NCBI GenBank assembly: GCA_016207825.1
Contig: JACQZI010000011.1
Location: 49,464-113,463 of the forward strand
DNA length: 64,000 nt
Direction of reading: 5' to 3'
Source: Planctomycetota bacterium
GTDB lineage: Bacteria; Planctomycetota; MHYJ01; JACQXL01; JACQZI01
Both the position numbers and the translations under genes were made by a program. Numbering within the stretch: the stretch's first letter is position 1; each line of letters begins with the position of its first letter. Shown piece by piece: positions 1 through 64,000 of this stretch. The notes beneath the pieces are model-generated. The model made no database searches. It saw only the letters and a program-made list of their open reading frames with translations, and was not told where the DNA came from.

Positions 1-162
1 AAACTCCTCTTAAATGATGTCGTCGTTGCTTCAATTGTATCATCCAAAATCCCATCTGTTAGCCGGGCAAAGATTTTTGCCTTAGGCATTTATGGATACG
101 CCCCTATAGGAACAACATGGGAGTTGTTGGCCGATTCCGTAAAAGTAATCGAGAAAAGATAA
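1..162 (+). CDS. C-terminal end of an unrecognised protein (partial)
   Basis: The first reading frame is open from base 1 for 53 codons to a TAA at 160-162; its start lies outside the window. The visible tail (ending ELLADSVKVIEKR) has no motif I recognise. It lies 30 bases before a pseudopilin gene on the same strand, so it may belong to the same secretion or pilus cluster, but that is inference from position only. Confidence 0.55.
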   Translation, partial: KLLLNDVVVASIVSSKIPSVSRAKIFALGIYGYAPIGTTWELLADSVKVIEKR

Positions 163-192
163 TATGAACCATCTTTTCAAAGGAGGGTTGTC

Positions 193-807
193 ATGAAAAA
201 GAGTTGTGGTTTTACTTTGCTTGAAATGCTCGTCGTAATTAGCATTATTGTCTTGCTTGCCGCTATTTTGATCCCTAATATCTTTAAAGGGAAAAAAGAT
301 GCCGATGTCAGCGCAACTAAAGCTGAGATAATGAAGATAAAAGGAATGCTTGAACAGTATAAAAACAAATGGGGTGATTATCCCCCGACTTCGATCGCGG
401 GCTTTACGGATGGCAACAATTTAAACCAAGGGGTCGAAACCCTTGTCGCCTGCCTGGCAAACACATCTAAAGGCGGACCGTTCCTGGATTGGCAGGAAAA
501 ACGCTACAGCAATTTCGATGATGATTCAACTTCAAAAACGGATTTAACCTGGCGTTTTGGTGATAACAAGCTTAGGGAAATTGCCGATCTCTGGAGACAG
601 CCATTCGTTTATTTCCATGCACGTGATTATGCCGCCCCGGGGGCGTATGCTAATTACCAAGGACTTGACGACCTTGCTTTCTCCGCCGCCCCGCAAATGA
701 GCTCGGAAACATCCACTTATCACAATCCGGAAGAATACCAGATATGGTCAATAGGCCCGGATTGTGAAAACCAAAACGGCACGGGAGATGATGTTTCTAA
801 CTGGTAA
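193..807 (+). CDS. Type II secretion/pilus pseudopilin (GspG-like)
   Basis: The protein has 204 residues and a classic class III prepilin leader: MKKSCG, then FTLLEMLVVISIIVLLAAIL, with predicted cleavage at G6/F7 and Glu at mature position 5. The hydrophobic helix spans about residues 7-28. The globular part begins with the GspG-like pattern of a helix ending in LEQYKNKWGDYPP, and the C-terminal part (YQIWSIGPD) matches the T2SG fold end. Members are cleaved by a prepilin peptidase and assembled into the inner-membrane pseudopilus. A strong Shine-Dalgarno (aaaggagg) precedes the ATG. It is convergent with tyrS with an 11-base gap. Other pseudopilin subfamilies cannot be excluded. Confidence 0.85.
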   Translation: MKKSCGFTLLEMLVVISIIVLLAAILIPNIFKGKKDADVSATKAEIMKIKGMLEQYKNKWGDYPPTSIAGFTDGNNLNQGVETLVACLANTSKGGPFLDWQEKRYSNFDDDSTSKTDLTWRFGDNKLREIADLWRQPFVYFHARDYAAPGAYANYQGLDDLAFSAAPQMSSETSTYHNPEEYQIWSIGPDCENQNGTGDDVSNW

Positions 808-818
808 AGATTTGCCGA

Positions 819-2012
819 TTATACCTTAATCCGGCAGAAGCGGTTTTTCTTGCCGACTTTAAGTATCATTCCGTTTTTAACGACCACTTCAGATTCCGGA
901 TCGATTACTTTTTCGTTATCGATCAATACCGCCCCTTGGCTTATAAGCCGAGTCGCTGCACTGGTTGATTCCGCCATTTTGCATTTGGTTAGCAATTTAG
1001 GGAGCCAGATTTTTCCGGATTTCATATCTCCTGGTCCGAGTTGTATTTCCGGTATGTCATTGGGCATTTCTTTGCGGCTAAAAACCCGTATGAATTTATC
1101 GGCTGCTTCCTGCGCTTCAGCGGCTGTGTGATAATTGGTGACTATTTCCCTGCCCAAACGCATTTTGGCATCGCGCGGATGCTGCTTCAAGATGCTTTCG
1201 ATCTCCGCCATCTCGATTCCGGTAAGCAGAACGTAATAATCTTTCATCAGGCTATCCGGGATAGACATGGTCTTACCGAACATATCAAAAGATGGCTCGG
1301 TTACACCTATATAATTGTCCAAAGTTTTACTCATTTTATTAACACCATCCAGACCGACCAGCAAAGGAGTCGTCAGTGCGATCTGCGGGGCAATTCCTTC
1401 AGCACGCTGCAAGTCCCTGCCCACCAAAAGGTTGAAAGTCTGGTCTGTCCCGCCCAATTCCACGTCTGCCTTCACCGCCACTGAATCATATCCTTGCATC
1501 ATCGGATACAGCAATTCATGCAATCCGATCGGAGCCCTTTCCCTTAATCTTTTAGAAAAATCATCCCGCTCTATGAATCGGGCAACCGTAACCTGTGAAG
1601 TTAGCTGAAGAATATCCTTCATTTGCAATTTTCCTAACCATTCGCTATTCCGTCGCAACTCAAGCTTTTCGGCCTTAAGAATTTTCCCAACTTGCTTCAT
1701 ATATGTCTCGGCGTTAATTTCTATTTCATCCGCGGTCAATTGCGGACGAGTTTTTACTCTGCCGGAAGGGTCTCCGATTAACGCAGTAAAGTCCCCGATG
1801 ATTAACACCGCCTGGTGTCCCAAATCCTGGAACTGGCGTAACTTCCTTAAAACAACCGTATGGCCCAGATGAATATCCGGCGCTGTCGGGTCAACCCCCA
1901 GCTTTATCCTTAAAGGACGGTTTAGTTTAAGCTTTTCAATAAGTTCTGATTCGGAAAGGATATCAACCGCGCCTCTTTTAAGTATTTCCAGCTGTTTCTG
2001 CCATTTTTCCAT
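819..2012 (-). CDS. tyrS: Tyrosyl-tRNA synthetase
   Basis: Class I aminoacyl-tRNA synthetase that charges tRNA-Tyr. The 397 residues show the HIGH-type signature HLGH at 48-51, the catalytic-domain stretch IIGDFTALIGDPSGR, the tyrosine-binding GTDQ at about 188-191, the KMSKS loop as KMSKT at 226-230, and a C-terminal S4 RNA-binding domain from about residue 335 (ATRLISQGAVLI). The DPTAPDIHLGH form places it in the second bacterial TyrRS group (TyrZ-like) rather than the E. coli TyrS group. It is the last gene of a run rplT - secreted HEAT protein - tyrS, with only 7 bases from the gene upstream. Confidence 0.96.
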   Translation of the reverse strand: MEKWQKQLEILKRGAVDILSESELIEKLKLNRPLRIKLGVDPTAPDIHLGHTVVLRKLRQFQDLGHQAVLIIGDFTALIGDPSGRVKTRPQLTADEIEINAETYMKQVGKILKAEKLELRRNSEWLGKLQMKDILQLTSQVTVARFIERDDFSKRLRERAPIGLHELLYPMMQGYDSVAVKADVELGGTDQTFNLLVGRDLQRAEGIAPQIALTTPLLVGLDGVNKMSKTLDNYIGVTEPSFDMFGKTMSIPDSLMKDYYVLLTGIEMAEIESILKQHPRDAKMRLGREIVTNYHTAAEAQEAADKFIRVFSRKEMPNDIPEIQLGPGDMKSGKIWLPKLLTKCKMAESTSAATRLISQGAVLIDNEKVIDPESEVVVKNGMILKVGKKNRFCRIKV

Positions 2013-2019
2013 AAATTAC

Positions 2020-3270
2020 CTATCTCTTTCGTTCTTTCCACCACTGTCGCCAAGCTTTTTCATCTATCTCCAGTGGTAATCTGGTAATATGTTTCAACGA
2101 AGTCATCACGGCTCTTCTGGATTCCTCAGGAAAACTATCCAATGAACGCATCAATAATTCTATTGCCTTATCCTTGTCTTTTTCGGGGACTAGCAGGGCG
2201 CATAAAAAAATATCTATCGGAATCCCCCCGTCCAGCGCCTGGGCCAGGCAGGGCAAAGGGTCTTTCAACACTTTTTCCACACTCGGAGGAAAAACGCGGA
2301 TAGTTGCCGGCAATGAAATTATTCTTTTAATGGCTTCATTAGAGCCCGATTTTATCTTGGAGGCTTTTATTTCCGTCCAAATGTCATATGTCCGGTAATA
2401 TATGCTGGTCGGACTATCTTTGGATGTATCTATTGTAAACGTATGTTCCCAAATCTCCTGCGGGTTAAGCTTAATGGAATTTACCGGAAGTTTTTCGTCG
2501 GTAACATCGGTCGTGCTTACATAATCGCCCAGAGGGCTGTATTCCGCGAAAGTCCGATTTATCATCATGAAAGGATTTGCCCCTAGGTTTATTTCCAATG
2601 GGTCCAAAGACACATTTTCCATCTTGAACGTAACGAATATTTTGTCACCGATTTCATATATATCTTTTGGCGTCCGCAGTGTTACCCGGACAACGCTTTT
2701 CTGAATGATTTTCTCCTCGCACAAAATGCGAAACAGTTGTATTTTCTCGCGGAACGAAACTTTTGGCTCAAGCTTGTTTATGGCATTGATTGTATCCAGC
2801 GCTTCCTGGTATTGTTCTTTCTGATAAGACTGCACCGCCTGCAGGTATTTGGAATAAAAATATTTTTCAATAACGGCAACTTCCTTTTCCGAAGAAACAC
2901 CGATTAATTCCTGCCATATTTTCAGGTTCGCCTTGATTTCATCCGCCGAAGGCAGTTGGAATGCATGTATCTGGCTAACCAGCTCCAGATAAATCCCTTT
3001 ATCTTTCAGCTTATCAACCAGGAACGGAATAGCCGGCAACCCGATCTCTTTCAGTTTCTGGAAAGCCGCCTTGGCTTGGGCACTATCTTGGCTTTCTAGT
3101 TTCGCGATAAGTTCGATGATTTGATTTGTTTGGCTGATTAATTGTTCGCTCTCGGTTTGCTTATCGTCCTTTTGGAGAGGTTCGGGTTTCTTGTCTTTAC
3201 CGGTGTCTTGCGCCCACAAAAAAGCGGACGCAACAAGGAAACAACCGATAAGAATCAAGCGTTTAGCCAT
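2020..3270 (-). CDS. Secreted protein with HEAT/TPR-like helices and an Ig-like domain
   Basis: I do not recognise a named family. The 416-residue product begins with a signal peptide (MAKRLILIGCFLVASAFLWA, cleavage likely before Q21). Residues about 60-110 look like one HEAT-type hairpin pair (FQKLKEIGLPAIPFLVDKL) and about 140-190 like a TPR pair. Residues about 195-310 contain beta-rich sequence resembling an Ig-like fold (GDKIFVTFKMENVSLDPLEINL). The end (WRQWWKERKR) matches a C-terminal pattern common in Planctomycete secreted HEAT proteins. It sits between rplT and tyrS, apparently co-transcribed although it has no obvious link to translation. Confidence 0.75.
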   Translation of the reverse strand: MAKRLILIGCFLVASAFLWAQDTGKDKKPEPLQKDDKQTESEQLISQTNQIIELIAKLESQDSAQAKAAFQKLKEIGLPAIPFLVDKLKDKGIYLELVSQIHAFQLPSADEIKANLKIWQELIGVSSEKEVAVIEKYFYSKYLQAVQSYQKEQYQEALDTINAINKLEPKVSFREKIQLFRILCEEKIIQKSVVRVTLRTPKDIYEIGDKIFVTFKMENVSLDPLEINLGANPFMMINRTFAEYSPLGDYVSTTDVTDEKLPVNSIKLNPQEIWEHTFTIDTSKDSPTSIYYRTYDIWTEIKASKIKSGSNEAIKRIISLPATIRVFPPSVEKVLKDPLPCLAQALDGGIPIDIFLCALLVPEKDKDKAIELLMRSLDSFPEESRRAVMTSLKHITRLPLEIDEKAWRQWWKERKR

Positions 3271-3283
3271 AACATACCTGGAA

Positions 3284-3637
3284 TTAAAGGTGTGCCCGTG
3301 CTGTTTTGACTAACTTTTCAAATACGTTCGGCTGGTTAATCGCCAGCTCTGATATTACCTTACGGTTAAGGTCAACTTTTGCTTTCTTTAAACCCTCTAT
3401 AAACCGGCTGTATGAAATGCCGCTGGTTTCAGCCGCGGCTGAAATACGGGTAATCCAAAGCCTGCGGAAATCGCGCTTTTTCTGCTTGCGCCCCCTGAAA
3501 GCGTCGCGCCCGGCTCCGGTAATGGTTTCCTTCATGCTGCGGTAAAGCCGTCGCCTGCCGCCGACATAGCCTTTGGCTTGTTTCATCATTCGAACCTTAC
3601 GGCGATGTCTTGGAACGTTGCTGACTGCTCGTGTCAT
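3284..3637 (-). CDS. rplT: 50S ribosomal protein L20
   Basis: Primary 23S rRNA-binding protein of the large subunit. All 117 residues align with the family, including the basic N-terminal arm (RHRRKVRMMKQAKGYVGGRRRLYR) and the DFRRLWITRI core. The usual infC-rpmI-rplT order is absent: the 138 bases upstream hold no L35 gene and the next gene is an unrelated hydrolase. It is preceded by agGAGGc and by its own promoter-like sequence at 3682-3710, so it starts a transcript continuing into the secreted HEAT protein and tyrS. Confidence 0.97.
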   Translation of the reverse strand: MTRAVSNVPRHRRKVRMMKQAKGYVGGRRRLYRSMKETITGAGRDAFRGRKQKKRDFRRLWITRISAAAETSGISYSRFIEGLKKAKVDLNRKVISELAINQPNVFEKLVKTARAHL

Positions 3638-3681
3638 ATAGCCTCCTTTAAAATATATTCCCGGTTATTAATAAAGGATAG

Positions 3682-3710
3682 AATGTAACATAATCAACCA
3701 CCTAAATCAA
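3682..3710 (-). promoter_or_regulatory. Predicted sigma70-type promoter of rplT
   Basis: On the minus strand TTGATT (3710-3705) and TACATT (3687-3682) are separated by 17 bases, about 45 bases before the rplT ATG. The fit is good but not perfect. Confidence 0.5.
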
Positions 3711-3775
3711 GAAAAATAAATGAGCGGCTCTCTGGTTCCGGCCTTTTTAGAAGGCTTGCCGCAAAAAGGAAATGG

Positions 3776-4624
3776 TTATATTTCTAGCTTTTTAAAATCA
3801 TGGGCCAGTTGCACGCGACCGGTTGCGATTTCCGGATATGACTGTTTAACCTGTTTTAAAAGGTCAAATTTATCGGCCACTTCATAGATATGGGTTAGCA
3901 ACACCTTTCTCACGCCCGATTCTTTCACAATTCCGGCAATCTTTTTGGGCGTTAAATGAAAAGGCATTTTTATCTCGTCGGAAGTGGAACATTCGGTAAT
4001 CAAAAGATTCGCTTCTTTAGCAAGCTTTACGATATTAGGGCAATAATCCGTGTCGCCTGAATAAACCACGGATTTCTTTTTGTTTTCTATGCGGTAACCG
4101 ACCGAATACTTTTCATGCACCATTTCGGCCGTTTTTAAAGACCACCCCTCGAATTTCATTTCATTATTAAGCACCTCCTTGATTGTTAAGGGGTAAGACG
4201 AAGCCTCCACCCATGAACCGTAGAGCGCTTTTATTTTCCCAAGGAATTTCTTGAAACCGCGAGGGCCGAAAATAAAAAGCGGTTTGGAGCGGAAGCCTTT
4301 TCCGCCAGCGTTAATAAACCGGTTAAGCTCTCCGGGCAGGTTTTTCTTAGCCACCACCTGATACTTCGCGCAGAAAAGGAAATCTGTTAAATCAATGGTG
4401 TGGTCGGGATGGAGATGCGAATAAAAAATGATGTCGATATCATTGGTTGTCAGACCCATTTTAGCCAGCTGACGCATGGAACCCGGACCTGAATCCATCA
4501 GGATATTGAGTTTGCGTATTTTCCCACTACCGGGAAAAGCTCCGGACAGGCTGACAACAATTCCCGGAGAAGCACGCTCTTTGCGCGGGAAGCCGGTTCC
4601 GCTTCCAAGAAAGGTTATTTGCAT
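3776..4624 (-). CDS. Metallo-beta-lactamase fold hydrolase, RNase Z/ElaC-like
   Basis: A 282-residue protein beginning MQITFLGSGTGFP, the usual first strand of the RNase Z/arylsulfatase branch. The metal motif HxHxDH is present as HLHPDH at 70-75. Further ligands are likely in YSGDTDY, in the FHLTPKKIA segment and in LLTHIYE near the C-terminus. It lacks a clear tRNase Z exosite arm, so I would not call it rnz outright; a phosphodiesterase-type MBL hydrolase is equally possible. It is the last gene of the minus-strand run that includes the acyl-CoA synthetase, 13 bases after the DRTGG protein. Confidence 0.85.
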   Translation of the reverse strand: MQITFLGSGTGFPRKERASPGIVVSLSGAFPGSGKIRKLNILMDSGPGSMRQLAKMGLTTNDIDIIFYSHLHPDHTIDLTDFLFCAKYQVVAKKNLPGELNRFINAGGKGFRSKPLFIFGPRGFKKFLGKIKALYGSWVEASSYPLTIKEVLNNEMKFEGWSLKTAEMVHEKYSVGYRIENKKKSVVYSGDTDYCPNIVKLAKEANLLITECSTSDEIKMPFHLTPKKIAGIVKESGVRKVLLTHIYEVADKFDLLKQVKQSYPEIATGRVQLAHDFKKLEI

Positions 4625-4637
4625 ATTACATATTTCA

Positions 4638-5717
4638 CTATAATTTCAGCCGTTTGTAAATCATTTTCGTATTTATATGCGAGGTTACCGCCCGGATTGC
4701 CTCTTTCACTTTGGATGGGGTCGCTAATCCTATATGCTTTGCCAAGGCGTCTAATTTGTTCATTGTTCGCATGATATCATACGGGACGACTAGGACCGGC
4801 ACCTTTAATTCTTCGGCGCGGGAAAGGATAATATCACTTGGATAAAGCTTGTCCGTAAGAATAAGGCATTTCAGAGGCATCTCCAAAGCAGCCAACTGGA
4901 TATCCGAGCGGTCGCCGCTCGTAACCACGGCTTGGCACTTTTCCTTGCGGAAAAGCGCAAGTGAGCTTTCCACGTTTGCCACGCCCATGCAAAATTGTTC
5001 CACCATATTATCCAGCTTTTCCTTGCCGGCAATTAATTCGCCCTGCAAAGAATCCCTGATTTCCCCTAGCGATACGGCATCAAGGGCGCGTTCTTGCGGA
5101 ATGATTCCCAGAACCGGGATATCCTCGTTTTTCAGGTACGGAATCGCCTTGGTTTTTATGGCATTAAGCTTGGCAGGAGGAACGGAATTAAAGACTACGC
5201 CAATCAAAAGATTTCCCAAAAGTTTTTTAACGCTGATAAAATTATCTACGGATTCTCCCAGGTTTGTGAATTTATCTATGATAATAGTATGCCAGTTAAA
5301 GTCTTTGATAAGGCTGATTTCAGTCAACCCGAAAATACCACCCCGGTAAAACCTGCCCAACCCTTTGACAAGAACAACATCCTTTGTCTCGGAAAGAGTG
5401 TTAAAGGCGTTGCGGACGCGGTTATACAACTCCTTTTTTACCGCCTCTTTTCCTTTGAGAGCAAGGCTCCGGTCAACAAGCGAATCGCTGAGAAGCACCG
5501 GGCAATTTACGGCCGGCTGGAGAGGAAGCCCCAAATGCTGGTGGAAAAAGACGATATCGGCATCGGTTATCGTCCGTTCAAAGCGGTGCGGTTTATTCCC
5601 AATCGGCTTAAAGAAACTTAGCTCATATCCGCTTTGCTTTATCTTGTGGCCCAGGCCGACCAGCAAAAGATTCTTGCCCGCAAAATCAGAACTGGAAGAA
5701 ATGCATAATGTTTTCAT
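4638..5717 (-). CDS. BioD-like/DRTGG domain protein (Pta N-terminal-like)
   Basis: The 359-residue protein has an N-terminal P-loop-like domain related to dethiobiotin synthetase and the N-terminal part of long phosphotransacetylases (MKTLCISSSSDFAGKNLLLV), followed by a DRTGG-type domain at about 215-325 (AVVTSGDRSDIQLAALE). The P-loop reads FAGKN instead of GK[ST], so nucleotide hydrolysis is doubtful. In several bacteria and archaea such proteins sit beside ADP-forming acyl-CoA synthetases, and here the acyl-CoA synthetase gene is 51 bases upstream. A regulatory or accessory role in acetate/acyl-CoA metabolism is inferred from that neighbour. No phosphotransacetylase catalytic domain is present. 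Confidence 0.8.
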   Translation of the reverse strand: MKTLCISSSSDFAGKNLLLVGLGHKIKQSGYELSFFKPIGNKPHRFERTITDADIVFFHQHLGLPLQPAVNCPVLLSDSLVDRSLALKGKEAVKKELYNRVRNAFNTLSETKDVVLVKGLGRFYRGGIFGLTEISLIKDFNWHTIIIDKFTNLGESVDNFISVKKLLGNLLIGVVFNSVPPAKLNAIKTKAIPYLKNEDIPVLGIIPQERALDAVSLGEIRDSLQGELIAGKEKLDNMVEQFCMGVANVESSLALFRKEKCQAVVTSGDRSDIQLAALEMPLKCLILTDKLYPSDIILSRAEELKVPVLVVPYDIMRTMNKLDALAKHIGLATPSKVKEAIRAVTSHINTKMIYKRLKL

Positions 5718-5768
5718 AATTATCTCCTTGCTTTTAATTCTTTAACCTTTGAACCTTTAAACATCGTG

Positions 5769-7889
5769 TTACAGCCAATCCGCTCCTTTCAAAGAAAGCC
5801 TCGCATCCAACGCCATACCACCTTTCCCGTCCTCAAACACCTTAAAGGGATTAATATCCAACTCGCTTATTTGAGGGAAGTCGGTAACAAGCTCTGCCAG
5901 GCGTAGGATAGTCTCTTTTATCGCATCGATATCCGATCGCGCCTCACCGCGCACTCCGGACAATATCGGATAACTCTTTATCTCTTTTATCATGGAAAGC
6001 GCCTCAGGTTCGGTTAGTGGCAGGACGCGGAACGAAACATCTTTTAAAGTTTCCACATAAATACCTCCCAACCCAAACATCAAAAGCGGTCCGAACTGCG
6101 GGTCGCGCGTCATCCCGATAATTATTTCCTTGCCGCCGGTCACCATCTTTTGGATGGAAACGCCTTCAATTTGCGCCGAAGGAACCCGTGACTGCGCGGT
6201 AATAATAATCTCGTCGAATACCACCTTTGCTTCTTCCGCATCGGCAATATTTAACCGGACCCCGTTGACATCGCTTTTATGAATAATATCCGGTGAAACT
6301 ATTTTCATAACTACTGGGAAACCGATTTGCTTCACCATCTGTCCCGCTTCGTTTGCCGTCCGTGCAATCAGGTTCTGGGGCACTTTTATTCCGTAAGCAC
6401 CGAATATCTTTAAAGCCGCTTCCGCCCCAAGTTGAGAATGCCCATTGATAATCGCGGTATTGATAATCTTGCTGGCAAGGGGTTTATTTACACTAAACCG
6501 TTTGATAATCTGTTTTACCGGCTGTTGCCGGATATTATAATAACGCATAGCCGCTTCGAAGGCAAATATTGCCTGCTCCGGCATCTGGTAATACGGAAAA
6601 TGCGCTGCAGAAAGAATCTTAATCCCTTCGGAAGCGAATTCTCCTCCCATAAAAACGGCAAATATCGGCTTGGGCGATTTGTGGGCAAGTTTAATAATCG
6701 TATGCGCCAATTGAGCCGGGGGCAACTGGCTTGTCGCCGGAGTATATATAACCAAAACTCCATCCACTTTAGGGTCTTTTAATACCGTGTTTATCGCGAA
6801 TGTATAACGTGCTTTATCGGCATCGGCAATCAAATCAACCGGGTTATAAATTGCCACGCCGGGCGGCAAATTGCGCCTTAAGGTTTCAACAGTCTTGTTA
6901 CCGAAAGGCGCCAGCTCTAAAACAGGTGATTTCTCCAAGGCGTCGGCTGCCAGGATTGCCGGACCGCCTGAATTGGTTACTATCCCGATATTCGGCCCTT
7001 TTAATAATTTAGTTTTAATAAACGCCTTTGCCGCATCAAAGAGTTCCAGCAGTGTATTGACGCGGATAATGCCGGATTGCCTGAACGCCGCCTGGTAAGC
7101 CGCATCGCGCCCTGCCAGCGAACCCGTATGTGAGGAAACCGCCCGCGCGCCTGCCTTGGTTGTTCCACCTTTTACCATGATAATCGGTTTCTTGCGGCTG
7201 ACCTTGCGCCCAATTTTCATGAACTCTATCCCGTGTTCTATCCCTTCCAGATATCCCAGAATCACTTTAGTTTGGGGGTCGTTTTCCAGGTGTTTCAGAA
7301 GTTTTATTTCATCCACGTCAATTTTATTGCCCAGTGATATCAATTTTGATAAGCCAATTCGTTCTTTTATCGTCCAGTCGAGTATCCCCATGGCAAGCGC
7401 TCCGGATTGGGAAAAGAATGTAATTTCTCCCTGGCGTGGGATCTTCGGAGTGATGGAAAAGGTAGCGTTCATAGAGGCAGAGGTTGAAATCAAACCCACG
7501 CAGTTTGGTCCTATCAGGCTGATTCCATATTTCTTTGCAACAGCCTGTATTTCTTTTTCCATTGCTGCACCTTGGGGACCTGTTTCCTTGAATCCGGCGG
7601 TTATTATAATGCCGGCTTTGGCGCGCTTGGAAATACAATCCTTTAAAGCAGGCAATACGTACGGCGCCGGGATGGAAAACACCGCCATATCAATATTGCC
7701 GGGAATATCACTGGCCGAAGGATAGCATTTAAGAGTAAGAATGCGTTTGGCTGAAGGGTTAACCGGATAAACCTTACCGTCAAACTTGCTTAAAATAATA
7801 TTGCGCAGGACAATATGCCCGAGTTTGCCTGATTCGCGCGAAGCACCGATGACTGCAATACTTTTAGGATTAAATAAATATTTAAGCAT
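5769..7889 (-). CDS. ADP-forming acetate/acyl-CoA ligase, alpha-beta fusion
   Basis: The enzyme interconverts acetyl- or acyl-CoA plus ADP and phosphate with the acid, CoA and ATP. The 706 residues hold an N-terminal CoA-binding Rossmann domain (IAVIGASRESGKLGHIVLRN), two succinyl-CoA-synthetase-like flavodoxin domains with the phosphorylated histidine at about residue 254 (AVSSHTGSLAG), and a C-terminal ATP-grasp domain from about 480 (ending ELDINPF). The single-chain alpha-beta order is the NDP-forming Acd type. It allows substrate-level phosphorylation from acetyl-CoA, or acetate activation. The gene is 10 bases from rpiB and is followed by the DRTGG protein. The exact acid substrate cannot be read from sequence. 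Confidence 0.93.
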   Translation of the reverse strand: MLKYLFNPKSIAVIGASRESGKLGHIVLRNIILSKFDGKVYPVNPSAKRILTLKCYPSASDIPGNIDMAVFSIPAPYVLPALKDCISKRAKAGIIITAGFKETGPQGAAMEKEIQAVAKKYGISLIGPNCVGLISTSASMNATFSITPKIPRQGEITFFSQSGALAMGILDWTIKERIGLSKLISLGNKIDVDEIKLLKHLENDPQTKVILGYLEGIEHGIEFMKIGRKVSRKKPIIMVKGGTTKAGARAVSSHTGSLAGRDAAYQAAFRQSGIIRVNTLLELFDAAKAFIKTKLLKGPNIGIVTNSGGPAILAADALEKSPVLELAPFGNKTVETLRRNLPPGVAIYNPVDLIADADKARYTFAINTVLKDPKVDGVLVIYTPATSQLPPAQLAHTIIKLAHKSPKPIFAVFMGGEFASEGIKILSAAHFPYYQMPEQAIFAFEAAMRYYNIRQQPVKQIIKRFSVNKPLASKIINTAIINGHSQLGAEAALKIFGAYGIKVPQNLIARTANEAGQMVKQIGFPVVMKIVSPDIIHKSDVNGVRLNIADAEEAKVVFDEIIITAQSRVPSAQIEGVSIQKMVTGGKEIIIGMTRDPQFGPLLMFGLGGIYVETLKDVSFRVLPLTEPEALSMIKEIKSYPILSGVRGEARSDIDAIKETILRLAELVTDFPQISELDINPFKVFEDGKGGMALDARLSLKGADWL

Positions 7890-7899
7890 ATAGAATACT

Positions 7900-8358
7900 C
7901 TATTTCAGCTTCTTCACCCTTCGCTCATGCCTCCCTCTTTCAAACGGGGTTGCTATCCACACCTTGATAATCGCCTTGATTTTATTCATGGGAATCAGGC
8001 GTGCGCCCAAACAAAGGAGATTTGCATTGTTATGGCGGCGTGAAAGTTCGGCAGTGGTTTTATCATAACAGTTTGCCGCCCTTACGCCTTTGATTCTATT
8101 CGCCGCAATGCACATCCCCATTCCGCTGCCGCAGACAAGTATGCCGAAGGTAAATTTCTTCTGAGCCACGGCACGGGCAACCTTATATGCGTAATCTGGA
8201 TAATCCACAGATTCTTCTGAATACGCTCCGAAATCACGAACTTTCGCAAGAAAGCGATGCCCCGACGAACGTCGGGATTTTCTTAAAGTTTTTAAATACG
8301 CCTTAATTTTTTCTTTCACCTGCCAGCCTGCGTGGTCTGAACCGATTGCTATTTTCAT
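7900..8358 (-). CDS. rpiB: Ribose-5-phosphate isomerase B with an inserted palindrome
   Basis: RpiB/LacAB-type sugar isomerase of the pentose phosphate pathway (ribose-5-P to ribulose-5-P). I start it at 8358 (MKIAIGSDHAGW), where ggaaggaaat gives a Shine-Dalgarno; an in-frame ATG at 8376 would add MRGRKY. Family motifs are GSDHAG, DFGxYSEESVDYPDYA, LVCGSGMGMCIAANRIKGVRA and RRHNNANLLCLG. Between YLK and DFG the family normally has about 7 residues; here there are 18. The extra 11 or so residues (RKSRRSSGHRF region) are encoded by a palindrome at 8261-8276. The C-terminal end is basic (GRHERRVKKLK). It lies in a run with the acyl-CoA synthetase. Confidence 0.93.
   Translation of the reverse strand: MKIAIGSDHAGWQVKEKIKAYLKTLRKSRRSSGHRFLAKVRDFGAYSEESVDYPDYAYKVARAVAQKKFTFGILVCGSGMGMCIAANRIKGVRAANCYDKTTAELSRRHNNANLLCLGARLIPMNKIKAIIKVWIATPFERGRHERRVKKLK
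8261..8276. repeat. In-frame palindrome inside rpiB (CCCGACG/CGTCGGG)
   Basis: A perfect inverted repeat with 7-base arms and an AA loop, located exactly in the extra segment of RpiB between the first helix and the DFG strand. It is of the same CCCGA..TCGGG type as palindromes in intergenic regions of this window (23703, 24824, 42077, 48499), so it looks like a mobile hairpin inserted in frame. Confidence 0.75.
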
Positions 8359-8418
8359 ATATTTCCTTCCTCTCACTACCGAGCTACTAAGAACGCCCGA
8401 CTAATTTTGAATAAAATT

Positions 8419-8449
8419 ATTTCTCCTTCTCTGTGTCTCTGCGGCTAAA
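8419..8449. repeat. Dispersed 'cacagag / tctctgtg' spacer repeat
   Basis: The spacer between rpiB and the Sua5 fusion carries tctctgtgtctctgcggc. The same motif family occurs at about 19055-19110, 29342-29414, 33750-33786 and 34298-34345, always outside genes. Confidence 0.55.
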
Positions 8450-8453
8450 AACA

Positions 8454-9524
8454 TTATTTATCGTTTATTATCTTATTCAACACATTTTCCAACCCGTTTT
8501 TTATCTTGAATGCTGCCTGCCGGTACTCTTCCAGTCCGCCGCCAATCGGGTCGCTGATATCCTCCCCTGAAGGATCAAGCATAAATATCTTTTCTGCCGC
8601 GGCGGGCTTCCAAGCGACCAGGGCCTTAAAATGCTCGCGGGTCATCACATAAATATAAGATGCCCCGTTTAAGAGGTCTAAGGTAACCGGCTGAGAACGG
8701 TGTTGCAAAATATCCGCCCCGTATTCTTTTAAAACCGTTACAGCTTTTTCTGAGGCGGAAATCCCGTATCCAGCGGCAATTCCTGCTGAAAGTATTTTAT
8801 AGCCTTTTCTTTCCAGTTCAGGCTCAGCTACACCCAATTTGCCGGAAAGCATCTTCCTGAATAAGCCTTCCGCCATCGGACTCCTACAGGTATTGCCCGT
8901 GCAGACGAACATGATGATCTTGGTAAGAACAGGCTGTAAGTCTTCTTTTGCGATAGAACCACCGCGGATAATTTCCCATTTATTATCCTGGGTAACCTTT
9001 ATGACCGTGGAAGAAACGCCGTAAAAGGCAGGTCCGCTGTCTATGATTATATCAAGCTTACTGCCGAAGGAATCAATAACCGGCTTGGCCTCTTTGGGAG
9101 GCGGCTGGCCGGCTAAATTAGCGCTTGGGGCAATCACCGGCACACCGCAAAACCTGATTAAATCCCGCGCAACCGGATGGCTCGGAAACCTTATCCCAAT
9201 CGTTTTATCGCTGTCATCATCCAGGACAAGCGTCAAGGGACCGGGCCAGAAAGCACGGGCTAATCGCTCTGCCGTCTCCGGCGGGTTTTTGGCTAATTTA
9301 TAAAAATCATCTATGTCGGAGATGTGATAGGTAAACGGACGGTTCATAGGGCTTTTCTTAAGCTTTCTCAAGCGCTCCACGGATTCCGGCATATCCGCAT
9401 TCACTGCAATGCCGTAAACCGTTTCCGTAGGAAAGGCGACCAGACCACCCTTACGCAAGGCGTCTGCCGCAGGTGCAAGCTCGGATTGACTGTAATTCTT
9501 GGGGTCTATTTTTATTATACGCAT
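8454..9524 (-). CDS. Fusion: threonylcarbamoyl-AMP synthase (Sua5/YrdC) + YwlE-type protein-arginine phosphatase
   Basis: Residues 1-200 are a YrdC/Sua5 domain, which makes threonylcarbamoyl-AMP for the t6A modification of tRNA: GGLVAFPTETVYGIAVNA, KKSPMNRPF, AFWPGPLTLVL, APSANLAG. Residues 203-356 are a low-molecular-weight phosphatase domain with the P-loop VCTGNTCRS (Cys208, Arg214) and the late Asp-Pro general acid (ISDPIGG). The fifth loop residue is Thr212, as in B. subtilis YwlE, where that threonine selects phosphoarginine over phosphotyrosine. There is no Shine-Dalgarno; a promoter ends about 12 bases before the ATG. The fusion partners have no known shared pathway. McsA/McsB, the protein-arginine kinase, is encoded 5 kb away. 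Confidence 0.93.
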   Translation of the reverse strand: MRIIKIDPKNYSQSELAPAADALRKGGLVAFPTETVYGIAVNADMPESVERLRKLKKSPMNRPFTYHISDIDDFYKLAKNPPETAERLARAFWPGPLTLVLDDDSDKTIGIRFPSHPVARDLIRFCGVPVIAPSANLAGQPPPKEAKPVIDSFGSKLDIIIDSGPAFYGVSSTVIKVTQDNKWEIIRGGSIAKEDLQPVLTKIIMFVCTGNTCRSPMAEGLFRKMLSGKLGVAEPELERKGYKILSAGIAAGYGISASEKAVTVLKEYGADILQHRSQPVTLDLLNGASYIYVMTREHFKALVAWKPAAAEKIFMLDPSGEDISDPIGGGLEEYRQAAFKIKNGLENVLNKIINDK

Positions 9525-9535
9525 GGTGATAATAA

Positions 9536-9564
9536 ACTATACAAAAATCAGGAAAGTTCGGCAA
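9536..9564 (-). promoter_or_regulatory. Promoter of the Sua5-YwlE gene (near-leaderless)
   Basis: Minus-strand TTGCCG (9564-9559), 17-base spacer, TATAGT (9541-9536). Transcription would begin about 5 bases before the ATG at 9524, and no Shine-Dalgarno is present, so the mRNA is probably almost leaderless. Confidence 0.55.
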
Positions 9565-9911
9565 CATTTAACGGATTTAGTTTAGGGAAAAATTAATAGC
9601 CTTGCATCACCTTAAATATCCGTAGACATCCCCTATCCCCACCCTGGTCAAATGTTAAAATAAGGGTGCAAAAAGGCTTGTTTGGGGTATAAAAAACTTC
9701 TAATTAAAGGGAATAAACGAGTTTATTCTGATGAAAGTTGCTTTCAAATCACCCTTTATATCCACCCTCCTATCCCGTTACCGAATCAATCAATCCACTG
9801 GTTTAAATCTTCTAAAACAGGGTGTTCGACTATAGTAAAGTTTTTTATAGGAAGCTATTATACAAAATCTGCTTAATTAAAATTTATCTATTGAATCGGT
9901 TTTGCTTCCTA
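9565..9911. other. Intergenic region, no gene seen
   Basis: This 347-base AT-rich spacer between the candidate selenoprotein gene and the Sua5 fusion shows no plausible gene. It holds small inverted repeats: AATAAAC-GA-GTTTATT at 9712-9727, TGAAAG-TTG-CTTTCA at 9732-9746, and a 9-base pair ATAGGAAGC (9847-9855)/GCTTCCTAT (9904-9912) that reaches the stop codon of the gene above. None is followed by a T-run on the minus strand. Confidence 0.6.
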
Positions 9912-10835
9912 TTATTTCTGCTCTTTCTTCTTCTTTTTTTCCTCTTCCTGTTTTTTCTTTTCTTGTATTTTTCGGTAGTCATCCAAGGCTTTCTTCATGG
10001 CAGTCTTCAGGGCTTTTGTATCCTTGGCTCCCGTAATCCTTAGCAGGGGGCTCTTTTCCAACTCTGTTTCTTCCGGGTCTACGATAAATATTGCTGGGGC
10101 AGAGGAAACGCCCCATTTTTGCATACGCTCAAAGGCTTCTTCATCTTCAGCTTGTTTTTTCTTTTCTTCTTCACTAAGCTCCTTTGCCTCATCAGGCTTC
10201 TTGGGCTTTTCCACTGCTTTCAACTTGACAAATACGAATTTCTCGTTGGTCTTAAGGAGCAGGCGGTCTTCTAAGGCTTTCAGCGTTTTTTCCGAACTCT
10301 TTTGCCCATCAACAAAGGCGATGAAAAGGAGTTTCTTCCCCGCGTTAGCATGCTCCACCCCCTTTTCCACGGAATCCAGCCAGCTAATTTCCTTAGAGGC
10401 ATACAACGCCAGCGCTCTTTTGATTATCTCCAGCGCTTTCCCCGGCGCGGTTTCGTTTTGCATACGGTAAAGGAAAGAATCGCGGGTGATTTCGTTCTCA
10501 TCCGGGTCAACGACAACTATTCCACCTTTTTTGGTGTATTCATCCATTTTATATTTTTCGGCTTCCTTGGGAGAGGCGTTAACCATATGGAATTCATGGG
10601 ACATTTCTATAAACTTTTCGTCGGCAAGCACACGGCTTGCTTCTTCCTGCTGGACTGCTCAGGCATCACAGGTGGAAAATATCAGGACAGGCTTGCCGTC
10701 GGATTGGGCATTTTTAACGGCATCGTCATATTTCTTTTCCCAGCTAATTTTGGGTTTTCCGGGCTTATTTTGCGCCTGCGCCACACCAACCAGCAGGCAG
10801 ATAACGAGCAATATGAGAAACATCTTTTTCCACAT
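9912..10835 (-). CDS. Two-domain thioredoxin-like exported protein, candidate selenoprotein (CxxU)
   Basis: Reading starts at ATG 10835 (MWKKMFLILL), 7 bases after AGGAGG; ATG 10841 is too close to it. A signal peptide ends near AQA. The first thioredoxin-like domain reads KPVLIFSTCDA, then an in-frame TGA at 10661-10659, then AVQQEEASRVLADEKF. The TGA falls exactly where the second Cys of CxxC is expected, giving C-D-A-U. After it the frame stays open for 249 codons, including a second thioredoxin-like domain with the cis-Pro segment SSAPAIFIVD but no CxxC, and a Lys/Glu-rich tail. A SECIS-like hairpin starts 18 bases after the TGA. If UGA is not read as selenocysteine, this is a gene broken by a single stop. 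Promoter and ribosome site are intact. Confidence 0.72.
10624..10640 (-). promoter_or_regulatory. Bacterial SECIS-like hairpin downstream of in-frame TGA
   Basis: On the coding (minus) strand GCAAGC-CGTGT-GCTTGC forms a perfect 6-pair stem with a 5-base loop containing GU. It begins 18 bases after the TGA at 10661-10659, so the loop lies 25-29 bases downstream, within the range used by known bacterial SECIS elements. Confidence 0.6.
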
Positions 10836-10868
10836 AGCCATTCCTCCTTAATGCAGTTCGTGGTTGGT

Positions 10869-10896
10869 ATTATACCTCAATTTTATTTAATGTCAA
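10869..10896 (-). promoter_or_regulatory. Promoter of the candidate selenoprotein gene
   Basis: Minus-strand TTGACA (10896-10891), 16-base spacer, TATAAT (10874-10869): both boxes match the sigma70 consensus. A good ribosome site (AAGGAGG) follows before the ATG. Confidence 0.75.
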
Positions 10897-10999
10897 TAGA
10901 AATCTTGCTAGGTTCCCTACTTTTTCTAACAGGGACTTAAATGAGACTTTGATGAGACGATTTCTTCCAGGTCTATGCGGGAAACCCCTATTTTAATAG

Positions 11000-12544
11000 T
11001 TATGCAAACCGTGAACGGTCAAGACTACGGTATTGGATGGCTTCCGAAATATGCGCGGTCGCGATATCTTCCGCCTTTTCCATATCCGCAATCGTCCGCG
11101 CCACTTTAAGTATCCTGCCATACGCCCGGGCGGATAATCCTAATTCGTCTATCGCCTGCCTCAAGAGGCTTTCCGAATCTTCGCCCAGCTTGCAATATTT
11201 CTTGATATGCCTTGTCGTCATCTGGGCATTGCAGTTAATCTTATCATTCCTAAACCTTTCAAGTTGAATCTTGCGTGTTTTGGTTACGATATTGCATATT
11301 TCGACTGATGAAGTGCCTTCGGCTTTGGAGGATAATTCACGGTAAGCTACGGACGGGACATCCAGATGTATATCAATCCTGTCCAACAGGGGTCCAGATA
11401 TCCTGGTTAGGTAGCGCTGGACCTGGTTCGGAGAACATTGGCATTCCTTTTTCGGGTCCCCGTAAAAACCACAGGGACATGGATTCATAGCCGCAACCAG
11501 CATGAATTTTGCCGGATAAGAAACAGTAGCGCTCGCCCTGCCGATGGAAATAATCCCTTCTTCCAGCGGCTGCCTCAGGCTTTCCAGAAGATTCCTGTGG
11601 AATTCAGGCAGTTCATCCAAAAAAAGGACACCGTTATGCGACAAGCTGATTTCGCCCGCCCTAGGCAATGTCCCCGAACCGCCTCCGATTAATCCCGGCT
11701 CCGAGCAAGTATGGTGTGGCGCGCGGAACGGGCGGGTAGCTATCAAGGAATTATCCGGCGGCAAAAGTCCCGCTACGCTGTGGATACGCGTGGTTTCCAA
11801 AGATTCCTGCAAAGTCAACCGCGGCAAAATAGTCGGTAACCGTTTGGCGAGCATGGTCTTTCCGCTTCCGGGAGGACCTATCATCAGGATATTGTGACCG
11901 CCTGCCGCGGAAATGGTCAAAGCACGCTTGGCATGTTCCTGCCCTTTGACATCCGAAAAATCAACTTCGTATTGATTGGACTCACTGAATATTTTATTGA
12001 TATCCATCTTTAGAGGGTTTATCTTTATCTCACGATTAAGGAATCCGACCGCCTCGGATAATTTGCCGACCGGTATGACCTCCAACCCTTCCACCACGGC
12101 GGCTTCCATGGCGTTTTCTTTGGGGAGGATTAATCCCTTTACGCCTTTTGAAGCGCATATCATTGCCATGGATAAGGCACCCTTGACTGGGCGGATTAAG
12201 CCTTCCAAAGCCAGTTCGCCGATAATCGCATACCCTTTCAGATTATCGCGCGGGATTATATCATTCGCGGAAAGGATGCCGATGGCAATAGGCAGGTCAT
12301 AAACCGGTCCTTCCTTTTTTATATCAGCCGGCGCGAGGTTAATGGTCAATTTGCTCTGCGACGGGAATTTATAGCCTGTATTGGCAAAGGCAGTGATGAT
12401 ACGGTCGCGGCTTTCCTTGACAGCAGTATCGGGGAGCCCGACTATCACAACCGATGGCATCCCGCGCCGGGCGTGGTCAACTTCTATTTCCAAAAGATGC
12501 GCTTCTATTCCCTTAACCGCAGCGGAGATTACTTTGGACAGCAT
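11000..12544 (-). CDS. comM: Mg-chelatase-like AAA+ ATPase ComM/YifB
   Basis: The 514-residue protein has the N-terminal Lon-protease-like domain (about 1-170: IEAHLLEIEVDHARRGMP, GLPDTAVKESRDRI), a central Mg-chelatase-type AAA+ domain with Walker A GPPGSGKTMLAKRL near 222 and Walker B LFLDELPEF, sensor AAMNPCPCG, and the C-terminal C-Mag domain (SARAYGRILKVARTIADM). ComM is a helicase that drives branch migration during natural transformation in Vibrio and Legionella; most bacteria carrying it are not known to be competent. It follows the M16 peptidase gene by 3 bases, so both are likely one transcript. Confidence 0.95.
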   Translation of the reverse strand: MLSKVISAAVKGIEAHLLEIEVDHARRGMPSVVIVGLPDTAVKESRDRIITAFANTGYKFPSQSKLTINLAPADIKKEGPVYDLPIAIGILSANDIIPRDNLKGYAIIGELALEGLIRPVKGALSMAMICASKGVKGLILPKENAMEAAVVEGLEVIPVGKLSEAVGFLNREIKINPLKMDINKIFSESNQYEVDFSDVKGQEHAKRALTISAAGGHNILMIGPPGSGKTMLAKRLPTILPRLTLQESLETTRIHSVAGLLPPDNSLIATRPFRAPHHTCSEPGLIGGGSGTLPRAGEISLSHNGVLFLDELPEFHRNLLESLRQPLEEGIISIGRASATVSYPAKFMLVAAMNPCPCGFYGDPKKECQCSPNQVQRYLTRISGPLLDRIDIHLDVPSVAYRELSSKAEGTSSVEICNIVTKTRKIQLERFRNDKINCNAQMTTRHIKKYCKLGEDSESLLRQAIDELGLSARAYGRILKVARTIADMEKAEDIATAHISEAIQYRSLDRSRFA

Positions 12545-12547
12545 AAA

Positions 12548-13837
12548 TTAATGTTTCGGACGTATTATGGATACCGCATGCTGCGTCTCGTCGAGGCATT
12601 CTTCCATCCGTTTAAGAACGTCTTTTAAAAGCACCCGCTTGATGTATTTCACGGTGTCGAATATCTTGATGCCGTTAAATTGATAATAAATAAAAGCCGA
12701 GGAAACGTGTTCCGGTGAATCGAACAGGCGCACGAACCGTCCTGTGGATTTGCGCTTAATCAGGTTTAAATCCCGCTTTTTGATAAGATTCTTTTTGGCG
12801 CGCTTGATTCCTTCCAAGAGTCTTGCGTAAAGCTCGTCAGGATTTTCTGCCTCACCCCCGAGCGTCGCCATGCCGTAAGTTGGGTGTATTTCATAATTAA
12901 AGCCGAAAGTCTCGTCAATTACCCCGTCGGTATAAAGGCGATTATATAATTCGGATGACTTGCCGAAGATACAATCCATCATGATATCCGTGCAGATATT
13001 CTGCATCATAAGTTTCGTCCCGGTCATGCCGGTTTTTCTATCTTTGTAGCCGATGTTTATACGCGGGCGGGCAACCGCCATTTTGATATCGGTTTTCAGG
13101 TTCCTTATTTCAGGCGGTTCTGTAACGGTCTTGCGTGCTATTTTATATCCTTCTGGAGATTTTAAGGATTTATTCTTGAAATATTTTTCAAGCTCTTTGA
13201 TGACCTTTTCCCTGTCGATATCACCGGCAAAGACGCCTATCATATTCGCCGGATGGTAGAAAGTATTATAGCAATCCTTTAAAGTCTGGGGTGTTATCGC
13301 CTGTATGCTTTCTGGAGTCCCGCCGATATCCAGACGAACCGGATGCTTATGATACAAGTTTTCGGCAAGGTTCCTGGCGATTTTCAGGTCCGGCATATCC
13401 TGATACATCCTCACTTCCTGCTCGATGATGTGTTTTTCCTTTGCTACACCCTCATCCGTAAAATACGGCTCGAAAGCAAGCTTTAAAAGAAGTTTTAGGT
13501 TCTCATCAAAATTCTCGGTCGAAGTAAAGAAATACAGGGTCATGGTATAACCAGTTGAGGCATTGTAATAGGCGCCCTGCTGGGCAAATTCTTGCATGAT
13601 ATTACCACACTCTTTATGGAACATCAAATGCTCTAAAAAATGCGCTACGCCGGAAGGAGTCTTGACCCAATCCGTATGCGCCGGTGGTTTAAACTCCAAG
13701 TCGAGCGCGCCGTATTCCACGGCAAACATCGTGCTTTTCTTGCTCAGGCCTTTTTTGGGAATAAACGCCAGGGAAAGCCCGTTAGAAAGCTTATCAAAAT
13801 AATAAGTCTCTTTTAATGCGCTGCTTGTTATTTTCAT
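12548..13837 (-). CDS. M16-family zinc peptidase (YmfH/PqqL-like)
   Basis: A 429-residue single-unit pitrilysin-family protein. The inverted zinc motif HxxEH is HFLEH at 66-70, and the downstream glutamate is in EKHIIEQEVRMYQD. Residues up to about 220 form the active half-domain (NIMQEFAQQGAYYNASTG; PVRLDIGGTPESIQAIT) and the rest the inactive partner domain. It resembles the Bacillus YmfH group rather than mitochondrial processing peptidase. A consensus promoter (TTGACA-N17-TATAAT) ends only 8 bases before the ATG and no Shine-Dalgarno is present, so translation is probably from a leaderless mRNA. It is co-transcribed with comM. Confidence 0.92.
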   Translation of the reverse strand: MKITSSALKETYYFDKLSNGLSLAFIPKKGLSKKSTMFAVEYGALDLEFKPPAHTDWVKTPSGVAHFLEHLMFHKECGNIMQEFAQQGAYYNASTGYTMTLYFFTSTENFDENLKLLLKLAFEPYFTDEGVAKEKHIIEQEVRMYQDMPDLKIARNLAENLYHKHPVRLDIGGTPESIQAITPQTLKDCYNTFYHPANMIGVFAGDIDREKVIKELEKYFKNKSLKSPEGYKIARKTVTEPPEIRNLKTDIKMAVARPRINIGYKDRKTGMTGTKLMMQNICTDIMMDCIFGKSSELYNRLYTDGVIDETFGFNYEIHPTYGMATLGGEAENPDELYARLLEGIKRAKKNLIKKRDLNLIKRKSTGRFVRLFDSPEHVSSAFIYYQFNGIKIFDTVKYIKRVLLKDVLKRMEECLDETQHAVSIIRPKH

Positions 13838-13845
13838 GGGTTTAG

Positions 13846-13874
13846 ATTATACAAGATAAAGAAGCGCCTGTCAA
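13846..13874 (-). promoter_or_regulatory. Consensus promoter giving a leaderless M16-comM mRNA
   Basis: Minus-strand TTGACA (13874-13869), exactly 17 bases, TATAAT (13851-13846). The start codon A is at 13837, 8 bases beyond the -10 box, which is where transcription normally starts. Confidence 0.8.
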
Positions 13875-13893
13875 AGATAACAAATCCTTATCC

Positions 13894-13921
13894 TTGACTT
13901 TGACCAAATTTATGGTAGAAT
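13894..13921 (+). promoter_or_regulatory. Promoter of queD
   Basis: TTGACT (13894-13899), 16-base spacer, TAGAAT (13916-13921). The ATG is at 13935 with no Shine-Dalgarno, leaving a leader of only about 6-8 bases. Confidence 0.55.
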
Positions 13922-13934
13922 TACGCCATTACTT

Positions 13935-14306
13935 ATGTACGAACTGGTAATCAAAACTAAATTCTCCTCCGCCCATCGCCTGAAACACTACAAAGGCAAA
14001 TGCGAGGAACTGCACGGGCATAATTGGGATGTGCAGGTTATCCTGGAGGGCGAGGCGCCGGATAAAATCGGCTTGCTGATTGATTTCAAGGAAGCCAAGA
14101 AGATTATCCATAAGGAAACCGAGATGCTCGACCATAAGTATCTAAACCAAATTGAATATTTTAAAACGCATAACCCGACAACCGAAAATCTCGCGCGGTT
14201 TTTATACGGGAAACTGTCCGCGGCTTTTAAGCGGCGCGGAGTAAAAGTTAAAAAGGTAGGCGTCTGGGAATCCCCCGAATGCGGGGCGTATTTTAGTGAG
14301 GAGTAG
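13935..14306 (+). CDS. queD: 6-carboxytetrahydropterin synthase / 6-pyruvoyl-tetrahydropterin synthase homologue
   Basis: The 123-residue protein has the zinc-binding histidines His14, His27 and His29 (SSAHRL; LHGHNW) and the catalytic Cys23 in KGKCEELHGHNW, spaced as in QueD. Later conserved segments are LIDFKEAK, LDHKYLN, PTTENLA and VWESPECGAYF. QueD converts dihydroneopterin triphosphate to 6-carboxytetrahydropterin for queuosine and other 7-deazaguanines. FolE, which supplies the substrate, is encoded at 56.6-57.2 kb. QueE and QueC are not in the window. Separated by about 90 bases from mcsA on the same strand. Confidence 0.93.
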   Translation: MYELVIKTKFSSAHRLKHYKGKCEELHGHNWDVQVILEGEAPDKIGLLIDFKEAKKIIHKETEMLDHKYLNQIEYFKTHNPTTENLARFLYGKLSAAFKRRGVKVKKVGVWESPECGAYFSEE

Positions 14307-14332
14307 TTATCAGTTATTCTGTTAAATCTGTT

Positions 14333-14347
14333 CCCGCCAGAGGCGGG
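14333..14347. repeat. Small palindrome CCCGCC-AGA-GGCGGG
   Basis: Perfect 6-base arms in the queD-mcsA spacer, one of many GC-rich hairpins scattered between genes of this window. Confidence 0.6.
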
Positions 14348-14398
14348 TCTGCCTTTGGCATGATAATCCCGTTGTTAAAATAACGGAGCGAATTAATT

Positions 14399-14905
14399 AT
14401 GCTATGTAAAAACTGCAATAAGCGGCCGGCAACCATCCACCTGACTGAAATAAGCCATAATAATGTAAAGCAGGAAATTCACCTGTGCGAGGAATGCGCA
14501 CAGCAAAAGGGGCTTCCTTATAAACTGCAGTTCTCGCTTTCCGAGGTCTTGAGCAGCCTCATCGAGCCCATCATGACTAAGATGGGCAAAGAAAACCTCA
14601 ATATGAAATGCCCGAATTGCGGGATAGATTACGCGACCTTCCAGAAGAAAGCCCGTTTCGGCTGCGCCAAGGATTACGAGGTCTTTAAGAAAGGCATCTC
14701 GCCGATACTGGAAAAGATACACGGCGCTACCCAGCACTATGGCAAGTTCCCGCAGGGAACCTCCGGCTCCGGAATCCTAAAGGAAAAGGAGCTACTGGAT
14801 CTCCACCGCGAACTGGAAAAACTGGTGAAAAGCGAAGAATTCGAAAAGGCGGCTGAAATACGCGATAAGATAAAGAAATTGAAAACCAGGAAGAAAACAG
14901 AATGA
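14399..14905 (+). CDS. mcsA: McsA, activator of protein-arginine kinase
   Basis: The 168-residue protein carries a first zinc module (C3, C6, C30, C33 in MLCKNC and HLCEEC), a second Cys module (MKCPNCGIDYATF, then FGCAKDY) and a C-terminal UVR motif (LHRELEKLVKSEEFEKAAEIRDKI). In B. subtilis McsA binds and activates McsB. Here the gene overlaps mcsB by 4 bases (ATGA), implying translational coupling. The usual neighbours ctsR and clpC are not adjacent. A weak ribosome site (GGAG) lies before the ATG. Confidence 0.93.
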   Translation: MLCKNCNKRPATIHLTEISHNNVKQEIHLCEECAQQKGLPYKLQFSLSEVLSSLIEPIMTKMGKENLNMKCPNCGIDYATFQKKARFGCAKDYEVFKKGISPILEKIHGATQHYGKFPQGTSGSGILKEKELLDLHRELEKLVKSEEFEKAAEIRDKIKKLKTRKKTE

Positions 14906-15981
14906 AAATAGATGATTTGATGAACAAGGTCGGCACTTGGCTGGAAGGAAAAGGCAAGGATTCCGATATCGTCATTTCCTCCCGCATCAGGCTTGCCAGA
15001 AACCTGGATAATTTCGTCTTCCTGACCCTGGCAAATGAGGAGCAGAAAAAGGAAATCGTCGGCTTCATCCATAACGCACTTGTCTCCGCCAAGATAATAC
15101 CGCCCATGCATTATTTCAGCTTCAAAGACCTTACTTCGGCAGACAAGCACCTGCTTCTGGAAAGGCATTTAATCAGCCGTGACCATGCCGAAGCGCCTAA
15201 TGGTGTGACCGGTCAAAATGGTTCCCGCGCTTTGGTTATAAACGATAAAGAGACTTCAAGCATCATGATAAACGAGGAAGACCATCTGAGAATCCAGGGT
15301 TTGAGGAGCGGTTTTCAGTTGGCCGAATTATGGGATGAAATAAACGAACTGGACAGCCGCATGGAAAAACACCTGCCTTATGCCTTTTCTTCCCAGTTCG
15401 GATATCTCACCGCTTGTCCCACTAACGTGGGAACCGGATTGCGTTTCTCTGTAATGGTCCATCTGCCGGCCCTGGTTTTGAGCAAACAGATAGAAAAAGT
15501 CTTCCAGGCATTGACCCGCGTTAAATACACGGTGCGCGGATTCCTGGGAGAAGGCTCGCAATCCATGGGAGATTTTTACCAGATATCCAACCTGGTCACT
15601 TTAGGCCGGGCGGAAAAAGATATTTTAAGCGAGATGGAAAACGTCATCCCGGAAATCATAAAATACGAACGCACCTGGAGGGAGAAACTCTTGAATGAAC
15701 AGGCAAACCAGACAAAGGACCGCATCTGGCGCGCTTACGGAATACTTAAAAACGCCTACACCATCACTTCGGGAGAGACCATGGAACTACTTTCCGCGGT
15801 AAGGATGGGAATCAATATAGGATTAATCAAGGACCTAACTATCGCCCAGGTAAACGAGATGTTTATATTTTCCCAACCGGCGCATCTGCAGAGAATCGCC
15901 GGAGAGGCACTCGGACCGGAAGAGCGGGATATTTTCAGGGCGAGTTATTTCAGGGGAAAACTAACCAAGCCTTCAAAGTGA
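14902..15981 (+). CDS. mcsB: Protein-arginine kinase McsB
   Basis: A 359-residue ATP:guanido phosphotransferase that phosphorylates protein arginines; in Firmicutes this marks proteins for ClpCP degradation. Family motifs are VISSRIRLARNL (about 24-35), the hinge RIQGLRSG, the catalytic-Cys region FGYLTACPTNVGTGLR, the nucleotide-binding TVRGFLGEGSQSMGDFYQISN, and a C-terminal segment like the Bacillus arm. Together with the YwlE-type domain fused to Sua5 at 8.5-9.5 kb the genome carries both writer and eraser of phosphoarginine. The gene ends 9 bases inside the end of the convergent polX. Confidence 0.96.
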   Translation: MKIDDLMNKVGTWLEGKGKDSDIVISSRIRLARNLDNFVFLTLANEEQKKEIVGFIHNALVSAKIIPPMHYFSFKDLTSADKHLLLERHLISRDHAEAPNGVTGQNGSRALVINDKETSSIMINEEDHLRIQGLRSGFQLAELWDEINELDSRMEKHLPYAFSSQFGYLTACPTNVGTGLRFSVMVHLPALVLSKQIEKVFQALTRVKYTVRGFLGEGSQSMGDFYQISNLVTLGRAEKDILSEMENVIPEIIKYERTWREKLLNEQANQTKDRIWRAYGILKNAYTITSGETMELLSAVRMGINIGLIKDLTIAQVNEMFIFSQPAHLQRIAGEALGPEERDIFRASYFRGKLTKPSK

Positions 15982-17682
15982 TTTTCTCTTTTTCTTAATC
16001 TCTTCCCAGGTATAGGTGTTAATCACGTCTTCTTTACCCACCCATCCGCGCCGGGCAACCGAAATGCCTAATCTGGCAAAGCCGAGCATATCAGAGTGAT
16101 GTGAATCCGTTCCTATGGAAAACTTTACCCCGAATTCTTTTGCCCTTTTGCAATTCAGGTCGTTCAAATCGAGCCTGTCCGGGAATGAATTTATCTCCAG
16201 GAACGTCCCGGTCCGGGCCGCCGCTTCGAATATTTTATCCATATCAAGATTTACATAGCCTTCCCGGGTGGAAATAAGGCGCCCGGTCGGGTGGGCGATG
16301 ATATCCACGTGTGGATTCTCCATCGCTTTGATGATGCGGCCTGTCACGTTATTCTTAAACCCGGAATAGACTGACGCCACGACCAAATCCATTTCTTTTA
16401 AGATGCTGTCCGGGAAATCAAGCTTCCCATCGGAAAGGATATCCACCTCCGCGCCTTTGAGAATTCGGATTTCCTTAAAGCGTTTTTGAAGTCCGTCTAT
16501 CTCCTTTGACTCTTCTTTTAATCTGGCGGGTGATAATCCATGGGCATAAGAAGCCGCCTGCGAATGGTCGGTTATCAGGATGTATTCATAGCCGATTGCC
16601 CGGGCGGCCATGACAACCTCTTCTATCTTTGACCGGCCATCTGAATAAAGGCTGTGGCAGTGCAAATCGCCTTTTAGGTCGGCGTAGCCAATCAGTTTCG
16701 GGAGCTTGCCTTCCAGTGCCGCTTCTATCTCGCCGCGGTCTTCCCTGATTTCCGGCGGCATCAATAGCATATTAACAGCTTTATAAACTTCTTCCTCTGT
16801 CTTTCCGGCTATGAGCTTTTCGCCTTTAAAGACGCCGTATTCGTTAATCTTTAACCCCTTATCTTTTGCCAGCGAGCGCAGTTTTATATTATGCGCCTTG
16901 GAGCCGGTGAAATACTGGAGCGCCGCGCCGTAGGATTCTTCCGGCACCACCCGCAAATCCGCCTGATGCCCGCTTTTAAGGATGACGGACGCCTTGGTCT
17001 CTCCCGCGCCGAGAATCTCCCGAACAATCGGAAGCTCGGTGAAACGCCTGATAATCTTGCCCGGTTTCTCGCCTGTCGCCAGGATATCGATATCGCCGAT
17101 GGTTTCGCACATCCTTCGCAGGGAGCCTGCCGGCGAGATCTGCTTTATGGATCGAAGGTCCTTTTTAAGTTCCGCGATGATGCCGTCTACCAGCGGCAAT
17201 GCCCGGCCTAACAGAATCCGGCCCTGTATCTTTGTTACCAGCGCCAGCCCGCGGGAAATATTTTCCACCTTTTTTTCTCCCATCATCGGCAGTTTGGCAA
17301 GCGAGCCGTTTTCAATCACCTTTTTCAAGTCATCCACGTTCTTTACCTTAAGCTTGCGAAAGGCAAGGCTTAAAGTCTTGGGGCCCAATCCCGGTATCCG
17401 TCTCAAATCAAAGATGCCGTCAGGAATACCTTCGTTAGCCTCTTCAAGCTTTTTAATCTTTCCGGTTGCCAGATATTCTTCTATCTTCTTATGGAGCCCT
17501 GTTCCGATGCCTGAGATTTCCTCCAATTTCCCTTCCCGCGCGATGGCTTCGATATCCTTGGGCATTTCGGAAAGAGTCCGGGCGGCCTTGCGGTAGGCGT
17601 TTACGCGAAAGGTGTTTTCTCCCTTGAATTCCAGGGCATCCGCAATCTGGAGAAAAATATCGGCTATTTCCCGGTTTTTCAT
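15973..17682 (-). CDS. polX: DNA polymerase/3'-5' exonuclease PolX
   Basis: The 569-residue repair polymerase has two parts. The N-terminal part (about 1-320) holds the Pol-beta-like 8-kDa domain, helix-hairpin-helix motifs (LRRIPGLGPKTLSLAF; ISGIGTGLHKKIEEY) and the palm (PAGSLRRMCETIGDIDIL with the metal Asp pair). The C-terminal part from about 335 is a PHP nuclease domain (KGDLHCHSLYSDG, LITDHSQ, IIAHPTGR, GTDSHH). This is the normal bacterial PolX layout for gap filling and 3' end cleaning. The start overlaps the stop of the upstream C45 gene by 4 bases. Confidence 0.96.
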   Translation of the reverse strand: MKNREIADIFLQIADALEFKGENTFRVNAYRKAARTLSEMPKDIEAIAREGKLEEISGIGTGLHKKIEEYLATGKIKKLEEANEGIPDGIFDLRRIPGLGPKTLSLAFRKLKVKNVDDLKKVIENGSLAKLPMMGEKKVENISRGLALVTKIQGRILLGRALPLVDGIIAELKKDLRSIKQISPAGSLRRMCETIGDIDILATGEKPGKIIRRFTELPIVREILGAGETKASVILKSGHQADLRVVPEESYGAALQYFTGSKAHNIKLRSLAKDKGLKINEYGVFKGEKLIAGKTEEEVYKAVNMLLMPPEIREDRGEIEAALEGKLPKLIGYADLKGDLHCHSLYSDGRSKIEEVVMAARAIGYEYILITDHSQAASYAHGLSPARLKEESKEIDGLQKRFKEIRILKGAEVDILSDGKLDFPDSILKEMDLVVASVYSGFKNNVTGRIIKAMENPHVDIIAHPTGRLISTREGYVNLDMDKIFEAAARTGTFLEINSFPDRLDLNDLNCKRAKEFGVKFSIGTDSHHSDMLGFARLGISVARRGWVGKEDVINTYTWEEIKKKRKSL

Positions 17683-18878
17683 CTTTTATCTAAATATTTA
17701 GCCAAATCTATCTTCTTATATTCGGCTTTGGTGGCGGGAATCTTTCTGCAGGCAAGGTAAATCGTCCGCGTTTGCGGATATATCACCATGGACTGGAGAT
17801 TTATCAGGGGTATCGGAACAGATTTAAGTATATTTATTATTTCATTATGGCCGATTTTCCCATGAAGTCCCTTGGCCTGGATTGCCATGGTGTTATAGCG
17901 GTCGTCGCCGTCGGACATCTTCATTTCCGGCGTGACAAACCAGTTGGTCGCGCAGAGAATTCCGTTTGCAGGATACCGCACTGCCACACTCTCAGAAGTG
18001 AATTCAATCACCACGGAGTTTCCTCCTGAATCAGCCAGGGCAAGATTGGATGGCGCGGTCCGCCTGGCTGCCTTGACGATTTCAATCGCCTTTTCTATAT
18101 CGGATGCCTCTTCCAGTATTTTACGGAAGAGCATGGATGTCGGCATGCCGGAATCATTGATGGCGCCGTCAAAGCTGACCAGCATTGCCAGCGACAGGCC
18201 GTCCTGGTTCATCCCGGAAATTACGCCGGCCAATCCGGGCCAGGTGATTGAGGCAAATGACTTTTTATTATCGGCCTGCCTGCCGGACAGGCAGGGATGG
18301 TAAACCGTAATCATATTGTAATTAACCGCCATGCCAAGTGACGGGAAATCCAGGTTGCGCCCGAAAATAAGTTCCTTCCCTGCCGGAGGGGAGGTAATGA
18401 TGATACTGCAAAAAGGAAGCCGCGGGTCATCAATCATGGTGTGGAGTAAAAGGAAGTCGTTAATTGATACGCCGGAAACCTTCGTCATGGCATCCAGTTC
18501 TTCCATATATTCAGGCGGGATGAAAGGCTTCATTAGCTCCCGGGCTTTTATCGCCCGTTCGAGGTTCTTGCCCTGGGAAAGAAACCGTCCGATATAATTA
18601 TGAATGAGCGCGTTCAGCTGGGATTTCAAGAGTTCGCCCTGCTGTTCACCCATTTCCTGCGGACTGCCGCGCAGGATAAGGAGGGGAATCTCCTGCTCAA
18701 AAGTAAGCTCGCCTTTTCCCGCTTTAGCCGGGGCAACCTCCACCCGTCCTGTCTTCTCGACGACATACGGGGGAACTTCGATAAAACAGCAGAAACTGTT
18801 AAACAAGATAAAGCCGGCGGCTAAGAATAATAACAGGACGGCTATCCGTTTCAGCCCGTTTTTGGTTATCAGTTTCAT
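17679..18878 (-). CDS. C45-family Ntn-hydrolase / acyltransferase-like, membrane anchored
   Basis: The 399-residue protein starts with an uncleaved or Sec-type hydrophobic segment (about 10-32: IAVLLLFLAAGFILFN). The body matches the acyl-CoA:6-aminopenicillanate acyltransferase (C45) family: ILRGSPQEMGEQQGEL, then LLLHTMIDDPRLPFCSIIIT, where Cys is the expected N-terminal nucleophile after self-cleavage, then LIFGRNLDFP and ISGMNQDGLSLAM. A short segment PCLSGRQADNKK between VYH and SFASITW is encoded by a palindrome at 18275-18295 and looks like an insertion. The substrate is unknown; related proteins cleave amides or phospholipids. It overlaps polX by 4 bases. Confidence 0.85.
   Translation of the reverse strand: MKLITKNGLKRIAVLLLFLAAGFILFNSFCCFIEVPPYVVEKTGRVEVAPAKAGKGELTFEQEIPLLILRGSPQEMGEQQGELLKSQLNALIHNYIGRFLSQGKNLERAIKARELMKPFIPPEYMEELDAMTKVSGVSINDFLLLHTMIDDPRLPFCSIIITSPPAGKELIFGRNLDFPSLGMAVNYNMITVYHPCLSGRQADNKKSFASITWPGLAGVISGMNQDGLSLAMLVSFDGAINDSGMPTSMLFRKILEEASDIEKAIEIVKAARRTAPSNLALADSGGNSVVIEFTSESVAVRYPANGILCATNWFVTPEMKMSDGDDRYNTMAIQAKGLHGKIGHNEIINILKSVPIPLINLQSMVIYPQTRTIYLACRKIPATKAEYKKIDLAKYLDKR
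18275..18295. repeat. In-frame palindrome inside the C45 gene (CCTGCCTG..CAGGCAGG)
   Basis: Perfect 8-base arms around CCGGA. The 21 bases differ at one position from the palindrome inside alr (20078-20098), although the two genes are unrelated and read it in different orientations and frames. Confidence 0.8.
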
Positions 18879-19054
18879 ATGTCACCTGCTTAAGATTATA
18901 TATCACCAAAATTCTAATGGCAAGAGAAAATAACGCATAGATATAATTATTCTAACTATTGAACAATTAGCCCCTTGAACAATTGAACCTGTTTATAGAA
19001 ACTATTATCGCCCTTCTTTCCATCTGCCGATATAAATACATATATTATCTTTTG

Positions 19055-19110
19055 CCACTAAGACACTAAGGCACAAAATGGTTCTTTGCGTCTTTGCGGT
19101 GAATTTTAAC
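19055..19110. repeat. Dispersed 'cactaagacactaaggcac .. tttgcgtctttgcgg' repeat
   Basis: Immediately upstream of alr, where a normal ribosome site is missing. Related sequence occurs at 38527-38545 (tttgcgtctttgtggtt) and, in cacagag form, at four other sites. Confidence 0.55.
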
Positions 19111-19112
19111 CT

Positions 19113-20252
19113 ATGAAAAAATACCGCACCTGGGCAGAAATCAATCTGGCAAAGGCCGCCGCCAACCTGAAGGCCATCCGGAACAAGGTCGGTCCGGATA
19201 CCAAGATTATGGTCGTGGTCAAGGCGGATGGCTACGGGCACGGCGCGACGCAAATAGGCCGGACGGTCCTGGAAGCCGGCGCGGCCATGCTCGGCGTGGG
19301 CGATTCCACCGAGGCGATTGAACTCAGGCAATCCGGCATCTTAGCCCCGATACTGATACTGGGCGCCCTGATTGAGGAAGAGCTCGGCTGGATTATCTCT
19401 TACGACATCACCCCGACCGTCCACTCTATGGATTTACTGCCGCTTTTGGATACCGAAGCCAAGCGCCAGAATAAGAAACTAAAAATACACCTGAAAATTG
19501 ATACCGGCATGAGCCGTTTGGGCGCCTCGCCTAACCGCGCGGTAGAAATAATAAAGAAGATTAAGGCATCGCCGAATTTGCAACTGGAAGGAATCTGCAC
19601 CCATCTTTCCTGCTCGTTTAACCACAATGAGCTCGATTTCACCAAGAAGCAGATAGAGGCGTTTAAGAACATGGTCAAGGAAGTGGAATCTAACGGCTTT
19701 CGAATTCCCTTGAAACATCACGCCTCAACCGGGGCGATATTCACACTGGCTAACAGCTTCTTTAATATGGTCCGTCCGGGCGGGGCGATTTACGGGATAG
19801 ACCCGGGCAACGTCTCAGAAAAAGGCGTCAAGTTCGACCCGATTCTCTCCTTTAAGTCGCAGGTATCGTTTTTGAAGACGGTTCCTTCCGGGACGCCGGT
19901 CGGCTATAACCGCACTTATACCACCAACAAGCGCACGAAGATTGCGACCATTCCGGTGGGCTATAACGACGGCTATCCGTATCAGCTGGGCAACAAAGGC
20001 ATGGTCCTTATCCGGGGAAAGCGCTGTCCGATTATCGGGACGATTACCATGGACTATATCATGGCGGATGTGACCCACCTGCCTACCGGACAGGCAGGTC
20101 TGCCGGCGGTCGCAGTTGGGGATGAGGTCGTGCTGATAGGCGAGCAGAACGGTGAAAAACTGCCCGCGGAAGAATTGGCGAGGCTGGCCTGCGTTTCGCC
20201 TTATGTCATCACCTGCGGATTAGGCAAGCGTGTCCGCCGCGTTTACGTGTAA
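19113..20252 (+). CDS. alr: Alanine racemase with an inserted palindrome
   Basis: PLP enzyme making D-alanine for peptidoglycan. The 379 residues show the PLP lysine at 37 (VVVKADGYGHGA), the KIDTGMSRLG segment, HHASTGA, the VRPGGAIYGIDP stretch, the catalytic Tyr in VGYNRTYTT, and CPIIGTITMDYIMADVT. Between ADVT and VGDEVVLIG the family has about 6 residues; here 13 (HLPTGQAGLPAVA), the extra part coming from a palindrome at 20077-20099. No good ribosome site precedes the ATG; the upstream 50 bases are a dispersed spacer repeat. Transcription probably ends near a GGTTCC/GGAACC hairpin at 20269-20285. Confidence 0.96.
   Translation: MKKYRTWAEINLAKAAANLKAIRNKVGPDTKIMVVVKADGYGHGATQIGRTVLEAGAAMLGVGDSTEAIELRQSGILAPILILGALIEEELGWIISYDITPTVHSMDLLPLLDTEAKRQNKKLKIHLKIDTGMSRLGASPNRAVEIIKKIKASPNLQLEGICTHLSCSFNHNELDFTKKQIEAFKNMVKEVESNGFRIPLKHHASTGAIFTLANSFFNMVRPGGAIYGIDPGNVSEKGVKFDPILSFKSQVSFLKTVPSGTPVGYNRTYTTNKRTKIATIPVGYNDGYPYQLGNKGMVLIRGKRCPIIGTITMDYIMADVTHLPTGQAGLPAVAVGDEVVLIGEQNGEKLPAEELARLACVSPYVITCGLGKRVRRVYV
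20077..20099. repeat. In-frame palindrome inside alr (ACCTGCCT..AGGCAGGT)
   Basis: Perfect 8-base arms around ACCGGAC, encoding the extra residues TGQAGLP in alanine racemase. Its core is nearly identical to the palindrome at 18275-18295. Confidence 0.8.
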
Positions 20253-20268
20253 AACCCATATCAGAACA

Positions 20269-20285
20269 GGTTCCCTTTCGGAACC
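20269..20285 (+). terminator. Possible weak terminator after alr
   Basis: GGTTCC-CTTTC-GGAACC hairpin followed by AATTTACT, 17 bases after the alr stop. The short T-run makes this only a weak candidate. Confidence 0.35.
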
Positions 20286-20395
20286 AATTTACTAACCTAG
20301 CACATCTTTCTAATTAACTAATGGAGTAGCAACGACGTCCCCGTAGCGCAGCGAAGTGGTGTAACATAGGTGGGGTTCTCTAGTCTACTACAGGT

Positions 20396-20474
20396 GGTTT
20401 CATAAGTCCTTTTAGGGGATTACCCCCTTTTTTGACAAAGGGGGAAATAGGGAGATTTTATACCTTATGAAACC
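20396..20474. mobile_element. MITE-like element with 11-base terminal inverted repeats
   Basis: GGTTTCATAAG at 20396-20406 and its exact complement CTTATGAAACC at 20464-20474 enclose 57 bases, which contain a further hairpin CCCCCTTT (20423-20430)/AAAGGGGG (20437-20444). No coding capacity. The size and structure fit a small non-autonomous inverted-repeat element. Confidence 0.65.
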
Positions 20475-20769
20475 TCTTCTAGTCCATTGGCTACCTTCAC
20501 TTAAGTCTTGCTATTTCGATTCTGATTAAACTTAATTTCCCGTCGCACCCCCTATTCCAAGTGCTTTGACCGGTCCGGATAGGGGTCAGGAGGGGGGTAT
20601 AGGGTAGGTGGGTATAGGGGGTGGTGATACCCTGTAAGGAGGGCATAACTATTTTTGTTCCCCTTAAATAGAATTTCGAGATACTCCCTTTTCGCGTTCG
20701 GGATACGCCGGAGAGGGATACCCCTGGGGATATAGGGGGGATGGGTAGAGGGGGGTGTTTTCATCTGTC
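20475..20769. other. Intergenic low-complexity G-rich stretch
   Basis: About 300 bases without a credible gene. From 20575 to 20770 the plus strand carries many runs of 3-6 G (for example at 20592-20597, 20619-20622, 20726-20741, 20750-20757). A similar G-rich spacer precedes the second copy of the LNRFTP repeat at 42.3-42.45 kb. Confidence 0.55.
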
Positions 20770-20985
20770 TGGGAGGGTGCGAAGTCTTTAGCCGTTCCAA
20801 AGTTTATAGGATTCAGATTGATATGATTCTTTCTGCAGTAAATACTTCGGATAATTAGCCTGCTTGGAATTAATAAACGAGGGTATAAAGCTGAATCGCT
20901 TTACTCCGGACGGCGCAAGCCACCTTGATTTTATCAAGGAAAACGGGCAACTGTTCTTGGAGGTGAAAGTTTCCCAGGTGTAACT
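20770..20985 (+). repeat. Dispersed LNRFTP repeat, copy 1 (ends with a stop codon)
   Basis: The sequence from gcgaagtctttagccgttcc to the TAA at about 20983 is closely similar to 42450-42680 and to the complement of about 63840-64000. Its 3' half encodes LELINEGIKLNRFTPDGASH, then LDFIKENGQLFLEVKVSQV and stop. Between copies most base changes in this frame are synonymous, so it was under protein selection, but no start is visible because stops occur just upstream. It is followed by an excellent intrinsic terminator, suggesting the tail of a decayed gene. Confidence 0.65.
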
Positions 20986-21008
20986 CTTCGGCAAACCAAG
21001 GGTAAATT

Positions 21009-21037
21009 GGGGGCGTTCTTTGAACGCCCCCTTTTTT
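21009..21037 (+). terminator. Strong intrinsic terminator
   Basis: GGGGGCGTTC-TTT-GAACGCCCCC, a perfect 10-pair stem followed by TTTTTT. On the plus strand the only thing it can end is transcription through the LNRFTP repeat fragment; the hairpin may also help stop gyrA transcripts from the other side. Confidence 0.85.
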
Positions 21038-21063
21038 ATTTGTGTTGGTCTGTAAAATTATAT

Positions 21064-23577
21064 TTATTCGCCTTCTTCTTCGTGGACGACGCGGGCGACT
21101 GAGACGAGTTTATCGTTTGCCTGCAGGGAAATGAGCCTGACCCCTTGGGTGTTCCTACCGATGACCCGGATGCTCTTTACCGGAATCCTGACAACCATCC
21201 CAGCTGAGGTGCCCATGATGATATCGTCATCGTCTTTCACTTCCTTCATGGCAATGAGCTTGCCGTTACGGTCGGAAGTCTTGATATTATGGACGCCCGT
21301 CCCTCCGCGGCGCTGGATGCGGTATTCGTCGAACCCGGTCCGCTTGCCGTATCCTTTTTCGCAGAGGCTCAAGAGCGAGGAATCCTTATCAACGATAATC
21401 ATATCCTTGACCTGATCACCTTTTCTTAAACGTATGCCGGTCACCCCACGCGCCGAACGCCCCATCTGCCGAACATCGGTCTCCGGGAAGCGGATGCTCA
21501 TGCCGTCGCGCGTGCCCAGGATAATATGGTCTTTGCCGCCGGTTACCCGGACTCCGATAAGCTTATCGCTGCCGTTCAACTTCAGGGCGATGATACCGCC
21601 TTTCTTGGGATTGCTGAACGCCTTGAGCGTGGTCTTCTTGATATAGCCGCTCTGGGTCGCCATGACCAGGAACCCTTCATCAAAGTTCTTGACCGCGATT
21701 GCCGAGGTAATGCTTTCGCCCTGCGCCAGCCGGATGAAGTTTACCAAAGCGCGGCCCTTTGCCTGACGGCCCATCATCGGGATATCGTAAACTTTTATCC
21801 AATGAACCTTGCCGAGCGAGGTAAAGAAAAGAATATAATCGTGCGTGGAAGCGATGAAGAGGTGCTCCGCGAAATCATCTTCTTTTATTTCCGCGCCCAT
21901 GACGCCTTTCCCTCCGCGCGCCTGTTTGCGGTAGGAAGTCAAAGGCATGCGCTTGACATAGCCGGCATGGCTGATAAGGACGGCCATGTCTTCCTCGGTA
22001 ATCAGCTCTTCCAGGGAGAAATCCTGCGCTTCTCTTTTCAATATCTGGGTCCGGCGGGCATCGCCGTATTTTTCTTTTATCTCGTAAAGGTCTTCGCGGA
22101 TGATATCCAAAACCAGCCCGTCATCCGCTAATATCGCCTTATATTCGACAATCCTGTCTTTCAGTTCTTTCAGGTCTTTTGCCAGCTTCTCGTGTTCCAG
22201 GCCGGTCAGGCGCTGTAACTGCATTTTAAGGATGGCATCGGCCTGGATTTCGCTCAGCTTGAAGCGTTTCATCAGGCCTTCGCGGGCGATATCCACGGTC
22301 TTGGATTTCTTTATCAGTTTAACGACGGCATCTATGTTATCTATGGCGATGATTAATCCTTCAAGTATGTGCGCTTCGGCCTCGGCTTTTTCCAGGAGGA
22401 ACCTGGTCCGCCGCTTGATTATTTCCATCCGGTGCTCTTTATAGGCGACCAGTATTTGTTTCAGGTTTAAGACCTGCGGGCGGTTATCCACCAGGGCAAT
22501 CATGATAATGGAAAAACTGTCCTGGAGCGGCGTGTTTTTATAGAGCTGGTTGATGACCACCTGGGCTTCCTCGCCGCGTCTGAGTTCGATGACGATGCGC
22601 ATGCCGTCCTTATCGCTTTCGTCGCGGATATCCGAGACGCCCTGTATCTTATCGTTTTTAATCAGGTCGGCGATGCGTTCGATGATGCGCGCCTTTTCCT
22701 GGTTATAGGGAATTTCGGTAATGATTATATTTTCCCTGCCGCCTTTGGCTTCTTCGGTGGCGACCTTGGCGCGGACGGTGATGATGCCGCGTCCGGTTTC
22801 GTAAGCGCTCTGGACGCCTTTAAACCCGCAGATGATTCCGCCGGTCGGAAAGTCCGGGCCTTTGACGATTTCTATAAGTTCGCTTATGGGGGTGTCCGGC
22901 TTATCTATTATTTTAATGATGCCGTCGCATACTTCGGAAAAGTTATGGGGCGGGATGCTGGTCGCCATGCCGACGGCGATGCCGGAAGAGCCGTTGCACA
23001 GGAGATTGGGGAATTTGGAAGGGAGGACAGTCGGTTCCTCGCGGGTTTCGTCATAATTCGGGACGTAATCCACCGTGTTCTTTTCCATATCCTCCAGCAT
23101 CTGCATGGAGAAATTGGTCATGCGGGCTTCGGTATAACGCATGGCGGCCGGGGGGTCGCCGTCAATCGAGCCGAAGTTGCCCTGACCGTCAACCAGCGGA
23201 TAACGGCAGGCAAAATCCTGCGCCATCCTGACCAGTGTCGGGTAAACAACCTGTTCGCCGTGCGGATGGTAGTTACCGGAAGTATCGCCGGCGATCTTGG
23301 CGCATTTGCGGAACTTGCTCCGGGGACCGAGGCCTAAATCGTTCATCGCGACCATGATGCGCCGCTGGGAAGGTTTTAAGCCGTCGCGCACATCCGGTAA
23401 AGCGCGCGAAACGATGACGCTCATGGAATAATTGAGGTAGGAATCCTTCATCTCGTCTTCGATGAGGAGGTCGCGTATGTTCCCGCCGTTGGGAGAAGCG
23501 CTTTCCGGAGCGGTTTCTTTTTCCACGGTCTTTGCCGCGGGTTTATTCTTATCAGGCTTATCTTTCATCTTGCTCAT
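21064..23577 (-). CDS. gyrA: DNA gyrase subunit A
   Basis: Type II topoisomerase breakage-reunion subunit, 837 residues. The N-terminus has a non-conserved charged extension of about 32 residues before [20 protein letters not shown]. The active-site tyrosine is Tyr148 in [11 protein letters not shown]. The C-terminal beta-pinwheel carries six blades and the GyrA-box QRRGGTG in [14 protein letters not shown], which separates gyrase from topoisomerase IV (ParC). The gene is divergent from recA; gyrB is not in the window. Its promoter overlaps an inverted repeat that could be an operator. Confidence 0.97.
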
Positions 23578-23594
23578 GGCTTGTTTATCTTTTG

Positions 23595-23623
23595 ATTATA
23601 GCAAGCGGGGATATAAAATCCAA
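23595..23623 (-). promoter_or_regulatory. Promoter of gyrA
   Basis: Minus-strand TTGGAT (23623-23618), 17 bases, TATAAT (23600-23595), 18 bases before the ATG. Confidence 0.65.
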
Positions 23624-23634
23624 TATTTTTGGAT
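23618..23634. promoter_or_regulatory. Inverted repeat over the gyrA -35 box
   Basis: ATCCAA-TATTT-TTGGAT: perfect 6-base arms, with one arm being the gyrA -35 element. It could be a protein-binding operator between gyrA and recA; the binding factor is unknown. Confidence 0.4.
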
Positions 23635-23642
23635 TAAATTTA

Positions 23643-23671
23643 TTGTCAGGCAGGGTTTCGGCTGATATAAT
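23643..23671 (+). promoter_or_regulatory. Promoter of recA
   Basis: TTGTCA (23643-23648), 17 bases, TATAAT (23666-23671). The direct repeat ATATCGG..ATATCGG follows just downstream. No classical LexA box of the E. coli or Bacillus type is visible. Confidence 0.7.
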
Positions 23672-23702
23672 ATCGGCATAAATATCGGATAAATAATGAA
23701 GG

Positions 23703-23735
23703 TCCCGATATTCATCGGGATCCCGCTTCGCGGGA
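23703..23735. repeat. Double palindrome in the recA leader
   Basis: TCCCGAT-ATTC-ATCGGGA (23703-23720) runs directly into TCCCGC-TTC-GCGGGA (23721-23735), ending just before the recA ribosome site (aaaaggag). In mRNA these would form two stacked hairpins in the recA 5' leader. They belong to the same palindrome type found elsewhere in the window. Confidence 0.7.
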
Positions 23736-23747
23736 AAAGGAGTTTTT

Positions 23748-24815
23748 ATGGCGCCAAAGGGAACCGAGGATAAAAAAGAAGATAAAAAGGAAGATTTAAA
23801 AGAAGACGCGCTTCAGCAGGCAATCAGTCAGATAGAAAAGAGTTACGGAAAAGGGGCGATTATGAAGCTGGGCGGCGGAATGCGGGTGGATATCCCCTGC
23901 ATCTCGACCGGGGCGCTTTCGCTTGACCTTGCCCTGGGCGGCAGAGGGATTCCCAAAGGGCGCGTTACGGAAATATTCGGGCCGGAAGCCTCCGGGAAAA
24001 CGACCCTGTGCCTCCATATCGTTGCCAACGCCCAAAAAGCAGGGGGCAACGCGGCTTTCATAGATGTGGAGCACGCCTTGGACCCAAACTACGCGGAAAG
24101 AATCGGAGTAAACCTGAAAGACCTGGTCATCTCCCAGCCGGACAGCGGCGAACAGGCGCTGGATACCACCGAGCTTCTGGTCAGGAGCAACGCGGTTGAT
24201 TTGGTCGTGATAGATTCCGTCGCGGCGCTTGTCCCGAAAAGCGAGCTGGACGGCGAAATCGGGCAAAGCCATATGGGACTGCAGGCGAGATTAATGTCCC
24301 AGGCATTGAGAAAACTTACCGGCGCGATAAGCAAATCGCACACGGCGGTTATATTTACCAACCAGATAAGGGAAAAGATCGGCGTATTTTTCGGCAATCC
24401 GGAAACGACCCCGGGCGGCCGGGCGCTTAAGTTTTACGCCTCGGTCAGGATAGAAGCCCGGCGCGGAGTGGCACTTAAGGAAGGCGAACAGGTTATCGGC
24501 AACCGCGTGAAAATCCACATAGTCAAGAATAAAATCGCACCGCCCTTTAAGAGGACGGAATTTGAAATCCTCCACAAAAACGGGATTTCGCGCGAAGGCG
24601 ATTTGATTGAGCTGGGCTCCAACCTGAATGTCATAGAGAGGAGCGGCACCTGGCTTTCTTATAAAAACCAGAAAATCGGGCAGGGGAAAGATAAGGCGCG
24701 CGAGTTTTTAAGCCAGAACCCGGAAGTGGTCAAGGAACTGGAAAAGGATATCCTGACGGCGTATAACTTAAATCCGATTATCCCTAAAAATAAAGAGGCT
24801 TCCGAGGGTGACTAA
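23748..24815 (+). CDS. recA: RecA recombinase
   Basis: The 355-residue recombinase carries a charged N-terminal extension ([19 protein letters not shown]), Walker [11 protein letters not shown] at about 83-92, Walker [20 protein letters not shown], loop-2 region with [22 protein letters not shown], and the usual acidic C-terminus (KNKEASEGD). It directs homologous strand exchange and normally LexA self-cleavage. It has a clear Shine-Dalgarno (aaaaggag). Two stacked hairpins lie between promoter and start. Divergent from gyrA. Confidence 0.97.
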
Positions 24816-24823
24816 AATAGGCC

Positions 24824-24845
24824 TGCCCCGATGAACATCGGGGCA
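24824..24845. repeat. Palindrome after recA (TGCCCCGAT..ATCGGGGCA)
   Basis: Perfect 9-base arms around GAAC in the 40-base spacer between recA and the lipoprotein gene. There is no T-run after it, so it is more likely a dispersed palindrome than a terminator. Confidence 0.65.
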
Positions 24846-24855
24846 AGAAGGATAA

Positions 24856-25446
24856 ATGTTTACCAAACATTTTGTTGGTCTGGTTGCCGGCTTGTTTTTT
24901 TTAACCTCCTCCTGCGCGGGTATTTCCAAGTACGGGGACATGCCGGATGAAATCAAGATTTCTTATTTCGTTCTCACCCAAGGAATCCGCAAGAAAGAAA
25001 TCCGTGGTTTTTACGGCGCGCTTGTCTCGGAAAGCTGGGCAGAAAAATACGACAAGAAACTTAATGAATCGTTTGAACAGTTAAAGCTGCCCCCTGAATT
25101 CCCGGCCGTTAAGAAAGCCCCTGATGAAGGGGTAAAAGAACTGATCTTAGTAATGGAGGAAAACGGATTTTATTCCCTCATCGGAACCGATATAAAAAAA
25201 TACAGCGCGGAAGAATTGAATAATCCTGGTTTTATGATTCACGTGCTAACCATCCAGAAAGGGGATTCTATTTACAGCGTCGCTATCGAAGACCTGCCTA
25301 ATAGTAAAAAAGAAACGTTTATCTTCCTTAAAGATATCTTTATAAAAAACTATTCTCTGGTTGAATCGTGGGATTCCAGCGTAACCTATGAAGAAGCAGA
25401 CTGGGACCAATGGTTTCAGGAGCAGATTCAAAAGAACAAAAAATAA
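24856..25446 (+). CDS. Predicted lipoprotein of unknown function
   Basis: A 196-residue protein with a lipoprotein signal peptide (MFTKHFVGLVAGLFFLTSSC; lipobox LTSSC, lipid Cys20). The mature part is a small soluble alpha/beta sequence (KISYFVLTQGIRKKEIRGFYGALVSESW) that I do not recognise. A hydrophobic beta-rich C-terminal half (IHVLTIQKGDSIYSVAIEDL) suggests a compact fold. It lies 40 bases after recA and 9 bases before hutI, so may be in one operon with hutI, with no functional link visible. Confidence 0.75.
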   Translation: MFTKHFVGLVAGLFFLTSSCAGISKYGDMPDEIKISYFVLTQGIRKKEIRGFYGALVSESWAEKYDKKLNESFEQLKLPPEFPAVKKAPDEGVKELILVMEENGFYSLIGTDIKKYSAEELNNPGFMIHVLTIQKGDSIYSVAIEDLPNSKKETFIFLKDIFIKNYSLVESWDSSVTYEEADWDQWFQEQIQKNKK

Positions 25447-25455
25447 TCACGTCGC

Positions 25456-26709
25456 ATGAAAAAACGAATAAGTTTGGTTGTCAAAAACGCCTCCGAGGTA
25501 ATTACCATGCGCTCAGCCAAGCCGGGACCAAGATGCGGGCGTGATATGAACGAATTAGGGCTCATTCCGGATGGAGCGCTGGCTATTGATAAAGATAAAA
25601 TACTAGAAGCCGGTCCTACTAAAAAAATCACGGCAAAATATCAGGCCTCAAGAACTATTGATGCCTGCGGAAAAATCGTCACGCCGGGACTAATCGATTC
25701 ACATACGCATCCGGTCTTCGCCGGAGACCGCTCGAACGAATTCGAGATGCGCCTGAAAGGAGCTACTTACCAGGAAATCGCTGCTTCAGGGGGAGGAATA
25801 AAATCAACTGTCAAGGCCGTCCGCGAAGCTTCCGAAAAAGAGCTGGTTAATTTTTCCTTACTCAGGATGGAAAGGTTTCTTTCCTGTGGCACTACCACGA
25901 TAGATGCTAAAAGCGGTTATGGATTAAATCTTCCTGATGAAATGAAAATGCTCCGGGTGATACGCGCTCTTGGCAGGATACAGCCCTTGGAATTAATCCC
26001 GACCTTTTTGGGCGCGCATGAAATCCCTCCCGAATACCAGGGCAGGAAAAACGAATACGTCAAGCTTATCACCGAACAAATGATACCTAAGGTGCTTGAT
26101 GACAAACTCGCCGAATTCTGCGATATCTTCTGCGAAAAAGGCGTGTTTGAAATAGAAGAATCCCGGTATATCCTGGATTTCGCCAGAAAGCACGGATTAA
26201 AAATAAAACTCCACGCGGATGAATTCGCGCCCTTGGGCGGCGCGGAGCTGGCCGCCGAACTCGGGGCGATATCCGCCGACCATTTAATGGCCGTTTCGGA
26301 TAAAGGCATCCGGGCGATGAAAGAAAAAGGGGTGATTGCCGTCCTGCTGCCGGGCACCACGTTTGCCCTCGGACTTAAAAATTACGCGCCGGCACGGAAA
26401 ATTATCGATAACGGCAATCCGGTCGCACTGGCGACTGATTTCAACCCGGGGACCTGCTTCTGTGAATCGCTGCCGGCCATCATGAATATCGCCTGCACCC
26501 AGATGAAAATGACGCCGGCCGAAACGCTGTCCGCAGTAACCATAAACGCCGCCTGGGCAATCGGGCGCGGAGAAGCGCTCGGCTCTATCGAAGCAGGCAA
26601 ACAGGCGGATATCGTTATCTGGGATGCGCCATCGTATAAACATATTCCCTATCATTTTGGCGTTAACTTGGTCTCTGCCGTGATAAAAAAAGGCAAGGGT
26701 ATCATTTAA
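25456..26709 (+). CDS. hutI: Imidazolonepropionase
   Basis: Amidohydrolase-superfamily enzyme of histidine degradation, cleaving imidazolone-5-propionate to N-formimino-glutamate. The 417 residues show the metal-binding SHTHPVFAGDRSNEFE (about 85-100), the TTTIDAKSGYGL segment, KLHADEFAPLGGAELA, ADHL, and DFNPGTC near the C-terminus, all HutI-specific. HutH and HutU are not adjacent. It is followed after only 4 bases by a large aminopeptidase-GGDEF fusion gene, suggesting co-expression. Confidence 0.94.
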   Translation: MKKRISLVVKNASEVITMRSAKPGPRCGRDMNELGLIPDGALAIDKDKILEAGPTKKITAKYQASRTIDACGKIVTPGLIDSHTHPVFAGDRSNEFEMRLKGATYQEIAASGGGIKSTVKAVREASEKELVNFSLLRMERFLSCGTTTIDAKSGYGLNLPDEMKMLRVIRALGRIQPLELIPTFLGAHEIPPEYQGRKNEYVKLITEQMIPKVLDDKLAEFCDIFCEKGVFEIEESRYILDFARKHGLKIKLHADEFAPLGGAELAAELGAISADHLMAVSDKGIRAMKEKGVIAVLLPGTTFALGLKNYAPARKIIDNGNPVALATDFNPGTCFCESLPAIMNIACTQMKMTPAETLSAVTINAAWAIGRGEALGSIEAGKQADIVIWDAPSYKHIPYHFGVNLVSAVIKKGKGII

Positions 26710-26713
26710 TCTT

Positions 26714-29182
26714 ATGCTCAGCCAGGAAACTGTCCAGTTAGTCCTTTACAACTGCATGGGTTATAAAAAGGGCGAAACCGTCCTGGTCGTAACGGACGAC
26801 ACGCTCTGGGATTTAGGGTCTGCGTTCTACAACAAAATAAAAGAGCTCGGGATAGAAGTTGTCCTTAATTCCATGAAACCCCGCTCGATAAACGGCGAGG
26901 AGCCTCCTCAATCGATAGCCGAGGCGATGAAGAACGCCGATATCGCGCTTCTGGTCACCGGAAAGTCTTTAAGCCACACCCAGGCCCGCCGGCTGGCCTG
27001 CGCCTCCGAACGGAAAACCAGGATTGCCAGCATGCCCGGTGCGGATGCTAAAAGGCTGGAACAATTGCTTAAAGTTGATTATGATGAAATGTTCCGCCAC
27101 GGATTTTCCTTAAGCGAAGAGCTGAAGAAAACCAAACGAGTGGAAATAACCACGCCCGGCGGGACAAACCTTTCCATGGAAATAACCGGTCGCGCGCCGC
27201 ATGTCGACAGCGGCATTTTAGATACGCCGAGCGCTTTCGGGAATCTCCCAGCCGGAGAAGTATACCTGGCGCCGATGGAGGGCACCGCCAACGGTATTAT
27301 CGTCGTAGACGGAAGCATCTCCGGAATCGGCCGCTTAAAAAAGCCCATTAAAATCACCGTTAAAAACGGGTTGGCCGAGCAGATTGATTCTACGGAACTA
27401 AGGAAAATCATCGACCCCTTGGGTCCGCTTGCCAGGAATATCGCCGAACTGGGAATAGGCACCAATCCGAACGCCGAAGTAGTCGGGAATATACTGGAAG
27501 ACGAAAAAGCAATCAATATGGCCCATATCGCACTGGGAGACAACGTAAGCATGGGCGGCAAGGTAAAAGCACCCTGCCATATGGACGGCATTATGTTTTC
27601 CCCGAAAATAAAACTCGATGGCAAACCAATTCCGGAAAGGCTCATCAGATGGTATCCTTCCGCACGCACCGCAAAGAATAGGCGTCCCATATCGGACACG
27701 ACTTATTCCATTATGGAATTCGAAGATACGCGTTCTTCCATCGGACCCGAATTATTTCAATTGCTTTTTGATAATTCCAACGACCCGCAGTATGTCCTGG
27801 ATTTAAAAAGCCAGGTTTTTATGGAAGCCAACCGGGCATTTCTGGAATTATCCGGCTATTCAAAAGAAGAGCTGGTCGGAAAGCTGAAGTCGTCGGATTT
27901 GACGCCACCGAACTCCCGGCCGGTTTTAATCAGCAAGCGATCGGCAATAGACAAAGGGATTGCGCGGGAACGCTACCAATTCGAAATGCTGACAAAGCAC
28001 GGCGATATAAAACCGGTCGAGCTTAGCGTCCACCGGACGAAGATAGGCGACAAGGAAGTGACTATCGGCTCGGCGCGCGATATCAGCGAAAGGTTGCGCC
28101 TGGAAAAAGCCTTGCGGGAAAAAATAACCGAAATCGCCTTTGCCGGCAACCGACTCCTGGCTTTGACCGAAAAGATAAAGAACGTTCCCTTGATAACCGC
28201 CGCGCTCCTCAAAAGCAAAAGCGAAGCGGAACTCTGCAAGGGGGCCATAAAGTTGTTATGCGCAAAAGAAGGGCTTTCTTACAAAGATGCGGCTATTTAT
28301 TTCCTGCTGGGAGGCAGGTTAAAGCTTTCCGAATGCAGCAAGATGATGCGTAAGGAAAAAACCGGTTTGCCCCCTTCTATTATTAATATTCACGGTTCCC
28401 ATCATTTCGCCCTGGTCGCCCGCGGGGAAATCGCCCGTTACCAAAAAGATACGGAAATCTTATTGCCCCTACGGGGCTTGCGCCAGATTATCGGCGTGGT
28501 GCGTATCATCATGGACCAGAAGGAAAAGGAACTCATGGACAATAACCCGGTAACCAAGAAAAGCTACGAGGATATCGTCGAGACAATCGGGTCTATTCTG
28601 GGGCTTCTTACCGAAAGCCTGCGGATGGATAAAATCCTGGAGATGCAATCAATTATAGACGAGTTGACCCAGATTTATAACCGCCGCTATTTTGAACGGA
28701 TGATAAAAGAAGAGACCGATCGCGCACTTCGTTACCGCCGCGCGTTATCGCTTTTCCTGATAGATCTTAACAAATTCAAGCAAATCAATGATGCCTCCGG
28801 CCATAACCAGGGAGATATTATTTTAACCGAAGTCGCCCAGTTCCTCAAAAAACACAGCCGTAAAATTGATGTCGTCTGCCGTTATGGAGGCGATGAGTTT
28901 GCTATTATTCTTCCGGAAACGAATTCAAAGGGGGCTTTGCTTAAAGCCACCCGTTTATACGACCACTTAAAAAACCATAAATTCACCAATATAAAAGCGC
29001 CCCTCGTTCCTTCTCAGCGGAGCGGGAAAGGATTCTACCGGATTACCGCCAGTTTCGGGATAAGTACGCTTTCTAAAGAGAAAAACATTCTCACGGAAGA
29101 AGAACTTCTGTCAACAGCCGACAAGGCGCTTTATAAAGCAAAAACCATGAGGAAAAGGCAGATTAAAAGCTATTGGCTATAA
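26714..29182 (+). CDS. Fusion: M29-like aminopeptidase + PAS + GAF-like + GGDEF diguanylate cyclase
   Basis: The 822 residues contain a domain order I have not seen described. Residues 1-335 resemble M29 (aminopeptidase T/S) metallopeptidases: GEVYLAPMEGTANG (E182, E189), GIGTNPNAEVVGNILEDEKAINMAHIALGDN (E262/E264, H271), and CHMDGI (H289, D291). The likely metal ligands are kept. Residues about 345-465 are a PAS domain (LFDNSNDPQYVLDL; GSARDISERLRLEKAL), about 490-620 a GAF-like sensor, and 635-822 a GGDEF domain with intact RYGGDEF at about 723 and a Mg-binding LFLIDLNKFKQIND. No EAL or transmembrane segment. It is probably a cytoplasmic c-di-GMP synthase whose input includes a peptidase-like module. 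Confidence 0.85.
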   Translation: MLSQETVQLVLYNCMGYKKGETVLVVTDDTLWDLGSAFYNKIKELGIEVVLNSMKPRSINGEEPPQSIAEAMKNADIALLVTGKSLSHTQARRLACASERKTRIASMPGADAKRLEQLLKVDYDEMFRHGFSLSEELKKTKRVEITTPGGTNLSMEITGRAPHVDSGILDTPSAFGNLPAGEVYLAPMEGTANGIIVVDGSISGIGRLKKPIKITVKNGLAEQIDSTELRKIIDPLGPLARNIAELGIGTNPNAEVVGNILEDEKAINMAHIALGDNVSMGGKVKAPCHMDGIMFSPKIKLDGKPIPERLIRWYPSARTAKNRRPISDTTYSIMEFEDTRSSIGPELFQLLFDNSNDPQYVLDLKSQVFMEANRAFLELSGYSKEELVGKLKSSDLTPPNSRPVLISKRSAIDKGIARERYQFEMLTKHGDIKPVELSVHRTKIGDKEVTIGSARDISERLRLEKALREKITEIAFAGNRLLALTEKIKNVPLITAALLKSKSEAELCKGAIKLLCAKEGLSYKDAAIYFLLGGRLKLSECSKMMRKEKTGLPPSIINIHGSHHFALVARGEIARYQKDTEILLPLRGLRQIIGVVRIIMDQKEKELMDNNPVTKKSYEDIVETIGSILGLLTESLRMDKILEMQSIIDELTQIYNRRYFERMIKEETDRALRYRRALSLFLIDLNKFKQINDASGHNQGDIILTEVAQFLKKHSRKIDVVCRYGGDEFAIILPETNSKGALLKATRLYDHLKNHKFTNIKAPLVPSQRSGKGFYRITASFGISTLSKEKNILTEEELLSTADKALYKAKTMRKRQIKSYWL

Positions 29183-29341
29183 TCCCGCACCCAGGTTAAT
29201 TACCCCTTCATATCCGCTAAAGGCGTCGCCCGCAAGCGAACCTCGCCAGACTGGCGGGGATCCGGCCCCGCTATGCGAGGCTGAAATTCTTTGACTTGGA
29301 AACGTATTTGGGATAAAAATATTTACTTATGAATCAGGATT

Positions 29342-29414
29342 AGCCACCGAGACACTGAGTTCACAGAGAGGAAATACTAATAATCTCTGGGTTCTCTGTG
29401 ACTCTGTGGCAAGG
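29342..29414. repeat. Inverted 'gccaccgagacactgag .. ctctgtgactctgtggc' spacer repeat
   Basis: The spacer before purL has two imperfect inverted arms of the cacagag family around gaggaaatactaataatctc. The same family precedes alr and flanks the small membrane-protein gene at 33.8 kb. Confidence 0.55.
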
Positions 29415-29424
29415 ATTTAACTAT

Positions 29425-32367
29425 ATGTTATATCAGATTAATGTTGAAACCAAACGTGGACAGGCTGACCCGGTAAGCGCCGGTATCAAAGCGGATATCA
29501 TAGATCTCGGCATTAAATCCGTTAAGAGCGTCCTTTTCACCCAGCTTTATTTTATCGAAACCGAAGCAAGCGAATCACAGGTCAACCTGATTGCCCAAAG
29601 GCTTCTTTCCGACCCGGTCACTTCTAATTATGAATGGCGAATTGCGAATGGGGAATGGAAATCCGAAAAATCAGCTGTCCGGATTCCGCGTTCCACAACC
29701 GGCACTCTTATTACCGTTCTCCACAAGCCCGGCGTGATGGACCCGGTCGAGGCAAGCGCCCTGAAGGCAATTGCCGACCTGAAAATAAACGCGACAGTCC
29801 TGCGCACCGGACGGCAGTTTATCCTACAGGGAAAAATCACACCCGCCCAGCGGGAACAAATCGCCCGGAAAATCCTGGCAAACGAAGTCATCGACGATAT
29901 CCATTACGGTCCGATGTCCCTGGATAAAATAACCATCGGCAATCCTTACGAATTCAGGCTGAATATCCTGCCCTGGCGCAAGATGGCCATGGACGCGATG
30001 ATGAAAATAAACAAAGACCTCCAGCTTTCCCTGAACGAGCAGGAACTGAAAACGATACAGGATTATTTCAAATCCATCGACCGCGACCCGACTGATGTCG
30101 AGCTGGATACCATCGCCCAGACCTGGAGCGAGCACTGCAAACACAAAACACTCATGGGGCTGATTGAATACACCGAAGGCGCCGGCGCGCAAAAGAAAAC
30201 CGAGCAGATTGAAAATATCCTAAAGCAAACCATCATGAAGGCAACGCTGGAAATAAAGAAGCCCTGGTGCATTTCCGTTTTCAAGGATAACGCCGGAATC
30301 ATAGATTTCGACGATAAGAACGCACTGACCTTTAAAGTGGAAACGCACAACCATCCTTCGGCAATCGAGCCTTACGGCGGCGCCGGTACCGGAATCGGCG
30401 GCGTTATCCGCGATACGCTCGGCTGCGGATTAGGAGCCAAGCCGATACTGAATACGGATGTTTTCTGCTTCGGCCTGCCCGACCTGCCGCATAATAAATT
30501 GCCAGCCGGCGTCTTGCATCCCAAACGGATTATGAAAGGCGTGGTCGCCGGCGTGCGCGATTACGGCAACCGCATGGGAATCCCCACCCCCAACGGCGCG
30601 GTCTATTTCGACGACCGCTACACCGGGAATCCCCTCGTCTATTGCGGCAATGTCGGCTTGATGCCCAAGGATAAATGCGCCAAAAAAGTCCGGGCGGGCG
30701 ATTTAATATTGCTCGTCGGCGGGCGGACCGGGCGCGACGGCATCCACGGCGTCACTTTCGCTTCGGCGGAGCTGACTGAAAAATCCGAAGAGGTCTCATC
30801 AATCGCCGTCCAAATCGGCAACGCCATCATGGAGAAAAAGGTCGCCGATACCGTCCTTCAGGCGCGCGACCGGAATTTATATACCGCCATTACGGATTGC
30901 GGCGGCGGCGGATTGTCTTCCGCCATCGGCGAAATGGGCGAAGAAACCGGGGTGGAAGTCGACCTGGAAAAAGTCCCCCTAAAATACCAGGGGCTTTCTT
31001 ACACGGAAATCTGGATTTCCGAGGCGCAGGAACGCATGGTCATGTCCGTCCCGGTAATCCATAAGGATAAAATACTGGAGATATTCCAAAGGGAAAACGT
31101 GGACGCCACCTTTATCGGCCGATTCACCGGAAATAAAAGGCTTGTCCTGAAATACAACGGTAAGGAAGTGGCTAATTTAGAGATGGAATTCCTCCATCAC
31201 GGCGGCCCTAAATTCTTCAGGAAGGCCGAATGGTCTCTGCCGAAACATAAAGAGCCGCGCCGCTTCTCAAGCGGGAAAACTAACCGAGTCAATAATTACG
31301 GCAAAACTCTTAAACAGATTCTTGCCATGCCGAATATCGCCAGCAAGGAATGGATTATCCGTCAATACGACCACGAAGTGCAGGGCGGCAGTGTTTTAAA
31401 GCCGCTTGCCGGAATAAAGAACGACGGCCCTTCGGATGCCTGCGTGAGCCGCCCCTTGCTTAATTCATATAAAGGCGTGGTCGTTTCAAACGGGATGAAC
31501 CCGAAATACAGCGAGATCGATCCCTACCATATGGCCGCTTCGTCAATCGACGAGGCGTTGAGAAATATCGTTGCCGTGGGCGGCGACCTTGAACGGACCG
31601 CGCTTCTGGATAACTTCGCCTGGGGCAATACCAATAAGCCCGACCGCCTGGGCGCACTGGTCCGCGCATCGCGCGCCTGTTATGATATCTCCAAAGTTTA
31701 CGGGACGCCTTTCATCTCCGGAAAAGACAGCCTGAATAACGAGTTCTTTACCAAGGGGAAAAGTATTGCCATCCCTCATACATTGCTTATCTCCGCCATC
31801 TCGGTGATTGACGACGTCCGTAAAACCGTTTCCATGGATTTTAAGGAGCCGGGAAATCTCATCTACATTATCGGGGCAACCAAAGAAGAGATGGGCGGCT
31901 CGCATTATTACGAGCTTCTAAAATATATCGGGAATTCCGTCCCGGTGGTCAACGCCGCGGAAGGCAGGAAGACTATGCTAGCGTTATCATCCGCTATAAA
32001 GAACGGGTTTGTCCGCGCCTGCCACGACCTTTCCGAAGGCGGGCTGGCAGTTACCCTGGCGGAAATGGCATTTGCCGGAGAAATCGGCGCTAAGATAGAC
32101 ATTTCCAAAGTGCCTTGCGATAATGCCATTAAAGAAAACGACGTTATTCTTTTTTCGGAATCTAATTCACGCTTCCTGGCCGAGGTCTCCCCGAAACACC
32201 GCAAAGACTTTGAATCTGCGCTAAAGGATTGCGCCTTCGCCTTTATCGGCGAAACCGCCCCGGTGAAAATGCTGCGCGTTACCGGGCTTGATAAAAAGCT
32301 GATTATCAACGAATCCCTGAATTCGCTTAAAGACGCCTGGCAGAAGCTAACCAGGCAGTTTAGCTAA
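29425..32367 (+). CDS. purL: Phosphoribosylformylglycinamidine synthase with two fused PurS-like domains
   Basis: Fourth step of purine synthesis (FGAR to FGAM). I start at ATG 29425 ([13 protein letters not shown]); an upstream in-frame ATG at 29398 lies in a spacer repeat. Residues about 1-67 and 90-160 are two PurS-type units ([38 protein letters not shown]), followed by the PurL catalytic body with [35 protein letters not shown] and KDSLNNEF. No glutaminase domain is attached, so a separate PurQ is needed. The linker between the PurS units ([15 protein letters not shown]) is encoded by a known type of genomic repeat and looks inserted. Confidence 0.94.
29629..29690. repeat. Repeat-derived insertion in purL (gaatggcgaattgcgaatgg type)
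   Basis: The purine synthase linker between the two PurS-like units is encoded by tatgaatggcgaattgcg and following sequence, the type of minimal repeat that usually fills spacers and translates as EWRIANGEW. It keeps the frame open. Confidence 0.65.
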
Positions 32368-32406
32368 AAATAAATCCCTTTTATTAAAGAAGAGGAATTT
32401 CATAAA

Positions 32407-32551
32407 TGTCATTGCGAGGAGTGGAACGACGAAGCAATCTCGTTTTCCCTGAATAAAACAGAGATTGCCCCGCTCGACTTCGTTTCGGGGACACCCGATA
32501 ATAGGGAGTCCCAGAATGGGGCCACGCTCCTTATAGTCGCTCGCAATGACA
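32407..32551. mobile_element. MITE-like element with 12-base terminal inverted repeats
   Basis: TGTCATTGCGAG at 32407-32418 and its exact complement CTCGCAATGACA at 32540-32551 enclose 145 bases without coding potential. A nested pair GCAATCTC..GAGATTGC lies in the left half. The outer sequence (cattgcgaggag..cgacgaagcaatctc) is of a kind seen as dispersed repeats in many environmental genomes. It fills nearly the whole purL - radical SAM spacer. Confidence 0.8.
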
Positions 32552-32563
32552 GAATAAACTTTT

Positions 32564-33745
32564 ATGTATATAAACCGGTTGGACATAAAAAAGAAGCTGG
32601 AAAAGAAGCTCACACACGAAACCATCGAGCAGGCCAAAGGCGATTTCCACGCCTGGCGGCAGAAATGCGTCACCTTGCTCCCGGTTATCAGCGGGAATAA
32701 TTGCCCCTTTGCCTGCACTTATTGCTATATCCAGAGCATGGAATCGCCCTCGGCGCAGAAAAGCGACCCGTTCGCCTTTAAAGAGCCGGAACCCTTAAAC
32801 CTTTCCGGGGAACAGCTCTGCTGGGCGCTCCTGGAAAATAAGGAATTCATTCCCGGCGAATACGGCACGCCCTTGGCATTCGGGCATGTCTCGGAGCCCT
32901 TCCTGCCAAGCCTTCTGGAAAATACGCTCGGCTATTTCAAGGCGATATCCGCGTACCTGGGCAACCCGATACAGTTTTCGACCAAGATGTTCATTACGCC
33001 CGAACTGGCTAAAAAGATAAAAGGCTCGCTGAAGCATAAGCTGGTCAGCCCTCTGGTCACCATCACCACGCTTAAGAACGCGGCGAAACTCGAGCCCAAG
33101 GCGCCGCCGCCGGAAGAGCGCTTCCAGAGCATTGCCAATCTTTCCAAGGCAGGCTATAAAGTGTTCCTCTATTTAAGGCCGCTGATACCGGGCATTGTCA
33201 CCGAAGAGATTGAGGAAATCCTAAAGCTCGCCAAGAAGGCCGGCGCCATCGGAGTGGTCGGTGGGGGTTTTAGGATAACGCTCCCGATTCTTAACCGGAT
33301 GAAGGATGCCAAGGCGGATGTCTCGGAAATCGCCAACCGCATCCCGAATATCGGCGACAAACAGCGCTATATTTATACCAAGGACCTGGAGGATAAAGTC
33401 GTCACGCTTGCACATAATCTCAAGATGGTTGCCCTGCGCTCGACCAAATGCGCCATGGCATACGCCTGCAAGCTTCCCTCGCCCTCGCTTTACTGGCAAT
33501 ACAATAAGAATATCTGCGTCAAATGCAAACCCTGCGAAAAAGAGGCGCCCAAATACAAGAAATCCGATATCGATAAAATCCTGAAAGAGGTCTTCCCGAC
33601 GGAAACGATTCTCTCTTATAAGGACGAGAAAGGCGCGGTTGAGATTGCGGTAAAGCTCTCCGAAGGAAAGACGTCCTTGGAGCCGTGGGTGCCGCGCGTC
33701 TTGGAAACGTATCTCAGGAAGCCCGTGACAATCAAACGGCAGTAA
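32564..33745 (+). CDS. Radical SAM protein (SplB-like), function unknown
   Basis: The 393-residue protein has the radical SAM cluster motif CPFACTYC (Cys47, Cys51, Cys54) and a SAM-binding region EYGTPLAFGHVSEPFLP. The TIM-barrel part continues to about residue 270. A C-terminal Cys group (KCAMAYACK, then ICVKCKPCEKE) could hold an auxiliary iron-sulfur site. The overall pattern is closest to SplB-type photoproducts-lyase-like proteins but no substrate can be named. No ribosome site precedes the ATG, which begins 12 bases after a MITE-like element. Confidence 0.8.
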   Translation: MYINRLDIKKKLEKKLTHETIEQAKGDFHAWRQKCVTLLPVISGNNCPFACTYCYIQSMESPSAQKSDPFAFKEPEPLNLSGEQLCWALLENKEFIPGEYGTPLAFGHVSEPFLPSLLENTLGYFKAISAYLGNPIQFSTKMFITPELAKKIKGSLKHKLVSPLVTITTLKNAAKLEPKAPPPEERFQSIANLSKAGYKVFLYLRPLIPGIVTEEIEEILKLAKKAGAIGVVGGGFRITLPILNRMKDAKADVSEIANRIPNIGDKQRYIYTKDLEDKVVTLAHNLKMVALRSTKCAMAYACKLPSPSLYWQYNKNICVKCKPCEKEAPKYKKSDIDKILKEVFPTETILSYKDEKGAVEIAVKLSEGKTSLEPWVPRVLETYLRKPVTIKRQ

Positions 33746-33752
33746 ATGCTTT

Positions 33753-33786
33753 GATTCGCCACAGAGTCACAGAGGGCACAGAGAAA
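33753..33786 (+). repeat. Left flanking repeat of the small membrane-protein gene
   Basis: ccacagagtcacagagggca and then cagagaaaatta lie directly before the gene at 33794. The right side (34288-34312) carries an inverted, closely related sequence taatttttccctctgtgccc. Confidence 0.6.
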
Positions 33787-33793
33787 ATTAGAT

Positions 33794-34291
33794 ATGTTTA
33801 AATCAAAAAGACTGCTCACTATTACCGGGCTTATTCTCGTCCCTTTCTGGACTTATATAATGTTCGAGAGCACGGGATTAGGGCACGGGAATTATATATT
33901 ATTTAATCTTTTCAATGCGCCATTTAGCTTATTGTTGTCTCTTATTCTAAATACTTCTGATCCGGGATTTTTTGCTAATATGATATTTTTCTCTTGCTTA
34001 CTCATAACACCTGTATTATATGGTTACATTATTGATTTATTCTCCGACTTTAAAAAAGAGTGGGTTGGTTTCCTAATAGTTTTTATTCTCCATTATGCAT
34101 GTTATATAAGAATTCGTCTCTCTCCATCATTTTATTTTTATTATCAGGATAACCCTTACGATAAAATAGATTACACTTTTCTTTCTCAAGGATACGTGTT
34201 TTTTGCTGTGTGGAATTTATGGATACTCTTTGTGACTTTGAAGCGATGGCGTAACGCAAAAAGCATTGTTCCTAATCCGGAAACAAAGTAA
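33794..34291 (+). CDS. Small membrane protein, unknown, AT-rich
   Basis: A 165-residue protein with about four hydrophobic segments (TITGLILVPFWTYIMF; PFSLLLSLIL; MIFFSCLLITPVLYGYIIDLF; WVGFLIVFILHYACYI, plus FFAVWNLWILFVTL). No family recognised. Its base composition is clearly more AT-rich than its neighbours, and it is flanked by inverted cacagag repeats, so it may have moved as a small cassette. No Shine-Dalgarno is evident. Confidence 0.65.
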   Translation: MFKSKRLLTITGLILVPFWTYIMFESTGLGHGNYILFNLFNAPFSLLLSLILNTSDPGFFANMIFFSCLLITPVLYGYIIDLFSDFKKEWVGFLIVFILHYACYIRIRLSPSFYFYYQDNPYDKIDYTFLSQGYVFFAVWNLWILFVTLKRWRNAKSIVPNPETK

Positions 34292-34345
34292 TTTTTCCCT
34301 CTGTGCCCTCCCGCCTTTGGCGAGGCTCGCCCTTGTGGGCGGCTG
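34288..34345 (-). repeat. Right flanking inverted repeat plus GC palindrome
   Basis: taatttttccctctgtgccctc is inverted relative to the sequence before the small membrane-protein gene, and is followed by a GC-rich palindromic stretch (gcctttggcgaggctcgccc). Confidence 0.55.
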
Positions 34346-34364
34346 CGGTGAAGTCCCTTCCGTT

Positions 34365-35075
34365 CTACTTCGCCGCGACGTATTTCAGCTGGAACCCGGG
34401 GCTCATCGTCGCCGAGAGAGTGACCTTCTTTATGAATATCCCTTTAGCCGAGGTGGGCCTTAGGGATTGAATGTGTTCCAGGAACGATTCCACGTTGTTC
34501 TTCAAATCTTCCACGCTGAAGGAAAGTTTCCCAACCGGCACGTGGATGATGCCCAGCGCGTCGCAACGGAATTCGACCTTGCCGGCCTTGAATTCCTTGA
34601 CCGCGTTCTTGATATCTTCGCTGACCGTGCCGTTCTTGGGTGAGGGCATCTTCCCCTGCGGCCCCAAGACCTTGCCGAGCCGGCTGATGTTCTTCATCAT
34701 GCTCGGAGGCGCGATAGCCACGTCAAAATCCGTCCAGCCGTCCTGCACCTTTTTCATTAAGTCTTCGAAACCCACTTCATCCGCTCCGGCATCGCGCGCC
34801 GCTTTGGCATCGTCGCCCGCCGCGAAGACGATTACCTTCCTGGTCTTACCGATTCCTTTGGGAAGGGTAACCGCGCCGCGGATTAATTGGTCGCTTTTCT
34901 TCGGGTCGATTCCCAGATTTATCGCCATTTCCACGGTCTGGTCGAACTTGACCGGGGGAAGGCTTTTTAAGACGTTTACCGCTTCGGCTGTCTCGTATTG
35001 CTTCGTGGCGCCGCCGGCGGCTTCGTATTTCTCCTGGACTTTCTTCTGCCTTTTGGTAAGCTTTACTTTTTCCAT
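34365..35075 (-). CDS. rplA: 50S ribosomal protein L1
   Basis: The 236-residue protein includes [38 protein letters not shown] and the signature [34 protein letters not shown] of the L1 stalk protein, with the C-terminal [17 protein letters not shown]. It follows rplK with 1 base between stop and start, as in the classical rplKA pair, but the usual secE-nusG upstream and rplJL-rpoBC downstream are missing here. In other bacteria L1 represses its own operon by binding mRNA. Confidence 0.97.
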
Positions 35076-35076
35076 A

Positions 35077-35505
35077 TTACCCCACCACCTCTATGCCCAT
35101 ATTGCGGGCGGTCCCTTCTATGACCTTGCAGGCTTTTTCGATATCGGTCGTATTCAAATCCTTGAGTTTTACCTGGGCGATTTCCTTTAACTGCGCCTTG
35201 GTCACCTTGCCGACCTTGACCTTATGCGGCTCGGCAGAGCCCTGGGCGATTCCGGCCGCCTTCTTTAAAAGGACCGAGGCGGGCGGCGTCTTGACGATAA
35301 AATCAAATGTCCGGTCTTTATAAACCGTAACGATTACCGGCGTTACGAGGCCTTGCGCGCTCTTGGTCTGGTCGTTGAAGCGCTTGACGAATTCGCCGAT
35401 ATTAACTCCGTGCTGTCCTAAAGCCGGGCCGACCGGTGGTGCCGGGGTTGCCTGGCCGCCGGGCGCCTGCAGTTTTATTTTCACCATTACTTCTTTTTTT
35501 GCCAT
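35077..35505 (-). CDS. rplK: 50S ribosomal protein L11
   Basis: I start at 35505 ([19 protein letters not shown]), after GGAGC; a longer in-frame ATG at 35580 would overlap the promoter. The 142 residues contain the family hallmarks [38 protein letters not shown] and [24 protein letters not shown]11 forms the GTPase-associated centre with 23S rRNA. Its promoter is back-to-back with that of dnaA. Confidence 0.97.
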
Positions 35506-35551
35506 ATTTTGCTCCGTTATTCCCATTTTTCCGGGAATATAGAAAACCAAT

Positions 35552-35580
35552 ACTATATATATCGGAACGGCTTCTGTCAA
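35552..35580 (-). promoter_or_regulatory. Promoter of rplKA
   Basis: Minus-strand TTGACA (35580-35575), 17 bases, TATAGT (35557-35552), about 40 bases before the rplK ATG. Confidence 0.75.
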
Positions 35581-35587
35581 GATTTTC

Positions 35588-35616
35588 TTGACTATTCCTG
35601 ATTTGTAAGGAATAAT
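35588..35616 (+). promoter_or_regulatory. Promoter of dnaA with internal inverted repeat
   Basis: TTGACT (35588-35593), 17 bases, AATAAT (35611-35616). The spacer and -10 carry ATTCCT-gatttgta-AGGAAT, a possible operator. The -35 boxes of the rplK and dnaA promoters are only 7 bases apart. Confidence 0.55.
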
Positions 35617-35655
35617 ACCGGTTCGCTTGGCTTATCAAATTCAAAATAAGGTAAC

Positions 35656-37059
35656 ATGAAAGCCCTGACACCGGAACTGAAAGACAAGATTTATAAGGAA
35701 ATCCGGGGCAAACTGCCTCCGGACGAGGCGGCTTCCTGGATGAAGTCGCTCGAATTCCTGCAGACGGAAAACGGGACGCTCGAGATTCCGCTACCCAACG
35801 ATTACTTCCGCAACTGGTACGAAAAGCATTATAAGGATTTAATCGCCAAAACCGTTTCAGAAGTCCTGGGAATCCAGCCGAAAATCATCTTTAAGATACC
35901 GTCGGATTACCAGGGCACGCTCTTTGAATCCGCGGCTAAGGAATCCGGCCACGACCCGAAAGCCCCCAAGCCCCATAAGCCCGCGCCGGAAGCGAAACCG
36001 CCGGTGGCAAACGCCAACCGGCCCAAGGGCGGGACGCTTAACTCCAAATATACCTTCGAGCAGTTCGTGGTCGGCCCGTGCAACCGGCTGGCGCACGCCT
36101 GGAGCATGGCGGTGGCGGAAAACCCGGGCAAGGCATACAACCCGCTCTTTATCCACGGCTCGGTGGGCCTCGGCAAAACCCATCTGCTGCAGGCCGCCTG
36201 CCATTATATCCTCGCCAAGCGCCCGGAATATTCCATTTATTATCTCTCCTGCGAAGGGTTTGTCAATGACTATATCTCCGCGGTCCGCTCCGGCGGCTAC
36301 GACGCTTTCCGCAATAAATACCGCTCGGTCGATGTTTTGGTGATAGACGATATCCACTTCCTGGGCGCGGGCGAAAAGCAGGCAAGCCAGGAGGAATTCT
36401 TCCATACGTTTAACGCGCTCCACAACGCCCAGAAGCAGATTATACTTTCCAGCGATTCTCCGCCTCAGGATATCCCGACTTTGGAAGACCGGCTGGTCTC
36501 CCGCTTTAAATGGGGGCAGGTGGCGCGGCTGGATTCGCCGACCTTTGAAACGCGCATGGCGATTATCAAGCAGACTGCCGAGTGGATGAAAAAGGCCGTG
36601 CCGGACGACGTCTGCGATTTTATCGCCTCCAGCGTGGAATCGAACATCCGCGATTTGGAAGGCGCCCTTAAAAACGTCATTGGCTTCGCCGAGGCGACCA
36701 AGAAACCGATTGACCTGGCGCTGGCAAAGGATTCCCTGCGTGATTTGATAGGCGTTTCCGCCTTCCCGGTCACCATCCCGCAGATACAGGAAGTCATCAG
36801 CAAGTTCTTTAACGTCAAGATATCGGATTTGCAGTCCAAGAAGCGCGTCAAATCCGTTTCCGTCCCGCGGCAAATCGGTATTTACCTGGCGCGGTCTTTG
36901 ACTTCGCTCTCGCTTGAAGAAATCGGAGCGGCGTTCGGGGGCAAAGACCACTCCACGGTGATGTATTCGGTGGAGAAAATAAAGCAGCGTGCCCATAAAG
37001 ACCGCCAGTTTACGGCGACTTTAAACCAGCTGACCAAGAACGTGAAACAAGGAGGATAA
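35656..37059 (+). CDS. dnaA: Chromosomal replication initiator DnaA
   Basis: The 467-residue AAA+ initiator has domain I (about 1-75, WMKSLEFLQTENGTLEIPLPNDYFRNWYEKHY), a Pro/Lys-rich linker, domain III with Walker A HGSVGLGKTHLLQA, Walker B VLVIDDIHFL, and the arginine-finger region SRFKWG, and domain IV with the DnaA signature GGKDHSTVMYSVEKI for DnaA-box binding. It is followed by dnaN after 218 bases that may hold the replication origin. Confidence 0.97.
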   Translation: MKALTPELKDKIYKEIRGKLPPDEAASWMKSLEFLQTENGTLEIPLPNDYFRNWYEKHYKDLIAKTVSEVLGIQPKIIFKIPSDYQGTLFESAAKESGHDPKAPKPHKPAPEAKPPVANANRPKGGTLNSKYTFEQFVVGPCNRLAHAWSMAVAENPGKAYNPLFIHGSVGLGKTHLLQAACHYILAKRPEYSIYYLSCEGFVNDYISAVRSGGYDAFRNKYRSVDVLVIDDIHFLGAGEKQASQEEFFHTFNALHNAQKQIILSSDSPPQDIPTLEDRLVSRFKWGQVARLDSPTFETRMAIIKQTAEWMKKAVPDDVCDFIASSVESNIRDLEGALKNVIGFAEATKKPIDLALAKDSLRDLIGVSAFPVTIPQIQEVISKFFNVKISDLQSKKRVKSVSVPRQIGIYLARSLTSLSLEEIGAAFGGKDHSTVMYSVEKIKQRAHKDRQFTATLNQLTKNVKQGG

Positions 37060-37277
37060 ACGGTTGAAACCCTGTGGGAAAAGGCGGGAGTTTTCCGCAT
37101 TTCTCCCCATGTTTTCGGATTAGGGCAAATGAAAAATCGGATTCGCCCGGTTATCCACCGGCCGCTAACAGCGCCGTTTGGTTGTAGGTCCATAGATTAC
37201 GTAACTAAGGAACGTTACTCCCCGAACGAGGGGAAGATAATAAGAATAATTATATATATTAATAAGGAGTAATTAGT
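37060..37277. other. dnaA-dnaN spacer, possible oriC
   Basis: This spacer carries one near-consensus DnaA box (TTATCCACC at 37151-37159), a poorer inverted one (TGTGGGAA at 37073-37080), a CCCC-gaacga-GGGG hairpin near 37218, and a 45-base AT-rich stretch (37230-37275) that could unwind. The order dnaA-dnaN is a usual origin site. Too few boxes are visible to be sure. Confidence 0.4.
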
Positions 37278-38393
37278 ATGAAGGTAGTTTGTAAAAGAAA
37301 CGATTTGCTTGACGCGTTCAGCATGGTTAATGTCGTCATTCCCACCAGAAGCACCGTTCCGGTATTGCAGAATATCAATCTTACCGCGGAAGGCTCCAGC
37401 CTCTATATCATCGGAACTGATTTAGAGGTGGGCATAAAGGTGGAGATAAAAGCGGAGGTAAAGGATAAAGGCAGTTTGCTCATCCCGACCATGCGGCTGG
37501 GCGCTCTTTTAAGGGAAACCGCGGACGAAAATATCAAGATAGAAACCAGGAATAATATCGCCAGCATTACAACCAAGGAAGGCGAATATAAGCTGGTCGG
37601 GCCCGACCCTGTGGATTACCCGGAGTTCCCGGCATTCGACTCCGCTAAGGCGTTTGATATGGAGCCCAAAGGCGTAAGGGAAATGATACATAAGACGATA
37701 TTCGCCACCTCGGCGGAAATCACCCGCTATGCCTTAACCGGCATACTGGTGGAAATCAGGAAGAAAGAAATAAGAATGGTCGGAAGCGACGGCAAGAGGC
37801 TGGCGTTCATAAAGCACCGCTCGGAGCAGAGCGTGGAGCAGGATAAAAAGGTCATTGTCCCGAGCAAGGGAATGATGCTACTGGAGCGCGTCATCCGGGA
37901 CGACCACAAGCTGAAAATCGCGATAGACGATACCCTGATAAAAATATGCCTTTCCCCCGCAAAGGAAAAGCATCCGGAAACGATTATCTTCTCGCGGCTG
38001 GTGGACGGCGCTTTTCCGGATTACGAAAGCATCATCCCGACTGACGGGAACAAGGTCCTGGAAATGAAGAGCGAGGATTTGCACAGCGCTTTAAGAAGGG
38101 CAACCGTGGTCACCACGGATAAATTCAAGGCGACCAAGTTTATCCTGAAGGACAACAAGTTAAGCTTGCTCAGTAAGACCCAAGAAGTGGGCGAGGCAAA
38201 GGTGGAGGTGGAGGCGAAATACAAAGGCGAGCCTTTTGAAATCGTCTTTAATCCGGATTTCTTTATAGACGCTTTGAGGGTCTTGGGGGAAGGCAACCTG
38301 GCGATAGAGTTCAAGGAAAAAACCTCCCCGGCAGTCTTTAAATGGGGCAAGGACTATGTGTATCTCGTCATGCCATTGACGATTGATATATAA
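37278..38393 (+). CDS. dnaN: DNA polymerase III beta sliding clamp
   Basis: The 371-residue clamp shows three repeated domains: residues 1-120 (MKVVCKRNDLLDAFSMVNVVIPTRSTVPVLQNI), 125-245 (RYALTGILVEIRKKEIRMVGSDGKRLAF) and 250-371 (ending VYLVMPLTIDI in place of the common VMPMRL). A good ribosome site (aaggag) precedes the ATG. It follows dnaA and the spacer that may hold the origin; recF and gyrB, common next neighbours, are not present. Confidence 0.96.
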   Translation: MKVVCKRNDLLDAFSMVNVVIPTRSTVPVLQNINLTAEGSSLYIIGTDLEVGIKVEIKAEVKDKGSLLIPTMRLGALLRETADENIKIETRNNIASITTKEGEYKLVGPDPVDYPEFPAFDSAKAFDMEPKGVREMIHKTIFATSAEITRYALTGILVEIRKKEIRMVGSDGKRLAFIKHRSEQSVEQDKKVIVPSKGMMLLERVIRDDHKLKIAIDDTLIKICLSPAKEKHPETIIFSRLVDGAFPDYESIIPTDGNKVLEMKSEDLHSALRRATVVTTDKFKATKFILKDNKLSLLSKTQEVGEAKVEVEAKYKGEPFEIVFNPDFFIDALRVLGEGNLAIEFKEKTSPAVFKWGKDYVYLVMPLTIDI

Positions 38394-38575
38394 AAACAGG
38401 TTATCAGTTAATTCGGCGTCCCGACCCTACCTGTGTAAAATATCGTTGATCGTTCTGGCCAAAAGTGACGGGGCTGGTCAAAGTAAAGGGAGAAGGGACA
38501 ATTGCCCCCAATAGAGCTAAATAAACTTTGCGTCTTTGTGGTTAATCCTGTCGGCAGCACATCGAAATTTCCTTG
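38394..38575. other. Intergenic spacer after dnaN
   Basis: No gene seen. It holds a dispersed spacer motif tttgcgtctttgtggtt at 38528-38544 and G-rich short runs, and leads into the two-hairpin element at 38576-38632. Confidence 0.5.
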
Positions 38576-38632
38576 CGCCTCTACTAATAAAAATGATATA
38601 TTTTAGGCGTCCCCGAATCCCGCTATGCGGGA
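38576..38632 (-). repeat. Two-hairpin element, copy B
   Basis: On the minus strand: hairpin TCCCGC-ATA-GCGGGA, then TCGGGGA, then CGCCT, a 24-base loop ending GTAG, then AGGCG. Copies A and C have CGCTT/AAGCG in the same stem, so the base pair varies together. Confidence 0.6.
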
Positions 38633-38806
38633 GAAGTGAGACCAAACTTCCATTTGCGGTTATATAATCTTGGTTAAGAATAAAAGCGGGGATTACGAGG
38701 CGTCCACGGAATTACTGATTTATCGCAGGTGGTTACGGGGAAGATGGCAAATAAATAAAACGCGGATAATTGAGTACTAACGAATAAAAAATAGTATAAA
38801 AAGCTT

Positions 38807-39571
38807 ATGCCAAACGGTACTCGTAAATATCCTGACCCTGATTTAAAACTTTTATGGGGATTGGCAGCCGCCAGATGTTCTTTTCCAAATTGTAGAGAAA
38901 AATGCGTGGTAGAAGCAACGAGTAAAGATCCAACAAAACCCATAGGTAAAATATCGCATATTTATGCACACGCTGATAAAGGGCCAAGAGCGAAACCTGA
39001 TATGACTTCCAAAGAACGTGATTGTTATAATAACTGGATATTGTTATGTGGGACTCACCATGACACCATAGACGTTCAACCTAATACATATACTCCAGAA
39101 CAACTTAAACAATGGAAAGTAGACCACGAAAAGTGGGTCACAAATAAACTTGCTATAGACATTCCGTCAATCGGATTTCTTGAACTGGAGATGACAACTT
39201 CAGCTATATTGTCTACATCAATACCGCAATCTATTGATCTTACGCTAATCCCTCTTCAAGAAAAAATCCAAAAGAATAGTTTGAGCCAAAAAAGTCATGA
39301 GCGAATAATGTTAGGACTCGTTAAATCAAAAGAAGTGGAAGAATTTATAGGAGAAATGGCGAAACTAAAATCTGATTTTCCGGACAAGTTAAAAGCAGGT
39401 TTTGTATCCGCCTATGTTAAACTAAAGAATGAAGATAAGCTTATCGGAGATTCTTTGTTCTTCGCTTTACATGATTTTGCTTCTTCTAATAATACTGATT
39501 TTGATAAACAAGCAGCGGGGTTAGCCGTATTGGTTTATTTGTTTGAAAAATGCGAGGTATTTGAAAGGTGA
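38807..39571 (+). CDS. HNH-domain protein, ABC-3C system effector component
   Basis: A 254-residue AT-rich gene. The N-terminal 90 residues form an HNH-type nuclease module: C24, C29 and C33 (ARCSFPNCREKC), H51/H55 (KISHIYAHADKGPRA), N75/N76 and the Cys81-H84-H85-D86 group (NNWILLCGTHHDTID). The remainder is a helical region without known motif, presumably contacting partners. It overlaps the next gene by 4 bases (GTGA). The neighbours match the middle component and the DUF2326 ATPase of ABC-three-component (ABC-3C) conflict systems, in which the first gene encodes the effector. Nuclease activity is inferred from the motif. Confidence 0.85.
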   Translation: MPNGTRKYPDPDLKLLWGLAAARCSFPNCREKCVVEATSKDPTKPIGKISHIYAHADKGPRAKPDMTSKERDCYNNWILLCGTHHDTIDVQPNTYTPEQLKQWKVDHEKWVTNKLAIDIPSIGFLELEMTTSAILSTSIPQSIDLTLIPLQEKIQKNSLSQKSHERIMLGLVKSKEVEEFIGEMAKLKSDFPDKLKAGFVSAYVKLKNEDKLIGDSLFFALHDFASSNNTDFDKQAAGLAVLVYLFEKCEVFER

Positions 39572-39795
39572 TTTTGCCGAGTAAGCATATTAAGCTTTCT
39601 GATTCATTATTAAACATTGGCGCAATTATTTTACGTAATCTTAATAGTCCTCAAACCGTAAGTGCATTATGGTCTAAAGTACATTCTTTCGCAGAAGTAA
39701 AAACTTTTGATAGGTTTATATTAGGTTTAGACTTCTTATTTATGATTGGAATCATTGATTTTAACGATGGATTACTCCAAAGGATAAAAGCATGA
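39568..39795 (+). CDS. ABC-3C middle component (MC6-like)
   Basis: A 75-residue protein starting at GTG (MILPSKHIKLSDSLLNIGAIILRNL), overlapping its neighbours by 4 bases on both sides. The sequence has the short winged-helix-like pattern of middle component 6 of ABC-3C systems (LPxKHxxLxxSLLxxGAxIL; FDRFILGLDFLFMIGIIDFNDGLL). It is thought to bridge the effector and the ATPase. Confidence 0.8.
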   Translation: MILPSKHIKLSDSLLNIGAIILRNLNSPQTVSALWSKVHSFAEVKTFDRFILGLDFLFMIGIIDFNDGLLQRIKA

Positions 39796-41537
39796 TTTAT
39801 TCAATTAAGTCTGATAAGCCTTCTTTTAAAAGTATCGAATTTAATCCAAGATTTAATGTTATTCTTGCAGATAGAACCAAAGAATCAACTAAAAGGGATT
39901 CAAGAAATGGATTAGGTAAATCTACACTCATAGAAATTATTCATTTTTGCTTGGGAGCGAACAAAGGTGGAACATTGAGTCAACCTAATATGAATGGATG
40001 GACTTTTATTTTAGAGTTAGATTTAATGAACAATAAATATTCTATAGCCAGAAACACTTCGAAACCGAATGAAATTATAATTAATGGAGATTGTTCAAGT
40101 TGGCCATTAAAACCAGATACGCATAAAAAAACTGGCGAACAAATGATGTCTCGCAATAATTGGAATACCCTGTTAGGGATTCTAATGTTCGGATTAAACC
40201 CTCCTGAAGATATAAAATATACGCCAACTTTTAGAAGTTTGTTGTCCTATATAATAAGGCGCAATAGTCATCATGGTGGCTTTCTTGAAGCATTCCAGAA
40301 TTACAAAAAGCAACATGAATGGGATAGACAAGTAAATAACGCTTTCTTGCTTGAGCTTGGCTGGGAGTTTTCTGCTAAACTACAATTACTTAAAGATAAG
40401 TTAAATGCTCTTGAACAAATAAAACAAGAAGCGCAATCAGGCATACTTTCTGACCTTATAGGAACAATAGGGAAATTAGAAGCCTTGAAGATTAGACTGG
40501 AAGATCAAACAAAGCAAGAAAGTAAAAATTTAGATGATTTTAAAGTTCATCCTCAATACAGCAAAATTGAAGACGAATCCAATGGGCTAACGGATAATAT
40601 TCATGCTTTAATTAACCTTAATATAACTGATAAAAAACTTCTGGAATACTATGAATCAAGCCTTAAAGATGAAATAGACAGTAATCCCGAGGCTGTAACC
40701 AGTGTTTATAAAGAAGCAGGGTTGATTTTGCCTAAAGAAGTTACGAAAAGTATTCAAGATGTTTTGTCTTTTCATAAACAAGTTGTATCAAACAGAAAAG
40801 ATTTCTTAGCTTCGGAAATAAACCGTTTGCAAAAGTTAATCATAAATAGAGAGCAAGAAAAACAAAATCAATCTGAAAAGCGTGCGGAATTAATGCAAAT
40901 TTTAAAAAAACACAAAGCGCTAGAGGAATACACCTTACTGCAAAAGAATCATCAAAAAACCGTATCTGAATTAAATGATGTTAATTTTAGATTGGAGCGT
41001 TTAAAGCAATTCGATCGGGGCAAAAGCGAAAACATAGTCGAGCAAGAATTAATTTTTCAATACGCAAATACTGATCTAAATGAAAGAAAAAGTCAAAAAG
41101 AAAAAGCAATCTTATTATTCAATTCTAATTCAAAAGCACTTTATGACGCTCCCGGCAATTTATTGATTGATTTCAAGAAAAAAGGGTTTGATTTTAATAT
41201 TATTATTGAAAGATCGAGTAGTCAGGGAATAGAAAACATGAAAATATTTTGTTATGATTTAATGCTTGCTAATATTTGGGCTAAAAAGAAATCAACGCCT
41301 GGCTTTCTTATACATGATAGTATTATTTTTGATGGAGTTGATGAGCGACAAAAAGCTTTAGCTTTACAGCTAGCAGAAAAAGAATCCCGATCGTGTGGTT
41401 TTCAGTATATTTGCACTATGAATTCAGATTCAATCCCAATAAAAGATTTTGACTCCGATTTTAATTTTAATAAATATGTAAAAGCAACATTTACTGATGC
41501 AACTGAAAATGGTGGGCTTTTAGGTATTAGATTCTGA
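39792..41537 (+). CDS. DUF2326-type ABC/SMC-like ATPase of an ABC-3C system
   Basis: The 581-residue protein has Walker A NGLGKST at 39-45 (after FNPRFNVILADRTKES), a long coiled-coil middle (about 200-440), and a C-terminal Walker B-like segment GFLIHDSIIFDGVDERQ at about 504-520 characteristic of DUF2326. ATPases of this branch act with a middle component and an effector as sensors in bacterial conflict systems, probably anti-phage. Start overlaps the middle component by 4 bases (ATGA). Clearly AT-rich compared with the chromosome, suggesting recent acquisition. No mobile element ends were found. Confidence 0.88.
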   Translation: MIYSIKSDKPSFKSIEFNPRFNVILADRTKESTKRDSRNGLGKSTLIEIIHFCLGANKGGTLSQPNMNGWTFILELDLMNNKYSIARNTSKPNEIIINGDCSSWPLKPDTHKKTGEQMMSRNNWNTLLGILMFGLNPPEDIKYTPTFRSLLSYIIRRNSHHGGFLEAFQNYKKQHEWDRQVNNAFLLELGWEFSAKLQLLKDKLNALEQIKQEAQSGILSDLIGTIGKLEALKIRLEDQTKQESKNLDDFKVHPQYSKIEDESNGLTDNIHALINLNITDKKLLEYYESSLKDEIDSNPEAVTSVYKEAGLILPKEVTKSIQDVLSFHKQVVSNRKDFLASEINRLQKLIINREQEKQNQSEKRAELMQILKKHKALEEYTLLQKNHQKTVSELNDVNFRLERLKQFDRGKSENIVEQELIFQYANTDLNERKSQKEKAILLFNSNSKALYDAPGNLLIDFKKKGFDFNIIIERSSSQGIENMKIFCYDLMLANIWAKKKSTPGFLIHDSIIFDGVDERQKALALQLAEKESRSCGFQYICTMNSDSIPIKDFDSDFNFNKYVKATFTDATENGGLLGIRF

Positions 41538-41994
41538 TAAAATAGTTAGAATAGTAACAGATCCCGTCCCCTAAAACGAGCCTGCCTATGGCTACCTGCC
41601 CGTCCAGCCAGGCGGGCGGCAGACAGGCCGAATCAGCCCCGCCCCGCCGCTGCAAGGCAGTATTAAAACAATTCCAATCCGCTTTTTAAAACTCCCGTTA
41701 GCCAGTATATCATTTCCCTAGGCTATACGTCCTGTTCCCGGTAATGCCCTATCCTACGCCTGAAATAACCCTATCCTGCACCTAAGGCGGCGTAGTCTCA
41801 TTTCATTAAGGGGGTAGAGAGGTTTCTTTAACCGGGGTGTCCTTGCCCTTAGGCAGGGATATCCTTAAGCGTAGGTAGGGGTATAGTTAATCCGGCATAG
41901 GGGTATTACAGCTCTTCTAACCCCCTATCCGGCAAAATGGGGTGGGGGGTAGATAGGGTATCTACCCCCCGGGGATACCCCCCCGCTGCGCTTT
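41538..41994. other. Intergenic GC/G-rich repeat-bearing spacer
   Basis: Between the ABC-3C genes and the DUF4143 ATPase lies a region of 1.2 kb with no gene. This first part contains palindromic GC-rich motifs (gcctgcctatggctacctgc at 41580, ccaggcgggcggcagacagg at 41606) and G-rich plus-strand runs such as 41938-41949. A 122-codon frame at 41937-42305 is low complexity and not credible. Confidence 0.55.
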
Positions 41995-42047
41995 CCCGCT
42001 CCGCTGTGCTTCGGGGACGCTTGAACATACTTTATATTGTAGAAGCG
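41995..42047 (+). repeat. Two-hairpin element, copy A
   Basis: CCCG..CGGG hairpin, then GGA-CGCTT, a 20-base loop ending GTAG, then AAGCG. Related to copies at 38576 (-), 48544 (+) and 63778 (-). Confidence 0.55.
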
Positions 42048-42076
42048 CGGGGACGCCCATATTTCTCATGGAATGT

Positions 42077-42095
42077 ATCCCGACATTTTCGGGAT
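42077..42095. repeat. Palindrome ATCCCGA-CATTT-TCGGGAT
   Basis: Perfect 7-base arms; same CCCGA..TCGGG type as those in the recA leader, rpiB and others. Confidence 0.6.
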
Positions 42096-42449
42096 GCCAA
42101 TCGGTTTAATCTCGAATTGCAAGGACAGCCCCCACCTACAATTCAATTCGCTATTAGATGCATTATATTGATTTTCGTAAAATCAATCCTGAACTCAACA
42201 CTTGCTTTTTATACTTTTCCTTCGGGCACCCCATTTCCACTGATTTGGAGTGCCGGATTAAAGAATTATAGGGGGGTGGGGGTATGGTGGGGAGGGGTGG
42301 GGTAAAGATTTGCCTCAAGTAGCCTAAATTTCATGAGTTTGCTTAATTAAACGCTTTTGGCCCCTAAATCAAATCATTTCAACGTCCAGGCTAAATAATT
42401 TGGCCGGGGGGAGGGTATGGTGGGGGGAGGGGGGTATTTTCAGTTCACC
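42096..42449. other. Intergenic region with very G-rich plus strand
   Basis: No gene. From 42270 to 42437 there are many runs of 3-6 G (ggggggtggggg near 42270, ggtggggaggggtgggg near 42287, ggggggagggggg near 42424), which resembles the G-rich stretch before LNRFTP repeat copy 1 and could fold into quadruplexes. Confidence 0.55.
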
Positions 42450-42690
42450 ATGGGGGTGCAAAGTCTTTAGCCGTTCCAAAGTTGATTGGATTCAGATTGA
42501 TATGATTCTTTCCGCAGTAAATACTTCGGATAATTAGCCCGCTTGGAATTAATAAATAAGGGGCTAAAGCTGAATCGCTTTACTCCGGGCGGTGCATCTC
42601 ACGTGGATTTCATCCCCGAGAATCGGGACTCCGTTCCACTACGCAAAGATAACCGGCCCTTTTACAAGGACGTTCCGCAGCCGGATATTA
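42450..42690 (+). repeat. Dispersed LNRFTP repeat, copy 2 (truncated)
   Basis: Closely similar to 20770-20985. The 3' half encodes LELINKGLKLNRFTPGGASH and then VDFIPENRDSVPLRK, with the extra PENRDSV.LR segment (from a CCCCGAGAATCGGG palindrome) that copy 1 lacks, and diverges after VPQ where copy 3 continues LFLEVTVSQV. The open frame runs into the ATPase gene by chance. Confidence 0.65.
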
Positions 42691-42695
42691 AATGC

Positions 42696-42724
42696 TTGAC
42701 AAGATGGCGGCCACCTGTTATTAT
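42696..42724 (+). promoter_or_regulatory. Consensus promoter of the DUF4143 ATPase gene
   Basis: TTGACA (42696-42701), 17 bases, TATTAT (42719-42724), about 31 bases before the ATG at 42756. It lies downstream of the repeat, which supports starting the gene at 42756. Confidence 0.7.
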
Positions 42725-42755
42725 TGGAATCACTGATTCCATTTTAAGACCTAAT

Positions 42756-43919
42756 ATGGAAACGATAATACCAAGAATATTTGAGCCGCCAAAACACAGT
42801 TTTTTTCTTTTCGGACCGCGCGGAACGGGAAAAACCACCTGGTTAAGGCAAACCTGCCCGGACGCGCTCTGGATAGACCTGCTCGAACCGGATATTTTCC
42901 GTTCCTACAGCGCCTACCCCGAAAGGTTGCGGGAAATTGTCACGGCTAATCCCGGCAATAAAACCGTGGTCGTTGACGAAATCCAAAAAGTCCCGGAACT
43001 GTTAAGCGTAATCCACTCGCTGATTTCAAAAAAGCACCCGGCCCGCTTTATATTAACCGGCTCAAATGCCCGTAAAATAAAACGAACCGGCGCGGATTTG
43101 CTTGCCGGACGGGTTGTCAAAAATACGTTCCATCCTTTTATGGCGGCTGAGCTGGGCGGGAAATTTAATTTAGGCAATGCTTTAAAACATGGCTTGTTGC
43201 CGCTGGTTATCTCCGCACGGGATGCCGAGAGCGTTTTAAAAACTTATGCGGCTTTGTATGTCCGGGAAGAAGTCCAGATGGAAGGACTGGTCAGGAATAT
43301 CGGCAATTTTTCCAGGTTTTTGGAGGCGGCCAGCTTTTCACACGGCGCCGTGCTTAATATCAGCAATGTCGCCCGCGAGTGCGCGGTGGAAAGAAAAGTC
43401 GTGGAAGGATATATCGGAATTCTGGAGGATTTATTGTTGTCCCAGCGCCTGCCTGTTTTCACAAAACGCGCCAAAAGAACGGTCAGTTCTCACCCCAAGT
43501 TTTATTTCTTTGATGCCGGGCTTTTCAGGGCATTAAGGCCTTCCGGGCCTTTGGATAAACCGGAAGAAATAGAAGGAGGGGCTTTGGAAGGGCTGGTGGC
43601 GCAGCATCTGGCGGCCTGGAATTCTTACCGGGGGGATAAGAACAGGCTTTACTACTGGCGCACCCCATCCGGTTCGGAGGTGGATTTCGTGGTTTACGGG
43701 AGCGAGGCATTCTGGGCGATAGAGGTAAAAAACACATCCCGCATACGCCCGGAGGATTTGCGCACCTTAAGCAGTTTTAAAAACGATTATCCGGAAAGCA
43801 AGGCTTATCTCGTTTATCGCGGAAAGGAACGCATAATGAAAAATGGTATTTTATGCCTGCCTTGCGATGAGTTCTTGTTAAGGCTTAATCCCAAGAATAA
43901 AGAGATTTCCTTTACTTAA
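42756..43919 (+). CDS. AAA_14/DUF4143 ATPase
   Basis: The product from ATG 42756 (METIIPRIFEPPKHSFFLFG) has 387 residues. The frame is open upstream to 42543, but that part is the LNRFTP repeat, not family sequence. Walker A is FGPRGTGKTTWLRQ, Walker B VVVDEIQKVPEL, sensor FILTGSNARKIKR. The C-terminal DUF4143 part ends with a nuclease-like fold pattern (YYWRTPSGSEVDFVVYG, AIEVKNTS; D..EVK resembling PD-(D/E)XK). Such proteins are common accessory genes, often called ATPases of toxin or defence type, with unproven function. Convergent with pckA. Confidence 0.85.
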   Translation: METIIPRIFEPPKHSFFLFGPRGTGKTTWLRQTCPDALWIDLLEPDIFRSYSAYPERLREIVTANPGNKTVVVDEIQKVPELLSVIHSLISKKHPARFILTGSNARKIKRTGADLLAGRVVKNTFHPFMAAELGGKFNLGNALKHGLLPLVISARDAESVLKTYAALYVREEVQMEGLVRNIGNFSRFLEAASFSHGAVLNISNVARECAVERKVVEGYIGILEDLLLSQRLPVFTKRAKRTVSSHPKFYFFDAGLFRALRPSGPLDKPEEIEGGALEGLVAQHLAAWNSYRGDKNRLYYWRTPSGSEVDFVVYGSEAFWAIEVKNTSRIRPEDLRTLSSFKNDYPESKAYLVYRGKERIMKNGILCLPCDEFLLRLNPKNKEISFT

Positions 43920-43966
43920 TTATATGCCCGCACGGTAAATCCCGGGACGCCCTGCCTCCTTCCTTA

Positions 43967-45484
43967 TTATTTAATCGAATCCTTGATTTCCTGCTTCAGT
44001 CCCTTGAATGTATTGAGCCAGTCCTTGCGCTCCGCCTTCAATGCCGCGACCAGCTTCCCATACTCCTCAGGCTTGTAATAATTCCTCGGCTCGAATTTCT
44101 TCGCGTCCATATCGGGCACCTGCTCCGGCACCTGGTAATGCCAGTCCGGGTCTTCCTTCCACTTGATATCGCCTTTGGCAATATGCTTGATGATATTCGC
44201 CGAATCCACGACACCAATTTTAGCACCCTCCGCGCCGCCGACCTTGCCCGTATTCATGACGTATACCTCGATATCCCCGCGTTTTTTGAGGATATTATAA
44301 AAGATATTGCCTTCATCCTCTTCCGGCCCGATGATGAAGGGATTCGTCCCGACCACGCGCTTTTGTTTTCCCGCCTGTGTCGGGTCGCCGGCCGAGGTCT
44401 CGACCGATTCGCCCAGCATAAAGAAGGCGGCCGCCTGCTCCAGCGACAACTTCGCCACCGGCGGCATAATATCCGCCCGGCGGAAGATAAATACCAGGAT
44501 ATTGGCGTAAGGAATATCTATGGCGTCATCCGTATAACCCATGTCTTTACGCCGGACAATGGCGCGCCCGTTGGAGGTAACCTGGTAGTTGGTAAAATCC
44601 ACCTTGCCGGTCGCTTTATCCACCCAGACATTTTCCAGCACCGCGTGCGGGGCGGTGACCGCCTTGTAAAGGAGCGGGTCCTGCGTGGGCGAAAGGCCCT
44701 CGGTCTTCATGTAGAAATTGTCTTCCGTCCCGATGCAATAGCCGGTGTCTTTGAGGAAGACGACATCGTCTTGGCGGATTTTAACGGTCTCCTCGCCCTT
44801 TAGGAAATGGTGGTGGCAGGTAAGGGTGGTTTTTCCCGTGCCGGAAAGCCCGAAGAGCAAAACGCCTTTGCTTACCAGCTTGCCGTCACTTCCAGTGACG
44901 ATTAATTCCTTGGAGCCGGCGTGGAAACCGAGCCAGCCTTTTTGCTTGGCTATCCACATCCCCAGGCGCAGGAACGATTTCTTCACCTCGCCGGTGTAAT
45001 CCGTTCCGAGGATAAAGGTCTTCTTTAAACCGGCGTGCACCAATACCTTCCGCTCCGGCCATTCCGGGATATCAATGGTGGTCATATCAGGTTTACCCTG
45101 AGCGTTTCCGCCGAAGGGGTTATCCTTGGTTTTTGGGAAGAGCGTCTCGCCCCAGCCGTAGGCAATCCGGGAGAACTCCTTGGTGACGTAATAACGGCAG
45201 CCGAGCGCGATTTCCTTGGACCGGCACATGGTGCGCTCTATCATAATCAGGTCTTTGGTCTTCAAATATTCCATGACCTTGGAGATAGTTTCTTCCTGTT
45301 GGGGGGTGGGCTTATCAAAGATGATTTCGGTGAACTTGGCGCTCCGGGAGTTGATTTTGGTGGTGTAAGAAGCGCTCCCGAATTCGGTGGTGATCTCGTC
45401 CTTCTTGGCGAGTTCGCGCAGTTCCTTTGGGCTTGGATTATTGAGGATGGACTTGGCCTTTATTTCCGTTTCAAAGATGTTCAT
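43967..45484 (-). CDS. pckA: ATP-type phosphoenolpyruvate carboxykinase (divergent)
   Basis: Converts oxaloacetate and ATP to phosphoenolpyruvate and CO2, for gluconeogenesis or, in some anaerobes, the reverse direction. The 505-residue protein has the ATP-PEPCK P-loop LFGLSGTGKTTLTC, a nearby metal segment KIRQDDVVF in place of the usual GDDE, HAGSKELIVTG for substrate, and TGKVGG near the C-terminus. Overall order fits the ATP-dependent family rather than the GTP one, but the metal motif is unusual. A Shine-Dalgarno is not clear. Convergent with the DUF4143 ATPase; 210-base spacer upstream. Confidence 0.88.
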   Translation of the reverse strand: MNIFETEIKAKSILNNPSPKELRELAKKDEITTEFGSASYTTKINSRSAKFTEIIFDKPTPQQEETISKVMEYLKTKDLIMIERTMCRSKEIALGCRYYVTKEFSRIAYGWGETLFPKTKDNPFGGNAQGKPDMTTIDIPEWPERKVLVHAGLKKTFILGTDYTGEVKKSFLRLGMWIAKQKGWLGFHAGSKELIVTGSDGKLVSKGVLLFGLSGTGKTTLTCHHHFLKGEETVKIRQDDVVFLKDTGYCIGTEDNFYMKTEGLSPTQDPLLYKAVTAPHAVLENVWVDKATGKVDFTNYQVTSNGRAIVRRKDMGYTDDAIDIPYANILVFIFRRADIMPPVAKLSLEQAAAFFMLGESVETSAGDPTQAGKQKRVVGTNPFIIGPEEDEGNIFYNILKKRGDIEVYVMNTGKVGGAEGAKIGVVDSANIIKHIAKGDIKWKEDPDWHYQVPEQVPDMDAKKFEPRNYYKPEEYGKLVAALKAERKDWLNTFKGLKQEIKDSIK

Positions 45485-45693
45485 AATGCCTCTATTCTAT
45501 AGACGTAAGAACTAATAAACTGAAACACTAAAAAACACAAATCAACAAAGATTTATTATAGTTATCATACTCCAAGAGAGCGGGAAGTCAATATATAAAT
45601 AAGTGCTGTTAACAGGATAATTCTTGCCTTTCGCCAGAAAGAGTAGTAGTATATTTCCTTGTTTGGCAAACCACAAGCGAAAGGAGGAAAGAT

Positions 45694-46374
45694 ATGAAAA
45701 CCAATTATGCCGGGCATGAAAGTGTTTACCGCAAGCATAAGGCAACCGGGAAAGACGGATGGGACGCCGACCCTGTTTCAACCAAAGAAACGCTTGATAC
45801 GATGGAAAAAGCGCTCAAATCCGGCTATCTCCCCAAGAAGGGCCGGATGATAGAGCTGGGCTGTGGAGCCGGAAACGTCGCCTTGTGGCTTGCCGATAAG
45901 GGGTACGAGATTTCCGGGGTAGAGATTTCCTCGACCGCCGTGGAATGGGCCAAGGAAAAGGCCAAGGCGAAGAATATCAAGGCCGATTTCCGCGTCGGGA
46001 ATGTCGTGGATTTAAAGGACTATAAAGATAATACCTTTGATTTCGTCCTGGACGGCCATTGCCTGCATTGCATTATCGGGGATGACCGGAAGCAATTCCT
46101 GAAAAACGCCCTGAGAATCATAAAGCCCAAGGGGGTGTTCTTCGTGGATACCATGTGCGGGGAGATACTGAACGAGGATTTGAAGAAACAATTCGACCCC
46201 AAGACCCGATGTTTAATATTGCCGGACGGCACCGCCCAGCGCTATATCGGATTGGCCGAAGATATCGTCCGGGAAGTCAAAGACGCCGGGTTCAAGGTCC
46301 TGCACCACGAAATCAGCCTGCGCAAATCCAAGGACGATAACGATACGGTCCTGGTCTACGCGGTGAAGGAATAA
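45694..46374 (+). CDS. Class I SAM-dependent methyltransferase, substrate unknown
   Basis: The 226-residue protein has the SAM-binding motif I MIELGCGAGNVALWLADKG (about 50-68), motif II acidic VEIS, and motif post-I to III (DFRVGNVVDLKDYKDNTFDFVLDGHCLHCI). It resembles small-molecule methyltransferases but no substrate signature is evident. A strong ribosome site (aaaggagg) precedes the ATG. It is 15 bases upstream of a HEAT-repeat protein gene. Confidence 0.85.
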   Translation: MKTNYAGHESVYRKHKATGKDGWDADPVSTKETLDTMEKALKSGYLPKKGRMIELGCGAGNVALWLADKGYEISGVEISSTAVEWAKEKAKAKNIKADFRVGNVVDLKDYKDNTFDFVLDGHCLHCIIGDDRKQFLKNALRIIKPKGVFFVDTMCGEILNEDLKKQFDPKTRCLILPDGTAQRYIGLAEDIVREVKDAGFKVLHHEISLRKSKDDNDTVLVYAVKE

Positions 46375-46389
46375 AAAGGAGTAAAAAAC

Positions 46390-47463
46390 ATGCTAAACCC
46401 AGGCAAGAAGATAATATTCCCAACGCTGGTTTTATTTTCCGTGTTTTTCGGGATGCTTATGCGGGCAGAGGCGCAAACTCCGCAAGCCGAAAAGGAGAAG
46501 CGCAGCACGCAAATAAAAGAGCTGACCGAAAGGCTCAAAAGCAAAGACTCCAGGAAAAGAGAGGAAGCCGCCTATTACCTTATGGATATGAAGGCGATTG
46601 AGGCCGCCCCGGAACTCCGGAAGCTTCTGGAAGACGAGGATACCGATGTGCGCGAGACGGTTATCGAGGCGCTGGGAACAATCGGCGACAAGGAATCAAT
46701 TCCGTTAATAAGGAAATTTTTATCCGATAAGGAAGACGGCCTCCGCGCCACGTCCGTGCAGGCCCTGGCGCGGCTTAAGGACAAGGAATCCATTCCGGCA
46801 ATCAGAAAGGCGCTTTCGGATGAATACCCGCCGGTGCGCGTTTACGCGGCGGTCGGGCTGGGCAAATTAGGCGATAAGGACGCGATTCCTTTGATACGAA
46901 AGCTTTTAAGGGATGATAACGATATCGCCTGCGAAGCGGCCATAAGCGTTTTGGCTGATTTCGGCGACCGGGAATCTATCCCGCGTTTCCGCGAGCTTTT
47001 GGACGACCCCTCCGGGCTGGTGCGCGGGTCGGCCGTTGACGCGCTGGCTAAATTCGGCGACAAGGAATCCATTCCCAAGATAAAGAGCCTTCTGGAGAAA
47101 AAAGACATCCCCTCCCGCACCTCCGCCCTGTCCGCGCTCGGGATATTGCAGGACCGCGGTTCGCTGCCGGAGATAAAAAAGGCGCTTTCCGATAAGGAAT
47201 GGACCGTGCGGCTTTCCGCCGCCCAGGCGCTCCTTAAATTCAAGGATAAGGAACTCCTTCCTGTGGTTATAAAAATGTTCGAAGACAAAGACAAGCTCTT
47301 GCGCGGGTGGCTGGCCGTTTACATGGTGGAAGAAGGCGAGACCTCTTCCGTCCCGAAATCCGCCATCGCGGATATCAAAGAGCTTTACAAGACATGGCTG
47401 AGCGAAAGAGGAACCGCGCAGGTCGAAAAGGCATTGAAAGAACTGGGCGCCGCCGATAAATAA
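46390..47463 (+). CDS. Exported HEAT-repeat protein
   Basis: The 357-residue protein has a signal peptide (ILPTLVLFSVFFGMLMRAEAQ-type; actual MLNPGKKIIFPTLVLF) and then about nine EZ-HEAT/PBS-lyase-type repeats of some 31 residues, each with the pattern GDKESIPLIRKFLSDKEDGL / LRATSVQALARLKD. Repeats with a conserved D-x-x-V-R helix pair form a curved solenoid used for protein binding. Its partner is unknown. A recognisable ribosome site (aaggag) is present. Confidence 0.85.
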   Translation: MLNPGKKIIFPTLVLFSVFFGMLMRAEAQTPQAEKEKRSTQIKELTERLKSKDSRKREEAAYYLMDMKAIEAAPELRKLLEDEDTDVRETVIEALGTIGDKESIPLIRKFLSDKEDGLRATSVQALARLKDKESIPAIRKALSDEYPPVRVYAAVGLGKLGDKDAIPLIRKLLRDDNDIACEAAISVLADFGDRESIPRFRELLDDPSGLVRGSAVDALAKFGDKESIPKIKSLLEKKDIPSRTSALSALGILQDRGSLPEIKKALSDKEWTVRLSAAQALLKFKDKELLPVVIKMFEDKDKLLRGWLAVYMVEEGETSSVPKSAIADIKELYKTWLSERGTAQVEKALKELGAADK

Positions 47464-47505
47464 TTATTTTGATTCGCAATCCGCTTTATGTTTTAATCAA
47501 CAGCC

Positions 47506-48492
47506 ATGAAAGTATTGTTTTTAGGTCGGGGCCATAACCATCCGGCGACCCGTTACCGCATCACGCAGTTTTTGGATTATTTCCGCTTGAACCGGGTGGA
47601 GCCGGTGATTGAGGATTTTCCAGACGGCTTTTTCAAGTGGTGGCGCCTGAGCAAGAAGAAATACGATATCGTCTTCATCCAGAAAAAGCGCGTTTCCGTA
47701 TTCTGGCTGGAGCGTTTTAAGTCGCAGGGCGCCAAGGTCCTGTATGATTTCGACGATGCCGTGATGTTCGCCTCCTCACGCCACGCCACGCCAGATTCTC
47801 CCAAGAGAATGAAAGCGTTTGTCAAGATGGTCAAGGCAAGCGACGGCATCATCGCCGGGAATCCGTATTTGAAAGAGCAGGCCGAGCAGTATAACAAGAA
47901 AGCCTGGATTATCCCGACCTCAATGGATACGGAAAAATACCCGATAGCCCGGCACGGGACCAAAGACCCGGCAACCCCGGTAATCCTCGGCTGGATAGGC
48001 GGGGGAAAGTCGCTGGTATTTCTTCAGGCGCTTTTGCCTGCCCTGGAAGAGTTGGCGGGCAAGTTTAACATACAGCTAAAGATAGTCTGCAACGCGTTCT
48101 TTGATTCGGATAAGATAAAGATTATCAAAAAGCAGTGGAAAGAAGAGCACGAGATTTTGGACGTCCTAACGTTTGACATCGGTTTGGCGCCGCTGCCGGA
48201 TGACCCATGGAGCAAAGGCAAATGCGCCGCGAAGTTATTGCAATACATGGCGGGCGGGATTCCATCGGTCGCCTCTCCGGTCGGCGTCCATACGGAGATA
48301 ATACAGGAAGGCGTCAACGGGCTCCTGGCAACAACGCCGGAAGAATGGAAGGCGAAGCTTGAGCGGTTGATAGCCGACGCCAAGTTGCGTGAATCCTGCG
48401 GGCTTGAAGCGAGGAAGACGGTGGAGGAAAGATATTCTGTAAAATCGAGCGCGCCGAAACTGATAAATATATTTAAAGAAATCGTTAAATAA
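47506..48492 (+). CDS. Glycosyltransferase, GT4-like
   Basis: The 328-residue protein has the two-domain GT-B fold: a N-terminal Rossmann part (LGRGHNHPATRYRITQFLDYF) and a C-terminal part with ILGWIGGGKSLVFLQALLPAL, DIGLAPLPDDPWSKGKCAAK, and the acceptor/nucleotide-sugar motif LLQYMAGGIPSVASPVGVHTEII, where the E is the expected GT4 acidic residue. Likely makes a cell-surface glycan. It lies in a 9-kb run with a large lipoprotein and a second glycosyltransferase. No clear ribosome site. Confidence 0.87.
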   Translation: MKVLFLGRGHNHPATRYRITQFLDYFRLNRVEPVIEDFPDGFFKWWRLSKKKYDIVFIQKKRVSVFWLERFKSQGAKVLYDFDDAVMFASSRHATPDSPKRMKAFVKMVKASDGIIAGNPYLKEQAEQYNKKAWIIPTSMDTEKYPIARHGTKDPATPVILGWIGGGKSLVFLQALLPALEELAGKFNIQLKIVCNAFFDSDKIKIIKKQWKEEHEILDVLTFDIGLAPLPDDPWSKGKCAAKLLQYMAGGIPSVASPVGVHTEIIQEGVNGLLATTPEEWKAKLERLIADAKLRESCGLEARKTVEERYSVKSSAPKLINIFKEIVK

Positions 48493-48498
48493 TGACTT

Positions 48499-48521
48499 GT
48501 CCCGACGCTGCCGGTCGGGAC
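48499..48521. repeat. Palindrome GTCCCGAC..GTCGGGAC
   Basis: Perfect 8-base arms around a 7-base loop, just after the GT4 gene and 20 bases before the two-hairpin element copy C. Confidence 0.6.
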
Positions 48522-48543
48522 GCCTGGATAATAATGAACGTAT

Positions 48544-48595
48544 CCCTCTTTGCTATGCTCAGAGGGGCGCTTGAATGATGATTTTAGTAGAAGCG
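48544..48595 (+). repeat. Two-hairpin element, copy C
   Basis: CCCTCT-N11-AGAGGG hairpin, then CGCTT, an 18-base loop ending GTAG, then AAGCG. The last base overlaps the ribosome site GGAGG (48595-48599) of the next gene, so the fold could affect its translation. Confidence 0.65.
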
Positions 48596-48606
48596 GAGGC
48601 TGTATT

Positions 48607-51600
48607 ATGAAAAAACTAAACGAAGTATTATTGGTAACTTTCACAACGGCTTGTTTGATGTTAACCGCCTGCGATTCGAAGCAAGGGGAAAGCCGCGCGC
48701 CGGATAAGGGACAGACAGGCAAAGCACCTGATAAGGTGGAGCCGATTCCTTATTCGGATTCGTTCCTGATAGATAATCCGCCCATCACGCGCGCGGTGGA
48801 GGGAAATCCGTTGAAATATGCCGCCCAAAGGATAGACCTTGATTTGGACAGTTTCGAACTGCCCCGCCCTTACGAAGGCCTTTACCGTTTGGCATGCCGC
48901 TTCCCGATTATTGATGCGGTGGCGAACCGCCCGCTTTATATGAAGCAATGGGCCGAGGATACGACCGAGCAAATTAATAAATTCCATAAAGAAAAGGGAT
49001 TGGGAGCAATTCCTTTTGCCATCAGTGTGCTTCGGGAAACAGACCAGTTCCCGATGAAGGATTACGGCCCGGACGAAAAAGCAATGAAGGCACTAAAAGA
49101 AGATTTAAGCAAATCGAACTTCACGCCGAAGTATCAGGAAATATTGCTGAATCTATACGGCGGCTATTCGATTGCCCAGCAAATGGTGAAGGCAGCCAAA
49201 GGCAATCTTTCCGAAGACGACCTGAAATTCTTTTACGCCAATCCCGGCTATTTTCTTGCCCCGGACGGAAAGAGGATGCCCTCTGTCACGGGAAATGTGG
49301 ACACGCACTTTATGTTTATCGAGCGTGCCCGGAAAGTTGGGTATGAATATATTTTCGCCGCGGCAATGATACTGGCCGATGCCTCTTCCGGATATGTTAA
49401 TGCGACAAAGGGATTCAAACAAGCCGATTACTTCACCGACCCGGATAAAGCCAATGAAACTTTTAACTGCGGGGATATGGTCATCACCGGATTCGGGGAT
49501 GATGAGCATAAAAACACTGCGTCATTCTTAATAGACTTGGGCGGGAATGATACTTACACGAATAATGCCGGCGGTTCCTTCGGGACCAAAGGTGATGTCG
49601 CCGTATGCCTCGACCATTCGGGAGACGATTATTACAAAGCGCCGGATAAAAGCTATGTCCAGGGATTCGGGTTTTTGGGAGTGGGATATTTAATCGACCT
49701 TGCCGGGAACGACAAATACTATGCCAAACACTTCTCGCAGGGCGTCGGAATCATCGGGGTCGGTGCGATATATGATGTAACAGGCGATGATATCTACGAC
49801 GCGCATGCCGTCTGCCAGGGCGCGGGGATAATCGGCGTGGGGATGATTCTTGATACGTCCGGGAATGATTTATACGATTGCGCGACAAACGGGCAGGGCT
49901 CGGCAACGACCTTGGGGCTGGGCGTTTTATCCGACCTTGAAGGGAATGACAAATACCAGTTAGCGCTGGATAAGAATAAAGATAATCTCGGCGTAGGCCC
50001 GCTCCCCGGATACGGGCAGGGAGGGGCGCTTTCCTTCCGCCCCTGGCCGCCGACAAAGAAATTCACGCCCTACGGCGGCATCGGGATTCTGACCGACGGC
50101 GCCGGGAACGATACCTATCAAACCGCGGGCTGGTGCGACCAGGGCGGGAGTTATATTATGTCTCTTGGCGCGCTGGTTGATTATGCCGGTAACGACAATT
50201 ACACCAACGGCCGCGGCGGCGGGAGCTCCATCCATATCACCAACGCGATTATCATAGATAAAGACGGGGATGATGTTTACAACACCAATTTCCTGGGGTT
50301 CGGCTCGGGCAGCGACCGCTCGCCGGGAATCTTTATCGATTACCGCGGGAACGATACTTATAATAAAGACAAAGATTGCGTCATGTCTTACGGCGCGGGC
50401 TGTAAGCCTTTAGGGTTTTCCCTGTTTATCGATTACGAAGGCGTGGATACCTATCACTGCAAATATCCAGCATTGCCGACCGACCATCCGGGCGAGAGTT
50501 TCGGCGGCATTTCTCCGGAATCTGATTGCCGCGCCTGGCCGTATTCCATCTTCCTGGATTTGGGCGGGAAGGATAATTACCAGATACCGCTTAGAGAAAA
50601 CGATACGGAAAGATTCAGTTACGGACACGGAATACACTTGGATACCACATGGCCCGACGGAGATGTCATCGGCAAGATTACCAATCCCCTGCCGCCATAC
50701 GGCGATTATAAGCTTCCGCAAACCGTAAATAACGAATATATCAAGCTCCTGCAGAATCCGGATTTATTCAGCCGGTTTCAGGCAATCGGGCAGATTTCCA
50801 ATGCCGGGCCAGAAATCATCCCGCAACTGGTCGAATCAATCGTCAACTCTACCCACCGACAGTTTAACCGCGACATCATGGAGTGCATACATTATTATTT
50901 GACGCGTGATAAGATTAGCGGAAAAGAATCCGCGCAGCTGGTTCCTTTGCTGAAAGCGGCGGATGCGGAAGTGCGGATAATCATCGCGCACGATTTGGGA
51001 TTGTGGGGTTTTAAGAACGCCATCCCGGCGCTTCTTGAGACCTTGGAAAAAGATTCCGAGGGACAGGTGCGCCGGTTTGCCTTGGCCGGCTTGTTATTAC
51101 TTGATGCGCGCGAGGCATTGCCGCTAGTCCGCAAACTCCTTGCAACAGATTCCACGGCTGATGTCCGGCGCGTGGCGATAGGATACCTCGACAAGCTTGA
51201 CCGGGAAAACTCAATTGACTTAATCCTGAAAGCAATGGAAACGGATTCCAGTCCGATAGTGCGGGGAACCGCGGCAGAGGTTTTCGTCAATTACCGGGAT
51301 GAACGCGCCAAAGGTGTTTTAGAACGTGCCGTTAAATCAGATGATGTCTACCTCCGGCGCGCGGCGGCCAAGGGGCTGGCCAATTTCGGGAACTTCGCGG
51401 CGCTGGAAATCCTGATAGATTCGATGGACTTCCGCTCCATAGATACTTCAGGCAATTACGGCGAGAACGTGCCGGCTTATATCGCGCGGTATACCGGGGT
51501 GAATACGCCGGGGGACGGCAGCCCTTACGACCCGGCGGCGTGGAAGAAATGGCTGAAGGAAAATAAGGATAAAATAGACATCAGGAAGAATGCCGATGCC

Positions 51601-51987
51601 TATCTTGATTTCGCTTTGGTTACGGAAAACAGTGCCAATCTTTCGGACGAAGAGAAAATCCGTCAGTATGAAGAATTCCTGGCGAAATTCCCGGGTTATA
51701 TCCCGGCCAGAGAGGTTTTAGGGAATCTCTTGAACGGAGTCGCCTGGAACATGGTCACGGCGGATAAATCAACCCCGGCGTTTAATGCCGAACTGGGATT
51801 AAAATACGCGATAAGGGCGGTTGAATTAAATCCGATTCCGATGATTATCGATACGCTGGCCGAGGCATACGAAGCCAACGGGCAGATAGACGACGCGATA
51901 GAGATCTGCGAAGAGCAATTGAAGAAAACCCCGGAGGAGGCGATGTTTAAAGAAAGGTTTGAGCGTTACAGGAAAATGAAAGAATAG
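48607..51987 (+). CDS. Giant lipoprotein with GND-Y repeats, HEAT and TPR
   Basis: I start at 48607 (MKKLNEVLLVTFTTACLMLTAC), 7 bases after GGAGG; an upstream ATG at 48550 lies in a spacer hairpin. Length is 1126 residues. A lipobox LTAC gives lipid Cys. Residues about 312-674 hold roughly ten repeats of about 25-35 residues with the pattern IDLAGNDKYY..QGVGIIGVG, resembling calcium-binding or beta-helix repeats. Residues about 711-938 are HEAT repeats (PALLETLEKDSEGQVRRFAL) and the C-terminal about 1011-1126 is TPR-like (AIEICEEQLKKTPEEAMF). Anchored in the outer or inner membrane and probably exposed; function unknown. Confidence 0.8.
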   Translation: MKKLNEVLLVTFTTACLMLTACDSKQGESRAPDKGQTGKAPDKVEPIPYSDSFLIDNPPITRAVEGNPLKYAAQRIDLDLDSFELPRPYEGLYRLACRFPIIDAVANRPLYMKQWAEDTTEQINKFHKEKGLGAIPFAISVLRETDQFPMKDYGPDEKAMKALKEDLSKSNFTPKYQEILLNLYGGYSIAQQMVKAAKGNLSEDDLKFFYANPGYFLAPDGKRMPSVTGNVDTHFMFIERARKVGYEYIFAAAMILADASSGYVNATKGFKQADYFTDPDKANETFNCGDMVITGFGDDEHKNTASFLIDLGGNDTYTNNAGGSFGTKGDVAVCLDHSGDDYYKAPDKSYVQGFGFLGVGYLIDLAGNDKYYAKHFSQGVGIIGVGAIYDVTGDDIYDAHAVCQGAGIIGVGMILDTSGNDLYDCATNGQGSATTLGLGVLSDLEGNDKYQLALDKNKDNLGVGPLPGYGQGGALSFRPWPPTKKFTPYGGIGILTDGAGNDTYQTAGWCDQGGSYIMSLGALVDYAGNDNYTNGRGGGSSIHITNAIIIDKDGDDVYNTNFLGFGSGSDRSPGIFIDYRGNDTYNKDKDCVMSYGAGCKPLGFSLFIDYEGVDTYHCKYPALPTDHPGESFGGISPESDCRAWPYSIFLDLGGKDNYQIPLRENDTERFSYGHGIHLDTTWPDGDVIGKITNPLPPYGDYKLPQTVNNEYIKLLQNPDLFSRFQAIGQISNAGPEIIPQLVESIVNSTHRQFNRDIMECIHYYLTRDKISGKESAQLVPLLKAADAEVRIIIAHDLGLWGFKNAIPALLETLEKDSEGQVRRFALAGLLLLDAREALPLVRKLLATDSTADVRRVAIGYLDKLDRENSIDLILKAMETDSSPIVRGTAAEVFVNYRDERAKGVLERAVKSDDVYLRRAAAKGLANFGNFAALEILIDSMDFRSIDTSGNYGENVPAYIARYTGVNTPGDGSPYDPAAWKKWLKENKDKIDIRKNADAYLDFALVTENSANLSDEEKIRQYEEFLAKFPGYIPAREVLGNLLNGVAWNMVTADKSTPAFNAELGLKYAIRAVELNPIPMIIDTLAEAYEANGQIDDAIEICEEQLKKTPEEAMFKERFERYRKMKE

Positions 51988-51993
51988 AAAGCC

Positions 51994-53469
51994 ATGCCGA
52001 AAATAAGCGTTGTCATTGCCGCGTATAATAACGGCAAATTCCTGCCGGAGGTTCTGGAATCCATCTTTAGCCAAACGGAGAAGAACTTTGAAATTATCGT
52101 GGTGGATGACGCCTCCGAGGATAATACGCAGGAAATAATGCAGCAATACCGCAACCGGGTGGTTTATGTCCGCCTGGCAGCCAACGGCGGCTCGGCCATT
52201 GCCTGGAACAAGGCGATAGAATTAGCCAAGGGGGAATATATCGTGCTGGCTGCGGCGGATGATGTCTGGATGCCTGACAGATTGGAACTGCAGGCGAAAG
52301 TGCTGGATGAAAAGCCGGAGATCAGCCTGGTTTACGGCAAATGCATTACGGTGGATGAAAAAGGGAATCCGCTGAAGGAAGATATTATCCATAAAACGCA
52401 TCCCGCGGGAAAAGTATTTCTGGAGCTGTTCAGCCGGGATAACTTTATGCCCGCCTCGACGGTGATGTTCAGGAAAGCGCTTCTGGCAAAATCAGGCATG
52501 CTGGACAGCGCGTTCAGGCTCTGCCAGGATTACGATTTCTATATGCGCCTGGCGCGGTATAGCGAGGCTGCTTTTGTGGACAAGGTTCTGGTCAAATACC
52601 GGAAACACGCCGGCTCGGTCACCACCGGCAAGCGCCATAACGCCTTTGCCTTCCAACGCAAGGTGATAGACAAAATCTGGAACCTCTATAAAGCGGATAT
52701 AGAATCCGGCATAACCGAAGGGCTTTACCACAAAAGATTGGTTAAGCAGTCCTTAAAAGAAGGACGATATTATTTAAGGCGCAAGGAAAAATCACTCGCC
52801 CGCGAAAGCCTGCGGGAAGGGTTTAAATACAGCCTTTTTAACTTAAGCTTATTGTTCCAGTATTTAAGGACAATGAAAACAATCGAAAGAATCGGCAAGC
52901 GCATCAGGAAATTCAACCTAAAACTGGCGTTCCTTTTCCTGATAATCGTCTCGCTCATTTACCTGGCAATCAAACTGCCCGAGCCGGAATATTTATTGCC
53001 GTTTTATATCGGCGGGCTGGCGCTGGTTATCTTCGGGGAAATCGTGCGCGTCTGGGCGACCGGCCACTTGGAAAAGAATAAATCGCTGACCACGAGCGGT
53101 CCTTACGGCTATGTCAAAAACCCGATGTACGTGGGCTCATTCATCATCATGCTCGGCTTTAATGCCATGGCGTTTAATCCTTATATACATTATATATTGG
53201 CGCTTGAGTTATTGTCGTTCGTTTTCTATTATGTCCCTGTCAAGCGCAAGACCGAAAGCCCGCGGCTGGTGGAAAAGTTCGGAGAGGCTTATCTTGATTA
53301 CGATAAAAAAGTGCCGGATTACATCCCGCGCCGTTTCAGCGCGTATCAGGGGGAGAATTCGGAAAAGAAATGGACCAGGGCGGTATTTTCCGAGAACAAT
53401 GAGCTGCACGTCGGCTTTATGGTGCTTCTCGGCGCGATTGCCGTAACACTGCGGTTTTGGATTCATTAA
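51994..53469 (+). CDS. Fusion: GT2 glycosyltransferase + isoprenylcysteine-methyltransferase-like membrane domain
   Basis: Residues 1-300 are a GT2 family A domain: ISVVIAAYNNGKFLPEVL, VVDDASEDNT, the DxD-like AAADDVWMPDRL, and a late catalytic DYDFYMRLARY. Residues about 310-475 form four or five transmembrane helices with the isoprenylcysteine carboxyl methyltransferase/PEMT signature GPYGYVKNPMYVGSFIIMLG and the C-terminal FGEAYLDYDKKVPDYIPR. The two halves are normally separate. A second, free methyltransferase of the same family is encoded 0.75 kb on (54.2 kb). The link suggests lipid-linked sugar modification, which is inference. Overlaps no gene; starts 6 bases after the lipoprotein stop. 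Confidence 0.88.
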   Translation: MPKISVVIAAYNNGKFLPEVLESIFSQTEKNFEIIVVDDASEDNTQEIMQQYRNRVVYVRLAANGGSAIAWNKAIELAKGEYIVLAAADDVWMPDRLELQAKVLDEKPEISLVYGKCITVDEKGNPLKEDIIHKTHPAGKVFLELFSRDNFMPASTVMFRKALLAKSGMLDSAFRLCQDYDFYMRLARYSEAAFVDKVLVKYRKHAGSVTTGKRHNAFAFQRKVIDKIWNLYKADIESGITEGLYHKRLVKQSLKEGRYYLRRKEKSLARESLREGFKYSLFNLSLLFQYLRTMKTIERIGKRIRKFNLKLAFLFLIIVSLIYLAIKLPEPEYLLPFYIGGLALVIFGEIVRVWATGHLEKNKSLTTSGPYGYVKNPMYVGSFIIMLGFNAMAFNPYIHYILALELLSFVFYYVPVKRKTESPRLVEKFGEAYLDYDKKVPDYIPRRFSAYQGENSEKKWTRAVFSENNELHVGFMVLLGAIAVTLRFWIH

Positions 53470-53591
53470 TAAAATAAGTAAGCAGATTGAGCGGATAACA
53501 ATTCATTTGTAATATAAAACGATTTGTTAATTCTTATATAAAAGTTAAGTGAATTAATTCGAATTATCCGTTAATCCGTGTACAGTATAAG

Positions 53592-54224
53592 ATGAAAGTC
53601 ATTCAAGTCCTTAAAGACAATCCGCCGCTGTCGCCGATTACCCGCTTGGTGGAATACGAGGGGAGAAAAGCCGTCTGGAAAGATTATTCCGAGCGCAGTT
53701 TTTGGGTAAAGGATATCTGGGGGAAGTTGCTTATCCGCCACGAAGCGCAAAGCATCAAGCGACTTGAGGGGATAAAAGGCATCCCAAGATTAATCAAGCG
53801 GGTGGGCGAATACGGATTTTTAATGGAACATATCGAAGGCGAGCCGCTCAAGAAATTTAAAAAAGAGACGCTTCCTTTCAGCGTGTTTGGTAAAATGTCC
53901 GGCCTGGTAAAAAAACTCCACCAACGAGGGGTCGTACACCTGGATTTAGGGCAGAAAAAGAACATACTTCTGGATAAAGAGTATAATCCGTATTTCATAG
54001 ACTTTGCCAATGCGCTTTATTTCAGGAAAGACGCTCTAGGATTTAATGCATTGTTTAAGATGCTATCCCTGATAGACTACAGCTCGCTTTTAAAGTTTAA
54101 GCACCGCTTTTTCCCGGAGACGCTGACGGAAAAAGAAAAGCGGCGGTTAAAATGGTTTTTCTTCAGCCGCCACTTTTGGATATTCAAACCTAAAACATAC
54201 AGGCAGAAAGACAAGGTGCTTTAA
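53592..54224 (+). CDS. Lipopolysaccharide-kinase-like (WaaP/Kdo/RIO-type) protein
   Basis: The 210-residue protein resembles small protein-kinase-fold sugar/lipid kinases. Visible features are a lysine-containing strand YEGRKAVWKDYS, the helix glutamate segment LIRHEAQSIKRLEG, the hinge FLMEHIEGEPL, the catalytic loop VVHLDLGQKKNILLD (Asp and Asn present, with L replacing R of HRD) and the metal loop FIDFAN in place of DFG. It may phosphorylate a sugar of a surface lipid. Its stop overlaps the start of the next gene (TAATG). Confidence 0.8.
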   Translation: MKVIQVLKDNPPLSPITRLVEYEGRKAVWKDYSERSFWVKDIWGKLLIRHEAQSIKRLEGIKGIPRLIKRVGEYGFLMEHIEGEPLKKFKKETLPFSVFGKMSGLVKKLHQRGVVHLDLGQKKNILLDKEYNPYFIDFANALYFRKDALGFNALFKMLSLIDYSSLLKFKHRFFPETLTEKEKRRLKWFFFSRHFWIFKPKTYRQKDKVL

Positions 54225-54886
54225 TGAAATTAAGAACGAATATCCGCCGTGTTTTTATCGTGGTGATTTTGCTTTGGTCGCATCCGGAATTGTATCCCTT
54301 TCTTATCGGCGCCGGATTGGTTGTGATAGGCCAAATCATCCATTTTATTTCCGCCGGATATTTAACCAAGCAATCAGAGCTAACCACGGCCGGGCCGTAC
54401 CGCTTTGTGCGCAATCCTTTTTATGCGGGAAATATTCTGACTGATATCGGTTTGTGCCTAATGGCGAATAATCCGTATGTTGCAGCCATCTTTTTACCCT
54501 TGTTTTACCTGGTGGTTATCCCGCGCCGGGTAAAGAAAGAAGAAAAATTCCTTTCCGAAAAGTTCGGAAACGCGTATGTAGAATTCTGTAACAAGGTGCC
54601 GAGATTTTTCCCGCGCTTATGGCCGGCCAAATTGGATAAAATAAGCGGATGTTTTTCCTGGGGGCAGATTATAAAATACCGTGAAATATGGCGTGTCATG
54701 CGGGCGTTCGGTCTCGTTATCATATTTTATCTTCAATATCGTATTGGTTTTGACCTTATCAATAATACCGCCCGATGGAATGATTTACTAAACAATTCTG
54801 TAAACATGCATCTTTTAATAGTGCTGGCGATTATCATAATAATCCCGCCGATTATCCAATTCGGATTTATTTCCAAGAAACGGTAA
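54224..54886 (+). CDS. Isoprenylcysteine carboxyl methyltransferase-like membrane protein
   Basis: The 220-residue protein has several membrane helices and the family pattern TAGPYRFVRNPFYAGNIL, ANNPYVAAIFLPLFYLVVIPRRVKKEEKFL and FGNAYVEFCNKVPRFFPR, the conserved SAM and substrate region. It matches the C-terminal half of the GT2 fusion 0.75 kb upstream. The start codon overlaps the previous stop, so it is translated with the kinase-like gene. The natural substrate in bacteria is often an isoprenoid or lipid; here unknown. Confidence 0.87.
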   Translation: MKLRTNIRRVFIVVILLWSHPELYPFLIGAGLVVIGQIIHFISAGYLTKQSELTTAGPYRFVRNPFYAGNILTDIGLCLMANNPYVAAIFLPLFYLVVIPRRVKKEEKFLSEKFGNAYVEFCNKVPRFFPRLWPAKLDKISGCFSWGQIIKYREIWRVMRAFGLVIIFYLQYRIGFDLINNTARWNDLLNNSVNMHLLIVLAIIIIIPPIIQFGFISKKR

Positions 54887-54976
54887 TTTTCTTCGTTTCG
54901 AGAGTTCCCGATTATATTAAAGGTTAAAGCGAAAAAGATTGACTTCATCGTTATGACATAGTAATATAAAACCATC

Positions 54977-56101
54977 ATGGGAGATACGAAAAACTATCAG
55001 GGACTTTTTGCCACAATGGTGGCTGAAAAGGCATCTGACCTTTTTGTCAAAGTGGGCGTTCCGCCTTCCATCCGCGTGAGCGGAAAGATGAGGACGGTTG
55101 ACGGCCCTCCGGTTACCGAAGATATTGTCAAGCAGATGTTCGAGGATATCACCAATGAACGCCTGCGCAAGGAGTTCGAAGCCAAAGGCGAGGTGGATAC
55201 TTCTTATGAAATGTTCGGCGTGGGCAGATTCCGCGCCAATATTTTTAAGCAAAGAGGAACTTTGGCAATGGTTTTTAGGCACGTCCAAAGCAAGATTCCT
55301 CCGCTGGAAGAAATCAATGTTCCGATGGCGCCTTTGCAGAAACTATGCCTGGCAAAAAGGGGCTTGATACTCCTGACCGGGACGGCCGGAAGCGGAAAAT
55401 CCACGACCATTGCCAGCATGATAAATTATATCAACCAGAATTACCATAAGCATATCATTACCCTAGAAGACCCGATAGAATATTTATTCCGCGACGATAA
55501 AAGCGTGATTGACCAGCGCGAAGTAGGAATAGATACCCATTCATTTGCCCAGGCCTTGCGCTCTTCCTTGCGCCAGAGCCCGGACATCATCATGATAGGC
55601 GAAATGCGCGACCTGGCAACCATGGAGGCGGCGCTTAACGCGGCCGATACCGGGCACCTGGTCATCAGCACTTTGCATACGATAAACGCCTCGCAGACCG
55701 TGGAAAGAATCATCAACTTTTTCCCGCCGCACCAGCATCAGCTTTTGCGGGAACAACTGTCCATGCTTCTGGAAGGCGTGATTTCAATGAGGCTATTGCC
55801 CAGGCGTGACGGCAAGGGCCTTATCCCGGCTGTGGAAATACTACTCAATACCCCGACCATCAAAGAGCTTTTGTTCAACGGAAAGACCAGGGAGTTATAC
55901 AACGCGCTCAAAGAAGGCGCTTATTACGGGACGCAGACCTACAACCAGTCTTTAAAAGACCTTTATATGAAAGAGCTGATTACCCTGGAAGATGCCATGG
56001 CCGGCGCGGACAGCCCGGACGAACTAAAGCTTGAGATACGCGGAATCAAGAAGGGGTCAGCAGCAGGCGATTTCGATTTCACCAAATTCAAGCCCAAATA
56101 A
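54977..56101 (+). CDS. pilT: PilT-type twitching motility ATPase
   Basis: The 374-residue secretion ATPase has Walker A LTGTAGSGKSTTIAS, the Asp box ITLEDPIEYLFRDDKSVIDQREVG, Walker B IIMIGEMRDLATMEAAL and the His box LVISTLHTINASQTVERI. The N-terminal PAS-like part is ASDLFVKVGVPPSIRVSG. It retracts type IV pili by disassembling pilin. No other pilus gene is adjacent; the pseudopilin at the window start may or may not belong to the same system. Confidence 0.95.
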   Translation: MGDTKNYQGLFATMVAEKASDLFVKVGVPPSIRVSGKMRTVDGPPVTEDIVKQMFEDITNERLRKEFEAKGEVDTSYEMFGVGRFRANIFKQRGTLAMVFRHVQSKIPPLEEINVPMAPLQKLCLAKRGLILLTGTAGSGKSTTIASMINYINQNYHKHIITLEDPIEYLFRDDKSVIDQREVGIDTHSFAQALRSSLRQSPDIIMIGEMRDLATMEAALNAADTGHLVISTLHTINASQTVERIINFFPPHQHQLLREQLSMLLEGVISMRLLPRRDGKGLIPAVEILLNTPTIKELLFNGKTRELYNALKEGAYYGTQTYNQSLKDLYMKELITLEDAMAGADSPDELKLEIRGIKKGSAAGDFDFTKFKPK

Positions 56102-56122
56102 AGCATAGTTCAATAGCTAGAT

Positions 56123-56602
56123 ATGAATCATTCGATGACCACTGGTTTTAGTTTCGGTTCTACCTCAGGCATCATTACTACGCTTGGCTTGATGGTTGGT
56201 CTGCATTCGGTTTCCCCCGATAAACTGGTGGTTCTGGGCGGGATATTGACCATCGCGATTGCCGATGCTTTTTCCGACGCCTTGGGGATGCATGTTTCCG
56301 AGGAGGCCGAAAATAAGCACACCCCCAGAGAAATATGGGAAGCAACTATTTCTACTTGGGCGGCGAAATTTATAACCGCCTGCACATTCCTCGTTCCGCT
56401 GGTGCTTTTTTCCGTTGAAACCGCCATTACCGTGAGCGTGATTTACGGGATGAGCCTTTTAAGCATAAGCAGTTATTTCCTGGCCAAAAAGCAGGGTGTT
56501 AAACCGATAACCGTGATCTTTGAGCATGTTTTTATCGCCGCCCTGGTTGTCGCCATCACGCATTACATCGGGGATATCATCCATTCGTTTTGCAAGGTTT
56601 GA
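56123..56602 (+). CDS. VIT1/CCC1-family membrane protein
   Basis: The 159-residue protein matches the vacuolar iron/manganese transporter VIT1/CCC1 fold: SFGSTSGIITTLGLMVGLHSV, LTIAIADAFSDALGMHVSEEAE (the metal-translocation signature), and several membrane helices. It is shorter than typical 220-240 residues, so it may lack the cytosolic metal-binding domain. Possible role in iron or manganese export. Located between pilT and folE. Confidence 0.8.
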   Translation: MNHSMTTGFSFGSTSGIITTLGLMVGLHSVSPDKLVVLGGILTIAIADAFSDALGMHVSEEAENKHTPREIWEATISTWAAKFITACTFLVPLVLFSVETAITVSVIYGMSLLSISSYFLAKKQGVKPITVIFEHVFIAALVVAITHYIGDIIHSFCKV

Positions 56603-56610
56603 GGAAAGGG

Positions 56611-57174
56611 TTATTTCTGCCTGATTAATGCCATTGCCTCGGCGCGCGTGGCGGCGTTCTTCCTGAAGACTCCCCTGACGACGGATGTGATTACCTTTGA
56701 ACCGGGTTTCTTGACTCCCCGCATGGTCATGCAGAGATGCTCGGCTTCTATTATCACCATTACTCCCCGTGGTTTCAATGCCTTGTGGATGGTTTCGGCA
56801 ACCGCGGTGGTCAATGCTTCCTGCACCTGAGGGCGCTTGGAAAGTATTTCCACTACCCGGGCAAGCTTGCTTATCCCGCAGACGCGTGAGCCGCCCGGCA
56901 GGTAAGCCACATGGGCCTTGCCGATAAAAGGGAGAAGATGGTGTTCGCACACGGAAAAGAAGGGGATATCGCGGATAAGGACGATTTCGTCATGGTCCTG
57001 GGAGAGAAGCACCTTGATTACCCGCGCCGGGTTGGTGCCGATTCCGGAATAGATTTCCTCGCACATTTCGGCCACCCTCCTGGGCGTTTCTTTTAAGCCG
57101 GTACGCTTGGGGTCGTCACCGATTCCCTCCAGGAAAAGCCGTATCGATTGCTCAATCTTTTTCTTGTTTATCAT
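56611..57174 (-). CDS. folE: GTP cyclohydrolase I
   Basis: The 187-residue enzyme converts GTP to dihydroneopterin triphosphate, the first step to folate and, with QueD (13.9 kb), to queuosine. Conserved segments are GDDPKRTGLKETPRRVAEM, the zinc/catalytic FSVCEHHLLPFIGKAHVAYLP (Cys and two His), VCGISKLARVVEILSKRPQVQE and HLCMTMRGVKKPGSKVIT. Family length is normal. Divergent from the tetR operon; its own promoter is at 57189-57217. Confidence 0.96.
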   Translation of the reverse strand: MINKKKIEQSIRLFLEGIGDDPKRTGLKETPRRVAEMCEEIYSGIGTNPARVIKVLLSQDHDEIVLIRDIPFFSVCEHHLLPFIGKAHVAYLPGGSRVCGISKLARVVEILSKRPQVQEALTTAVAETIHKALKPRGVMVIIEAEHLCMTMRGVKKPGSKVITSVVRGVFRKNAATRAEAMALIRQK

Positions 57175-57188
57175 AAAGGAAAGATTAA

Positions 57189-57217
57189 AGGATACACTTT
57201 AGCCGGAAGCGCGTCAA
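57189..57217 (-). promoter_or_regulatory. Promoter of folE
   Basis: Minus-strand TTGACG (57217-57212), 17 bases, TATCCT (57194-57189), 15 bases before the ATG. Confidence 0.6.
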
Positions 57218-57249
57218 TAAAATAAATTTGTGTTGTAGCGGGATTTTTC

Positions 57250-57278
57250 TTGACAAGCAGGCGACTTTAATATAATAT
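57250..57278 (+). promoter_or_regulatory. Promoter of the tetR-tolC-MFP-RND operon
   Basis: TTGACA (57250-57255), then TAATAT at 57273-57278 with 17-base spacing; an overlapping TATAAT at 57271-57276 would give a 15-base spacer. Confidence 0.7.
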
Positions 57279-57285
57279 AAGTTCA

Positions 57286-57301
57286 GACGGACGCGTCCGT
57301 C
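57286..57301. promoter_or_regulatory. Likely TetR operator (perfect 16-base palindrome)
   Basis: GACGGACGCGTCCGTC is a perfect palindrome starting 8 bases after the -10 box and ending 8 bases before the ATG of the TetR-family gene. Position and symmetry fit an autoregulatory operator of a TetR dimer. Confidence 0.75.
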
Positions 57302-57309
57302 CAATTGTT

Positions 57310-57927
57310 ATGGCAAAAAAGAATGCAGTAAAGGAATCCAGCCCGCTGGAAAGAAGCGGGCAAATCCTGGATGCCGCCACAAAGTTTTTTAGCCGCGATG
57401 GCTACCGCCTGACCGATGTCCAGGATATCGCCGACAAACTCAAACTCGGCAAGGGAACGGTTTACCGCCATTTCAAATCCAAGCGGAAGCTTTTTACATC
57501 TATTATAGAGCGCGGCATGCAGCGGCTGGTAGCGGAAATCCATTCCAAAATAGAAGGCGCAGGAAATCCGCTGGAAAGGCTCGAGCTGGCAATCATGGCG
57601 CACCTGGATTTCTTCGAACGGAATAAGGATTTGATTGAACTCTTCATGCATGAACGCAGTGAATTCAAGGACCACTTCAAGCCGCTTTACCTTAAATATT
57701 ACCAGGAACACCAGAAACGGATTGAATATATCATAAAAGAATGCGTCCAGAAAAAGCTGGTTAAACCCGTTGAGCCCAGAGGGGTTGCCAGCGTCCTGAC
57801 GGACCTTTATTACGGGGTTTTGTTTACCGCCTATCTGGGAGAAGGCAAGAATAGCCTGCAGCAAAAAGGCAGATACATAATAGATATATTTCTGAAAAAC
57901 ATGATGACGGGAGCCCGTTATGATTAA
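57310..57927 (+). CDS. TetR/AcrR-family transcriptional regulator
   Basis: The 205-residue protein has the family N-terminal HTH (about 15-61: GQILDAATKFFSRDGYRLTDVQDIADKLKLGKGTVYRHFKSK) and a C-terminal ligand domain (ELFMHERSEFKDHFKPLYLKYY). It is the first gene of an efflux operon and has a palindromic operator over its start, so it probably represses its own operon until a ligand binds. No ribosome site before the ATG. Confidence 0.93.
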   Translation: MAKKNAVKESSPLERSGQILDAATKFFSRDGYRLTDVQDIADKLKLGKGTVYRHFKSKRKLFTSIIERGMQRLVAEIHSKIEGAGNPLERLELAIMAHLDFFERNKDLIELFMHERSEFKDHFKPLYLKYYQEHQKRIEYIIKECVQKKLVKPVEPRGVASVLTDLYYGVLFTAYLGEGKNSLQQKGRYIIDIFLKNMMTGARYD

Positions 57928-57938
57928 GGAGGCTTTTT

Positions 57939-59378
57939 ATGAGATGTAAATTCGGATTAGTAGCTTTAATCGGTTTCTTTTCCCTGGTTTCCTGCATCGC
58001 GAGCCGGCCGGTAAATTACCCGGCGGGAAATTACGAGGTGGTTATCCCCTCGCGGGATTCCGGGCCAACCGAGGTCTCTTACGCCGTGCCGCTCTTTGCG
58101 GATAATAACCAAGCCGTTCCCGGCAAAGGCAAAATAGCGCTTTCGCTGGATACCTGCATCAAGGCGGCCCTGGAAAATAACCGCCAGCTTTTGAGCGCTA
58201 TGGAAGGCAAAAATAAGGCAAAAGGCAGGCTAAAAGAAACCGAAGCCTTGAGATACCCGCAGCTTACCGTGAATCTTACTTATACCAGGATTGATGAAAT
58301 AAACACATTTGATATAGGCCCGACGACAATCGAAACCGGTTCGCTGGATAATTATAAGGGCGAGGCATCCTTAAAGCAATTGTTATACCAGGGCGGTAAA
58401 ATAAGAGCGCTGATTTATTCGGCCGAGCTAGGCCAGCGTATCGCCGCATTGCAATTTGATGACACGAAAGAAGCGATATATTTCCTCGTTGCCAAGTCTT
58501 ATTACGATGTTGTCTTAAACCAGGAAATACTCGACGTCAACAAGAAGAGCCTGGAAACGACCAGCGCCCACCGGGATAACGTCAAGGCGTTAAAAGGACA
58601 GGGCATGGTTTCCGATTACGAATTACTGCGCGCCGAAGTGCAGGTAAGCAACCTCAAAACCCTGGTCATGCAGGCGGAAAGCAATTTGAAATTATCCAAA
58701 CTTACTTTATTGCGCGTGATGGGCGCCCCGACCGATGATGAAAGCGCGGAAATAGAACTGATTGATAAATTTGATTACATTGCTCAAACGACGGATTTGC
58801 AGAAATCCATGGAAACAGCGTTTAACTTAAGGCCCGACCTTGCCCAGGCAGGACTTTTGGTCAAGATGCAGAAGGAAAGCATCAAAGCCGCCCGGGCGGA
58901 TTTAAGGCCGACCGTTTCGGTTTTCGCCAACGGGGGAGAGGAAAAGCCTTCCCGTAAGGTCTTCGGAGGGACAGAATGGGGCGATTACTGGAACGCCGGC
59001 GGCATGGTCTCGTTCCCGCTTTTTGAAGGCGGCAAGACCCGGGGGAAAATCATGCAGGAAAAAGCCGTCCTCCACCAATACCAACTGGCTTTGAGCGATA
59101 CCGAGGAAAAAGTCCGCTATGAAGTAAAGCAGGCGTTTCTTACCCTGAAAGACGCTGAGGAAATGATTAACGCGCAGAAGGAAAACGTCAAGCAGGCGCG
59201 CGAAGGCCTGCGCCTGGCAGAGCTTGGTTACAAGAACGGAGTGAATACACAGCTGGAGGTAATGGACGCCCAAACAGCCCTCGATATCGCCCAGAAAAAT
59301 TATCTTTCGTCCTTATACGGCTATAATGTTGCGTATTTAATGCTAAAGAAATCCATGGGTGTTTTGAACAGCAAATAA
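57939..59378 (+). CDS. TolC-family outer-membrane efflux channel
   Basis: The 479-residue protein has a lipoprotein signal (lipobox LVSC in FFSLVSCIAS) and two TolC-type coiled-coil/beta units (CIKAALENNRQLLSAMEGKNKAKG; AYSLRPDLAQAG-type FNLRPDLAQAGLLVKMQKESIKAARADLRPTVS), with the NGVNTQLEVMDAQTALDIAQKNYLSSLY C-terminal repeat. It forms the outer-membrane tunnel for the MFP and RND genes downstream. Good ribosome site (aaggagg). Confidence 0.93.
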   Translation: MRCKFGLVALIGFFSLVSCIASRPVNYPAGNYEVVIPSRDSGPTEVSYAVPLFADNNQAVPGKGKIALSLDTCIKAALENNRQLLSAMEGKNKAKGRLKETEALRYPQLTVNLTYTRIDEINTFDIGPTTIETGSLDNYKGEASLKQLLYQGGKIRALIYSAELGQRIAALQFDDTKEAIYFLVAKSYYDVVLNQEILDVNKKSLETTSAHRDNVKALKGQGMVSDYELLRAEVQVSNLKTLVMQAESNLKLSKLTLLRVMGAPTDDESAEIELIDKFDYIAQTTDLQKSMETAFNLRPDLAQAGLLVKMQKESIKAARADLRPTVSVFANGGEEKPSRKVFGGTEWGDYWNAGGMVSFPLFEGGKTRGKIMQEKAVLHQYQLALSDTEEKVRYEVKQAFLTLKDAEEMINAQKENVKQAREGLRLAELGYKNGVNTQLEVMDAQTALDIAQKNYLSSLYGYNVAYLMLKKSMGVLNSK

Positions 59379-59399
59379 TATTTAATGAAAGGAAAGAAT

Positions 59400-60533
59400 A
59401 TGAAGAAAATAATTATTTCAGGATGCATCATTCTGGCCGGTTTGGCCTTAATAGTTTTTCCGGGCTGTAAAAAGAAAGCCGCGGCGGCTAACGGCGAACA
59501 GGAAAAGATTCCTGTCAACGTGGTGCTTGCCGCCAAGAGCGATATCAGCGATATCGTTGCCTTGACCGGAAATATCGAAGCGATTAACACCGCCGATGTT
59601 TTCCCGAAGGTGACTGGCCGGGTGGAAGAACGGTTCGTGAATAACGGAGACATGGTAAAAACCGGCAACAAGCTGGCTGTGCTTGAGCACTCGCTGATTA
59701 CCGCGCAGGTAAAGCAGTGGGCGGCTTCTTTGGAAGCGGCCGACCAGCAGCTGAACCAGTTGGAAATAAACCTGGTGAACCTCGGCAAGGACCTGGAACG
59801 GATTTCATCCTTGGCCGATTCCGGCGCCGTTTCCGAGCAGAAGAAAGATGATATAGAAACAAAATATAACGCCATGCAGGCGCAGAAAAAACAAGTCCAG
59901 GCGCAGAAAAAGCAGTCCGAAGCCATGCTCGAACAAGCTGTGATACAGGAAAGGGAAGCGACTATCGTTTCTCCCGTAGACGGGTTTGTCGCGGCGTGCT
60001 ATTTGGAAAAAGGCGACATGGCGGCGCCTTCCCAGCCGGCGTTTAAAATCGTCCAGATAGAAAAAGTTAAGATAATCGCGCACCTTTCGGAAAACGATTT
60101 CACCAGAGTGAACACCAAAACTCCCGCCCGGTTAAAAATCGGGAACGAGCCGGAGATTTCCTGCGCGATAAGCAATATTTCCCCGGCGCTCGATTTGCGC
60201 ACCCGTTCGGCGGAACTGGAAATACACCTTGATAATCCCGAATATAAACTGAAACCAGGCATGTTTGCCGAAGTCGAATTGATAATTTCCACCGAAACCG
60301 GAAGAATCGTCATCCCGAAAGATTACATCCTGGTGGAAATGGGCAAATATTTCGTGTTCAAAGTTGTGGACAATAAAATCAAGAAACAGGAAATACAAAT
60401 CGGCATCCAATCCAAAGGGATGGTTGCCGTTATGGAAGGCATTTCGGAGGAAGACCAGCTTATAACAATCGTGGGCGCCCATCTGAAAGACGGGACGTCG
60501 GTTGAAATAATAAAAGAAAGCGCGGCGAAATAG
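59400..60533 (+). CDS. RND efflux periplasmic adaptor (MFP/HlyD-like)
   Basis: The 377-residue protein from ATG 59400 (MKKIIISGCIIL) follows gaaaggaaag; an ATG at 59385 is in front of it. Lipobox VFPGC. The order is a barrel-sandwich/lipoyl half (ALTGNIEAINTADVFPKVTGRVEERFVNNGDMVKTGNKLAVLE), an alpha-helical hairpin of heptads (KKQVQAQKKQSEAMLEQAV), the second lipoyl half (IVSPVDGFVAACYLEKGDMA) and a beta-barrel end. It links TolC with the RND pump. Confidence 0.93.
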   Translation: MKKIIISGCIILAGLALIVFPGCKKKAAAANGEQEKIPVNVVLAAKSDISDIVALTGNIEAINTADVFPKVTGRVEERFVNNGDMVKTGNKLAVLEHSLITAQVKQWAASLEAADQQLNQLEINLVNLGKDLERISSLADSGAVSEQKKDDIETKYNAMQAQKKQVQAQKKQSEAMLEQAVIQEREATIVSPVDGFVAACYLEKGDMAAPSQPAFKIVQIEKVKIIAHLSENDFTRVNTKTPARLKIGNEPEISCAISNISPALDLRTRSAELEIHLDNPEYKLKPGMFAEVELIISTETGRIVIPKDYILVEMGKYFVFKVVDNKIKKQEIQIGIQSKGMVAVMEGISEEDQLITIVGAHLKDGTSVEIIKESAAK

Positions 60534-60556
60534 CCCCGCTGAGGGAGAGATTACAT

Positions 60557-63500
60557 ATGACTTTTCCAGAATTCGGAGTAAAGCGTCCGGTTACCAACCT
60601 GATGATTTTTACGGCGGCAATCGTGCTGGGGTTGTTTTCCCTGCATTTCCTGCCAATTGACCTCATGCCGAAAATCGATCCCCCGGCTATCACCGTGACG
60701 ACGATTTATCCCGGCGCCTCAGCTGAAGACGTGGAGACAAAAATCACCCAGCCCATCGAAAACGACCTTTCCATCGTTTCCAATCTGGACGAGCTGGTCT
60801 CCTTTTCCCAGGAAGGCATTTCCACGGTTACCTGCAAGTTTAACTGGGGAGAAAACCTGGACGAAGCGGCCAATAACATCCGCGACCGGCTGGATTTTAC
60901 CAAGCGCAAGCTCCCGACCGACGCCCAGCAGCCGATGATTATCAAGTTCGATACCTCGATGATACCGATTTTGGGCATGGGTGTGACGGCAAAGGAATCC
61001 TGGGAAAAACTTTACGATATCGTGGATGTCCAGCTGAGCGAGGCATTAAAGCGGGTTCCCGGGGTCGGCGCGATCCAGATCATCGGCGGGATGGAAAGGG
61101 AAATCCATGTCGAGCTGAACCAGAATAAAATGGACGCTTACGGGCTTTCGGTGCGTGAAATCGAAAGCGCCATCAAGAACAGCAATATTACCATCCCGGC
61201 CGGCAGCCTGAAAGTCGGCAAAAACGAGTATATGCTCCGCATGCCCGGCGAGTTCCAGAAAGTCGGCGAAATCGGAAGAACCATCGTCAAGGAATCCAAA
61301 GGCAAACTCGTCCACCTTTCGGATATCGCGTTTGTCAAGGACTCTTTCAAGGAAATGAAAATGAACGTGCTGGTGGACGGCGACAAAGGCATGATGATGA
61401 TGGTCCAGAAACAGTCCGGCTCCAACAGCGTGGAAGTGGCGCACGCGGTGCGCGATAAGCTGGACGAGATAAGAAAAACCCTGCCCGCGGATGTTAAAAT
61501 AAACGAAATGTTCAATACCGCCCAGTTTATCGAACAGACGATAGACAACCTTTCGACGACCATAATGTGGGGCGGTATTCTGGTCATTTTGGTCATGCTG
61601 TTTTTCCTTAGGGACCTGCGGGGGAGTTTGATTATCGCCCTGACCATCCCGTTTTCATTAATCATTACGCTTATTTTCGTTTACGCCTTCGGGATGACCA
61701 TCAATATGATGTCCCTAGCCAGCCTTTCAATCGCGGTCGGCATGGTTGTGGATAACGCCGTGGTCGTCCTGGAAAATATTGCGTATCACCGGAGTATCGG
61801 CAAGCCTCTAAAAGAAGCGGCGATATTCGGCTCCTCGGAAGTGGGGCTGGCGATTTCCGCCTCGACCCTGACGACCATCGTCGTCTTTGTCCCTCTTATC
61901 TTTATGACGGGCATCAGCGGCATAATGTTCAAGGAACTCGGCATTGCCATCATTGTCACGCTTTTGGCGTCGCTCTTTACGGCATTGACCATGACTCCGA
62001 TGCTTGCCTCCCAGCTTTTGAAAACCGTGGAAGAGGAAAAGGAAGGGTGGTATAAGGTCTTTTATAAATGGAGTGAAAACATCTTCAATAAAATAGAAGC
62101 TACTTACGCGAATATGTTAGGCTGGGCGCTTCATAACCGGGCTTTGGTCATCGCCGGCTCATTTATCATTTTCGTTTTATCGGTCCTTCTGGTGCCGTTT
62201 ATCGGTAGCGAATTCATCCCGGCCGAAGATACCGGAGACCTGTGGATAACCGTGGAACTGCCGGTCGGCAAGCGCGTCGAGGAAACGGTCAAATTCGGGG
62301 AGACCCTGCGCAAGATATTCGAGGCGGAAGCCGGCAAATACATAAAACACCTCTTCGTCCGCTCCGGGAAATCAGATTTCGGCTCGATGTCCGGCCAGAA
62401 AGAAGGGCCGAATGTCGTCATGGTCGGCGCCAAGCTGGTGGCGCTTTCCGAAAGGGATATCGGGATTGAGGAAATCGGCAACCGGATACGGGAGAAATAC
62501 AAGCTGCTTCCGGGTGTGGTTAAAATCACGGTGGACAGCGGCAACCCCTTAAACCGGATGCTTATCGGCGGCGCCAAACCCATGTCCGTGGATATCATCG
62601 GGGAGGATATGGATAAGACCAACCAATTCGCCGCGGCGGTCAGGGATGTCATGTTGAAAACACCAGGCACCTCAGACGTCTCCATCAGCCGTGATGTCGC
62701 CAAGCCGGAACTCTCGATTAATATCAATGAGGATAAGGCCGGATTGGTCGGGTTGAATAAGGCAACCATCGGCCAGACCTTAAGGACATATTTTTACGGC
62801 AACGACACTTTGAAATACCGCACCGGCAGGAAAGAATACAATATCCTGATTAACCTGCGTCCAGAAGACCGGCAGTATGTGGAAAACGTGCGCGATATCA
62901 GCATTCCTTCTCCGGGCGGGGAAAGGGTTCCGCTTTCAAGCATCGCCGCGATTACGGAAAAAACTGGCTCGATAGAAATCGAGCGCGAAAACCAGGAGCG
63001 CATTGTCCGCGTTTCTTCCAATGTCTACGGCCGTTCGCTGGGCGAGGTTGCCGCGGATGTCGAAGAAGGCATCAGCCATATCCCGCGCCCGCCGGATATC
63101 AAGGTCAATATCGGAGGGCTAGTCAAGGAGCAGAGGAAATCCTTTGCCGATATGCAGTTATTGCTCCTGCTTTCCATCATGCTCGTTTACATGGTCATGG
63201 CGGCGCAGTTTGAATCCTTATTGCATCCCTTTATCATCATGTTTTCCGTGCCGTTCGCCTTTAGCGGAGTGCTGTTCGCGCTTTGGATTGCCGGATACGC
63301 TTTGTCGCTGGTGACGATTTTAGGCGCGGTGTTATTGGTCGGTATCGCGGTCAATAACGCGATAGTCCTGATAGATTATATCAATATCCTGCGCTCGCGC
63401 GGGGTGGTGCTGGCGGAGGCGGTCCTGCAGGCAGGACGGCGCCGTTTACGCCCGATATTGATGACTTCACTGACCACCATTTTCGGGCTGATACCGATGG

Positions 63501-63703
63501 CCTTTGCCGGGGGCGAGGGCTCGGAATCCTTCCGCCCGATAGGCATGACCATCTTGAGCGGGCTGACCGTCTCCATGTTCATCAGCCTGATTCTGGTGCC
63601 GGTGATTTATAGTTTGGTCAATATGGATAAAAAGGTGATTGCGAAATCCACTACGCCTGCAAACGCACACGACCCTTCGCAAGATATGCCTGAAGGGGGC
63701 TAA
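60557..63703 (+). CDS. RND-family efflux transporter (HAE1/AcrB-like)
   Basis: The 1048-residue inner-membrane pump has 12 predicted transmembrane helices in two halves. The N-terminal segment FPEFGVKRPVTNLMIFTAAIVLGLF, the proton-relay helix VGMVVDNAVVVLENI, the second-half GVLFALWIAGYALSLVTILGAVLLVGIAVNNAIVLIDYIN and the large periplasmic porter loops are all present. Likely exports drugs, bile-like amphiphiles or metals; the substrate cannot be read. Last gene of the tetR operon, 23 bases after the adaptor. Confidence 0.94.
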   Translation: MTFPEFGVKRPVTNLMIFTAAIVLGLFSLHFLPIDLMPKIDPPAITVTTIYPGASAEDVETKITQPIENDLSIVSNLDELVSFSQEGISTVTCKFNWGENLDEAANNIRDRLDFTKRKLPTDAQQPMIIKFDTSMIPILGMGVTAKESWEKLYDIVDVQLSEALKRVPGVGAIQIIGGMEREIHVELNQNKMDAYGLSVREIESAIKNSNITIPAGSLKVGKNEYMLRMPGEFQKVGEIGRTIVKESKGKLVHLSDIAFVKDSFKEMKMNVLVDGDKGMMMMVQKQSGSNSVEVAHAVRDKLDEIRKTLPADVKINEMFNTAQFIEQTIDNLSTTIMWGGILVILVMLFFLRDLRGSLIIALTIPFSLIITLIFVYAFGMTINMMSLASLSIAVGMVVDNAVVVLENIAYHRSIGKPLKEAAIFGSSEVGLAISASTLTTIVVFVPLIFMTGISGIMFKELGIAIIVTLLASLFTALTMTPMLASQLLKTVEEEKEGWYKVFYKWSENIFNKIEATYANMLGWALHNRALVIAGSFIIFVLSVLLVPFIGSEFIPAEDTGDLWITVELPVGKRVEETVKFGETLRKIFEAEAGKYIKHLFVRSGKSDFGSMSGQKEGPNVVMVGAKLVALSERDIGIEEIGNRIREKYKLLPGVVKITVDSGNPLNRMLIGGAKPMSVDIIGEDMDKTNQFAAAVRDVMLKTPGTSDVSISRDVAKPELSININEDKAGLVGLNKATIGQTLRTYFYGNDTLKYRTGRKEYNILINLRPEDRQYVENVRDISIPSPGGERVPLSSIAAITEKTGSIEIERENQERIVRVSSNVYGRSLGEVAADVEEGISHIPRPPDIKVNIGGLVKEQRKSFADMQLLLLLSIMLVYMVMAAQFESLLHPFIIMFSVPFAFSGVLFALWIAGYALSLVTILGAVLLVGIAVNNAIVLIDYINILRSRGVVLAEAVLQAGRRRLRPILMTSLTTIFGLIPMAFAGGEGSESFRPIGMTILSGLTVSMFISLILVPVIYSLVNMDKKVIAKSTTPANAHDPSQDMPEGG

Positions 63704-63777
63704 AGGAAAGGGGGCATCCGCAATATGTTAATCGGGACACCCCCTAGCTACTAGTCTACCCCTGAAAAACCTACACC
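63704..63777. other. Spacer after the RND gene
   Basis: No gene. A loose pair of GGGGG/CCCCC runs at 63709-63745 lacks a T-run and is not a convincing terminator. Confidence 0.45.
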
Positions 63778-63826
63778 CGCCTCTACTTGTTGCCATCATT
63801 CAGGCGTCCCTGCCGAAGTGCAGGGA
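63778..63826 (-). repeat. Two-hairpin element, copy D
   Basis: On the minus strand: hairpin TCCCTGC-ACTTCG-GCAGGGA, then CGCCT, a 19-base loop (GAATGATG..GTAG), then AGGCG. It shares GAATGATG and GTAG with copy C and has the C-G form of the covarying stem pair. Confidence 0.6.
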
Positions 63827-63837
63827 TGGCTTACACC

Positions 63838-64000
63838 TGTGATACCGTTACTTCCAAGAACAACTGCGGAACGTCCTTGTAAACGGGCCCGTTATCCTTG
63901 CGTAGTAGAACGGAGTCCCGATTCTCGGGGACGAAGTCCAAGTGAGAAGCACCGCCCGGAGTAAAGCGATTCAGTTTTAGCCCCTTATTTATTAATTCCA
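63838..64000 (-). repeat. Dispersed LNRFTP repeat, copy 3 (runs off the window)
   Basis: On the minus strand it encodes GLKLNRFTPGGASHLDFV, then PENRDSVLLRKDNGPVYKD, then VPQLFLEVTVSQV and a stop. It has the PENRDSVLLR insertion (a CCCCGAGAATCGGG palindrome) that copy 2 also has and copy 1 lacks, and it keeps the ending that copy 2 lost. The start is beyond base 64000. Confidence 0.65.

What the first reader, a model, noticed from the sequence alone, without database searches (positions are those of the whole stretch)
9912..10841. Thioredoxin-like gene with in-frame TGA at the second Cys of CxxC and a SECIS-like hairpin: candidate selenoprotein
Seen: consensus promoter, strong ribosome site, signal peptide, then C-D-A-TGA-A in a thioredoxin-like context, with the frame open for 249 codons afterwards. 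A perfect 6-pair hairpin with a GU-containing 5-base loop starts 18 bases after the TGA. Known: in selenoproteins of thioredoxin-like folds Sec often replaces one Cys of CxxC, and bacterial SECIS loops lie some 16-37 bases after UGA. Inference: UGA is decoded as selenocysteine. A point mutation of TGC or TGT to TGA is the alternative.
Basis: partly seen in the sequence, partly recalled or inferred. Interest (0 to 1): 0.8.

Follow-up and report, generated by a model that had tools for sequence, protein, structure and literature searches.

The report
Selenium-containing thioredoxin-like protein in Planctomycetota

Summary
The selenoprotein reading is well supported. The genome has selA, selB, selD (itself with a TGA in GCVGUAGK) and tRNA-Sec. 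Two paralogues in the same genome and loci in 38 other genomes of the phylum (Planctomycetota) carry TGA at the same alignment column; Cys homologues have the first Cys of CxxC there. All 39 genomes have selA and/or selB over cut-off. The published bSECIS criteria are met by 52 of 58 TGA homologues and 3 of 24 Cys homologues. Codons after the TGA are under purifying selection. One correction: the Sec sits at the FIRST (nucleophilic) Cys position, not the second. The usual resolving Cys (+3) is replaced by Gln, and an unusual Cys lies 3 residues before Sec. Nearest filed family: NF041199 (Trx7/PDZ), which also has Cys or Sec at -3 but keeps +3; this gene scores 20 bits against its cut-off of 300. 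Verdict: a new subfamily of Thioredoxin_7-type selenoproteins, a new variant of a known kind. No protein-level evidence exists.

The parts
9912..10835 (-). selenoprotein CDS, 307 aa incl. Sec59 (Sec60 in P0001 numbering; alternative ATG at 10841 adds 2 aa)
   Evidence: single internal stop, TGA
10659..10661 (-). Sec UGA codon, at the first-Cys column of the thioredoxin CxxC motif
10668..10670 (-). Cys codon (Cys56), 3 residues before Sec; proposed resolving partner
   Evidence: sequence
10624..10640 (-). bSECIS apical hairpin GCAAGC-CGUGU-GCUUGC, loop 24 nt after UGA
10869..10896 (-). sigma-70-type promoter TTGACA-16-TATAAT, 12/12
10843..10849 (-). ribosome-binding site AAGGAGG, 7 nt before ATG 10835
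10773..10835 (-). signal-peptide-like N-terminus MWKKMFLILLVICLLVGVAQA
   Evidence: sequence; cleavage site inferred
10461..10748 (-). N-terminal thioredoxin-like domain (Thioredoxin_7) carrying Sec; approximate limits
10011..10388 (-). C-terminal thioredoxin-like domain without CxxC; approximate limits
   Evidence: (weak Thioredoxin_2)

Best explanation
The gene encodes an exported (signal-peptide-bearing) tandem thioredoxin-like selenoprotein. SelB binds the CGUGU-loop hairpin just downstream of the UGA and delivers Sec-tRNA-Sec, so the UGA is read as Sec59 (well supported by comparative evidence, not by protein data). Sec59 sits at the N-terminus of the first thioredoxin helix, where the nucleophilic N-terminal Cys of CxxC sits in relatives (shown by alignment and model). 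It most likely works as a periplasmic or envelope thiol-disulfide (PDI/DsbD-gamma/DsbH-like) oxidoreductase: Sec attacks the substrate disulfide, and the mixed selenenylsulfide is resolved not by the usual Cys at +3 (Gln here) but by Cys56 at -3 (inferred), or by an outside reductant. The second thioredoxin-like domain lacks a redox motif and probably serves in substrate binding or dimerisation (inferred). The confidence given is for the selenoprotein reading with Sec at the nucleophile site; for Cys56 as the resolving residue it is about 0.5.
For: Sec machinery in the same genome. TGA at the same column in two same-genome paralogues (65% and 46% identical) and in 38 other Planctomycetota genomes. 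selA over cut-off in 37 of 39 TGA-bearing genomes against 201 of 353 others, Fisher p 4e-7; the two exceptions have selB over cut-off. bSECIS criteria met by 52/58 Sec and 3/24 Cys homologues. The paralogue stem changes GCAAGC/GCUUGC to GCCAGC/GCUGGC by a compensatory pair of third-position, synonymous changes. Purifying selection after the TGA. First-Cys register: ungapped on both sides against WCGPC homologues and aligned to the first Cys of solved ERp18 and DsbH; model pLDDT 82.5 with helix 60-71 starting right after Sec59; PDI, AGR2, DsbH and DsbD-gamma structural matches.
Against: No peptide or selenium-labelling evidence. The single-gene hairpin is only p = 0.03 against synonymous resampling. 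No Rfam SECIS family matches it (the SECIS_1 model matched none of the control genomes either, so this is uninformative). The role of Cys56 is inferred: a -3 Cys without a +3 Cys is seen only in the three proteins of this genome; NF041199 members and one other locus have -3 together with +3. The TGA homologues are not phylogenetically independent.
Confidence: 0.9

Rival explanations
1. Pseudogene: a nonsense mutation turned a Cys codon into TGA and the gene is decaying.
For: One substitution makes TGA from TGC or TGT; the hairpin alone is only modestly significant.
Against: The same TGA is in two paralogues and 38 other genomes; purifying selection after it; no other frame damage; perfect promoter.
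Confidence: 0.02
2. The whole genome reads TGA as an amino acid (recoded genetic code).
For: In-frame TGA in a conserved gene.
Against: Four of 19 checked genes of the window end in TGA, and none of the other 18 has an internal TGA; a complete Sec system is present.
Confidence: 0.01
3. Functional stop or regulatory readthrough: the UGA mostly terminates, giving a short secreted peptide, with a near-cognate amino acid inserted at low rate.
For: UGA is a leaky stop, and bacterial Sec insertion can be inefficient (general knowledge).
Against: TGA or Cys codons at the column and a bSECIS enriched only in the TGA forms; the co-occurrence with selA is unexplained by leakiness.
Confidence: 0.04
4. 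A selenoprotein, but the C-D-A-U string is a true CxxC register with Sec as the second (resolving) residue.
For: The literal motif is CxxU; known CxxU selenoproteins exist (PMC13188914).
Against: Needs paired 3-residue indels; the ungapped alignment on both sides puts U at the first Cys; the model places Sec at the helix N-terminus.
Confidence: 0.06

Closest known systems
NF041199 trx7_PDZ_seleno (Trx7/PDZ domain-containing selenoprotein; listed as CxxU in PMC13188914)
   Same: Thioredoxin_7 domain in Planctomycetota; Sec at the canonical first-Cys position with Cys or Sec at -3 (FR[C/U]VPUVPC); residues 32-74 align to profile 2-44 over equal lengths (43 each)
   Different: 20 bits against a cut-off of 300; own genome has no member; no PDZ match; +3 Cys lost; second Trx-like domain instead; in the tree it groups elsewhere
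UxxC thioredoxin-like selenoproteins (Trx PF00085, thiol:disulfide interchange PF13098; PMC13188914)
   Same: Sec at the first Cys of a thioredoxin fold; 46 of the 58 TGA homologues keep the UxxC form
   Different: Here +3 is Gln and the only nearby Cys is at -3
DsbH / DsbD-gamma / ERp18-AGR2 group (2ju5, 1uc7, 1sen, 9i3f)
   Same: Fold and motif position
   Different: Those solved proteins have Cys or no Sec; the present protein has Sec and a second thioredoxin-like domain
Planctomycete selenoproteins reported in PMC4807772 (P1, P2)
   Same: Phylum with a Sec system and selenoproteins
   Different: The examples named in its text are FdhA and FmdB; its supplementary list was not readable here

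Membership tests
Bacterial selenoprotein gene | In-frame UGA aligned with Cys or Sec in homologues | tested here: met
   TGA or Cys at the column in nearly all homologues; 58 distinct TGA sequences counted
Bacterial selenoprotein gene | bSECIS: loop 3-9 nt, stem 4-16 bp, G in first two loop bases, 16-37 nt spacing, MFE <= -7.5 | tested here: met
   6 bp, CGUGU, +24, -8.2 kcal/mol
Bacterial selenoprotein gene | selA, selB, selD and tRNA-Sec in the genome | tested here: met
Bacterial selenoprotein gene | Sec present in the protein | not testable with these tools
   needs MS or 75Se labelling
NF041199 Trx7/PDZ selenoprotein | Score over the curated cut-off (300 bits) | tested here: not met
   20.2 bits
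NF041199 Trx7/PDZ selenoprotein | PDZ domain | tested here: not met
   no PDZ match; second Trx-like domain instead
NF041199 Trx7/PDZ selenoprotein | C/U-x-x-U-x-x-C motif | tested here: not met
   -3 Cys and Sec present, +3 is Gln
Pfam Thioredoxin_7 (PF13899) | Domain score over the gathering cut-off | tested here: met
   38 bits, cut-off 27
Selenoprotein TsoB (NF045694) | Score over cut-off (805), rhodanese/DsbD fusion | tested here: not met
   17.6 bits

The most novel reading that the evidence does not exclude
A phylum-wide Sec-thioredoxin radiation in Planctomycetota in which Sec stays fixed at the nucleophilic position while the resolving residue moves around it: +3 (46 of 58), -3 (this gene and two paralogues), -1 (GCUG, vicinal Cys-Sec), or absent. 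It would give natural active-site types (CxxU with no CxxC; GCUG inside a thioredoxin fold) not filed among known families.
Probability: 0.5. Interest if true: 0.6.

Novelty: new variant of a known kind. Interest (0 to 1): 0.5.

Why it matters
A standard gene finder reads only the part after the TGA as a 239-residue ORF without the active site. The relocated partner residue around a fixed Sec makes a question in redox chemistry testable: whether a Sec nucleophile frees the thioredoxin fold from needing its usual resolving cysteine.

Tried and rejected
RF00031 (SECIS_1) on the own genome: no match, but none in 14 control genomes either, so uninformative. Rfam scan of the gene with E up to 10: no SECIS family. 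Single-protein scan of genome contigs found nothing; alignment A1 was too diverse for it; a narrower alignment worked and named the phylum. A recoded genome was considered and rejected. Second-Cys register considered and rejected on ungapped flanks. Grouping of this clade with NF041199 by the shared -3 Cys was tested on a tree of the thioredoxin domain with the motif columns removed: it falls elsewhere, but there are only 98 columns, so common or separate origin of the -3 Cys is unsettled. A pfam call failed on a coordinate slip and was repeated without that sequence.

Full report
Observation. The feature is real, on the minus strand. Read from ATG 10835 (7 nt after AAGGAGG; ATG 10841 is possible but only 1 nt after it) to TAA 9912, the frame has one internal stop, TGA at 10661-10659, in KPVLIFSTCDA-U-AVQQEEASRVLAD. 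A 12/12 TTGACA-16-TATAAT promoter lies upstream. A signal-peptide-like N-terminus is followed by a Thioredoxin_7 domain. Numbering: P0001 counts one extra residue, so Sec60 there is Sec59 here.

Is TGA a general sense codon? No. Of 19 window genes checked, four end in TGA and none of the other 18 has an internal TGA.

Sec machinery. The genome (97.6% complete) has tRNA-Sec with anticodon TCA at C10:44713-44805, selB next to it, selA (545.9 bits against a cut-off of 267.9) at C36, and selD beside selA, itself with TGA in GCVGUAGK.

Homologues. The same genome has two paralogues with the same TGA: C27 (65% identity, CDC-U) and C10 (46%, CGA-U). A profile of 12 members searched in 392 genomes of the phylum, followed by re-reading of the DNA, gave 58 distinct TGA sequences from 39 genomes with TGA exactly in one column. 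Homologues without TGA mostly have Cys there, the first Cys of WCGPC-type motifs. Loci from genome contigs name the phylum as Planctomycetota; L128 matches the locus from genome G013 over its full length at 100%. selA is over cut-off in 37 of the 39 TGA-bearing genomes against 201 of 353 others, p = 4e-7; G017 and G101, the two without it, have selB over cut-off. Between this gene and its closest paralogue, codons after the TGA show pS 0.85 and pN 0.19, with changes concentrated at third positions (53, 46, 142).

SECIS. The hairpin GCAAGC-CGUGU-GCUUGC (10640-10624) is kept in both paralogues; in the C10 paralogue one A-U pair is C-G, through two synonymous third-position changes. The published bSECIS constraints (PMC13188914) are met by this gene (-8.2 kcal/mol, 6 bp, +24, CGUGU), by 52 of 58 TGA homologues and by 3 of 24 Cys homologues. 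Resampling synonymous codons gives mean z -1.4 for TGA and +0.1 for Cys homologues. For this gene alone the stem is p = 0.027 and the energy p = 0.14, so the strength is in the family. The homologues share ancestry and differ in G+C, so the group p-values should be read as descriptive.

Register of Sec. From the conserved P of KP to U is 10 residues, as from P to the first Cys in WCGPC homologues; the stretch from U to the following conserved block is also equal in length. Profile alignments to solved ERp18 (2k8v) and DsbH (2ju5) put this column on the first Cys. The AlphaFold2 model (mean pLDDT 82.5, made with TGA read as Cys and 7 homologues) has strand 50-54, then helix 60-71 beginning right after Sec59. 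So Sec replaces the nucleophilic Cys; the resolving position (+3) is Gln62, and Cys56 in the preceding loop is a separate residue. Among the 58: +3 Cys in 46, -1 in 4 (three GCUG-type and one DCUP), none in 4, -3 alone in 2, -3 and -1 in 1 (the C27 paralogue), +3 and -3 in 1 (L028, CGTUMLC). A tree with the motif columns removed makes the three own-genome proteins one clade (SH-aLRT 99) near the GCUG group.

Comparison with known families. NCBIfam's NF041199 (Trx7/PDZ) is a known selenoprotein family that is common in this phylum (109 of 392 genomes over cut-off). Its motif reads FR[C/U]VPUVPC, so its 'CxxU' Cys is at the same -3 place. The present protein scores 20 of the 300 bits needed, has no PDZ match and lacks the +3 Cys, so it is not a member, though it probably works in a related way. 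TsoB is likewise excluded. The fold search returns PDI-family tandem domains, AGR2, DsbH and DsbD-gamma.

Mechanism. Supported by comparison: UGA conserved for Sec; Sec at the nucleophile site; thioredoxin fold; export signal. Inferred: SelB-dependent decoding in this cell; thiol-disulfide reductase or isomerase activity in the envelope; Cys56 as resolving partner; the second domain as binding platform. The papers I could search do not describe this subfamily, but most subscription papers and supplementary files were out of reach, so absence from the literature is not shown.

Noticed in passing
L140, L143, L146, L149 (NF041199 members): Trx7/PDZ selenoproteins in Planctomycetota with two in-frame TGA in one motif (e.g. 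FRUVPUVDC); the 2026 review (PMC13188914) lists one Sec for this family.
   Followed up: partly
L020 (G017:C235), minus strand: Homologue with two TGA six codons apart, GSTUSTSSUAK; a neighbouring homologue has ACDPGSGKMGU.
   Followed up: no
L019, L021, L046: Thioredoxin-like homologues with a vicinal Cys-Sec GCUG motif, resembling the C-terminal GCUG of mammalian thioredoxin reductase but inside a thioredoxin fold.
   Followed up: partly
L050:2470-3747 (own genome, C10): The third paralogue is fused to a C-terminal phosphatidylethanolamine-binding (PEBP, PF01161) domain.
   Followed up: partly
window 8454-9524 (-): Sua5/YrdC domain fused to a low-molecular-weight phosphatase domain.
   Followed up: partly
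window 14399-15981 (+): Overlapping McsA-like (UVR motif) and McsB-like (guanido phosphotransferase, possibly protein arginine kinase) genes; with the phosphatase fusion at 8454 they might form an arginine-phosphorylation pair.
   Followed up: partly
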